A program made the translations under genes and the position numbers. Positions 1 to 27,148 of a DNA stretch of 27,148 nt are shown here, piece by piece; within the stretch, counting starts at the first letter, position 1; every line of letters starts with the position of its first letter. The stretch is from a virus. The notes under the pieces are model-generated. The model was not told the origin of the DNA. It did no database searches and saw only the letters and a program-made list of their open reading frames with translations. The DNA lies in the IMG/VR virus record IMGVR_UViG_3300031857_012505, positions 1 to 27,148 of that record; one strand, written 5' to 3'.

Positions 1-122
1 GTTCCAGTAACTGTGGTAATGCCAGAGAAGGTGGATACACCAGATACATTTAACTGCTTAGCAAATAATGTCGTTCCAGTAACTGTGGTAATGCCAGAGA
101 AGGTGGATACACCAGATACATT
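1..122. repeat. Direct repeat, 72-bp period, inside the fibre-like gene
   Basis: Bases 1-50 and 73-122 are identical over 50 bases, with a period of 72 bp. This equals exactly 24 codons, so the protein gains or loses whole units. The second unit is the left-most complete one visible, and the array may continue beyond the window. It is a coding repeat, not a CRISPR. Confidence 0.95.
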
Positions 123-1157
123 AAGTTGTGTTAGAGATCCTGTCCCACCACTAACACTTGTAGACACTCCTGAAACATTTGCATAAGTTGCAATACCAGA
201 TCTAGAAGCGTATGTTGCAACGCCTGCATTAGTTGCATAGGTGGCAATACCAGAAATATCTGCATATCCAGCATAAGTAGAAATACCAGCAACATTTGCA
301 TACCCAGAATATGTTGATATTCCGGATGTAATCGCATATCCTACTTGACCAAACTGATCAAGAGCCGCATTTTCAAATATAAATTTTCCAAGTGAATGGT
401 CATATTTAAGAAACTTCCCATTGTATACACTTGGATTCGTTGCAATACCAACAATATCATCAAGGTACTTTAATCTGACTTCACCACCACCACCAATACT
501 AGCAAGTTGTTCTTGCAGTCTTCCTACAAGAATTTGATAGTGATTTTTTAATTGCTCTAAAGTTACAGGATTTTGTGTCAGAGGGTCATTGCTTTTTGTA
601 GATCCACTAACCAATTCTTCAGATAGTCTTTTATATTTTGCAGATAAAATATTAATCTTTTCTTCAAGAGAACCAATATCAATTGATGGTTTCTTTTTTA
701 ATTCTACAAATAAATCTTCACGTAAAGAAACAATATCTTTAGCATGAGAAGACACATATTTTTCTACTACCTCTTCAACTTGATTCTGATATAATTCTTT
801 GAATATACTTTGTGCTTCTCTAACTTTTATTAACTCAATTGATCCTTCAACTAAAGAAAGTTTATGATGATTTTTCCTAACTTCATTTATAGATTCTTCC
901 GTTAGATCTGAATTAAGTTCTTCGTCAATAAAAGATTCTCTCCAGTCATATAGATTATTTCCTTCCTTTTTTACTTCCACCTCCTCATATAGAGGAGACA
1001 TTTTTTCCACAGAAGACTTTTGAACGTCAAAAATACTAGAATCATTCTTCTGATCAATGACTCCAGTATTTTTAAGTTCTTCATCAAGGTTCTTTATCTT
1101 GTTTTCTAAATCTTTAGAAGGTTTAGAATACTTGATAGTCTTCTTAAAAATTCCCAT
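1..1157 (-). CDS. Tail-fibre-like virion structural protein, C-terminal part missing (off left edge)
   Basis: This open frame begins at an ATG at 1157 and runs without a stop to base 1 (385 codons), so the C-terminus lies outside the window. The first ~230 residues are charged and probably helical (many Glu/Lys, e.g. SLEEKINILSAKYKRL). A GGGG hinge near 240 and a segment of about 40 residues follow. From about 280 on the chain is built of short glycine-rich repeats (GISTYSGYA, GIATYA, VSGVSTFSGI). The last two repeats are long: a 24-residue unit starting LNVSGVSTFSGITTVTG is repeated almost perfectly. Such repeats are common in large structural or fibre proteins of T4-like cyanophages. An AATAAATA late-promoter match sits 31 bases upstream, which fits late expression. 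The exact role (fibre, whisker or baseplate-associated) cannot be decided. Confidence 0.8.
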   Translation of the reverse strand, partial: MGIFKKTIKYSKPSKDLENKIKNLDEELKNTGVIDQKNDSSIFDVQKSSVEKMSPLYEEVEVKKEGNNLYDWRESFIDEELNSDLTEESINEVRKNHHKLSLVEGSIELIKVREAQSIFKELYQNQVEEVVEKYVSSHAKDIVSLREDLFVELKKKPSIDIGSLEEKINILSAKYKRLSEELVSGSTKSNDPLTQNPVTLEQLKNHYQILVGRLQEQLASIGGGGEVRLKYLDDIVGIATNPSVYNGKFLKYDHSLGKFIFENAALDQFGQVGYAITSGISTYSGYANVAGISTYAGYADISGIATYATNAGVATYASRSGIATYANVSGVSTSVSGGTGSLTQLNVSGVSTFSGITTVTGTTLFAKQLNVSGVSTFSGITTVTG

Positions 1158-1187
1158 TAACTATGATTAATTTTTTTCCTATGCTAG

Positions 1188-1195
1188 TATTTATT
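1188..1195 (-). promoter_or_regulatory. T4-type late promoter (AATAAATA)
   Basis: On the minus strand the sequence reads AATAAATA, matching the NATAAATA late-promoter form of T4-like cyanophages. It lies 31 bases upstream of the fibre-like gene's ATG at 1157. It overlaps the stop codon of the preceding 54-aa gene. Confidence 0.6.
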
Positions 1196-1358
1196 ATACC
1201 CTGTATTCTTCAATTTTGTCTAGAACTTTATTCAGATACTGATGCGCTAACCACTTTGGATCATGTCCGGATTTGTCCATCCATTCCTTATCTAAGTTTG
1301 ATTTTATCTTGAGAACTTCATATTTTATGATCTCTTTCGTCAGGTATCCGCGTGGCAT
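1194..1358 (-). CDS. Small conserved-looking protein, 54 aa
   Basis: An ATG at 1358 opens a 54-codon frame ending in TAA. The product begins MPRGYLTKEIIKYEV and ends EEYRV; it is soluble, helical-looking and rich in Lys, Glu and Trp (KEWMDKSGHDPKW). It sits between the terminator of the peroxiredoxin gene and the late promoter of the fibre-like gene. No family was recognised, although tiny genes of this kind are usual in cyanomyovirus genomes. The start lies only about six bases after the terminator T-run and has no clear Shine-Dalgarno, so expression may depend on read-through. Confidence 0.65.
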   Translation of the reverse strand: MPRGYLTKEIIKYEVLKIKSNLDKEWMDKSGHDPKWLAHQYLNKVLDKIEEYRV

Positions 1359-1363
1359 GGCAT

Positions 1364-1400
1364 AAAAAAAAAACTCTGCCCAATATTTAGAGCAGAGTTT
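1364..1400 (-). terminator. Rho-independent terminator after the peroxiredoxin gene
   Basis: A perfect 9-bp stem (1371-1379 with 1392-1400, AAACTCTGC on the minus strand) with a 12-base loop is followed on the minus strand by an unbroken run of ten T (1373-1364). It lies 19 bases after the stop of the peroxiredoxin gene. Confidence 0.9.
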
Positions 1401-1419
1401 GTTATTATGTCATATTGTT

Positions 1420-2169
1420 TCAAACAGTCACTTCATCCTCCACAGATGCTTTGACATATTCAAGAACAATTTCAGGTGTAGTCTCTTGGTAAGGATCAGT
1501 CTCTGCATTATCACGCATACCGTTTTCAACAAAAAGTTTTTCAACTTGACCATCATAAACGACCATGGCGTAACGCCAGGAACGACTACCAAATCCAAGA
1601 TTAGTTTTCTTTACAAGCATTCCCATTTGACGGGTAAAATACCCATTGCCATCAGGGAGCATTTTAACTTTTTCAATACCTTGATCTTTTGCCCAGGCAT
1701 TCATAACAAAAGCATCGTTTACGGAAACGCAATAAATTTCATCAATACCAAGTGACTTAAACTCATCATACTTTTCCTCAAATCCAGGAAGTTGGTAATG
1801 AGAACAAGTAGGGGTGAATGCACCTGGAAGTGAAAAAACAATCACACGTTTATCGTAAAAAAGATCTTCAGTTGTACGAGTTACAAACTGACTGTTCTCA
1901 CGAAAAATAAATTCTTCTTGAGGAACATCATATCCCTCGGGAACTAGATACGTCATTTTTTTAACACTTCCTTTAATTAGATCTACAATTTCTTGCCAAT
2001 CATGTCCTTCTCTTTTGCACCAATCTTTTGCAAGTTGCTCTTCTTCTGGAGTGAGATCAAAAAATGCGTCTCTAATAATTTGTTGAGCAAGGGGAAGATC
2101 TCTCCATTTCCAAGCTCTTGCAAAATCATTTTCGTTAAATGGTCTTGTATAATGTTTTGATTTTGACAT
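1420..2169 (-). CDS. Peroxiredoxin (Prx5-type) with an N-terminal extension
   Basis: Residues ~72-245 form a thioredoxin-fold peroxiredoxin of the Prx5/AhpE-TSA type. The peroxidatic motif PGAFTPTC places the active cysteine at 122, and SRSWRYAMVV matches the conserved arginine strand. Family members reduce H2O2 or organic peroxides using thioredoxin or glutaredoxin. The first 71 residues are a helical, charged extension that I do not recognise. Residue 72 (ATG at 1956) is where ordinary Prx5 proteins begin, and it is preceded by a good internal Shine-Dalgarno (AAGGAAG), so a short form may also be made. The gene is followed by a strong terminator. A role in protecting the infected cell from photosynthetic oxidative stress is inferred. 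Confidence 0.85.
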   Translation of the reverse strand: MSKSKHYTRPFNENDFARAWKWRDLPLAQQIIRDAFFDLTPEEEQLAKDWCKREGHDWQEIVDLIKGSVKKMTYLVPEGYDVPQEEFIFRENSQFVTRTTEDLFYDKRVIVFSLPGAFTPTCSHYQLPGFEEKYDEFKSLGIDEIYCVSVNDAFVMNAWAKDQGIEKVKMLPDGNGYFTRQMGMLVKKTNLGFGSRSWRYAMVVYDGQVEKLFVENGMRDNAETDPYQETTPEIVLEYVKASVEDEVTV

Positions 2170-2194
2170 TATGAATCTGGTGTTTACTACTTAT

Positions 2195-2200
2195 ATTATA
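2195..2200 (-). promoter_or_regulatory. Possible -10 element (TATAAT) for the peroxiredoxin gene
   Basis: TATAAT immediately follows the TGA stop of the hli gene, about 26 bases upstream of the peroxiredoxin ATG. No convincing -35 is present at 17 bp, so this is a weak call. Confidence 0.35.
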
Positions 2201-2320
2201 TCAGAAAACTCCAGGAATAATCTGACCAGTAGTAACGTAAGAGACGACCGCTGCAACGAATCCAAGCATTGCCAGGCGGGAGTTGAGGATTTCTGCCTCA
2301 GGGGTAAAACCGAATTTCAT
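2201..2320 (-). CDS. hli: High-light-inducible protein, single helix (39 aa)
   Basis: The 39-residue product carries the chlorophyll-binding signature AEILNSRLAMLGFVAA (ExxNxRxAMxG), the single transmembrane helix of the Hli/Scp family in the CAB superfamily. These thylakoid proteins bind chlorophyll and carotenoid and dissipate excess energy around photosystem II. The minimal length is typical of phage hli genes. ATG at 2320 has a good Shine-Dalgarno (AAGGAG, 8 bases). It is the last gene of the photosynthetic cassette that starts at 3366. Confidence 0.93.
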   Translation of the reverse strand: MKFGFTPEAEILNSRLAMLGFVAAVVSYVTTGQIIPGVF

Positions 2321-2331
2321 TTTGATTCTCC

Positions 2332-2472
2332 TTAAGGATTGTGATTTTTAGTTTCTTTAATTTTTTTGTAACCCCAGACAGCTAGGGTTCCGATGCCAAC
2401 GCCAACAATACAACAGATAAGCATATGGATAGTGTGCTCCCAGCAGTGAAATATATTAGGAAATGTGGGCAT
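2332..2472 (-). CDS. Small membrane protein after plastocyanin (46 aa)
   Basis: The frame runs from an ATG at 2472, 17 bases inside the end of the plastocyanin gene, to a TAA at 2332. The product has a short N-terminus with His and Cys (FHCWEHTIHM), one hydrophobic helix (LICCIVGVGIGTLAVWGY) and a basic tail (KKIKETKN). It fills the gap between plastocyanin and hli exactly, which supports it as a gene. Function is unknown; its place in the electron-transport cassette suggests a thylakoid membrane location. Confidence 0.55.
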   Translation of the reverse strand: MPTFPNIFHCWEHTIHMLICCIVGVGIGTLAVWGYKKIKETKNHNP

Positions 2473-2779
2473 GACCAATCATTCCAGCACCTTTGTGAGG
2501 AGCACACCAGAAAGTATACTCACCAGCATCAGTAAAAGTAACATCAAAACTCTCGCCAGGACTAAAAAGAAGTCCATCATGTGAGAGTTCAGGATGATCT
2601 TCCACAATCACATTATGAGGTGGAAGCATACCATTAACGAAGTGAATGCTGTCACCAACAGCAAGAGTAACATCAGCAGGTTCAAAGATAAGATTACCAT
2701 TAGAACCCATTGTGACATCTACAGCCCAGGCAGGAAGGGCAAGGAAGAACACTGCCAAGAAGGCAAAAAATGCTTTCAT
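2456..2779 (-). CDS. petE: Plastocyanin
   Basis: This is a type-1 blue copper protein of the plastocyanin family. With the ATG at 2779 the product is 107 aa: a signal peptide (residues 1-19, ending LPAWA) for export to the lumen, then the cupredoxin domain. Copper ligands are His55 (PPHNV), Cys92, His95 and Met100 (WCAPHKGAGMIGH). It carries electrons from cytochrome b6f to photosystem I. A GTG three bases upstream (2782) is an alternative start, but the AGGAG at 2790 is better spaced for the ATG. The stop codon of petF overlaps the start, so the two are probably translationally coupled. Confidence 0.95.
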   Translation of the reverse strand: MKAFFAFLAVFFLALPAWAVDVTMGSNGNLIFEPADVTLAVGDSIHFVNGMLPPHNVIVEDHPELSHDGLLFSPGESFDVTFTDAGEYTFWCAPHKGAGMIGHAHIS

Positions 2780-3072
2780 CACAGGTTCTCCTCTTGCTCG
2801 GTCAGGATTACGCAGTCGCTAGTGGGATATGCCACACAGGTGAGCACCCAACCCTCTGCTTGCTGTTCGTCATCAAGGAACGATTGTTCTTCGTTATCCA
2901 CAGTGCCGCTAATGAGTTTACCAGCACAAGCAGAGCAGGCACCTGCCTTACAAGATGAAGGCAGATCAATACCTGCTTCTTCAGCAGCTTCGAGAATGTA
3001 TTGATCATCAGGGCACTGAATAACATTTTCAGTGCCATCAGGAGATTGAAGTGTAACGCTATAGGTTGCCAT
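2779..3072 (-). CDS. petF: Plant-type [2Fe-2S] ferredoxin
   Basis: The 97-aa protein has the full cluster-binding pattern CxxxxCxxC...C: Cys41, Cys46, Cys49 ([13 protein letters not shown]) and Cys79 (LTCVAYP). Two further cysteines (20 and 87) are outside the cluster set. It accepts electrons from photosystem I and passes them to FNR, thioredoxin, bilin reductases or other partners. The start codon overlaps the stop of the 28-aa peptide (TAATG), and the end overlaps the petE start, indicating one coupled message. There is no clear Shine-Dalgarno, in line with coupling. Confidence 0.95.
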
Positions 3073-3158
3073 TAGTATGTTTCGGAAAGTTTTTCTACAG
3101 ATGCTGCCAACAAAACAAAGAAGGCAACACTAGTAATTGTAAAGATAATTTGCGCCAT
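3072..3158 (-). CDS. Tiny membrane peptide before ferredoxin (28 aa)
   Basis: ATG at 3158 opens a 28-codon frame ending in a TAATG overlap with petF. The product is one transmembrane helix ([14 protein letters not shown]) with a short polar tail (SVEKLSETY). Its size and shape resemble the small single-helix subunits of photosystems and cytochrome b6f, but I could not match it to any of them. The exact coupling to petF and the tight fit between hli and petF support it as real. Confidence 0.55.
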
Positions 3159-3171
3159 TGTCAATCAATTG

Positions 3172-3366
3172 TCAGAAGATCCCGAAGAAGAACTTACCAG
3201 TGAGTGCATAAGAAAGAGCACCAGAAACAATACCGACCATTGCCCAGCGTCCATTGTACTTCTCCTTTACTTGGTTAGGGGTATCCATACCATAGTTTTC
3301 GTAGTACATGGTAGGTTCTTTGGCAAACATGTTCTGCTGCCCATGCTCATTGGTTGTTACAGTCAT
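3172..3366 (-). CDS. hli: High-light-inducible protein (64 aa)
   Basis: The C-terminal half carries the Hli helix NGRWAMVGIVSGALSYALTG (N/R/AM/G chlorophyll-binding residues). The N-terminal ~35 residues are soluble (TNEHGQQNMFAKEP). I chose ATG at 3366 (64 aa); an upstream ATG at 3405 would place the start upstream of the -10 element. It is the first gene of the cassette hli-28aa-petF-petE-46aa-hli, and its promoter (3394-3422) lies directly upstream. The role is photoprotection of photosystem II during infection. Confidence 0.92.
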   Translation of the reverse strand: MTVTTNEHGQQNMFAKEPTMYYENYGMDTPNQVKEKYNGRWAMVGIVSGALSYALTGKFFFGIF

Positions 3367-3393
3367 TGTACATTCGTTAAGAATTGTTACACA

Positions 3394-3422
3394 ATTATAT
3401 AGCAAAAAGAAAGGGGCGTCAA
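3394..3422 (-). promoter_or_regulatory. Promoter of the photosynthetic cassette (TTGACG-N17-TATAAT)
   Basis: The -10 is TATAAT (3399-3394) and the -35 TTGACG (3422-3417), with a 17-bp spacer. The predicted start is ~20 bases upstream of the hli ATG. The whole -35 hexamer lies in the loop of the terminator of the preceding carbamoyltransferase gene. Confidence 0.8.
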
Positions 3423-3431
3423 GCCCCCTTT
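3404..3431 (-). terminator. Rho-independent terminator of the 14-gene sugar operon
   Basis: A 7-bp stem (3410-3416 AAAGGGG with 3425-3431 CCCCTTT, plus strand) with an 8-base loop is followed on the minus strand by TTTCTTTTT. It lies 19 bases after the stop of the full-length carbamoyltransferase gene. The loop contains the -35 box of the next promoter. Confidence 0.85.
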
Positions 3432-3449
3432 TGTTCGGATATCAGAATA

Positions 3450-5234
3450 TTATTTGAGAAACAAATAGTCTTCAAGTATTAGAAAATCTAATTCTGTATT
3501 TTCCAATACATAAAAAGCATCTTCAACAGTTGTAAGAATTGGATTACCTTTAATATTGAAAGAGGTGTTTAGAATTACAGCATCATGCCCACGATTATCA
3601 AGTTCAGTCAGAATGTCATAAAACAATTCATGTTGATCTCTGGTTACAGTTTGAAGTCTTGCAGTACCATCAACATGAGTTATCGCAGGTAGTTTTTGCC
3701 GATACTCCTCTTTCACCAATGGAGCAAAAGACATGTATGGAGATGCAAAGGCATTATCAAAGTAAATGTCTTTATCCTCCTCTCGGCAAACAGGACCGAA
3801 AGGTCGGAACCATTCCCTAAACTTAACTTTAGCATTTAGAGTATCTTTCATTTCTGGAATACTTGGATCACAAATGATACTTCGATTACCCAAAGCACGA
3901 GGTCCAACTTCAGAATAACCAATCATTGTGGCACCAATCTTCCCTTCCTTGATTAGATCTACAATTTTAGAAACATTCATATCTACTACCTTATCAATTT
4001 TACTATACTTATCATAATACTCTGGAATTTTTTCTCTGTCAAGAATATCAAATCCACAATAGACTGAAAACTTATCGTTCATAGTTTTATCTATAGAACA
4101 AAAATGTCCATAAGATAATCCATCATCCCCAGGATTAGGGGACACAAAAAGTTTTCTATTTGTCTTGTTCAAATGTTCTGCAACCTTTTGATTGAAGATT
4201 ACATTCAAAGCACATCCACCAGAAAATACTACATCAAAATCATACTTATCAAGGTATGGTTTAATTAATTTCCAACAAAGTTCTTCAAAGACGTGTTGAT
4301 TTGTCGCAGCTAAATCATAACTATGTTTTCCAGATAGACAATTAATGGTTGACTTTAAAAGTGTTGTAATATCATCCAGAGAATTTTGATTATCGGATAA
4401 AAATGCACTTATTACATCTTCATTTTCTTCTCGATTAGATAATAAAGTACTTATCATTTGTTGCCCAACCATTATAGAAACCATGGGATTTTGTGCATCT
4501 GCTGGAGTCATCATGTAATTTTGTTTGATAACATCAATCCATTCTTTTCTAACATTTCCATAAGCAACTAGACCCATCAACTTCCCAGCATTTGAATTGA
4601 GATAATCTGCAGAAACATACTTCTGATTTGAATCAAACATTTTTTCAAGATGATCTGTCTTATTCTTATCCTCAATCTCAGATATCAGTTGAAGTGGGGA
4701 CGCATATTGACCTGGAGTAAACACCATGGCATTAGATGAATTCAATGTCAATAATACATCAACTTTTTGGTCAGATATTTTAAGAATACTATAACCAATA
4801 AGAGGACATTGTTGGGGATTCTTCACTATTCCATAGTGATTATTTTCCAACCCGCCACCATCCAGAGATATTACAAGAGCATCTTTAAATCCACTTTGAT
4901 GATAGGCACCGATACAATGGGAAGTATGATGACCCATTGAAATAAATTTAGAATTGGGAAACAATCTTTTCATCAAAGAAAAGTCTTCGTCAATAACCAC
5001 ACTATAAAGAATATAAGTTGGTTCTTCTTTGAGTTGGAATTTAATATAGTCTAAAAATTTAACCCTATCCTCAAACTTAGAGTCTTGTTCATTTTCTTTT
5101 CTAAATTTTTTAAATGAGCAATGTTTTATCTTAGTAAATCTTTCTAGTTGAAAAATTCTTAATTGATTATTTTTATCTACGCACGTTACTGAACAATCAT
5201 GCCCACCATGAATGGCAAGTATTTTAGAATTCAT
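3450..5234 (-). CDS. Carbamoyltransferase, NodU/CmcH family, full length
   Basis: The 594-aa protein has both family domains. The N-terminal Kae1/TsaD-like domain shows the metal-binding HHxxH at 102-106, SLDGGG, SGGCALN at 338-344 and PNPGDDG at 366-372. The C-terminal domain (about 420-594) carries the family motif GPRALGNRS at 444-452 and FGPVCREE. Family enzymes (NodU, CmcH, TobZ) use ATP and carbamoyl phosphate to make carbamoyl-adenylate and transfer the carbamoyl group to a sugar hydroxyl. It is the last of three tandem paralogs and the only complete one. The start overlaps the previous gene by ATGA, and a terminator follows. Confidence 0.92.
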   Translation of the reverse strand: MNSKILAIHGGHDCSVTCVDKNNQLRIFQLERFTKIKHCSFKKFRKENEQDSKFEDRVKFLDYIKFQLKEEPTYILYSVVIDEDFSLMKRLFPNSKFISMGHHTSHCIGAYHQSGFKDALVISLDGGGLENNHYGIVKNPQQCPLIGYSILKISDQKVDVLLTLNSSNAMVFTPGQYASPLQLISEIEDKNKTDHLEKMFDSNQKYVSADYLNSNAGKLMGLVAYGNVRKEWIDVIKQNYMMTPADAQNPMVSIMVGQQMISTLLSNREENEDVISAFLSDNQNSLDDITTLLKSTINCLSGKHSYDLAATNQHVFEELCWKLIKPYLDKYDFDVVFSGGCALNVIFNQKVAEHLNKTNRKLFVSPNPGDDGLSYGHFCSIDKTMNDKFSVYCGFDILDREKIPEYYDKYSKIDKVVDMNVSKIVDLIKEGKIGATMIGYSEVGPRALGNRSIICDPSIPEMKDTLNAKVKFREWFRPFGPVCREEDKDIYFDNAFASPYMSFAPLVKEEYRQKLPAITHVDGTARLQTVTRDQHELFYDILTELDNRGHDAVILNTSFNIKGNPILTTVEDAFYVLENTELDFLILEDYLFLK

Positions 5235-6442
5235 AACTCAATTACCTTACCATCTTTTTTATATTTTTCATAATACTCTGGAATTTTTTCTCTGTCAAGA
5301 ATATCAAGTCCGCAGTACACTGAAAATTTGTCATCAAAGGTTTTATCTATAGAGCATACATGCCCATAAGATAATCCATCGTCACCAGGATCAGGGGATA
5401 CAAAAAGTTTTCTATTATTCTTACTCAGATATTCCATGATCTTCTGATTTGATAAAACATTTAATGCACATCCACCAGAAAATACAACGTCCAAATCACA
5501 TTCATCAATATAAGGTTGAATCAACTCCCAACAAAGTTCTTCAAAGACATATTGGTTTGTCGCGGCAAGATCATAGCTTTCCTGTCCAGAAAACCAATTT
5601 TGATCTGGACGAACACCAATAATGCTGGCAAAACTAATAAGCAAAGATTTTATATGTTTTGGAGTATGAACTTCATCAGGTCCTGCAAGATAAACCAACT
5701 TAACGGAATTAATCCACTCTTCTCTAACTTTTCCATAAGCAGCAAGACCCATTAGTTTGCCAGCACAAACCTTAGCCATGTTTCTCAATTTCCAGAAAGG
5801 AGAATCATTGAGTTTTATGTTTGAATCAGATTGCTCAAGAAGAGACTTTATAAATTCTGTAATTCTTTTATCTCCCTTATATGGGTCGATTTCGGATATG
5901 GCAGGAACTAAAGCAGTATAACTTCCCGGAGTAAAATTCATGGCACCAGGAAAATTAGTTGCTAATAAAACATCAACCTTTTTATCAAGTATCTTGACAA
6001 TACTATAACTTATTTCTACCCCTTTAGGGTTTTTAGTTATACCATAATGATTATTATCAAAACCCCCACCATCTAATGAGATAACCAATGCATCTTTAAA
6101 TTGACTTTGATGATAGGCACCGATACAGTGAGACGTGTGATGTCCCATCTCAATAAATTTAGATTCTTTAAATTTACTTTTTAAGATATCAAGATAATAT
6201 CGGTTCCCAAAGTAACTATAGAGAACATATTTTGGTTCTTCTTTGAGTTGCGATTTAATATGATCTAGAAAACTTTTTTTCTGTTCTATTCTAATGTCTG
6301 TTGTATAACTATCACATTCAAAATTATCGTGCTTTATCTTAGTAAATCTCTCAAGTTGAAAAATTCTCACTTGATTATTTTTATCTACAAAGGTAGCAGA
6401 ACAGTCATGCCCACCATGAATAGCGAAGATCTTTGAATTCAT
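5231..6442 (-). CDS. Carbamoyltransferase paralog lacking the C-terminal domain
   Basis: The 403-aa product aligns from its first residue (MNSKIFAIHGGHDCS) with the N-terminal domain of the full-length neighbour. It keeps MGHHTSHCIGAYHQS, SLDGGG, SGGCALN and SPDPGDDG. It ends at DGKVIEL, exactly where the C-terminal domain of the full protein begins (about residue 418), so it is a stand-alone Kae1-like domain. The stop overlaps the next start by 4 bases (ATGA). The conserved motifs argue against simple decay. It may need the C-terminal domain of the neighbour in trans, or act as a binding or regulatory paralog. Confidence 0.85.
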   Translation of the reverse strand: MNSKIFAIHGGHDCSATFVDKNNQVRIFQLERFTKIKHDNFECDSYTTDIRIEQKKSFLDHIKSQLKEEPKYVLYSYFGNRYYLDILKSKFKESKFIEMGHHTSHCIGAYHQSQFKDALVISLDGGGFDNNHYGITKNPKGVEISYSIVKILDKKVDVLLATNFPGAMNFTPGSYTALVPAISEIDPYKGDKRITEFIKSLLEQSDSNIKLNDSPFWKLRNMAKVCAGKLMGLAAYGKVREEWINSVKLVYLAGPDEVHTPKHIKSLLISFASIIGVRPDQNWFSGQESYDLAATNQYVFEELCWELIQPYIDECDLDVVFSGGCALNVLSNQKIMEYLSKNNRKLFVSPDPGDDGLSYGHVCSIDKTFDDKFSVYCGLDILDREKIPEYYEKYKKDGKVIEL

Positions 6443-7641
6443 AATCTAATAACTTTACCCCACTTGTGGTATTTATTATAATACTCCAATATCTTATCTC
6501 TATCTAAAATGTCAAGTCCACAATAAACAGAAAACTGATCTTTCATAGTTTTATCAACTGAACAGACATGTCCATAGGATAAACCTTCATCACTTGGTGT
6601 GGGAGATATAAAAAGATTTCGATTTGTTTTACTTAAGTATTGACTGACCTTTTGATTAAAAACAACGTTTAATGCACACCCACCCGAGAACACCACATCA
6701 AAATTATACTGATCAATATAAGGTTTAATTAAATCCCAACAAAGTTCTTCAAAGACATGCTGGTTTGTCGCAGCAAGATCATAACTTTCTTGTCCCGATA
6801 AACAATTTTGTGTCAGTGGTTTACTGATAGATTTAGATAGTCCAACAATAGATGCTTTTAGATTGAATGGTAAATGAATTTCTTTTGGAAGAAGTAGATA
6901 AATGTTTCTTATCGATTCAACCCACTCTTTTCTTATCCTCCCATAAGAAGACAATCCCATTAATTTACCAGCACATATTCTTGCCTTACTTCTCAATCTC
7001 CAAAAAGGAGAATCTTCTTGACTAGTATATTGAATTAAACTATCTTCCTTTTGTGCTTCCTCCATACACTCTGCAATTTCAGCATCAGACTTATATGGAT
7101 CAATTTCAGATATTAAAGGCACGATAGCAGTATATGTACCGGGGGTAAACTTAGGCGAATTTAAAGAGTCCGATGTCAAAAGAACATCAACTTTACCATT
7201 ATCAATTTGGAGAATACTATATGTTATTTCTATTCCATCCAGATCTTTAGATATTCCATAATGCCCATACTCTATACCGCCACCATCCAGAGATATTACA
7301 AGAGCATCTTTAAATCCACTTTGATGATAGGCACCGATACAATGGGAAGTATGATGACCCATTTTTAAAAACTTTGCATTTTTAAAATAAGTTTTTACTA
7401 TTCCCAGATACTCTTCAGAGATATAACTGTATAAAACATACTGGGGTTCTTCCTTTAATTCGGATTTAGCATGTTGTAAGAATTGATGTCTAGTCTTATC
7501 CGTCAAATCTTTATGCTCAAGAGTATCATTCTTAATCTTTGTAAACCTTTCCAATTCAAAAATCCTTAGTTGATTATTTTTATCAACTAAGGTTATTGAA
7601 CAATTATGTCCTCCATGTATGGAAAGAATTTTTGAATTCAT
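6439..7641 (-). CDS. Carbamoyltransferase paralog lacking the C-terminal domain
   Basis: The 400-aa product starts MNSKILSIHGGHNCS and contains the same N-terminal domain motifs (MGHHTSHCIGAYHQS, SLDGGG, SGGCALN). PTPSDEG replaces the usual PxPGDDG loop, the one departure from the conserved motifs. It ends KVIRL at the same domain boundary as the 403-aa paralog and overlaps it by ATGA. An 87-bp stretch (7277-7363) is identical to the full-length copy (4852-4938), while the flanks have diverged. The gene starts one base after the GT25-type gene. Confidence 0.85.
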   Translation of the reverse strand: MNSKILSIHGGHNCSITLVDKNNQLRIFELERFTKIKNDTLEHKDLTDKTRHQFLQHAKSELKEEPQYVLYSYISEEYLGIVKTYFKNAKFLKMGHHTSHCIGAYHQSGFKDALVISLDGGGIEYGHYGISKDLDGIEITYSILQIDNGKVDVLLTSDSLNSPKFTPGTYTAIVPLISEIDPYKSDAEIAECMEEAQKEDSLIQYTSQEDSPFWRLRSKARICAGKLMGLSSYGRIRKEWVESIRNIYLLLPKEIHLPFNLKASIVGLSKSISKPLTQNCLSGQESYDLAATNQHVFEELCWDLIKPYIDQYNFDVVFSGGCALNVVFNQKVSQYLSKTNRNLFISPTPSDEGLSYGHVCSVDKTMKDQFSVYCGLDILDRDKILEYYNKYHKWGKVIRL

Positions 7642-7642
7642 A

Positions 7643-8428
7643 TTATTCTTGACGATCTTCTGTGACTCTCCCCAAATAAGGATCGTAATCCATGAGTTCT
7701 GCTATTCCTATCTCAGGACCACTTTGTTCCCAAAAATTTCTTAGACCATCATGACTTGATCGATGAATGAAGTCAATATGCTCAGGATGAATGGAAGATC
7801 CCAATTCAATTTTATAAAGAAATACTGGAATTGAGAAAGTATTACCCGAATTATAAATTAGATCATCTGCAACAGGACGTGGTTTCACACCATTATCAAG
7901 TTTATACTTATCACCACGAACATGATGCTTCAGAAGTTTTTCAGCATGATGTCTCGTGATCATGTATGCTGCCGTAGAAAAATCATTGACAAATCTCTTA
8001 TGAAGTTTAACATGTAAAGGACCTGTACAAATAATAGCAAGTTGAATCACATCCCAATCATATGGAACCTTTGATGCAAAATCTGTCCAGGTAAAATTCC
8101 AAAATCGAACAGGATCTAAATCTACATCATCTTCCATGATGATTGCATATGGACTATCAGATGTTTCCATCCAATGTTTGATCGCCTTTAGATGGCTAGT
8201 AATACACCCAATCTCACCAGAGGTCATCATCTCTGGGTAACGTCCTTTAATAATATCACTAAGATCATCTTCTCTACCATCATAAGCAGATATACGAGTA
8301 TAGTTTTCTATTTCCCAATACTTCATTTGATCTTCCATATATTGCATCCTTTCTGGTTGTTCATCCAGATTGAGATAATAAATTGGAGCAATATTTTTCA
8401 GTTTAAAAGCAGATTTATTTTTATCCAT
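7643..8428 (-). CDS. Glycosyltransferase family 25
   Basis: The 261-aa protein shows the GT25 (LPS galactosyltransferase) pattern: an N-terminal strand YYLNLDEQPERM, then GEIGCITSHLKAIKHW (71-86), then the nucleotide-sugar/metal motif EDD at 99-101 (IIMEDDVDLDP). It probably adds a hexose to an LPS core or similar acceptor in the cytoplasm. It overlaps the upstream fucosyltransferase-like gene by 8 bases and lies one base before the carbamoyltransferase array, so it belongs to the same operon. Donor sugar and acceptor cannot be read from the sequence. Confidence 0.85.
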   Translation of the reverse strand: MDKNKSAFKLKNIAPIYYLNLDEQPERMQYMEDQMKYWEIENYTRISAYDGREDDLSDIIKGRYPEMMTSGEIGCITSHLKAIKHWMETSDSPYAIIMEDDVDLDPVRFWNFTWTDFASKVPYDWDVIQLAIICTGPLHVKLHKRFVNDFSTAAYMITRHHAEKLLKHHVRGDKYKLDNGVKPRPVADDLIYNSGNTFSIPVFLYKIELGSSIHPEHIDFIHRSSHDGLRNFWEQSGPEIGIAELMDYDPYLGRVTEDRQE

Positions 8429-9281
8429 CTTGATATGATTTTTTTAATAAAATTGCAGTCTGTAAGAATGAACTATTTGATGTCTTCATCATATCAGATT
8501 TAGAGAGAATATACAAGTCGATGATTGCTTGTCTGACACTTTCATCAGACCTTTCAACATTAAATGGATATTCAACTCCGGTGTCATCAACAATTACCGA
8601 TCTCCATTCACCTTCGTCAGTTAATTTCTCAACATAACTGGTCTTTGGATATACGGAAACATTTTCCAATTGATTAAATTTATTTTCAAGTTCTTCATCA
8701 TCAGAACAAACAAAATATTTGGTTTCATTAGTATCAGACACTTGATTAAAAATCTGATCAAAATCTGGTTTATGTGGATCATAGAAGTCAGTGTTTCTCA
8801 AATGAACCCCGACAAAAGATTCTCCAAAATTTGAGTTAATAAAATCATTAGCCTTGTCAACCAGTTGTGAATTAAATTCAATATCACGTATTACATCTAC
8901 AATCTCATCTTCACTGAGGTAAGATAAAAGTGTGTCATTGTTATAAACTATTTTTTGTTTTTCTGTGTTTGCACAAAACTCAGAGAGGTTTTGAAGAGAC
9001 CCGAAACTTTCTGGATGATGTACACTTGTATTGAAATTCAAAAAATTACCATGCATTAAAAATTCATATTCTTGAATATCAGTCTCAAAGTAATGAAGAT
9101 TTTCTTCTATGACATGCAGATCAGTTTTAAACAAGGTACTAAACCTCGATCTACACCAATTTGTAAGTGGCCAAACAACGACTGGTTCGAATCCAGTTTT
9201 TGTACAGATTGAAAGTCCACAAACCAAAGAGTTGAATCTGTTTCCAAATCCACCATCACAATAGATATAAATTTGTTTCAT
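8421..9281 (-). CDS. Fucosyltransferase-like glycosyltransferase (GT-B, NodZ/O-FucT type)
   Basis: The 286-aa protein starts with the glycine loop CDGGFGNRFNSL (8-19) and has HLRNTD at 160-165, the HxR motif that binds the GDP-sugar diphosphate. Near the C-terminus it has SSFLQTA. This combination is typical of the alpha-1,6/O-fucosyltransferase superfamily that uses GDP-fucose. It overlaps the upstream methyltransferase by ATGA. Together with the GDP-mannose epimerase and the GT11-type gene, it points to transfer of an L-fucose- or L-galactose-type sugar. Confidence 0.7.
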   Translation of the reverse strand: MKQIYIYCDGGFGNRFNSLVCGLSICTKTGFEPVVVWPLTNWCRSRFSTLFKTDLHVIEENLHYFETDIQEYEFLMHGNFLNFNTSVHHPESFGSLQNLSEFCANTEKQKIVYNNDTLLSYLSEDEIVDVIRDIEFNSQLVDKANDFINSNFGESFVGVHLRNTDFYDPHKPDFDQIFNQVSDTNETKYFVCSDDEELENKFNQLENVSVYPKTSYVEKLTDEGEWRSVIVDDTGVEYPFNVERSDESVRQAIIDLYILSKSDMMKTSNSSFLQTAILLKKSYQDG

Positions 9282-9865
9282 ACTACCACCACCAATCTAT
9301 CATCAGATTTCTTTCTTAAATCAAGTTCGACAATATACACTTCTTTGGTTGGATAAAGATTAAGAATAAAAGACTTAAGATCTTCTGCATCTTCCTTAGT
9401 CTGAACATCTTCACAGATATAGATTCCACCATCACTAATGTATGGATAATAGTTTTCAAAATTTTTCATCTGTTGACTTAATTGATGATTAGCATCATCT
9501 AAAATAATATCAAAACTTAAGTCATGAAGATGACTCGAAATCAGATTAGGATCTTCACAATTAAAATTAAAAAGAGTAATCCTTTCGTGACTATTAATTT
9601 CCTCCATTACAGCATCACCATCAACTGGTTCATACTGATAGTGCCATTGACCATCTTCCTGAGAAAAATCTTCGATGCCATAAATTTGGGAGTTTTCAAA
9701 ATACTTCTCCCACATTTTCAGAGATCCGCCAAATAGCACTCCAATTTCTAGGACATTTAATTTTTCTGCCCTACGTTCAGAAAAAGTATCTTCATACCAC
9801 CCAATGTAACTATGTGCGGTGCCTTTGTCAGTCTTGAATTGTGTATGAATATCAGTGAGTTTCAT
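9278..9865 (-). CDS. SAM-dependent methyltransferase
   Basis: A 195-aa class I methyltransferase domain: FKTDKGTAHSYIGWY at the N-terminus, the SAM-binding glycine loop VLEIGVLFGGSLKMW, an acidic residue after strand 2 (YGIEDFSQ), and FDIILDDANHQL for strand 4. It resembles macrocin/sugar O-methyltransferases and small cephalosporin-hydroxylase-like proteins. I placed the start at ATG 9865, which has GGAG 8 bases upstream, rather than the longer in-frame start at 9898. It overlaps the upstream gene by 14 bases. Likely substrate, by context: a sugar of the glycan built by this operon. Confidence 0.8.
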   Translation of the reverse strand: MKLTDIHTQFKTDKGTAHSYIGWYEDTFSERRAEKLNVLEIGVLFGGSLKMWEKYFENSQIYGIEDFSQEDGQWHYQYEPVDGDAVMEEINSHERITLFNFNCEDPNLISSHLHDLSFDIILDDANHQLSQQMKNFENYYPYISDGGIYICEDVQTKEDAEDLKSFILNLYPTKEVYIVELDLRKKSDDRLVVVV

Positions 9866-10655
9866 GCTCTTTTCTCCAATCATCGTAGACTTGCTCATTT
9901 AAATAACCATCCAGATCTAAATCATTTTGTGTTTTGTTATGTACAGACATTATTCTTTTTTCAAAATTATCTACTGGATTATCTTTCGTTGATCCATTAC
10001 TTTTAAAATGAACAGCATATGTACCATCAACTAATTCTAAGTCCGCACAAACTTTTAACTCATCCAAATAGCCAATTTTTAAATCGTCCAGGTTGTTTCT
10101 AAGAGTAAGATTCAATGCAGGTGTCTCATGTGGAAAAGGTGTTTTATTTTCAACAAACTCTTCCATCTGAGTAATCCATCTTTGAATAAATCTCTTACAC
10201 TTGGGAATATTATTGAAGATGACAAAACTTGCAATCTCACTAATGTGTATCCCATCACCTCTTGTGTGACCACCAGTGCTCATTGTAGTGACCTGGATAT
10301 CATAGTATGGTGCAATGATGGGTTCTATATCTCTTAGAACACATACATCACTATCAATCATAATAACAGGATGATCAAAATCAATTACATGAAAAAGTTT
10401 ATTAAGAGACTTAGTTTTCATCTGAGTGGCTTTAACCCACCCCTCAGAATGAACACCACTATATTCATCAATACAATCAGTATCTAGAATACTTACCTTA
10501 TCTTTATCCTTGATTGGTTTTTGGTATTCACCAAGTCCACTATCTGCAACATAAATTCTATCTAGATTTTTACAATTTTCTATTGCAGAACTTGTAAAAA
10601 TATCTAGAAAAGGATAATAAGACTTATTCGCAGTTGTAAAAATACTATAGTTCAT
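9852..10655 (-). CDS. Glycosyltransferase, GT-A fold
   Basis: The 267-aa product begins YSIFTTANKSYYPFL and carries a DxD motif (MIDSDVCVLRD, residues 101-103) after a hydrophobic strand, as in GT8-type and related nucleotide-diphospho-sugar transferases. HETPALNLTL follows. Family assignment beyond GT-A is uncertain. It is separated from the upstream methyltransferase-like gene by 6 bases and overlaps the downstream one by 14, so it is an internal operon member. Role: transfer of one sugar of the glycan. Confidence 0.72.
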   Translation of the reverse strand: MNYSIFTTANKSYYPFLDIFTSSAIENCKNLDRIYVADSGLGEYQKPIKDKDKVSILDTDCIDEYSGVHSEGWVKATQMKTKSLNKLFHVIDFDHPVIMIDSDVCVLRDIEPIIAPYYDIQVTTMSTGGHTRGDGIHISEIASFVIFNNIPKCKRFIQRWITQMEEFVENKTPFPHETPALNLTLRNNLDDLKIGYLDELKVCADLELVDGTYAVHFKSNGSTKDNPVDNFEKRIMSVHNKTQNDLDLDGYLNEQVYDDWRKEHETH

Positions 10656-10661
10656 CTGTTA

Positions 10662-11198
10662 TCAAAGTTGAGCCACAATAATATCGTCAGCAATACATCC
10701 ATCCTCAAAAGAAATTTTATAGTCGGGATTAATATCGGTCATTGCTTCAATTAAAAGTTCTTCATCAAGATCTTCTCCCCAGTTACTTCCAGAGAGTCCA
10801 AAGATTCTACGATCATCAACTAACAAAGTGTGAGTTTTGATTGGATGCTCAAGCAGGGCTTCCAATTCAAATGGAAGTGGACACTTGTATTCACCCAGAA
10901 CATCACCATCCCAATGAGCATCTAACCAAAAGGTAGCAGGAGCATCTACTTTTGAAATGACATCTTTAAAAACTTTAAAGGTATCTCCTTCGACAATTTC
11001 TACTAGACCCTCTTCAATTTCTTTTTGAAACTTTTCAGTGTTATACTTTACTTTTTCTGGATCAATTTCAATCGAATAGATTTTTTTGAATCCACACTCT
11101 AGAGCAACTTCAACTGCTTCTCCCCATAGAGTTCCAGTTTCTACAAAAATATCATTCTTATATTTTTGCAATACTTCTTTTTTTAATGTTGTAGACAT
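10662..11198 (-). CDS. Methyltransferase-like protein (class I fold)
   Basis: The 178-aa protein shows FVETGTLWGEAVEVALECG (glycine loop region), YSIEIDPEKV (acidic residue binding the SAM ribose) and ATFWLDAHWDGD (strand 4). This is the layout of small class I SAM methyltransferase-like proteins frequent in phage and bacterial surface-sugar clusters. The glycine loop is ExGTxxG rather than ExGxGxG, so catalytic activity is not certain. It lies 3 bases downstream of the amidotransferase gene. Confidence 0.7.
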   Translation of the reverse strand: MSTTLKKEVLQKYKNDIFVETGTLWGEAVEVALECGFKKIYSIEIDPEKVKYNTEKFQKEIEEGLVEIVEGDTFKVFKDVISKVDAPATFWLDAHWDGDVLGEYKCPLPFELEALLEHPIKTHTLLVDDRRIFGLSGSNWGEDLDEELLIEAMTDINPDYKISFEDGCIADDIIVAQL

Positions 11199-11201
11199 AC
11201 T

Positions 11202-12524
11202 TTAAAATCCTCTTTTAATGTTAGCTTCAAACGGATAGTTTGATTTAGTCAGATATTCATCCAAAACAGATTTGTATTTTGAATTTTTTAATTTGTGATC
11301 CAACCAAAGAAATTCTTGTACGACGTATTTATCCAGATATGGATAGCGGGTTTCAATGCCATATGATCCCGCAACGTACTCTTCCTTTGCCAGATAAGAA
11401 ACCATAGTGCTCCCATAAAAAGATGCCCAAGGGAAAATAGTTGAAATATCTTCTGGAAATAATCCACCAAAATTACTATGAAGAAATTTTTTCTCACCAT
11501 TAAATCCATAGTCTGAAAATATTTCATCAGATCCAGATCCAGAAAGATAAACTTTCTTACCTTGTTTTTTAGCATTATCACAAATCATAGATAAACCACA
11601 AGATCCATTATCATCTTGAAGTCTTCTGTCGAATTCATTATAGTCACTGCTGGAAGAATAAATCCGATATTTAAATTCTTCTACATTTCTATTAATATAA
11701 TCTCTATATTGCCAACGATGATCTGCAAGATATTGACCAGAAGAATTACTATTAAACATGGAGAATCTTTTATCTAAGATTTCCTGATTTTCATTTCCAA
11801 CAACAGCATAAGCTTTATAAGGAACGTTTTGCTTGGTCAATTCACATGCAATAGCACCACTATCATATCCACTGGACAGACCAATAAAAATATTTTCCCT
11901 AAGATTAGATGTACGCTTACGAATAGAATTTTCAAAGGCAACAATCCAATCGGAAAAATCTGTTTTATATTGCTTCAAATCAAAATCATAAACGAAAAAT
12001 TCATTAAGTAATTTTCTCGATTCAAGATCAAAAACTTGAGTAGTATTTGCATCTAGTTTGATTGCAGTTCTAAATCCCAATGCTTTTACTGCAGATTCAT
12101 AAGTTGCAACTGCAAGAGTTTCGCCAATTGAAAACCACAATGGTTTCGTGGCAAATACGTCAGTAGATATAATAAAACGATCGTTCTTAAAGTCAACTAG
12201 AACAATTGCAAATTCACCATCAAGTTCTTTTACAAATTTATCCCCATACTTTTTGTAAAGAGGAATCAAACACTCACCATCAGAAGTATATTCACCAAAC
12301 TCTTGATAATTATAAATCTCACCATTATAGATACAGACAATCTGATCATCATGATCTACAAAAGGTTGCTCGGTAAATTCACCAGTGATGGATAAAATAT
12401 TATGTGTGAATGTATATTCATTAACTTCAATAGTCCTAGTTGCATCAGGACCACGAAATCTCATAAAATGATTTACATGATCAAAATCATCAATATCCTT
12501 ATCAGTAAAAAGAAAACTACACAT
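11202..12524 (-). CDS. asnB: Asparagine-synthase-type glutamine amidotransferase
   Basis: The 440-aa protein has an N-terminal glutaminase domain with the catalytic Cys2 directly after the initiator Met, plus RFRGPDAT (23-30) and YNGEIYNYQE (66-75). A C-terminal ATP-pyrophosphatase domain has the PP-loop as SSGYDSG (217-223) and a second motif SGSGSDEIF. Canonical AsnB is ~550 aa, so this is a compact version. It uses glutamine nitrogen and ATP to amidate a carboxylate. In this operon the acceptor may be a uronic acid made by the neighbouring dehydrogenase rather than aspartate; that is inference. It overlaps the upstream gene by one base. Confidence 0.88.
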   Translation of the reverse strand: MCSFLFTDKDIDDFDHVNHFMRFRGPDATRTIEVNEYTFTHNILSITGEFTEQPFVDHDDQIVCIYNGEIYNYQEFGEYTSDGECLIPLYKKYGDKFVKELDGEFAIVLVDFKNDRFIISTDVFATKPLWFSIGETLAVATYESAVKALGFRTAIKLDANTTQVFDLESRKLLNEFFVYDFDLKQYKTDFSDWIVAFENSIRKRTSNLRENIFIGLSSGYDSGAIACELTKQNVPYKAYAVVGNENQEILDKRFSMFNSNSSGQYLADHRWQYRDYINRNVEEFKYRIYSSSSDYNEFDRRLQDDNGSCGLSMICDNAKKQGKKVYLSGSGSDEIFSDYGFNGEKKFLHSNFGGLFPEDISTIFPWASFYGSTMVSYLAKEEYVAGSYGIETRYPYLDKYVVQEFLWLDHKLKNSKYKSVLDEYLTKSNYPFEANIKRGF

Positions 12525-13225
12525 CAGAATGTTCTACTATGATTTGATACGATTACTTGAGGCATAATTGAATTGCCTCTAATTGTATTAGCAACACCAG
12601 GAAGAATGGATAGATTAATACCGAGTTGATGGCACACAAAAGGAAAACTTAACTGATCTCTGGATGAGAACATACATATTTGTTCCCACCACATTAATCC
12701 CATCTTTTGAGTCAATTCATTATTGCGCTGAAATCTTACGGGAAGTTCATACAATCCATTACCTTCAGGATAGCACATATCTTTATAAAAGGCAAGTTGA
12801 TCATCAATCAAATTTGGATAATCAAATTTTATCTCTTTGATAAACTCACCCTCTTCATAAATGCATTGACGTTGTGGATGTTCAAAGACTGCAACATCAG
12901 TATCTTTAAGGTAGGTTTCTACAAGTTGATTTGGATCTTGATCTAAAATATGTGTGGAATCAATCCAAAAATAGTAATCATATCCTGGGAGAAATGCAAA
13001 AGGAATTATCTTATAAATTTTTGCGTTTCTCCTGTTTGCATAAACTGGGTCCGCAGAAAATTGAATAGCAGAATGTTGATTCCAATATTGAAGATCAGGA
13101 TGCTCAATCCAATCTTTACTATCACTTTCATTATCTACAAAAGCATGATAATCAACGTTATCAAATTTCTTTTGTGGTAAAAGACTATTTGTTCCTATTG
13201 AAGCAGTTATAACAGCAATCTTCAT
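12524..13225 (-). CDS. Glycosyltransferase-like protein (DUF616/TOD1-MUCI70 type)
   Basis: The 233-aa protein begins KIAVITASIGTNSLL. It contains NAKIYKIIPFAFLPGYDYYFWIDST (67-91), where the WIDS segment corresponds to the DxD-like site of the TOD1/MUCI70 (former DUF616) glycosyltransferases, and ends with FSSRDQLSFPFV. These features match that family's shape. Donor and acceptor are unknown. The start overlaps the upstream dehydrogenase by ATGA, and the end overlaps asnB by one base. Confidence 0.65.
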   Translation of the reverse strand: MKIAVITASIGTNSLLPQKKFDNVDYHAFVDNESDSKDWIEHPDLQYWNQHSAIQFSADPVYANRRNAKIYKIIPFAFLPGYDYYFWIDSTHILDQDPNQLVETYLKDTDVAVFEHPQRQCIYEEGEFIKEIKFDYPNLIDDQLAFYKDMCYPEGNGLYELPVRFQRNNELTQKMGLMWWEQICMFSSRDQLSFPFVCHQLGINLSILPGVANTIRGNSIMPQVIVSNHSRTF

Positions 13226-13998
13226 GGTTCAACACTTCTATGCTTATCATTCAGTTCTCTAATAAACTTAATCAAAGGACTTTGACTAAACTTTTCAAGT
13301 TCATAATTATCTTTTGTTAGGCAATGACTTTCCCATCCAAACTTACCATCACTACCAGGAACTTGAGAATGTGAATGACCAATCCTCTCATCAAGTCCAA
13401 CCATTTCAGCAAAATTAGCATAAGTAGATTCACAACCTTGCTGCTGATGTGCTAGGTACATCTCATTAAAGAAAGTAACCCTGAGTGCCAAGAAAGCATT
13501 TTCAGCATACTTGACTAGTGCTGCTGTTTTAATGTCAGTAATTTTAATATCTTTGACATGGGCCAGTCTAGTTTTAAAGATATCTGCAACCTTCATAGCG
13601 GCATCTTCATCACCACCAAGGATAAAGAATTTTTGTCCTTGGAACATTTTAATAGGATTAGTCTTGTTCAAATATTCTGGACTATGCAAAATTTTAATGT
13701 TGGTATATCGATCAACAACATCTGAATAAAATTCAGGAGTAGCAGTTGACTTGCAGCAAACTGGAGTATTAGGTAACATATTCTCATTCAATTCTGATAA
13801 GACAGAATCCAATAGTTGAAAACCTTCTGCTTTTGGTGTATCAACAGAAACAAATACAGCATCAAATTCTTGATTTTTAAAGTCACTAATTTTATTATTA
13901 TTGAATTTTGGATCAATAATAGTTTTCTCACCCTCAGAAAAAATTGATGCTACAGCAGATCCAACGAATCCAAACCCAACAATTAAAACTTTGTACAT
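13222..13998 (-). CDS. UDP-glucose/GDP-mannose 6-dehydrogenase family, short form
   Basis: The 258-aa product has the NAD-binding GFGFVG (8-13), the linker-helix pattern LVKYAENAFLALRVTFFNE (Lys163, Asn167, Asn178-Glu179) and the catalytic cysteine 226 in a divergent GWESHCLTKD (normally GGxCxPKD). Family enzymes oxidise the C6 alcohol of a nucleotide sugar to a uronic acid in two NAD steps. Normal members are ~430 aa; this protein stops soon after the catalytic Cys and lacks the C-terminal UDP-binding domain. Substrate binding therefore must differ or need a partner. The gene lies directly against the GT2-type gene without a gap. Confidence 0.82.
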   Translation of the reverse strand: MYKVLIVGFGFVGSAVASIFSEGEKTIIDPKFNNNKISDFKNQEFDAVFVSVDTPKAEGFQLLDSVLSELNENMLPNTPVCCKSTATPEFYSDVVDRYTNIKILHSPEYLNKTNPIKMFQGQKFFILGGDEDAAMKVADIFKTRLAHVKDIKITDIKTAALVKYAENAFLALRVTFFNEMYLAHQQQGCESTYANFAEMVGLDERIGHSHSQVPGSDGKFGWESHCLTKDNYELEKFSQSPLIKFIRELNDKHRSVEP

Positions 13999-14709
13999 TT
14001 ACTTAACTCCATGCTTTTCTTTACAATATAAAAGTTCACCATTAAATTTTTTCTGGTAATCTTCCTTTAAATACATTGAAGATATTTGATCTTCATGAAC
14101 TCTATTAGACACTAATACATCATGATAATATATGGGATCTCCATATCTTTCCTTAGCATGATAATAAAATTCACAATCCATCATCATAACTAGATTTGGA
14201 TCAAATTTAACTTGGTCGAAAACTTCTCGTCTTGCTGCTAAGACAGAAGGAGAACTAATTGTATTAACACCATTAATTATATCACCATTCCAAGCGGGAT
14301 ACAAATCACCATAAAAAGAATTTCCGTCATTTTTAGTGTGATTACAAGCACACAATAACCATTTGGTATTCTCATCAAAAGCATTATAAATTTTTTCTAG
14401 TGCTTCGTCATCATAGAAAAAATCATCTTGGAACATTACTTTTATAATCTCACCAGAACAATTTTCAATGGCATTATTAGTGTTTGCTGGTCCATTTCCA
14501 CGTTGTTCTTCATTCTTTAAATAAACAATTTTGAATTTTCCCCTATATTGATAGATGACTTTTAACAATTCATTATCAATACTATGATCTGAAATGACAA
14601 CTTCAAAATCTTTAAATGTCTGTATTTCAATAGTTCTGAATAGGTCTTCTAAAAATTCATTTCCTCTTCCCTTAGATTCATAAGTAGGAATAGCAATAGA
14701 CATCTTCAT
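13999..14709 (-). CDS. Glycosyltransferase family 2
   Basis: A 236-aa GT-A enzyme: MSIAIPTYES at the N-terminus, FEVVISDHS for the nucleotide-binding strand, then a DD pair at 95-96 (MFQDDFFYDDEAL) in the metal-binding position. ATG at 14709 overlaps the stop of the fucosyltransferase gene (ATGA). The in-frame TTG at 14721 is less likely. It adds one sugar residue in the cytoplasm, with unknown donor. Confidence 0.85.
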   Translation of the reverse strand: MKMSIAIPTYESKGRGNEFLEDLFRTIEIQTFKDFEVVISDHSIDNELLKVIYQYRGKFKIVYLKNEEQRGNGPANTNNAIENCSGEIIKVMFQDDFFYDDEALEKIYNAFDENTKWLLCACNHTKNDGNSFYGDLYPAWNGDIINGVNTISSPSVLAARREVFDQVKFDPNLVMMMDCEFYYHAKERYGDPIYYHDVLVSNRVHEDQISSMYLKEDYQKKFNGELLYCKEKHGVK

Positions 14710-15509
14710 AAGACCACCCAACCATCACAATAAAGATCTTCTGTATTTTTATCTGCATTGTTAGGACCAAACCAAATAGAAGGTGCAATAACTTTTCCCG
14801 TATTTGCTAACCAAGCCCCCCACCAACTAAATGTACTATTAGCAATAATAAAATCTGAACACTTAGACATTAGGTACAAATCATGGTAAGGACCATTTCC
14901 TTCCGACACAAGAAATCTGTCATCAGAAAAAATTGATTGCTCTTTACACCAAGACGAGTCATCCGAAAAAATTATAACCTGGCGACTATTATGAAACTGC
15001 TGAAGTGCATTTTCATAATATTCAAGTGAAAGATTTGCATGATTGGCAGAGTTAATTAGAAAATCTCCTCTACGAATATGTAAAGCAATTGGATTATCAA
15101 ACTGCTCTACAATATCTACACACTCACCTATATACTTATCTTGAAAGATAAAGTCTTCACGAATCTCATCCTCAACATGCTTGAAATATTTTTCAGTTTG
15201 AAAGTATCCAAAAAGAGATACGTCATCTTGGGGATCTAACTTAAAAAATTTCTCATCAAATTCAAATTTTGTTTCCTGAATATATTTTTCTGATGGTAGA
15301 TTTAACATTCCCCGATAATCTGTTTTTAAAGAAAACACATCAAACAATTCAATTCTCAAACGATTGCCTAGTCCATCATCAACAACTTCTCTATGATCTG
15401 GAATCATAAAGTTGGTTCCAATTTTTTTTGCAATCCCTTTAGTTGCGGCATACTGGAACATTTGGTTTCCCAATTGTCCAATCTTACCCAAATGATTAAA
15501 TCCGATCAT
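14706..15509 (-). CDS. Alpha-1,2-fucosyltransferase, family GT11
   Basis: The 267-aa protein carries all the GT11 hallmarks: GQLGNQMFQYAA (11-22), HIRRGD (144-149) that binds GDP-fucose, IIFSDD.SWC, and ANSTFSWWGAWL close to the C-terminus. The length is normal for the family. It transfers L-fucose (or a similar GDP-L-sugar) in alpha-1,2 linkage onto a galactose-type acceptor. It directly follows the GDP-mannose epimerase with an ATGA overlap, so donor synthesis and transfer are coupled. Confidence 0.92.
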   Translation of the reverse strand: MIGFNHLGKIGQLGNQMFQYAATKGIAKKIGTNFMIPDHREVVDDGLGNRLRIELFDVFSLKTDYRGMLNLPSEKYIQETKFEFDEKFFKLDPQDDVSLFGYFQTEKYFKHVEDEIREDFIFQDKYIGECVDIVEQFDNPIALHIRRGDFLINSANHANLSLEYYENALQQFHNSRQVIIFSDDSSWCKEQSIFSDDRFLVSEGNGPYHDLYLMSKCSDFIIANSTFSWWGAWLANTGKVIAPSIWFGPNNADKNTEDLYCDGWVVL

Positions 15510-16588
15510 TTTTGTATTTGTTCAGAAATCCAGATATAGGTTTTGCGGATACCTTCTTCAAGAGTCTGAGAGTAATCCCAACCAAGTTCTTTACGGATCA
15601 GATCATTATTTGAATTACGACCACGAACTCCAAGAGGACCATCAATATGATTCTTCTCTACAACTTTACCTGCAACTTTAGCAGCAGTATCTACAAGTTG
15701 ATTAATGGTCACCATCTCTTCAGATCCGATGTTGACGGGTCCAATGAAATTAGAATCCATTAAACGACGAGTTGCCTCAATACACTCATCAATGTAAAGG
15801 AATGAACGAGTCTGTTTGCCATCACCCCATACATCAATGGTACCACCTTCTTCGGGAAGATATGCTACCTTACGGCAGATTGCGGCGGGTGCTTTTTCAC
15901 GTCCACCATCCCAGGTTCCTTCAGGTCCAAAGATATTGTGATAACGAGCAACCCGTACAGGAATCCCATAATTACGATGATAAGCGAAAAAGAGTCGCTC
16001 TGAGAAAAGTTTCTCCCAACCATATTCAGAATCTGGGTTAGCAGGATATGCTGATTCTTCACGGCAATCAGGATTATCAGGGTCTAGTTGATTGTGCTCT
16101 GGATACATACATGCAGATCCAGAATAGAAAATCTTAGTAGTGTAATCTAATGCAGGTCTTGCATTTTGTTTCCAAGAGGAATCTTCGCCAAAGGTTTCAT
16201 TCATTTGCCTTTGGGATTCAAGAACATTCAGATTAATGGTTGCAGAATTATGCATGATATCAGCATCATTCTCACCAGTAAAAACGAATCCTGCACCGCC
16301 CATATCAGCAGCAAACTGATAGATTTCATGGAACGGAAGAATATATTGATAGGGAACAGAATTATGAAAATTACCTTGTTCTCCTCTAAATTCAAGGACA
16401 CGACGAACAAAAGTTATGTCTCTCAGATCTCCTTGAATAAATTCATTTGCTTCTGTTTCAGAAAACTCTGGATATTTGAGGTCTACACCGCGAACCCAAT
16501 ATCCTTCAGAACGCAACCTTCTAACCATATGACTTCCGATAAAGCCACCAGCACCAAGCACAAGTGCTGTCTTTTTATATTGACTCAT
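15506..16588 (-). CDS. GDP-mannose 3,5-epimerase-like SDR enzyme
   Basis: The 360-aa extended SDR protein has the NAD motif GAGGFIG (12-18), QFAADMGGAGFVFTGENDAD (91-110, almost diagnostic of GDP-mannose 3,5-epimerase), the catalytic cysteine 160 (SACMYPE) and the YxxxK pair Tyr189/Lys193 (EYGWEK). The plant/bacterial enzyme converts GDP-D-mannose to GDP-L-galactose or GDP-L-gulose. It is the first gene of the 14-gene run and probably supplies its GDP-L-sugar. A promoter (16613-16641) lies just upstream. No gmd/fcl pair is seen, so a GDP-L-galactose-type donor is more likely than de novo GDP-fucose. Confidence 0.88.
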   Translation of the reverse strand: MSQYKKTALVLGAGGFIGSHMVRRLRSEGYWVRGVDLKYPEFSETEANEFIQGDLRDITFVRRVLEFRGEQGNFHNSVPYQYILPFHEIYQFAADMGGAGFVFTGENDADIMHNSATINLNVLESQRQMNETFGEDSSWKQNARPALDYTTKIFYSGSACMYPEHNQLDPDNPDCREESAYPANPDSEYGWEKLFSERLFFAYHRNYGIPVRVARYHNIFGPEGTWDGGREKAPAAICRKVAYLPEEGGTIDVWGDGKQTRSFLYIDECIEATRRLMDSNFIGPVNIGSEEMVTINQLVDTAAKVAGKVVEKNHIDGPLGVRGRNSNNDLIRKELGWDYSQTLEEGIRKTYIWISEQIQK

Positions 16589-16612
16589 AAAATCATAAAC
16601 TCTATAATATGT

Positions 16613-16641
16613 ATTATACTAAAAAAGGTGGGTTTATGCAA
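16613..16641 (-). promoter_or_regulatory. Promoter of the sugar operon (TTGCAT-N17-TATAAT)
   Basis: A perfect TATAAT (16618-16613) has a degenerate -35 (TTGCAT, 16641-16636) at exactly 17 bp. The -35 again falls in a terminator loop (16634-16640) plus one stem base. No other convincing promoter was seen within the 13-kb run down to 3450, apart from chance AT-rich motifs inside genes. Confidence 0.6.
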
Positions 16642-16650
16642 CCCACCTTT
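16618..16650 (-). terminator. Rho-independent terminator before the sugar operon
   Basis: A perfect 10-bp stem, AAAGGTGGGT with ACCCACCTTT (16624-16633/16641-16650), has a 7-base loop. On the minus strand the stem is followed by a T-run. It would end the transcript coming from the membrane-protein gene at 16790. Confidence 0.85.
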
Positions 16651-16789
16651 AATATTAGGTTCGCCATGCACGCCACCAATTCTTTAACTGGAAATTGGAA
16701 ACCAGGCGGGAGAGAGTCCCATCCGCACCACTTGCTCTTTAAGGAAGCAAGAAACCTAATAGGGTCATATTTGACTCCACCACTTGGTT
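16651..16789. other. Non-coding stretch with two related hairpins
   Basis: No convincing gene is present. Two similar stem-loops occur: CTTGCT-9-AGCAAG (16731-16751), and CTTGGTTT-TAGG-AAACCAAG (16783-16802), whose right end reaches into the end of the 75-aa gene. Both are preceded by CAC or CACCAC and followed by AAA. A weaker inverted repeat (GCGG...CCGC, 16707-16727) lies between them and the terminator. This could be the 3' end of a structured transcript or a small RNA. Confidence 0.45.
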
Positions 16790-17017
16790 TTAGGAAACCA
16801 AGAAAATTTGGGTTAACTTTGATATTTCGGTAATACCAAAGAATGCGATTAAAAATAACACATCCCAAAGTTTAAGTTTGATAGCAAAAGGAATACCGAG
16901 TAGTCCCCCGATAAACTTTATTATCAAACCATTTTTAAAATCTCCCCACAACATGATTTGATAACCAAGTAAGAGGAGAAAGTTGCCAATGTATCTTAGG
17001 ATACTTGTTTTAGACAT
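16790..17017 (-). CDS. Small membrane protein, two or three helices (75 aa)
   Basis: The 75-aa product has hydrophobic helices at about 10-25 (IGNFLLLLGYQIMLWG), 31-48 (IIKFIGGLLGIPFAIKLK) and 51-65 (WDVLFLIAFFGITEI). A short basic N-terminus suggests an inner-membrane location. No family was identified by motif. GGGAG lies ~10 bases upstream of ATG 17017. A terminator (16650-16618) ends this unit. Confidence 0.72.
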   Translation of the reverse strand: MSKTSILRYIGNFLLLLGYQIMLWGDFKNGLIIKFIGGLLGIPFAIKLKLWDVLFLIAFFGITEISKLTQIFLVS

Positions 17018-17064
17018 AAGGGGTTTGCTCCCGACCAGGGCTTAGTTTTAAGTCATAACCGAGA

Positions 17065-17298
17065 CTATTCATCGTCTCTTACATAACAAGGGACTCGATC
17101 TGGATCTAACCATTTCGCATACTCAATATCCTCCATTGCAGTAGAACATTGAAGCACATTATCAAACAGATAAATGTCATTCCAGCGTTTGGTGTAGTAG
17201 TTTTGTTTTTGCAGACGATAATCGGGTTTGCCGTTTATCTCAAGAATACCTGCCTCAACGAAGCGGTATCCTTCACGCTCCAGAAGAACCTTACTCAC
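17065..17298 (-). CDS. Hypothetical protein, 77 aa
   Basis: This soluble 77-aa protein (MSKVLLEREGYRFVEAG...) is rich in Tyr and acidic residues, with no recognised domain. It overlaps the preceding gene by 4 bases (ATGA), indicating translational coupling, and the two form a small unit driven by the promoter at 17530-17558. Confidence 0.75.
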   Translation of the reverse strand: MSKVLLEREGYRFVEAGILEINGKPDYRLQKQNYYTKRWNDIYLFDNVLQCSTAMEDIEYAKWLDPDRVPCYVRDDE

Positions 17299-17507
17299 GC
17301 TTCAACTGCCTCAAGATCACTGGCGACATACTCCATAAGCATTTCGTAGTCGTCAAGGGGATCACCAGAAAACACGACGCCTTCATTCTCATAAAAGCGG
17401 CGGACCTTTTTATAAAGTTTCGGACTCTTTACATCAAGATAGATTTCCCCGTTAGCAGCAAGACGAAGAGTGCTAACATCTTTTTTGAACTTTTGAATCA
17501 GAGACAT
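17295..17507 (-). CDS. Hypothetical protein, 70 aa
   Basis: I use ATG 17507, giving a 70-aa product (MSLIQKFKKDVSTLRLA...). The longer in-frame start at 17558 would place translation across the promoter. It is small and soluble, with basic and acidic halves, and ends SDLEAVEA. No domain was recognised. It is first in a two- to three-gene unit directly after a consensus promoter. Confidence 0.75.
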   Translation of the reverse strand: MSLIQKFKKDVSTLRLAANGEIYLDVKSPKLYKKVRRFYENEGVVFSGDPLDDYEMLMEYVASDLEAVEA

Positions 17508-17529
17508 TGTTTTGAATTGTTGCCTTAGT

Positions 17530-17558
17530 ATTATAAGGGTTGTTGAGTGTTTAGTCAA
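17530..17558 (-). promoter_or_regulatory. Promoter TTGACT-N17-TATAAT
   Basis: TATAAT (17535-17530) and TTGACT (17558-17553) are separated by 17 bp, with the start ~20 bases before ATG 17507. A 6-bp stem-loop (17563-17580, GCCAGT/ACTGGC) sits just upstream, between the tRNA-Pro 3' end and the -35. It lacks a T-run and may help tRNA 3' processing. Confidence 0.8.
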
Positions 17559-17582
17559 GTGTGCCAGTGAAGTAACTGGCGA

Positions 17583-17656
17583 TCGGAATGACAGGATTCG
17601 AACCTGCGGCGTCTCGCTCCCAAAGCGAGTGCTCTACCAAGCTGAGCTACATTCCG
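17583..17656 (-). tRNA. tRNA-Pro (anticodon TGG)
   Basis: 74 bases with a complete cloverleaf: acceptor CGGAATG/CATTCCG, anticodon arm CTCGC-TTTGGGA-GCGAG, T-loop GGTTCGAATCC, discriminator A. CCA is not encoded. It reads CCA and other CCN codons. Confidence 0.97.
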
Positions 17657-17672
17657 TTATGTAGTGATTATA

Positions 17673-17825
17673 CTACTTCTTGTGCCCCTTGTCAAATGGA
17701 GCCCAGTGCTGCCAATCATATTTATGAATTGCCCAGATACCCATAATAGGCACAACAACTAAAAGATATCCAATAATACCAAGAGTATAGGGATTTTCTA
17801 ATACCCACCTTGAAAAGTGTCCCAT
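17673..17825 (-). CDS. Small membrane protein, 50 aa
   Basis: ATG 17825 to TAG 17673 gives a 50-aa protein with one helix (YTLGIIGYLLVVVPIMGIWAI split around residue 13-33) and an aromatic, basic tail (KYDWQHWAPFDKGHKK). It starts 3 bases after the stop of the oxygenase gene, so it is likely cotranscribed. Function is unknown. Confidence 0.65.
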   Translation of the reverse strand: MGHFSRWVLENPYTLGIIGYLLVVVPIMGIWAIHKYDWQHWAPFDKGHKK

Positions 17826-17828
17826 TTT

Positions 17829-18431
17829 TTAATAAATTTCTGATCTGAGAAATGACATAATCAATGCTCCTCTTCTTTGTGTGCTTGTGTTTACAACAGA
17901 ATGCTCACTTGTTTCATCGAAAGGATTTAGATCTCCATTATTTAATAATCTAGTTTGTCCAGCAACTGTCAGAGAACATTCACCATCATTTGGGATATCG
18001 ACACTTAAATGATATTTAATGATTGTTTCTTTACCAGTTTTAGTATATCCAAACCCAACTAATAAATCATCATCATGATCTCTATGAGGTTTGACTATTC
18101 CACCAGGTTCAATCATCGAAAATATTGCAAGTATTGGTTTGACTTTGAATGATGATATCATTTTTGTAGTAAAACATTCTTCAACCTCCTCATGCCAAAA
18201 TATTGAAGGAATTGGATGTTTACCATAAATCAAAGGACATACCTGCCAAAAATATCCAGTGTTTTTTGGAAGAGACGTTGTACTAAATCCAAACTTCAAA
18301 TCCCAACTATGTTGGTAATCAAAAAAATATTTTTTATGATTTGAAACAAAATTGAAATAATCCGTTCTTATATTATCAAAATTATCAAGAATCAGTTGAT
18401 TATCAACTTTTTCAGAAAGTGGCAAAAACAT
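17829..18431 (-). CDS. Aspartyl/asparaginyl beta-hydroxylase-like 2OG-Fe(II) oxygenase
   Basis: The 200-aa protein matches the Asp/Asn beta-hydroxylase domain. It has the iron-binding PHRDHD (His116, Asp118), the distal His177 in FDETSEHSVVN, and Arg187/188 (QRRGALI) to bind 2-oxoglutarate. YHLSVDIPNDGECSLTVAG is the typical core strand pair. Such enzymes hydroxylate a protein or small-molecule side chain using O2 and 2-oxoglutarate; the substrate is unknown. 2OG-oxygenases are frequent in cyanomyoviruses, and host nitrogen/carbon signalling depends on 2-oxoglutarate. Confidence 0.85.
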   Translation of the reverse strand: MFLPLSEKVDNQLILDNFDNIRTDYFNFVSNHKKYFFDYQHSWDLKFGFSTTSLPKNTGYFWQVCPLIYGKHPIPSIFWHEEVEECFTTKMISSFKVKPILAIFSMIEPGGIVKPHRDHDDDLLVGFGYTKTGKETIIKYHLSVDIPNDGECSLTVAGQTRLLNNGDLNPFDETSEHSVVNTSTQRRGALIMSFLRSEIY

Positions 18432-18467
18432 TAATCAGTTAATCTATCTTAAATTATGTATGTTGGA

Positions 18468-18689
18468 TTAGTATCCTCTCCAAGTTTTAAATTCGTAATA
18501 GAAATATTGGTCAAGAATCATATTATCTAATGGAGCATTTTCTTCCCTATATGCCCATTCTACACAGAAATCCACAATACGATGATCATGTAATGAACTA
18601 TGTCCCCACATCCTGACAAATGCAGATGCGGCAAAATGATATCTCTGTTTAGTGTGCGGTTCCATTTCCCTTATAATCTTTGGAGTCAT
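18468..18689 (-). CDS. Hypothetical protein, 73 aa
   Basis: ATG 18689 has a strong AGGAGG just upstream and gives 73 aa, starting MTPKIIREMEPHTKQ. The sequence is soluble and rich in His, Tyr and Trp (FVRMWGHSSLHDHRIVDF). No domain was recognised. An in-frame start at 18764 would add a stretch that overlaps the 39-aa gene and is unlikely. Confidence 0.75.
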   Translation of the reverse strand: MTPKIIREMEPHTKQRYHFAASAFVRMWGHSSLHDHRIVDFCVEWAYREENAPLDNMILDQYFYYEFKTWRGY

Positions 18690-18768
18690 AGTATCCTCCT
18701 TTTGTTCCGAAATAGATTGTAGATAATACGAAAGGGATAGTGACGAAAGATAGTGCGATACCAAGCAT
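18649..18768 (-). CDS. Small membrane protein, 39 aa
   Basis: ATG 18768 is preceded by GAGGAG at ideal distance. The 39-aa product has one helix (LGIALSFVTIPFVLSTIYF) and a tail GTKGGYYDSKDYKGNGTAH, the look of a conserved small thylakoid-type phage peptide. The gene overlaps the 73-aa gene by 41 bases in another frame, and it also overlaps a 49-aa frame (18686-18835). Confidence 0.65.
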   Translation of the reverse strand: MLGIALSFVTIPFVLSTIYFGTKGGYYDSKDYKGNGTAH

Positions 18769-18835
18769 AATAGTTCTCCTCAAATGTTTGTTCTGATAGT
18801 GCTATAAGTGCGATAAGTTTTTGAGTGTCATTCAT
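18686..18835 (-). CDS. Possible 49-aa protein in the frame linking PTOX to the next gene
   Basis: This frame starts with an ATGA overlap with the PTOX stop (18835-18832) and ends with an ATGA overlap with the 73-aa gene (18689-18686). That exact fit is what coupled genes show. The product (MNDTQKLIALIALSEQTFEE then a very basic second half) is not recognised. It shares most of its DNA with the 39-aa gene in a different frame, so one of the two may be fortuitous. Confidence 0.35.
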   Translation of the reverse strand: MNDTQKLIALIALSEQTFEENYYAWYRTIFRHYPFRIIYNLFRNKRRIL

Positions 18836-19332
18836 ACCATGCTCATTGCTCTTGTAAGTTCAACATAATGGTTCATTTCATCCACAGCAATCTCACCAAT
18901 CTTGGTGTCTTCTGGATGATCCCAAAAATAGTCTAGATAAGTTTCGGTTGCATGATACTCAATACCTGCGTTCAGGTGATAAGCAGAAACGGGAGCAATA
19001 AAATAATAACCCACCAGAATCCAATAATAGATGAGAACCAAATGATAAGCGAAAAAGCGATCAATCCAGCGATCTGCTCCACCACGATGCTCCATTTCGA
19101 TGAGGTGTTCTGTTTCATTTAAGGTCTGTGCAAAGTGTTCTTTCATTAAGTAATAGTGTGATAGATCTCGGAGACCTAATGACTCTTTGAGATGTAACAC
19201 ACTGACGAAAGCAAAGTATGGTGCTCTAGCGATTGTTTCTAGAACCCAAAATCTTTGAATGGGTAAGTCACGATACAAGAAGTCAATGATTGCTATCGTG
19301 ACTGCTAAAACTGTATCGTTAAACTTTTTCAT
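18832..19332 (-). CDS. Plastoquinol terminal oxidase (PTOX)
   Basis: The 166-aa protein is a di-iron carboxylate oxidase of the AOX/PTOX family. Four helices carry the ligands: Glu32 (LETIAR), Glu73-xx-His76 (NETEH), Glu125 (EYHATETY) and Glu152-xx-His155 (DEMNH). It oxidises plastoquinol with O2, giving water, and so drains electrons before photosystem I. It is membrane-bound and monotopic. The start at 19332 overlaps the upstream 55-aa gene by ATGA. It occurs in cyanophages and Synechococcus as an electron safety valve. With plastocyanin and ferredoxin elsewhere in this window, it lets the phage tune electron flow. Confidence 0.93.
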   Translation of the reverse strand: MKKFNDTVLAVTIAIIDFLYRDLPIQRFWVLETIARAPYFAFVSVLHLKESLGLRDLSHYYLMKEHFAQTLNETEHLIEMEHRGGADRWIDRFFAYHLVLIYYWILVGYYFIAPVSAYHLNAGIEYHATETYLDYFWDHPEDTKIGEIAVDEMNHYVELTRAMSMV

Positions 19333-19496
19333 GCAAAGACTCCTGGAACATAGTCAATTCTTTGACGAATCTCATCTAAAAGTACTCCATACTCTTTGAA
19401 TCTTCTATCACCCGCAATGAAACATCTCTGTCTCATCCACACGGCATCTGCAAGTAGTTTCAATTCGTAATGTGAAAAATCTTTAAATCGTTCCAT
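19329..19496 (-). CDS. Hypothetical protein upstream of PTOX, 55 aa
   Basis: ATG 19496 lies 8 bases after the stop of the 30-aa gene, with an AAGAGG Shine-Dalgarno. This gives a 55-aa soluble helical protein (MERFKDFSHYELKLLADAVWM...). A longer frame up to 19547 would overlap the 30-aa gene fully and begin at TTG, so it is less likely. It overlaps the PTOX start by 4 bases. Confidence 0.65.
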   Translation of the reverse strand: MERFKDFSHYELKLLADAVWMRQRCFIAGDRRFKEYGVLLDEIRQRIDYVPGVFA

Positions 19497-19504
19497 ATGA
19501 CCTC

Positions 19505-19597
19505 TTAATGTGGATAGGCGTTGTTGAGTCCCCATAAAACGAAGCAACTAATTGCTCCGAATACAGTAATTGTACTAAAAAGTAAATTAGTATTCAT
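19505..19597 (-). CDS. Tiny membrane peptide, 30 aa
   Basis: ATG 19597 has a near-perfect AGGAGG just upstream. The 30-residue product is a single transmembrane helix (NLLFSTITVFGAISCFVLWG) with the tail LNNAYPH. It overlaps the preceding 38-aa gene by ATGA. It resembles small photosystem-type subunits in size only. Confidence 0.6.
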   Translation of the reverse strand: MNTNLLFSTITVFGAISCFVLWGLNNAYPH

Positions 19598-19710
19598 AAT
19601 CCTCCTGCATCTCTTTGTCCGTACATGTATCCCACAATGAGACCACACACAAATACGATAAAAATTAAAATTTGTTTATCTAGAAAGTCAATGAATTCAT
19701 TCCACTCCAT
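19594..19710 (-). CDS. Small membrane protein, 38 aa
   Basis: ATG 19710 has GAGG six bases upstream. The product has an acidic N-terminus (MEWNEFIDFLDKQ), one helix (ILIFIVFVCGLIVGYMYG) and the tail QRDAGGL. The last codons double as the Shine-Dalgarno of the next gene. It overlaps the upstream 38-aa gene by 14 bases. Confidence 0.6.
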   Translation of the reverse strand: MEWNEFIDFLDKQILIFIVFVCGLIVGYMYGQRDAGGL

Positions 19711-19813
19711 CATCATCCTCATAAGTAGATGGTTCTTCAAATAGTTCATCCATCTTTTGATGAAGTATTCTTTGGTACAATTCTTTTAAATCTTCTTCCG
19801 TGATAACTATCAT
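19697..19813 (-). CDS. Small acidic protein, 38 aa
   Basis: From ATG 19813 (ATGA overlap with the 59-aa gene) to TGA 19697. The product is MIVITEEDLKELYQRILHQK followed by a strongly acidic end (FEEPSTYEDDDGVE). It has no membrane segment. It is unknown, but the tight overlaps on both sides support it. Confidence 0.55.
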   Translation of the reverse strand: MIVITEEDLKELYQRILHQKMDELFEEPSTYEDDDGVE

Positions 19814-19989
19814 TTGTCCTTGAGTAGTTCTTCTATTCTTTGACGCATATTTGTACTTTCCTGTTTCATATAGTCTCGGAGAGAATATCCTCTTTGACCT
19901 CGCATAATACAGGTACCTTGATAAAACATCGTGGCAGCAAATACTAATAGCAGAACGATACCGATTATTTCAGGGTAATGTTGAGCCAT
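19810..19989 (-). CDS. Small membrane protein, 59 aa
   Basis: ATG 19989 gives 59 aa: an N-terminal helix (EIIGIVLLLVFAATMFYQG) and a basic, helical cytoplasmic tail (RGQRGYSLRDYMKQ...RIEELLKDK). It begins inside the end of the 67-aa gene (25-base overlap) and overlaps the next gene by ATGA. Confidence 0.62.
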   Translation of the reverse strand: MAQHYPEIIGIVLLLVFAATMFYQGTCIMRGQRGYSLRDYMKQESTNMRQRIEELLKDK

Positions 19990-20168
19990 GGCAGTACAGG
20001 GGGAATAACTCCAACCAACCTTAGAAGTCCCTCAGCAAATAAAGCAAGAACCACCCAACCGACGCACATACTAATAATTGAAGCATTACGATTGTGTCTA
20101 CGGATTGCGGCATCGATCATCTCCTGAACTTCTGCACGACTTACCAATTCGTCTTGTGGTTGCATCAT
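19965..20168 (-). CDS. Small membrane protein, 67 aa
   Basis: ATG 20168 has GGAG 8 bases upstream and overlaps the stop of the 49-aa gene (ATGA). The 67-aa product has an amphipathic N-terminus (LVSRAEVQEMIDAAIRRHN) and one long hydrophobic segment (IISMCVGWVVLALFAEGLL). No family was recognised. Confidence 0.7.
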   Translation of the reverse strand: MMQPQDELVSRAEVQEMIDAAIRRHNRNASIISMCVGWVVLALFAEGLLRLVGVIPPVLPWLNITLK

Positions 20169-20314
20169 TTCTCATCTCCAAGAAACTTTGCCAGTGGGTC
20201 TTTGCGTGTTTTCACAATTACTACTGCTCTTTTGTAGAACATATTGTCTGTGTCACCAGACTGTTCGAAGGTCTCCTTGATCTTCACCCAGTTTTCGTAG
20301 GTGTGCTGATCCAT
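20165..20314 (-). CDS. Hypothetical protein, 49 aa
   Basis: From ATG 20314 to TGA 20165, 49 aa, soluble (MDQHTYENWVKIKETFEQSG...TRKDPLAKFLGDEK). It is the first gene of the PTOX chain, directly downstream of the promoter at 20338-20368. The codons look like those of the neighbours. Unknown function. Confidence 0.65.
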   Translation of the reverse strand: MDQHTYENWVKIKETFEQSGDTDNMFYKRAVVIVKTRKDPLAKFLGDEK

Positions 20315-20337
20315 AGGTTTTAGGTTGAATACTACTA

Positions 20338-20368
20338 ATTATGCTAGTGAGTATTTCTACAGTGTCAA
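20338..20368 (-). promoter_or_regulatory. Probable promoter of the PTOX gene chain
   Basis: A perfect -35 TTGACA (20368-20363) and CATAAT (20343-20338) lie 19 bp apart, ~24 bases before ATG 20314. The spacing is longer than at the other promoters here, so the call is moderate. Confidence 0.55.
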
Positions 20369-20426
20369 GTTTGTGTTGATACAAAAATATAGATTAAGAC
20401 AATCTTAAATTTGTAATATTTTTAAA

Positions 20427-20511
20427 CGGAAAGGGTAGGATTCGAACCAACGGAAGCTTTCACTTCGGCAGTTTTCAAGACTGCTGCCTTAAACCACTCG
20501 GCCACCTTTCC
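20427..20511 (-). tRNA. tRNA-Ser (anticodon TGA)
   Basis: 85 bases, class II tRNA: acceptor GGAAAGG/CCTTTCC, anticodon arm GCAGT-CTTGAAA-ACTGC, a long variable arm, T-arm GTTGG-TTCGAAT-CCTAC, discriminator G. CCA is not encoded. Confidence 0.96.
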
Positions 20512-20524
20512 AGGTTATGTTATA

Positions 20525-20553
20525 ATTATAAGTATAAATTCAAAATAAGTCAA
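20525..20553 (-). promoter_or_regulatory. Promoter of tRNA-Ser (TTGACT-N17-TATAAT)
   Basis: TATAAT (20530-20525) and TTGACT (20553-20548) have exactly 17 bp between them. The -35 directly abuts the GTG start of the divergent plus-strand gene. The same AT-rich stretch read on the plus strand gives TATAAT (20521) and the late-like TATAAATT (20533), so the region may be bidirectional. Confidence 0.75.
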
Positions 20554-21144
20554 GTGCAAATATTAGAATTTGAAATCTTACTTATAGACCTTGGATATAA
20601 GGATAAATCAAAAATAGAAATCGATCATCCAAAGTTCACAAATCAGATGAACTTCACTTGTGATAGTGGTTCTATGGCATTTTATTCTTGGCTAAAACCA
20701 TATTACAATAAAAAAAGTTACTTATATGTAGAATTTTTAGAATATTATAGTGAAGTAGATGTCAAACAAAGAATAGAAAGACTTGCTAAGAAGATAGATT
20801 TTGACACAAAAACAAGAATTGGAGATATTGGTTGGGATGTTATGTATACTAAATCTCCAGATTTATTCACAACACAAGAAAGAACCAAAATGTATTTGGA
20901 ATTTCTTTCTAAAGGAAGTAAATTTTTAGATGGAAATTTTTACGGTTTAAATCCAGAACCAGGAGATATGCTAGCAGCAAGACCACAAGGACCAAAAATT
21001 GATCAAGGATTTACAAATCATTCACTTAAACTAGGAGCGAGGCAAAGAGCACTTATCGCACAACGATATGGATTTGGTCCTCTATTTGAAGATGGTCTTC
21101 AATATGCTAGATATAATAATGATTTAGTTCTTGAACCAGTATGA
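20554..21144 (+). CDS. Unknown protein A of a plus-strand paralogous pair (196 aa)
   Basis: I do not recognise this family. It is one of only two plus-strand genes in the window. The start is GTG 20554 with no clear Shine-Dalgarno; the first internal ATG is at codon 32. Motifs shared with the next gene are RIGDIGW (88-94), GDMLA (137-141) and a C-terminal block RYGF...E.GLQYARYN...LVLEP (171-195). The middle is charged and helical (KQRIERLAKKIDFD), with no signal peptide or membrane helix. It overlaps the next gene by ATGA. A divergent promoter for tRNA-Ser lies immediately upstream. Confidence 0.72.
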   Translation: MQILEFEILLIDLGYKDKSKIEIDHPKFTNQMNFTCDSGSMAFYSWLKPYYNKKSYLYVEFLEYYSEVDVKQRIERLAKKIDFDTKTRIGDIGWDVMYTKSPDLFTTQERTKMYLEFLSKGSKFLDGNFYGLNPEPGDMLAARPQGPKIDQGFTNHSLKLGARQRALIAQRYGFGPLFEDGLQYARYNNDLVLEPV

Positions 21145-21662
21145 AGCGTTTTACATCAATACTTTTTAATGTGCATGGTATAGATGTATATGGATACATA
21201 GATCTTTTTGATGATAAAGATCAATTTTTATCCATGGCATGTAAAGATGCAGATCCGGAAAAATTAGAATATTTTAAAAAAAAGATTCGTTATGACTCTG
21301 GTGGAAGGATAGGAGAAGTTGGATGGGGTCTTTCATTAACTCCAAATTCGGTAGCAAGAAAACTACGTCAACTAACTTTACAACAACGTACTGATGTAGT
21401 TTCCACCGCATTAAAGCATAATGTAATAAAAAAATATTTTTATACCGACTTTATTGATGGGCATGATTTATTCAGAATCAAAGGAGATATTCTATTCAGT
21501 CACCCATGTGGATTTGCAGAAACTAAAATAGCAGAACTTGGTAATAAAGATTTATCTGCAAGAATTGGTAAGTTATGTACACGATATGGTTTTAGTGAAC
21601 TAGATGAGTATGGATACCAATTCGCAATCTATAATGACCAGTTAAAGTTAGAACCTATCTAA
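21141..21662 (+). CDS. Unknown protein B of a plus-strand paralogous pair (173 aa)
   Basis: A paralog of the preceding gene: RIGEVGW (56-62), LTLQQRTDVVSTAL against FTTQERTKMYLEFL, GDILF, and TRYGF..LDEYGYQFAIYNDQLKLEPI at the C-terminus. The N-terminus (MKRFTSILFNVHGIDVYGYID) differs and looks like two beta strands. No catalytic motif was recognised. The gene converges on the minus-strand zinc-binding gene, and the two reading frames overlap by 8 bases at their stops with no terminator between. Confidence 0.78.
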   Translation: MKRFTSILFNVHGIDVYGYIDLFDDKDQFLSMACKDADPEKLEYFKKKIRYDSGGRIGEVGWGLSLTPNSVARKLRQLTLQQRTDVVSTALKHNVIKKYFYTDFIDGHDLFRIKGDILFSHPCGFAETKIAELGNKDLSARIGKLCTRYGFSELDEYGYQFAIYNDQLKLEPI

Positions 21663-21906
21663 CTTCAAAATCTAACTTTCTTACCTTACGATTTCTACGT
21701 GCTTCTTGATAGGCAAGATCTTCTTGCGATAATATACTTGCCCTTTTATTTTGCTTATCAGAATCAATCATAACTACATCTGCCAAATCTACAGCAGTGA
21801 TTAAATCTCCCTTTACTGTGGTCATATTTGCACAACCACAAGACTTTGTTTTAACTGGGTGACTGATCAATTCAGTCCCGCAGACTTTGCATCTTACGCT
21901 TACCAT
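21655..21906 (-). CDS. Small zinc-binding-like protein, 83 aa
   Basis: The N-terminus has a four-cysteine pattern: Cys6-xx-Cys9 (RCKVCG) and Cys23-x-Cys25 (KSCGCANM), a probable zinc ribbon. The rest is a soluble segment with a basic C-terminus (YQEARRNRKVRKLDFEVR). It may bind nucleic acid or be an assembly factor. It lies 15 bases downstream of the Dps-like gene and is probably cotranscribed with it. Confidence 0.78.
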   Translation of the reverse strand: MVSVRCKVCGTELISHPVKTKSCGCANMTTVKGDLITAVDLADVVMIDSDKQNKRASILSQEDLAYQEARRNRKVRKLDFEVR

Positions 21907-21921
21907 AACTCAATACCACTA

Positions 21922-22356
21922 TCATTCAATAAAAGATCTTAACATCCAAACAAATTTTCCGTGTGCTTCATTTAAATCGTCAAGAAGATTAATTGTCCCC
22001 CTAGACTTCTGCTCCTCAGCCTCTACAGCAGCAGCATCAAACATGGACACCATTTTTTTGTGATCATCAAGTAGATCACGAATCATTTCCATTGAGGAAA
22101 TATTAGTTTTTGCTTCCGAAACTCCAGAAACTTCCAAAACTCTTGAAAGAGAACTGATAGGTTTAACACCTAAAAATCTCATGTGCTCAGATAATCTATC
22201 AATTTCTTCTTGAATAGCAAGATACTGCTCCCCAAATAGATCATGAATCTGTTTAAAATCTTCACCAACAACGTGCCAGTGATAAACCCAAGTTTTTTGG
22301 AAAAGTAAAAAGAGCGATGCTTGCGTATCGCTCAGAAGTTTATATAGAGATTCCAT
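21922..22356 (-). CDS. dps: Dps-like ferritin-fold protein
   Basis: The 144-aa four-helix protein matches the Dps family: QKTWVYHWHVVGEDFKQIHDLFGEQY followed by EEIDRLSEHMRFLG (split around 20-63), the region that forms the inter-subunit ferroxidase site. The ligands His26, His38, Asp53 and Glu57 are in register (spacing 12, 15 and 19), but the Asp expected four residues after His38 is Gly42. Dps proteins form 12-mers that oxidise Fe(II) with H2O2 and may bind DNA. A TATAAATA late promoter lies 19 bases upstream, so expression is expected late. A role in iron or peroxide protection is inferred. Confidence 0.82.
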   Translation of the reverse strand: MESLYKLLSDTQASLFLLFQKTWVYHWHVVGEDFKQIHDLFGEQYLAIQEEIDRLSEHMRFLGVKPISSLSRVLEVSGVSEAKTNISSMEMIRDLLDDHKKMVSMFDAAAVEAEEQKSRGTINLLDDLNEAHGKFVWMLRSFIE

Positions 22357-22374
22357 TATACTTCTTTTTGAAAG

Positions 22375-22382
22375 TATTTATA
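22375..22382 (-). promoter_or_regulatory. T4-type late promoter (TATAAATA) for the Dps-like gene
   Basis: A perfect 8/8 match to the T4 late-promoter sequence on the minus strand, 18 bases upstream of ATG 22356 and 3 bases past the tRNA-Val 3' end. Confidence 0.75.
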
Positions 22383-22385
22383 CTA

Positions 22386-22457
22386 TGGGCGATACTGGAT
22401 TCGAACCAGTGACTTCACACTTGTAAGGAGCGCACTCTACCGCTGAGTTAATCGCCC
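22386..22457 (-). tRNA. tRNA-Val (anticodon TAC)
   Basis: 72 bases: acceptor GGGCGAT/ATCGCCC, D-arm ACTC-AGCGGTA-GAGT, loop CTTACAA, T-arm ACTGG-TTCGAAT-CCAGT, discriminator A. The anticodon stem (CGCTC/GTGTG) has a U-U mismatch at 30-40. CCA is not encoded. Confidence 0.93.
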
Positions 22458-22463
22458 AGGAAA

Positions 22464-22628
22464 TTAGAATCTTCCTGTCATAAATTCTACAGTATTTGCT
22501 ACATCATTCATAGCATCACGTAGGTTTTCTCTTTGCCCAGACTCTTGCCTTACGATTGGGCGATGATCGTCGGTAAGAGTCCAACGCCATTGTTTCATAT
22601 CGACACAATACCACAGATTAATTTTCAT
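22464..22628 (-). CDS. Hypothetical protein, 54 aa
   Basis: From ATG 22628 to TAA 22464. The product starts MKINLWYCVDMKQWRWTLTD and continues basic/acidic (HRPIVRQESGQRENLRDAM...TVEFMTGRF). It overlaps the 67-aa gene by 11 bases and ends 6 bases before the tRNA-Val 5' end. An internal ATG at 22598 is a second possible start. Unknown function; the aromatic N-terminus looks like a small beta hairpin. Confidence 0.68.
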   Translation of the reverse strand: MKINLWYCVDMKQWRWTLTDDHRPIVRQESGQRENLRDAMNDVANTVEFMTGRF

Positions 22629-22821
22629 TTTTGTAGTACTCTAGTTTAATCCAGTTTAGAAGAGCATAAACTTCAGGCAATTCTGACTTATGATCTTGAT
22701 AGTTAGTATCATCTAACATTTCCTCCCTTTCATAAAACTCAATCTCACTAGTCAGATAATCAACATAATGATTGATAGCAGTCATAGCGACTTCTCTATC
22801 ACGCTGGGAAATAAGAGACAT
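22618..22821 (-). CDS. Hypothetical protein, 67 aa
   Basis: A soluble helical 67-aa protein (MSLISQRDREVAMTAINHYV...LLNWIKLEYYKNEN), with no recognised domain. ATG 22821 has AGGAGG at optimal distance and lies ~20 bases after the TTGACA-N17-TATTAT promoter. It is the first gene of a unit that includes the 54-aa gene and tRNA-Val. Confidence 0.78.
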   Translation of the reverse strand: MSLISQRDREVAMTAINHYVDYLTSEIEFYEREEMLDDTNYQDHKSELPEVYALLNWIKLEYYKNEN

Positions 22822-22842
22822 AGACCTCCTAACTCGTTATCT

Positions 22843-22871
22843 ATAATACATTAAAAAGGGGGTCTTGTCAA
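22843..22871 (-). promoter_or_regulatory. Promoter TTGACA-N17-TATTAT, -35 inside a terminator loop
   Basis: The -35 is a perfect TTGACA (22871-22866) and the -10 is TATTAT (22848-22843), with 17 bp between. The -35 occupies the loop of the pstS terminator plus one stem base. It drives the 67-aa gene. Confidence 0.8.
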
Positions 22872-22877
22872 CCCCCT
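22853..22877 (-). terminator. Rho-independent terminator of pstS
   Basis: A 7-bp stem (22857-22863 AGGGGGT with 22871-22877 ACCCCCT, plus strand), a 7-base loop and a T-run on the minus strand. It starts 8 bases after the pstS stop. Confidence 0.9.
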
Positions 22878-22884
22878 CTATGTA

Positions 22885-23862
22885 TCACTTCTCGCCTAAA
22901 CCAACTTGTTTGACTTTGATGCGAGCCTTGTTAAGGATGGAACCAGCAAGAGGAACATAACCCAAGTCATCAGCAATGCCTTGTGCTTTGGTGCTCAGGG
23001 CATAGTTCAGTGCCTCACGGACTGCTTCTGCCTTACCAGGAGCATAACCACTCTTATAGGCAAGAATCCAGGTCAGAGTGGAGATAGGGTATGCTTGAAG
23101 ACCTGCGGGGTTAGGGTCTTCACCAGCAAGGGTCACGGGGTCAATCTTAATACCATTCAGAGCAGCAGCACCAGTCACAGCAGAAGGTCCAACAAACTTA
23201 CCTGCTTTATTCTGGAGGACAGCAGCTTGGAGTTTATTTACGCGAACGAAACCAGTGTTCACATAACCGATAGCACCAGGAGTGTTCTTGATGGTTCCAG
23301 CAACACCCTCATTACCTTTCGCACCGACACCAACTGGCCAGTTCACGGACTTACCAACACCAGGAGTCCAACCACCGAACGCATCCAGTGAGTTAGTGAA
23401 GGCATAGGTGGTTCCAGAACCATCAGAACGATGAACCGTCACCATCTTACCAGCAGCACAACCAACTTCCTTCCAGTCCTTGATGTGTCCCATAAAGATA
23501 TGGACAACTTGTTTCTGGGTCAGTTTCAGTTTACAACCAGGCTTGTTATAAGCAATAGCAATGGTTCCACCAACCATAGGAATTTGGATTACACCACGCT
23601 TGACCTTTGCTGCTTCCTTTGCCTTGATAGGTTCATCAGTAGCACCAAACTCAACAGTTCCAGCAACGAACTGACGAACACCAGCACCAGAACCAACGGA
23701 CTGATAGTTTACCTTTTCGCCAGTGGATGCTGAATAATCTTGGAACCAGCGTTGATAGATGGGGGCAGGGAAGGTAGCACCTGCTCCGTTAATAGCAGGT
23801 CCAGCAAATGCAGCAGTAGGAGCAAGAGCAAGACCGATTGTAGCAATATGTTTGAGTTTCAT
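22885..23862 (-). CDS. pstS: Phosphate-binding protein PstS
   Basis: The 325-aa periplasmic phosphate-binding protein of the Pst ABC transporter. A signal peptide occupies residues 1-20 (LALAPTAAFA; no lipobox cysteine), followed by NGAGATFPAPIYQRW, SVGSGAGVRQF, FGATDEP and HRSDGSGTTYAFT (the phosphate-binding loop), then GVGAKGNEGVAGT. The full family length is kept. Phage pstS genes raise phosphate uptake in P-limited hosts. A Pho-box-like direct repeat lies 14 bases upstream of the ATG. Flanked by its own terminator and downstream of the porin gene, it is probably transcribed alone. Confidence 0.97.
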   Translation of the reverse strand: MKLKHIATIGLALAPTAAFAGPAINGAGATFPAPIYQRWFQDYSASTGEKVNYQSVGSGAGVRQFVAGTVEFGATDEPIKAKEAAKVKRGVIQIPMVGGTIAIAYNKPGCKLKLTQKQVVHIFMGHIKDWKEVGCAAGKMVTVHRSDGSGTTYAFTNSLDAFGGWTPGVGKSVNWPVGVGAKGNEGVAGTIKNTPGAIGYVNTGFVRVNKLQAAVLQNKAGKFVGPSAVTGAAALNGIKIDPVTLAGEDPNPAGLQAYPISTLTWILAYKSGYAPGKAEAVREALNYALSTKAQGIADDLGYVPLAGSILNKARIKVKQVGLGEK

Positions 23863-23875
23863 TGTAGAAAATCGT

Positions 23876-23894
23876 AGGTTAAGAAAAAGTTAAA
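23876..23894 (-). promoter_or_regulatory. Pho-box-like direct repeat upstream of pstS
   Basis: Minus strand: TTTAACTT-ttt-CTTAACCT. Both 8-mers match the cyanobacterial PhoB/SphR consensus PyTTAAPyPy(T/A), with the 3-bp spacing that gives an 11-bp period. The box ends only 14 bases before the ATG, closer than usual; no good -10 fits between. Confidence 0.55.
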
Positions 23895-23908
23895 TAGTCC
23901 CTTACACC

Positions 23909-23933
23909 AAAAAACCTCCCCGAAAGGAGGTTT
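23909..23933 (-). terminator. Rho-independent terminator of the porin gene
   Basis: An 8-bp stem (AAACCTCC with GGAGGTTT, 23912-23919/23926-23933) has a 6-base loop, followed on the minus strand by a TTTTTT run. It begins 20 bases after the porin stop. Confidence 0.92.
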
Positions 23934-23952
23934 AGAGGTATCGTAGATATTA

Positions 23953-25455
23953 TCAGAAACGGAAGGTCGTCTGAATCACACCACCATAGTTGTCCGAAGC
24001 TTGCTTCAGACCTTGGTTGTTGGACACATAGAACACAGCAGGAGTCACGCTGATGTTATCGCTAACTTTATAACGATAGAATGCTTCCCACATAATCGCT
24101 TTTTGGTCAGCGGCAAGAGAAGAAGCATTACCAGGAGCACCGATGGCGAAACCAGCAGCATTACCCTTTACAAATACATCGCTCCACTGAAGACCTGCCA
24201 TCCAGGTTTGTGAATCAGTAGCACCATTAGGAGTTGGGCGGTTGTTAGAAACACTTACAGTGTTCCAACCATAAGCACCACTCACGGAAGGGATGATACC
24301 AGACTTCTTGGGTTGCCAATATGCGTTGAAAGCATAACCATTGGAGGTTTGGTTAGCAGCAAGAGCACCAGAACCACCACCGATAGCATTGAAGTTGCGA
24401 ACACGAGTTCCTTCAGTACCATAGCGGTAACCGAAAGCAACACCATACTGAGGAGCACGGTAACCAACCTGTGCCAGAGTGTTCAGAGAACCATCTTCAT
24501 CAAACTGACCTTTGGTAGAATCGTTTCCGTTCTGGGCAACATAGTTGACACCAGCAACGAAAGCACCCTTACCTTTTTTACCAGGTTGAGTCCACTGAGC
24601 ACCGAAACCAGAACCAGTTGCTTTGTTATAGACACCAGGAGCACCAGCAACAGAGAAGAAGTCAAGGATGTCCGACTTATAAGCAGTGGGCAACCAAGCC
24701 ATTTCAGTGTTACGAACCTGAGCACCAACAGTCAGCATCACACCTTTGGTCAGACCAGGGAACTGATAATACAGACGGTCAAGTTGTACTGCGTTGGAGA
24801 AACTTTCTGCCTTGTCCAGTTTGAACAGGGAGGAAGATGAACCGAAAGGTTGACTGGAGAAGTTACCAGTACGAAGACGGGTCTTGAGTAGATCCTTACC
24901 AGTGAAGGAAGTATCAAAACTCAGACGGAGGTCATAGTTAAATGCGGTGTTGCCGACGTTGCTGCTGTTAGCAAGACGAGCACCATCTACACCACCCAGA
25001 ACGAAGGTTGCTTCACCCTTGAGTTTGGTAGTGGTGGAAAACTGTTGTGCCTGAAGAGAACCAACTTGAGTTTCCAGTTTGGCAACACGACCTTTGATAA
25101 CGCTGAGTTCCTTAGCAAACTCATTCGCAAGACGTTGGAGTTCATCAGTTGCTTCGGTTACACGGTCAAGGCAAGCATTCAGAAGTGCTGCTGCCTCAAA
25201 GCGGGTCATAGACTTACCACCCAGATAGGTGCCATTCTCATAACCAGCAACGCAACCATAGCGTTCTACCAGGTTACTGAGTGCCTGATATGCCCAATCC
25301 GTAGGACGGACATCAGTCAGTTGAGTGACGCTAGAAACCTGTTCTGTGGAAGTGTATTGGTTGACTGCTGCCATATTAAGGTCTGCGGCATTCGCAGCAA
25401 CAGGAGCAACCATTCCCAAAGCAACAGGTGCAAGCATCAGTTGTTTGATTTTCAT
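23953..25455 (-). CDS. som: SomA/OprB-type outer-membrane porin with SLH domain
   Basis: The 500-aa protein has a signal peptide (cleavage after VAANA, residue ~23) and an S-layer-homology domain (about 45-95: LTDVRPTDWAYQALSNLVERYGCVAGY...GKSMTRFEAAALLNACLDRV split). A coiled coil follows (ATDELQRLANEF...KGRVAKLETQV), then a ~350-residue beta-barrel of alternating strands ending in a terminal aromatic (TTFRF). This is the cyanobacterial Som/OprB porin layout. It forms channels for small solutes in the outer membrane. A Pho-box-like site over its promoter suggests induction by phosphate stress, as for the adjacent pstS. Base composition is richer in GC than the sugar operon, consistent with transfer from a host. 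Confidence 0.93.
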   Translation of the reverse strand: MKIKQLMLAPVALGMVAPVAANAADLNMAAVNQYTSTEQVSSVTQLTDVRPTDWAYQALSNLVERYGCVAGYENGTYLGGKSMTRFEAAALLNACLDRVTEATDELQRLANEFAKELSVIKGRVAKLETQVGSLQAQQFSTTTKLKGEATFVLGGVDGARLANSSNVGNTAFNYDLRLSFDTSFTGKDLLKTRLRTGNFSSQPFGSSSSLFKLDKAESFSNAVQLDRLYYQFPGLTKGVMLTVGAQVRNTEMAWLPTAYKSDILDFFSVAGAPGVYNKATGSGFGAQWTQPGKKGKGAFVAGVNYVAQNGNDSTKGQFDEDGSLNTLAQVGYRAPQYGVAFGYRYGTEGTRVRNFNAIGGGSGALAANQTSNGYAFNAYWQPKKSGIIPSVSGAYGWNTVSVSNNRPTPNGATDSQTWMAGLQWSDVFVKGNAAGFAIGAPGNASSLAADQKAIMWEAFYRYKVSDNISVTPAVFYVSNNQGLKQASDNYGGVIQTTFRF

Positions 25456-25612
25456 AAAGTTTTGTTTTTAGTACTAAACGACATTGTACTTCAGGACTAG
25501 AAAAATCCCTTGTATTATGGGTCACATAATGGTGCGAGTAGTTGGGGCACCAGTTATGCGGGATTATTTAGAGAGACTTAATCAAATCTTAAGACTTTAT
25601 TAAGTTGAAGGT
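25456..25612 (-). promoter_or_regulatory. Long 5' leader of the porin gene with phased TTAA sites
   Basis: About 150 bases separate the predicted promoter from the ATG. Three TTAA sites (25578, 25589, 25600) are spaced exactly 11 bp apart, like a degenerate second Pho box. No clear Shine-Dalgarno and no open frame of note were seen. Confidence 0.4.
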
Positions 25613-25658
25613 ATCATAGCATAACCATATTGATTATGTCAATTAAGACTAGGTTAAG
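25613..25658 (-). promoter_or_regulatory. Porin promoter with overlapping Pho box
   Basis: TTGACA (25642-25637) and TATGAT (25618-25613) are separated by 18 bp. The -35 overlaps the second half of a direct repeat CTTAACCT-agt-CTTAATTG (25658-25640). The first 8-mer matches PyTTAAPyPy(T/A) fully and the second in 7 of 8 positions. The site lies 10 bases past the tRNA-Gly 3' end. Confidence 0.62.
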
Positions 25659-25667
25659 GTTTTTAGA

Positions 25668-25739
25668 AGCGGAGTATCGGAATCGAACCGACGACATCTA
25701 ACTTGGAAGGATAGCGTTCTACCGCTGAACTAACTCCGC
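25668..25739 (-). tRNA. tRNA-Gly (anticodon TCC)
   Basis: 72 bases: acceptor GCGGAGT/ACTCCGC, D-arm TAGTTCAGCGGTAGAAC, loop CTTCCAA, T-loop TTCGATT, discriminator T. The anticodon stem (CTATC/GTTAG) has a U-U mismatch at 30-40, as in the tRNA-Val of this window. CCA is not encoded. Confidence 0.95.
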
Positions 25740-25742
25740 AAT

Positions 25743-25794
25743 GGTGGGGATTTACCCAGCCTCAGGTTTCCCTTCACAGGCACGGAACCCCACC
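25743..25794 (-). ncRNA. 52-base structured element between tRNA-Thr and tRNA-Gly
   Basis: The ends pair perfectly over 7 bp (GGTGGGG/CCCCACC), like a tRNA acceptor stem. The interior has GCCT/AGGC enclosing AGG-GAAA-CCT with a GNRA tetraloop. It is too short for a tRNA and has no TTCRA loop. It lies three bases from the tRNA-Gly 5' end and downstream of the promoter at 25819-25847, so it should be in the tRNA-Gly transcript. Confidence 0.5.
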
Positions 25795-25818
25795 GCACTC
25801 CTTCACACGGACGAAAGA

Positions 25819-25847
25819 AGTATAAGACATAATGAGTATTATGTCAA
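25819..25847 (-). promoter_or_regulatory. Promoter TTGACA-N17-TATACT with an inverted repeat
   Basis: TTGACA (25847-25842) and TATACT (25824-25819) have 17 bp between them, directly after tRNA-Thr. A perfect 8-bp inverted repeat, GACATAAT-4-ATTATGTC (25826-25845), covers the spacer and most of the -35, a typical operator position. It would drive the 52-base element and tRNA-Gly. Confidence 0.75.
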
Positions 25848-25848
25848 G

Positions 25849-25920
25849 AGCCCCCGACAAGATTCGAACTTGCGACCAGCGGTTTACAAAACCGCTGCTC
25901 TACCACTGAGCTACAGAGGC
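25849..25920 (-). tRNA. tRNA-Thr (anticodon TGT)
   Basis: 72 bases: acceptor GCCTCTG/CGGGGGC (two G-U pairs), anticodon arm GCGGT-TTTGTAA-ACCGC, T-loop GTTCGAATC, discriminator T. CCA is not encoded. Confidence 0.95.
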
Positions 25921-26002
25921 AACAAGCAGGGGTGATCAGTCCCCTGACCTAAGCGAACTTAGGATTTAGTGTGGTTTCCAGTAGCCGTTCTTATCTCCCA
26001 TA
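25921..26002 (-). other. Spacer with two strong hairpins in the tRNA cluster
   Basis: Minus strand: CCTAAG-TTCG-CTTAGG, a very stable UUCG-capped hairpin (25963-25948), then CAGGGG-8-CCCCTG (25946-25927), then 6 bases to tRNA-Thr. No T-run follows, so these look like processing or stability structures rather than terminators. Confidence 0.5.
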
Positions 26003-26106
26003 AAGAAGATGTAGGTATCGAACCTACAAAGGACAGTCTCTAACGAAACCGCTGGGAATTTCACCCAGAACCAAGTTTAGAAGACCCAGACATTTCCAGA
26101 TCTTCT
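26003..26106 (-). ncRNA. tRNA-like RNA of 104 bases, isotype undetermined
   Basis: The 5' AGAAGAT and 3' ATCTTCT form a perfect 7-bp acceptor stem. A perfect T-arm GTAGG-TTCGATA-CCTAC sits directly before the 3' strand, as in a true tRNA. The middle is ~72 bases, longer than in class II tRNAs, with hairpins CTGGG-TGAAATT-CCCAG and GTTTC-GTTA-GAGAC, and no normal D-arm. A loop CTTCTAA, equal to the anticodon loop of the nearby tRNA-Arg, is flanked by a weak stem. It may be a degenerate tRNA, a tRNA with an insertion, or a distinct tRNA-like RNA. Confidence 0.55.
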
Positions 26107-26108
26107 AA

Positions 26109-26180
26109 CTCCCCCGGCAAGATTCGAACTTGCGACCCAACGATTAACAGTCGTTTGCACTACCGCTGTGCTACAGAGGA
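26109..26180 (-). tRNA. tRNA-Asn (anticodon GTT)
   Basis: 72 bases: acceptor TCCTCTG/CGGGGGA, anticodon arm AACGA-CTGTTAA-TCGTT, T-loop GTTCGAATC, discriminator G. Acceptor and T-arm are nearly the same as those of tRNA-Thr, suggesting shared ancestry or gene conversion. CCA is not encoded. Confidence 0.95.
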
Positions 26181-26205
26181 ATGGTTTGGAGAATGAGATC
26201 TCCAA

Positions 26206-26279
<74 letters not shown>

Positions 26280-26293
26280 ATTTGAACTCACTT

Positions 26294-26322
26294 ATTATAT
26301 CAGTCCTTAGGGCAGTCGTCAA
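26294..26322 (-). promoter_or_regulatory. Promoter of the tRNA cluster (TTGACG-N17-TATAAT)
   Basis: TATAAT (26299-26294) directly follows the TGA of the 130-aa gene, and TTGACG (26322-26317) lies within that gene's last codons, 17 bp upstream. Transcription would start ~7 bases before tRNA-Arg. Confidence 0.8.
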
Positions 26323-26692
26323 CCCAAGGAGCACAGATTCTCATTTCTCCACCAAGCAGTCTCTGTGCCTCACTGCCGTCTGGTGGTTTCTCAACATATC
26401 TAGGTTTCTTTATGGATTCTTTGATAATGCGATCATATTCAGGTGTAACCTCATCAATCGCACGATCAACATCACGTTTGATTCTACGTTCTAACTTCGC
26501 AGGATCTTTAATAACAAACTCATTAAGAATAGTTTGTGGGAAATATTTTCTTTGAACTTCGTCCAGTAAGTCCCAAAGTCCATCTTGAGAAACTCCAGTG
26601 CATTGTGAGAGTGCTGCTATAAGAGAAGATAATACAATTCCTATTATAGCGTATTGTTTTATATCTGGTTTTTGTTTTCCAAACTTAAACAT
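26300..26692 (-). CDS. Membrane-anchored protein, 130 aa
   Basis: One hydrophobic segment (YAIIGIVLSSLIAALSQC, residues 14-31) follows a basic N-terminus. A charged helical domain comes next (KLERRIKRDVDRAIDEVTPEYDRIIKE), with a Pro/Cys-containing end (MRICAPWVDDCPKD). The layout, a signal-anchor then a periplasmic helical region next to a lysozyme-domain gene, would also suit a lysis accessory protein such as an i-spanin, but no diagnostic motif was found. ATG 26692 lies 5 bases after a terminator-like hairpin and has no Shine-Dalgarno. Confidence 0.72.
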   Translation of the reverse strand: MFKFGKQKPDIKQYAIIGIVLSSLIAALSQCTGVSQDGLWDLLDEVQRKYFPQTILNEFVIKDPAKLERRIKRDVDRAIDEVTPEYDRIIKESIKKPRYVEKPPDGSEAQRLLGGEMRICAPWVDDCPKD

Positions 26693-26696
26693 AAGA

Positions 26697-26722
26697 AAGG
26701 GGAGTTCTGCAGCACTCCCCTT
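26697..26722 (-). terminator. Terminator-like hairpin after the tail-lysozyme gene
   Basis: A 9-bp stem (AAGGGGAGT with ACTCCCCTT, 26697-26705/26714-26722) has an 8-base loop and is followed on the minus strand by TTTCTT. It lies 6 bases after the lysozyme-domain stop. The next ATG follows at once, so it may also limit translation of the 130-aa gene. Confidence 0.7.
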
Positions 26723-26727
26723 ATATA

Positions 26728-27148
26728 TTAAACTTCTACCGTGATCAGTTTGGAAGCATACTCATGTGCATAAGATGTACGAGCACCATGATGCCCCCAT
26801 CCGATCCAACTATACGCATAGTTCATGTAGCGATTAATTGACTTACCAGGAGTTTTCATCTTCTCCTCAATGTCTTGCCACTGAACTTCATTGGTCAGAT
26901 AACGAAGTTGCGTGTGAAGTGATGATGGAGAACCACCATACTTCTTAGCAAAATCACCCAATCCATAATAACGATTGGCAGATGTCCATTGAATCAGTCC
27001 GTAACCGCGTCCGCAGTTACCCCAACTGGTTCTGCTACCACCTTCACAAATGTTAGGAACAAAAGTTGATTCCTGACGAATATTACCCATGATGGTAGCA
27101 AGGGCGTTTCTGTCTTTAATTCCAATGTTCTGGAAATATTCCAGAGCT
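26728..27148 (-). CDS. Phage tail-lysozyme domain protein, N-terminus off right edge
   Basis: The frame is open to the window edge (139 residues visible); the upstream codons read EYFQNIGIKDRNALATI, so the internal ATG at 27090 is not the start. NIGIKDRNALATIMGNIRQES is the family's helix pair leading to the catalytic glutamate (IRQES). YGLIQWTSANRYYGL and LHTQLRYLTNEVQW follow. These match the tail-lysozyme (muramidase-like) domain that cuts peptidoglycan at injection in many tailed phages. The C-terminus ends SYAHEYASKLITVEV. A larger structural protein may lie upstream. Confidence 0.82.
   Translation of the reverse strand, partial: ALEYFQNIGIKDRNALATIMGNIRQESTFVPNICEGGSRTSWGNCGRGYGLIQWTSANRYYGLGDFAKKYGGSPSSLHTQLRYLTNEVQWQDIEEKMKTPGKSINRYMNYAYSWIGWGHHGARTSYAHEYASKLITVEV

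Follow-up and report, generated by a model that had tools for sequence, protein, structure and literature searches.

The marine, cyanobacterial-type virus record analysed here (the window, 27,148 bases) has three adjacent copies of a carbamoyltransferase gene on its minus strand (Table 1). The short genes 1 and 2 are transcribed first and the complete gene 3 last, closing a glycan cassette of 14 genes. None of the three frames has an internal stop, and the gene 1/gene 2 and gene 2/gene 3 junctions are both ATGA overlaps, so that the three neighbouring paralogs first proposed for this region are found as described. The eleven upstream genes likely make the acceptor glycan. Terminator-like sites numbered 17, against 8.3 (sd 3.1) in shuffles; promoter-like sites showed no excess over shuffles (81 against 75.3).

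Table 1. Features of the carbamoyltransferase locus and its cassette in the window.
Feature	Position	Strand	Remarks
Gene 1 (P0003), stand-alone Kae1-like carbamoyltransferase domain, 400 aa	6439..7641	-	Lacks the YrdC-like domain
Gene 2 (P0002), stand-alone Kae1-like carbamoyltransferase domain, 403 aa	5231..6442	-	Lacks the YrdC-like domain
Gene 3 (P0001), complete class III O-carbamoyltransferase, 594 aa	3450..5234	-	Kae1-like and YrdC-like domains
Carbam_trans_C domain (YrdC-like, donor-making), the sole one of the record	3456..3959	-	E 1.9e-61
Eleven genes in the same direction, upstream of gene 1	7643..16588	-	Pfam
Sugar-nucleotide epimerase, GT11, GT2, UDPG/GDPM dehydrogenase, TOD1/MUCI70-like, asparagine-synthase-like amidotransferase	within 7643..16588	-	Cassette members
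Gene without Pfam match, nucleotide-diphospho-sugar transferase, GT25	within 7643..16588	-	Cassette members
Methyltransferase-24-like, O-FucT-like	within 7643..16588	-	Cassette members, just below and below the cut-off, respectively
Terminator-like hairpin	16624..16650	-	Just upstream of the cassette
Terminator-like hairpin	3410..3430	-	20 bases past the gene 3 stop

Carbam_trans_N (PF02543) matches all three proteins above its cut-off (E 5.6e-18 for the Kae1-like domain of gene 3). Among the paralogs Carbam_trans_C (PF16861) matches gene 3 only (E 1.7e-58), no PF16861 match being found on the gene 1 or gene 2 chain. At E 0.001 the Pfam matches are limited to Carbam_trans_N, Carbam_trans_C and HypF_C_2, and no NCBIfam model scores above its cut-off. 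The products of genes 2 and 1 are 62% and 59% identical to gene 3, respectively, and both end at one alignment column, adjoining gene 3 residue 416 and about 9 residues ahead of the start of its Pfam C-domain match. The original prediction had assigned the Kae1-like domain to the short copies and the C-terminal domain with GPRALGNRS to the 594-aa protein alone, placing the common end of the 403- and 400-aa proteins at the domain boundary. Pfam and the alignment agree with it on each point.

The motifs HHxxH, DGGG and SGGCALN are identical in the three proteins, the frames of the short copies being intact as had been noted, while GPRALGNRS is present only in gene 3, whose C domain carries the GPRALG, K/RE and NTS motifs. 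By alignment its K471 is the counterpart of TobZ K443 and is invariant in A4. All three paralogs retain H12 as the presumed general base, H102, H106, D125 and D370 as metal ligands, and the GG...N loop. The 4- and 19-residue spacings of these ligands are those of the GdmN iron ligands H133, H137 and D156 (PMC9633730). As judged from these residues, genes 1 and 2 each code a class III Kae1-like domain with an intact active site. Conservation beyond the ligands is consistent with this: 58 fused relatives share 44 positions at a conservation of 90% or more, and among these both short proteins depart from the consensus at 213 alone, where gene 3 does so too. In the other clade, 51 positions reach 85% conservation or more across 44 fused enzymes, and at none of them does conservation in the 24 stand-alone clusters fall to 50% or below.

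Structure prediction, which covered genes 1 and 3, points in the same direction. The AlphaFold2 model of gene 1 (pLDDT 86.6, pTM 0.85) is matched by NovN (Z 25.5), TobZ (Z 23.5-23.9) and GdmN entries (Z 19.4-24.6), the predicted fold being that of a whole Kae1-like domain. The gene 3 model (pLDDT 88.0, pTM 0.90) matches NovN (Z 33.9) and TobZ (Z 32.1-33.2 over 490-494 residues). TobZ (E 0.0034) and NovN (E 0.0091) are also the top PDB sequence matches. In BFVD 13 matches were obtained at E 0.001, one of them an N-only protein of phage S-RIM44 and many of the others distant Hsp70-like proteins.

The arrangement is not an assembly accident, since contig L001 is identical to the window across 3450-9281 and the same three genes, with equal lengths from the same ATG and equal overlaps, recur in contig L002 of another metagenome. 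A frameshift or assembly error was rejected because the diverged L002 shows the same arrangement and both short genes end at one column. The three L002 proteins are 91.2, 97.3 and 95.6% identical to those of the window. Frameshifts or stops and neutral evolution were looked for in this diverged relative, and neither was found: the frames are intact in L002 and dN/dS between it and the window (NG86) is 0.095, 0.035 and 0.031 for genes 1, 2 and 3, respectively. The short genes are thus under purifying selection relative to a diverged phage of the same arrangement. The gene 1 value exceeds those of nine neighbour genes (0.038-0.076, L001 against L002). In other phages eight of ten stand-alone pairs have dN/dS of 0.05-0.27; the other two, at about 0.5, rest on just 16 and 19 changed bases.

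The original prediction named no described parallel to a system of this form. Uniqueness is not borne out, although no description of this stand-alone arrangement was found in the literature searched. The search of phage and metagenomic proteins yielded 27 clusters of stand-alone Kae1-like genes at 90% identity, a count that omits seven N-only ORFs truncated where the retrieved sequence stops and that comes from samples picked by similarity rather than at random (one scan of relatives took the best 80 of 575). Two further candidates, L179 (145 and 376 aa) and P-SSM5 (open frames of 406 and 170 aa), are probable frameshifts and were excluded. The base, the metal ligands and the GG...N loop, whose loss was specifically looked for, are retained in 27/27 clusters and lysine K218 in 26/27. 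Other stand-alone genes also recurrently end near the domain boundary. In Pseudomonadota, the one bacterial phylum sampled (249 genomes), 147 of the 150 matches listed from a longer list, counted by eye, sit in frames long enough for both domains.

A donor domain usually accompanies the stand-alone genes. Whole stand-alone genes occur in 37 records, 35 of which also encode a YrdC-like/Carbam_trans_C domain, the two others being fragments of 6.6 and 15 kb. Nine records combine two stand-alone genes with a single C domain, borne by a fused enzyme in the window, L001, L002, L036 and L043 and by a C-only gene in L101, L102, L103 and L106. Separate C-only and N-only pairs occur in S-RIM44, Sf-FP1, S-SCSM1 and six contigs (L093, L094, L096, L098, L099 and L105). 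Examples lie unremarked in five deposited cyanophage genomes, annotated as carbamoyltransferase or Nol: S-SSM7 (SSSM7_123, 'Nol'), Sf-FS3 (Sf-FS3_107), S-RIM44 (_235/_236), Sf-FP1 (218/219) and S-SCSM1 (194-197). In each of them a fused enzyme or a gene for a lone YrdC-like domain lies nearby, but their genes fall in another part of the N-domain tree and none has the window's N-N-fused order. Aspartate carbamoyltransferase of pyrimidine synthesis, a label given to cyanophage genes in two papers, was rejected for the window's proteins, as no ATCase domain is among their matches (Pfam, E 0.001).

The tree of 27 stand-alone N domains and 26 fused ones, hand-chosen out of 119, needs six gains or losses, five of them forced by well-supported branches; a narrower tree forces two. 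Single placements are unsure for the long branches (L193, L020 second N, L023, L014 and L102 first N). Genes 1 and 2 are sisters with support of 98/94 in the narrower and 97/79 in the wider tree, and the short genes are placed sister to a fused carbamoyltransferase. The C-only sequences do not resolve as a single group. These topologies suggest that the stand-alone form arose repeatedly, and individual changes may be gains or losses.

It is on balance probable that duplication and domain loss produced transfer modules that are fed in trans and have their own acceptors in a phage-made glycan. One full-length class III O-carbamoyltransferase gene would have been duplicated; truncation of one copy at the domain boundary would have removed the YrdC-like part, and a second duplication would have doubled the short copy. 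Genes 1 and 2 would encode functional transfer modules of the Kae1-like type. Carbamoyl-AMP would be made from carbamoyl phosphate and ATP by the YrdC-like domain of gene 3 and would reach the short paralogs in trans, either free in solution or through their docking on the donor domain. Each of them would carbamoylate its own hydroxyls on the oligosaccharide made by the cassette, a glycan probably exposed on the virion or the infected-cell surface. Supply in trans, distinct acceptors and the glycan target are the parts of this proposal that we infer.

In GdmN crystals AMP, ATP or carbamoyl-AMP were located only in the Kae1-like domain (PMC9633730); a stand-alone module should therefore hold the donor site. 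The two domains of TobZ, like those of HypF, together make up a channel for carbamoyl-AMP (PMC9654439), and hand-over in trans may therefore be poor unless the domains dock. As similar layouts recur in other ocean viruses, one donor half probably serves several transfer halves. The original prediction that a complete enzyme might feed transfer-only paralogs accordingly gains from the split pairs and from the records with one C-only and two N-only genes as far as the layout goes; transfer in trans, a separate acceptor for each of the three and the alternative of a hetero-oligomer are conjectural.

The short paralogs might instead be non-catalytic partners in a hetero-oligomer, shaping the gene 3 pocket in a structural or regulatory manner as TsaB does for its complex. 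TsaB is a TsaD paralog required for complex formation (PMC9654439), and acceptor binding in the GdmN homodimer involves a loop from the partner subunit (PMC9633730). However, TsaB has a truncated C-lobe without nucleotide or metal site (PMC9654439), whereas the short proteins and all stand-alone clusters keep the base and metal ligands. A TsaB-like dead paralog, and a pseudo-enzyme of any kind, were rejected on this ground, no base or metal ligand being lost. Moreover, no fused enzyme was found beside the split pairs in the S-RIM44 and Sf-FP1 records, which require the N-only protein as catalyst. A partner role is thus unlikely. Slightly less likely is that the copies are redundant and raise the dosage of one activity on the same acceptor. 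A 120-base tract is identical between genes 1 and 2 of L002 and 84% identical in the window, and the copies therefore exchange sequence. Against redundancy, divergence among genes 1-3 is strong and concentrated off the catalytic core (95-100% identity at 105-124, 0-28% in 251-294), and each paralog retains its own version of the non-core regions between the window and L002.

Comparably improbable, if not a shade more so, is that the donor of the short proteins, an acyl-adenylate or carbamoyl-AMP, comes from a host or other phage enzyme and not from gene 3. The stand-alone Kae1-family protein TsaD does take TC-AMP from a separate TsaC (PMC9654439), and the gene 1 model can be aligned to TsaD (Z ~18), although carbamoyltransferases score higher. 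The regular presence of Carbam_trans_C in the same record and the sister placement to a fused carbamoyltransferase argue against it. That the short genes are decaying or broken duplicates is very improbable: an O-carbamoyltransferase of a cyanobacterial toxin cluster, truncated and without the C-terminal motif, was regarded by its authors as most probably inactive (PMC3037375, whose account of that enzyme mentions no complete copy alongside), but here three contigs, of which two do not differ over the compared stretch, have intact frames, dN/dS of the short genes is 0.035-0.095 and the ends recur near the domain boundary elsewhere, and pseudogene status was rejected as no disrupted frame or relaxed selection was seen.

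Gene 3 resembles the class III O-carbamoyltransferases of the NodU family (TobZ, GdmN, NovN, VtdB) in domains, motifs and predicted fold, and genes 1 and 2 correspond to the Kae1-like half of these enzymes, ligands included. Both domains are on one chain in the characterised class III enzymes (PMC9633730), unlike in genes 1 and 2. The closest organisation to the proposed modules is that of the t6A proteins TsaC (YrdC), TsaD (Kae1) and TsaB, where donor and transfer domains are likewise on separate proteins and a Kae1-family paralog, TsaB, stands beside the catalytic TsaD (PMC9654439); that system has other substrates and another sequence family, and the active-site loss of TsaB is not seen in the short genes. 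In pathway description the locus can be likened to the putative WapO-type LPS carbamoyltransferase of Pseudomonas, part of a surface glycan pathway with a carbamoyl group on the inner-core heptose (PMC8005017).

It is plausible, if somewhat short of probable, that marine phages have split the two-step O-carbamoyltransferase into interchangeable modules, one YrdC-like donor with several stand-alone Kae1-like transferases acting on different hydroxyls, in a t6A-like organisation that arose more than once. If so, the carbamoylation pattern could be extended by copying the transfer half alone. If nature does use several separate transfer halves for each donor half, the channel would have to be dispensable or open to rebuilding between chains, and these halves could serve as ready-made parts for new carbamoylated sugars. 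The interpretation of cyanophage carbamoyltransferases as enzymes of pyrimidine synthesis is called into question, and carbamoylated glycans become a phage trait worth looking for.

The three carbamoyltransferase genes are transcribed in the order 400, 403 and 594 aa (genes 1, 2 and 3) with ATGA at both joins. All three products match Carbam_trans_N (PF02543), the Kae1-like transfer domain, while the 594-aa protein alone matches Carbam_trans_C (PF16861), the YrdC-like donor-making domain, whose sole occurrence in the complete 27,148-base virus record is in gene 3. The gene 1 protein shares 59% and the gene 2 protein 62% identity with the long protein, and both stop beside its residue 416 in the alignment. 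The Pfam domains, shared end and ATGA joins confirm the original prediction of three paralogs, two of them reduced to the N-terminal domain.

Coordinates of the features discussed (L numbers, loci or contigs compared with the window; N, Kae1-like domain; C, YrdC-like domain; fused, both domains on one chain)
Feature	Location	Remark
Gene 1	window 7641-6439, minus strand	N
Gene 2	window 6442-5231, minus strand	N
Gene 3	window 5234-3450, minus strand	fused
Run of 14 genes	window 16588 to 3450, minus strand	nearly gapless
UDPG/GDPM dehydrogenase-like gene	window 13222-13998	only 258 aa
PstS-like ORF	window 22885-23862	recognised by eye only
Stretch identical in contig L001	window 3450-9281	
Region of 120-base tract identical between genes 1 and 2	L002:8001-10411	window copies 84% identical there
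Tandem split pairs of S-SCSM1	L020:1603-5185	C-N-C-N
One C, two N genes	L101:3655-7031, L102:2244-5620, L103:4998-8374, L106:2042-5418	N-C-gap-N
Fused genes with large extra parts	L025:2692-4989, L024:2986-5286, L026:2723-5242	765, 766, 839 aa
N-then-C split pairs in MAG contigs	L201:80-1613, L203:2406-4224	labelled Maricaulis, Sphingobacteriales

The same three genes are found in L002, a contig from a different metagenome, with protein identities of 91.2, 97.3 and 95.6% (genes 1, 2 and 3). The dN/dS ratios between window and L002 are 0.095, 0.035 and 0.031 by NG86 and 0.068, 0.031 and 0.020 by YN00, against 0.038-0.076 for nine neighbouring genes (L001 versus L002). The short copies thus have intact frames, as had been noticed, and do not evolve neutrally; gene 1 is under the weakest constraint of the genes compared, yet its dN/dS is far below 1. 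The 120-base tract of L002 reflects gene conversion, which slightly blurs the dN/dS of gene 1.

AlphaFold2, run on window and viral-contig sequences, folds gene 3 as a confident complete enzyme (pLDDT 88.0, pTM 0.90) and gene 1 as a confident Kae1-like domain with a loose tail (pLDDT 86.6, pTM 0.85). The gene 3 model matches NovN, GdmN and TobZ with Z of 32.1-33.9. The gene 1 model matches NovN (Z 25.5), TobZ (23.5-23.9) and GdmN entries (19.4-24.6) and, with Z of about 18 or less, TsaD and Kae1. The GdmN iron ligands reported in the available part of PMC9633730 (H133, H137, D156, D333) have counterparts by spacing and alignment in gene 3 H102, H106, D125 and D370, all of them present in genes 1 and 2. 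H12 is the putative general base from its position and invariance.

Stand-alone Kae1-like genes are not unique to the window. S-SSM7 carries one of 369 aa ('Nol', SSSM7_123) close to a fused enzyme of 600 aa and Sf-FS3 one of 385 aa close to a fused one of 598 aa, while in S-RIM44 and Sf-FP1 a YrdC-like gene of ~180 aa overlaps the Kae1-like gene; S-SCSM1 has a fused enzyme elsewhere in addition to its split pairs. The search of cyanophage and metagenomic sequences (viral-contig scans; domain classification of 195 sequences, 194 partly overlapping loci plus the window) yielded 60 whole ORFs with a stand-alone domain of full length, which form 27 clusters at 90% identity. The C domain is also present in 35 of the 37 records with a whole stand-alone gene, each counted once, and lies within the fetched stretch in 34 (elsewhere on the contig in L042); the two exceptions, L040 and L041, are fragmentary (6.6 and 15 kb). 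L049, L064 and L107 (4.9-12.6 kb), whose stand-alone ORFs are all cut off, likewise show no C domain. Nine records combine two stand-alone genes with one C domain. The order is N-N-fused in the window, L001 and L002, fused-N-N in L036, and fused then N-N in L043, with a single C domain in 74 kb. In L101, L102, L103 and L106 a 184-aa YrdC-like-only gene overlaps a 316-aa Kae1-like-only gene and a second one, of 342 aa, follows ~850 bases on, the cleanest natural arrangement of one donor and two transferases seen. PHROGs holds a distinct family, phrog_20469, whose 181 positions correspond to the length of a C-only protein.

In N-domain trees genes 1 and 2 are sisters (support 98/94; 97/79 in a wider tree, which takes in all 27 stand-alone clusters and 26 of the 119 fused ones), with gene 3 next to the pair and fused genes such as L009 outside. 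In the wider tree the stand-alone state must have been gained or lost six times, and well-supported branches force five of these changes. They concern the window pair; L185; L093; a group in which most genes are split (S-RIM44, Sf-FP1, the first S-SCSM1 N and the L102 pair); the second S-SCSM1 N; and 17 clusters, S-SSM7 and Sf-FS3 among them, that form a well-supported group. Given this placement and the forced changes, a fused gene would most simply have been duplicated, lost its C domain and been duplicated again, all before the window and L002 diverged and in a history independent of that of the other stand-alone genes.

A bacterial control covered N-domain matches and frame lengths in Pseudomonadota. 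Matches (E 1e-10) occur in 103 of 249 genomes; among the 150 matches listed the open frame has at least 545 aa in 147 and fewer than 450 aa in three, two of these lying no more than 100 bases from the start of a contig. The split pairs of L201 and L203 may be of host, viral or frameshifted origin.

Searches of the open-licence PubMed Central literature yielded no description of class III carbamoyltransferases that are split or stand alone. A three-copy entry of Sullivan et al. 2010 (1803, 1536 and 1575 bp; PMC3037559), read without its column headings, fits S-SSM7 through the 1803-bp gene and lacks the 1110-bp stand-alone gene. In the accessible text of the S-SCSM1 paper a text search gives no 'carbamoyl'. 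Cyanophage carbamoyltransferases are taken as pyrimidine-synthesis enzymes in the available parts of PMC9146016 and PMC10436341; unlike that reading, the domains assign the present family to the O-carbamoyltransferases, and the frame of MS29, the one phage of those papers looked at, matches such domains.

In class III enzymes the YrdC-like domain converts carbamoyl phosphate and ATP to carbamoyl-AMP and the Kae1-like domain transfers the carbamoyl group; a channel links the domains in TobZ and HypF, while TsaC and TsaD function on separate chains (sections of PMC9633730 and PMC9654439). Genes 1 and 2 have the transfer site without the donor-making domain. All 27 stand-alone clusters have the base, metal and GG...N residues; likewise, the positions that fused relatives conserve are retained. 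Since the transfer site is kept, the donor domain is absent and gene 3 would be the nearest donor source, genes 1 and 2 are probably transferases receiving their donor in trans. The proposal that one enzyme feeds transfer-only paralogs is hence partly supported, and generalised, by the retained residues and the records with one C and two N domains. Alternatively, the short copies may provide extra dosage, be partner subunits or use another donor. A truncated carbamoyltransferase of a cyanobacterial toxin cluster was judged most probably inactive (PMC3037375, seen in part), by analogy a fair counter-precedent to active short proteins.

The neighbours of the cassette (plastocyanin-like, 2Fe-2S ferredoxin and redoxin genes), the seven tRNAs, the PstS-like ORF and a porin annotation under the best phage match point to a T4-like cyanophage relative, and so do the DNA matches, which fall in 46 phage records, 35 of which carry the name Synechococcus. 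The 14-gene run has a terminator-like hairpin just before and another just after it, and encodes sugar-nucleotide, glycosyltransferase, methyltransferase-like and amidotransferase functions, then the three paralogs. In its dehydrogenase-like gene Pfam recognises the central domain and part of the NAD-binding domain, with no match to the C-terminal one. In L016, L018, L026, L027 and L034 carbamoyltransferases lie beside genes annotated as heptose/carbohydrate kinase, phosphoheptose isomerase or heptose epimerase, which suggests that this part of the family may use heptose as an acceptor. The divergence among the window paralogs, greatest outside the catalytic core, would fit different acceptors, and the cassette probably makes the sugar that serves as acceptor, putatively on the virion or cell surface.

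Follow-up and report, generated by a model that had tools for sequence, protein, structure and literature searches.

Two small, overlapping genes, here called A and B, lie on the plus strand of a T4-like freshwater cyanophage sequence between a tRNA gene and a convergent reading frame, which raises the question of what they are, how they came to be placed there and what their products might do during infection. We addressed this question in a 27,148-nucleotide stretch of viral DNA (IMG/VR virus record IMGVR_UViG_3300031857_012505, positions 1 to 27,148), the whole of which is referred to as the window (Table 1).

Table 1. Coordinates of the A/B locus and of other features in the window.
Feature	Position	Strand	Description	Basis
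Three tandem paralogous carbamoyltransferase-like genes	3450-7641	-	594, 403 and 400 aa, within a glycan-synthesis cluster	
Plastoquinol terminal oxidase-like gene	18832-19332	-	166 aa	
tRNA-Ser(TGA)	20426..20512	-	left border of the insertion	ARAGORN
Extended -10 promoter element TGTTATAAT of A	20518..20526	+	conserved in relatives	
Candidate sigma-70-type promoter for tRNA-Ser, TTGACT-17-TATAAT	20553-20525	-	11/12 matches	
Gene A	20554..21144	+	196 aa, GTG start; main copy of the family	ORF
Gene B	21141..21662	+	173 aa, divergent second copy, optional in relatives	ORF
Zinc-ribbon gene	21655..21906	-	83 aa, C-x2-C...CGC; convergent, right border	alignment of 18

Two related and constrained genes

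The first-pass annotation had described A and B as a pair of paralogous genes coupled by an ATGA, and both open reading frames, with that overlap, were recovered. BLASTP aligned A with B at 54 bits (E 3e-14, 32% identity over 141 columns), and the two proteins share both of the motif blocks named earlier, R-I-G-[DE]-[IV]-G-W and a C-terminal RYGF...E.G.Q[YF]A.YN..L.LEP, bearing out their paralogy. Three related loci (L044, L045 and L048) back the start of A, each having an ATG at the corresponding position or close to it. Because every other plus-strand open reading frame of at least 100 aa in the window is nested within a minus-strand gene or a tRNA, the description of A and B as the only plus-strand genes holds at that length, and smaller genes could exist.

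NG86 estimates of dN/dS were 0.03-0.14 in nearly all pairs (0.04-0.09 for gene A) and up to 0.22 among the divergent second copies, and positive selection, sought at whole-gene level through these ratios, was not seen. The family is under strong purifying selection, without an arms-race signature at whole-gene level. Low dN/dS in nearly all pairs and recurrence across the IMG/VR loci described below place A and B beyond chance, and both are real, constrained genes. Conserved positions in the family are K53, S55, R88, G93, D138, P144, R165, G173-F174, Q183 and Y187.

Elsewhere in the window, the two shorter carbamoyltransferase-like copies apparently lack the C-terminal part, and the protein encoded at 18832-19332 reads like a plastoquinol terminal oxidase, whose gene is among the metabolic genes known from cyanophages.

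Distribution and copy number of the family

Among 50,697 phage records, the sole full-length homologue of A was found in S-SRM01, a Synechococcus phage of the Kyanoviridae from a freshwater reservoir, where it occurs as a single copy in the same location (QPX48253, 48% identity to A). A is thus not a core gene of T4-like cyanophages, although the neighbouring zinc-ribbon gene is present in 90 phage records. A profile built from seven sequences recovered 77 IMG/VR loci carrying the family. A scan of 84,980 bacterial and archaeal species, each represented by one genome, detected no member, although it was pattern-based and so may let distant homologues escape; the plasmids searched yielded none either. 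Consistent with the earlier view that the pair belongs to no recognised family, searches of Pfam, PHROGs, NCBIfam, PADLOC and the PDB returned no family match for A or B; scattered weak hits to PD-Lambda-5_B (E 0.03), SbcD_C (E 0.024), an antiholin (E 0.42) and an RNase P protein (E 0.034) were judged to be chance. Across these searches, the family is phage-restricted. Plus-strand clusters in other cyanophages (DSL-LC02, S-PRM1 and WH25-B) were also compared and proved unrelated to A and B.

Of 69 loci in which the cassette ends at the zinc-ribbon gene, 47 had one copy and 22 had two, a count that includes near-duplicates. B is therefore optional; the heterodimer or two specificities suggested in the first-pass annotation may exist where both copies occur, but A does not need B. 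In a phylogenetic tree the main copies formed one clade and the second copies fell into three groups on long branches, namely B of the window, a set from L034, L038 and L059, and another from L042, L078 and L079; either separate duplications or a single old duplication followed by losses could account for these groups. This copy number bears directly on the toxin-antitoxin-like function on which the first-pass annotation had speculated. Two small overlapping genes would suit such a system, and GNAT toxins such as TacT exist, but known GNAT toxins (TacAT, AtaRT) form an obligate pair with a DNA-binding antitoxin, whereas A and B belong to one family and A usually fills the cassette alone. With B optional, a toxin-antitoxin pair is barely credible.

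Insertion between tRNA-Ser and the zinc-ribbon gene

The pair lies, as had been claimed, between tRNA-Ser and a convergent gene, with the 3' end of the zinc-ribbon gene overlapping that of B by 8 bases. In DSL-LC03 the zinc-ribbon gene abuts tRNA-Ser directly, representing an empty site, and the two are also neighbours in S-WAM2, S-RSM4, S-SM2 and SynMITS9220M01. Presence or absence was scored at 80 IMG/VR zinc-ribbon loci: tRNA-Ser lay at most 300 bases away without A in 54, the A family occupied the joint in 9, another arrangement was present in 15, and the contig ended too early in 2. A and B therefore sit exactly in a joint that is closed in most relatives, as a reversed insertion restricted to some lineages. 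The family also occupies a second locus, in the clade L081-L084, where the gene, once more in reversed orientation, has hli and a gp46-like recombination endonuclease gene as neighbours; no tRNA was found in these contigs. The empty site in most related phages and the second locus together support the earlier proposal of a laterally acquired cassette. A phage moron is a single gene that carries its own promoter and interrupts two genes which are adjacent elsewhere, and the A/B pair combines insertion between adjacent genes, its own predicted promoter and another genomic position. We consider it very probably a moron.

The zinc-ribbon gene itself has four conserved Cys and a basic QEARRxRKVRxLDFEVR tail; annotations often omit it or truncate its start, and the records seen name no function for it. 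Other cargo occurs at the tRNA-Ser flank in relatives (L017:7523-7909, L034:7414-7887, L059:7404-7910 and L063:2035-2880), including nuclease-like, HNH-like and oxygenase-like genes, marking this flank as a cargo hot spot.

Overlapping divergent promoters

An extended -10 element (TGnTATAAT) lies ahead of A in 23 of 30 relatives, whereas shuffling predicts 0.16; the observed count is inflated by the shared ancestry of the relatives. On the opposite strand, the candidate promoter for tRNA-Ser was the best site of the promoter scan, overlaps the promoter of A and abuts its GTG start. As the scan found 11 sites in total against 9.4 by chance, the case for this promoter rests on its position and on a conserved GTCAAG. 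That hexamer, which had been considered as a start-site feature ahead of A, is better explained as the -35 box of the tRNA-Ser promoter. The divergent promoter described in the first-pass annotation thus looks real on both strands, and the minus-strand site could drive tRNA-Ser. Because the two promoters overlap, their use may be mutually exclusive; and since tRNA-Ser directly follows the zinc-ribbon gene at the empty site, the insertion seemingly brought a promoter for the tRNA that it severed.

This arrangement, in which A adjoins tRNA-Ser and shares promoter sequence with it, would fit RNA- or tRNA-binding proteins that influence tRNA-Ser or translation in the infected cell, as would the RNase E DNase-I-like subdomain and the tRNA-acting GNATs among the structural matches presented below. 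However, in L081-L084 the gene stands beside gp46 in contigs in which no tRNA was found, and neither protein is basic (pI 6.2 and 7.7), which makes RNA or tRNA binding very unlikely.

Predicted structure and resemblance to GNAT proteins

AlphaFold2, supplied with 37-row alignments that contained no row from a named phage record, produced models of A (pLDDT 83.9, pTM 0.80) and B (pLDDT 79.3, pTM 0.76), which share one sequence set and are therefore not independent. Fold searches with these models gave a divided result. In Foldseek searches of the PDB, every match to the two models had an E value of at least 0.28, while GNAT or histone-acetyltransferase folds made up approximately 44 of 50 VIA-align rows for A and approximately 38 of 50 for B. 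The top row for A was AcrVA5 (Z 6.8, rmsd 3.2, 90 aligned), with Elp3, SpeG and AAC(6') also represented; the top row for B was TacT (Z 6.1, rmsd 3.5, 111 aligned), accompanied by AAC(6') and FeeM, with RNase E rows close behind. As VIA-align Z values below 8 may reflect a mere common arrangement and the best here is 6.8, the argument lies in the enrichment of GNAT rows rather than in any single row, and is suggestive only. We consider a GNAT-like fold for A and B somewhat probable on the basis of these models. The claim that the pair matches no known family therefore holds by sequence; the models, however, suggest a GNAT-like fold.

Canonical GNATs bind the pyrophosphate of acyl-CoA through a P-loop, Gln/Arg-x-x-Gly-x-Gly/Ala, that follows strand 4 and leads into helix 3, although atypical versions of this loop occur in some true GNATs (PMC4964394). 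An acetyl-CoA P-loop was absent from the expected place in each of 38 family members, 36 of the 38 lack any glycine in the corresponding strand-helix loop, and the pattern matched only at the C-terminal QRYGFG. With the P-loop missing in all 38 members, canonical acetyltransferase activity is unlikely, though the existence of atypical P-loops tempers this conclusion. A and B might instead have acyl- or acetyltransferase activity through a non-canonical donor site and modify a host protein or tRNA, in the way of Rac, AcrVA5 or TacT. The nearest structural rows, AcrVA5 for A and TacT with acetyl-glycyl-tRNA for B, agree with an enzymatic role, and the conserved K53, R88, D138, R165, Q183 and Y187 hint at a ligand-binding or catalytic site. 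Against it stand the largely glycine-free loop and the lack of any GNAT profile match for A or B, even at E 10, in the Pfam, NCBIfam and PHROGs scans, and we consider an active enzyme unlikely.

Possible remote resemblance to S-SRM01 proteins with capsid-targeting-like N-termini

Among the predicted viral structures of BFVD, the A model was closest to an S-SRM01 protein of 276 aa (E 3.9e-5, prob 1.00, TM 0.62), which was assigned by length to QPX48132 (record 82315-83145), the only protein of that length. QPX48132 and QPX48133 are tandem paralogues (record 82315-84158, L103:32315-34158) with a basic linker and a shared C-terminal domain that may be related to the A/B family, and have relatives in 11 IMG/VR contigs (L107-L117). 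Their N-termini (MKTFQEFQESA) resemble the T4 capsid-targeting sequence. Internal head proteins of the T4 type carry an N-terminal capsid-targeting sequence of approximately 10 residues (PMC9026906; see also PMC3012670).

These observations raise the possibility that A and B branched off from capsid-targeted internal head proteins and represent a form that is produced within the cell or reaches the capsid in a different way. Besides the BFVD match, a profile alignment against approximately 298 S-SRM01 open reading frames and as many reversed decoys ranked QPX48133 highest after the family member itself (26.5, next 22.9), and the family shares a P-G-D...P...G..[KQ]R...FG motif with the tandem proteins. 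QPX48132, however, ranked 206 in the same comparison and its accession is tied to the matched gene by length alone; hhalign gave a probability of 8-17% over a shared stretch of approximately 40 columns between the family and the tandem proteins; and no capsid-targeting sequence was found in the N-termini of the A family, including A and B. We treat the relationship to QPX48132 and QPX48133 as a faint lead and regard an origin of A and B from head proteins as rather unlikely. A broader scenario, in which the same phages would employ a GNAT-derived domain without acetyl-CoA binding both in tandem proteins injected along with the DNA (QPX48132/QPX48133) and in an early-expressed mobile cassette (A/B), in each case directed at the host, appears decidedly improbable.

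Proposed function and significance

The interpretation that we favour, tentatively and at less than even confidence, is that A and B are early, mobile, non-canonical GNAT-like proteins with a host-directed binding role. Host RNA polymerase would transcribe A early from its extended -10 promoter, in competition with transcription of tRNA-Ser from the overlapping divergent promoter, and B would be co-expressed through translational coupling. The proteins would then bind a host factor, rather than carry out acetyl-CoA-dependent acetylation, in the service of host take-over or counter-defence, with B perhaps widening or modifying the range of targets. Phage GNAT proteins that act on the host have precedents in Rac (PMC7552054) and AcrVA5 (PMC9114340). 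An anti-defence role for A and B, on which the first-pass annotation had speculated, is possible.

The locus illustrates cleanly how a cargo gene enters a tRNA cluster of T4-like cyanophages, with unoccupied sites, another genomic location and several diverged extra copies all represented. It also defines a protein family that is open to testing and absent from all libraries searched. Should the family act on host defence or take-over, it would provide a handle on the conflict between freshwater Synechococcus and its phages, about which, to our knowledge, little is known.

Comparison with known systems

A and B resemble the GNAT superfamily in predicted strand and helix order and in most of their best structural rows, but differ in lacking a sequence-profile match and the P-loop and in Z values below 8. 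Similarity to the anti-CRISPR acetyltransferase AcrVA5 consists of the top structural row for A over 90 residues; AcrVA5, a chain of 96 residues, acts on Cas12a and has 9% identity and no sequence relation to A. Rac of phiKMV-like phages is, like the proposed A and B, a phage-encoded GNAT-like protein acting on the host, but its effect needs a recognisable acetyl-CoA pocket, which the A/B family lacks (PMC7552054). With the T4 internal head proteins (IPI-III, Alt) the connection is indirect, through the S-SRM01 tandem pair, whose N-termini are capsid-targeting-like and which remotely resembles the A/B family, whereas A and B lack such an N-terminus. Compared with phage morons, the A/B cassette is unlike in sometimes holding two diverged copies and in having a promoter that overlaps that of tRNA-Ser, but it shares with them a reversed orientation, its own promoter, an empty site in relatives and occurrence at two genomic positions.
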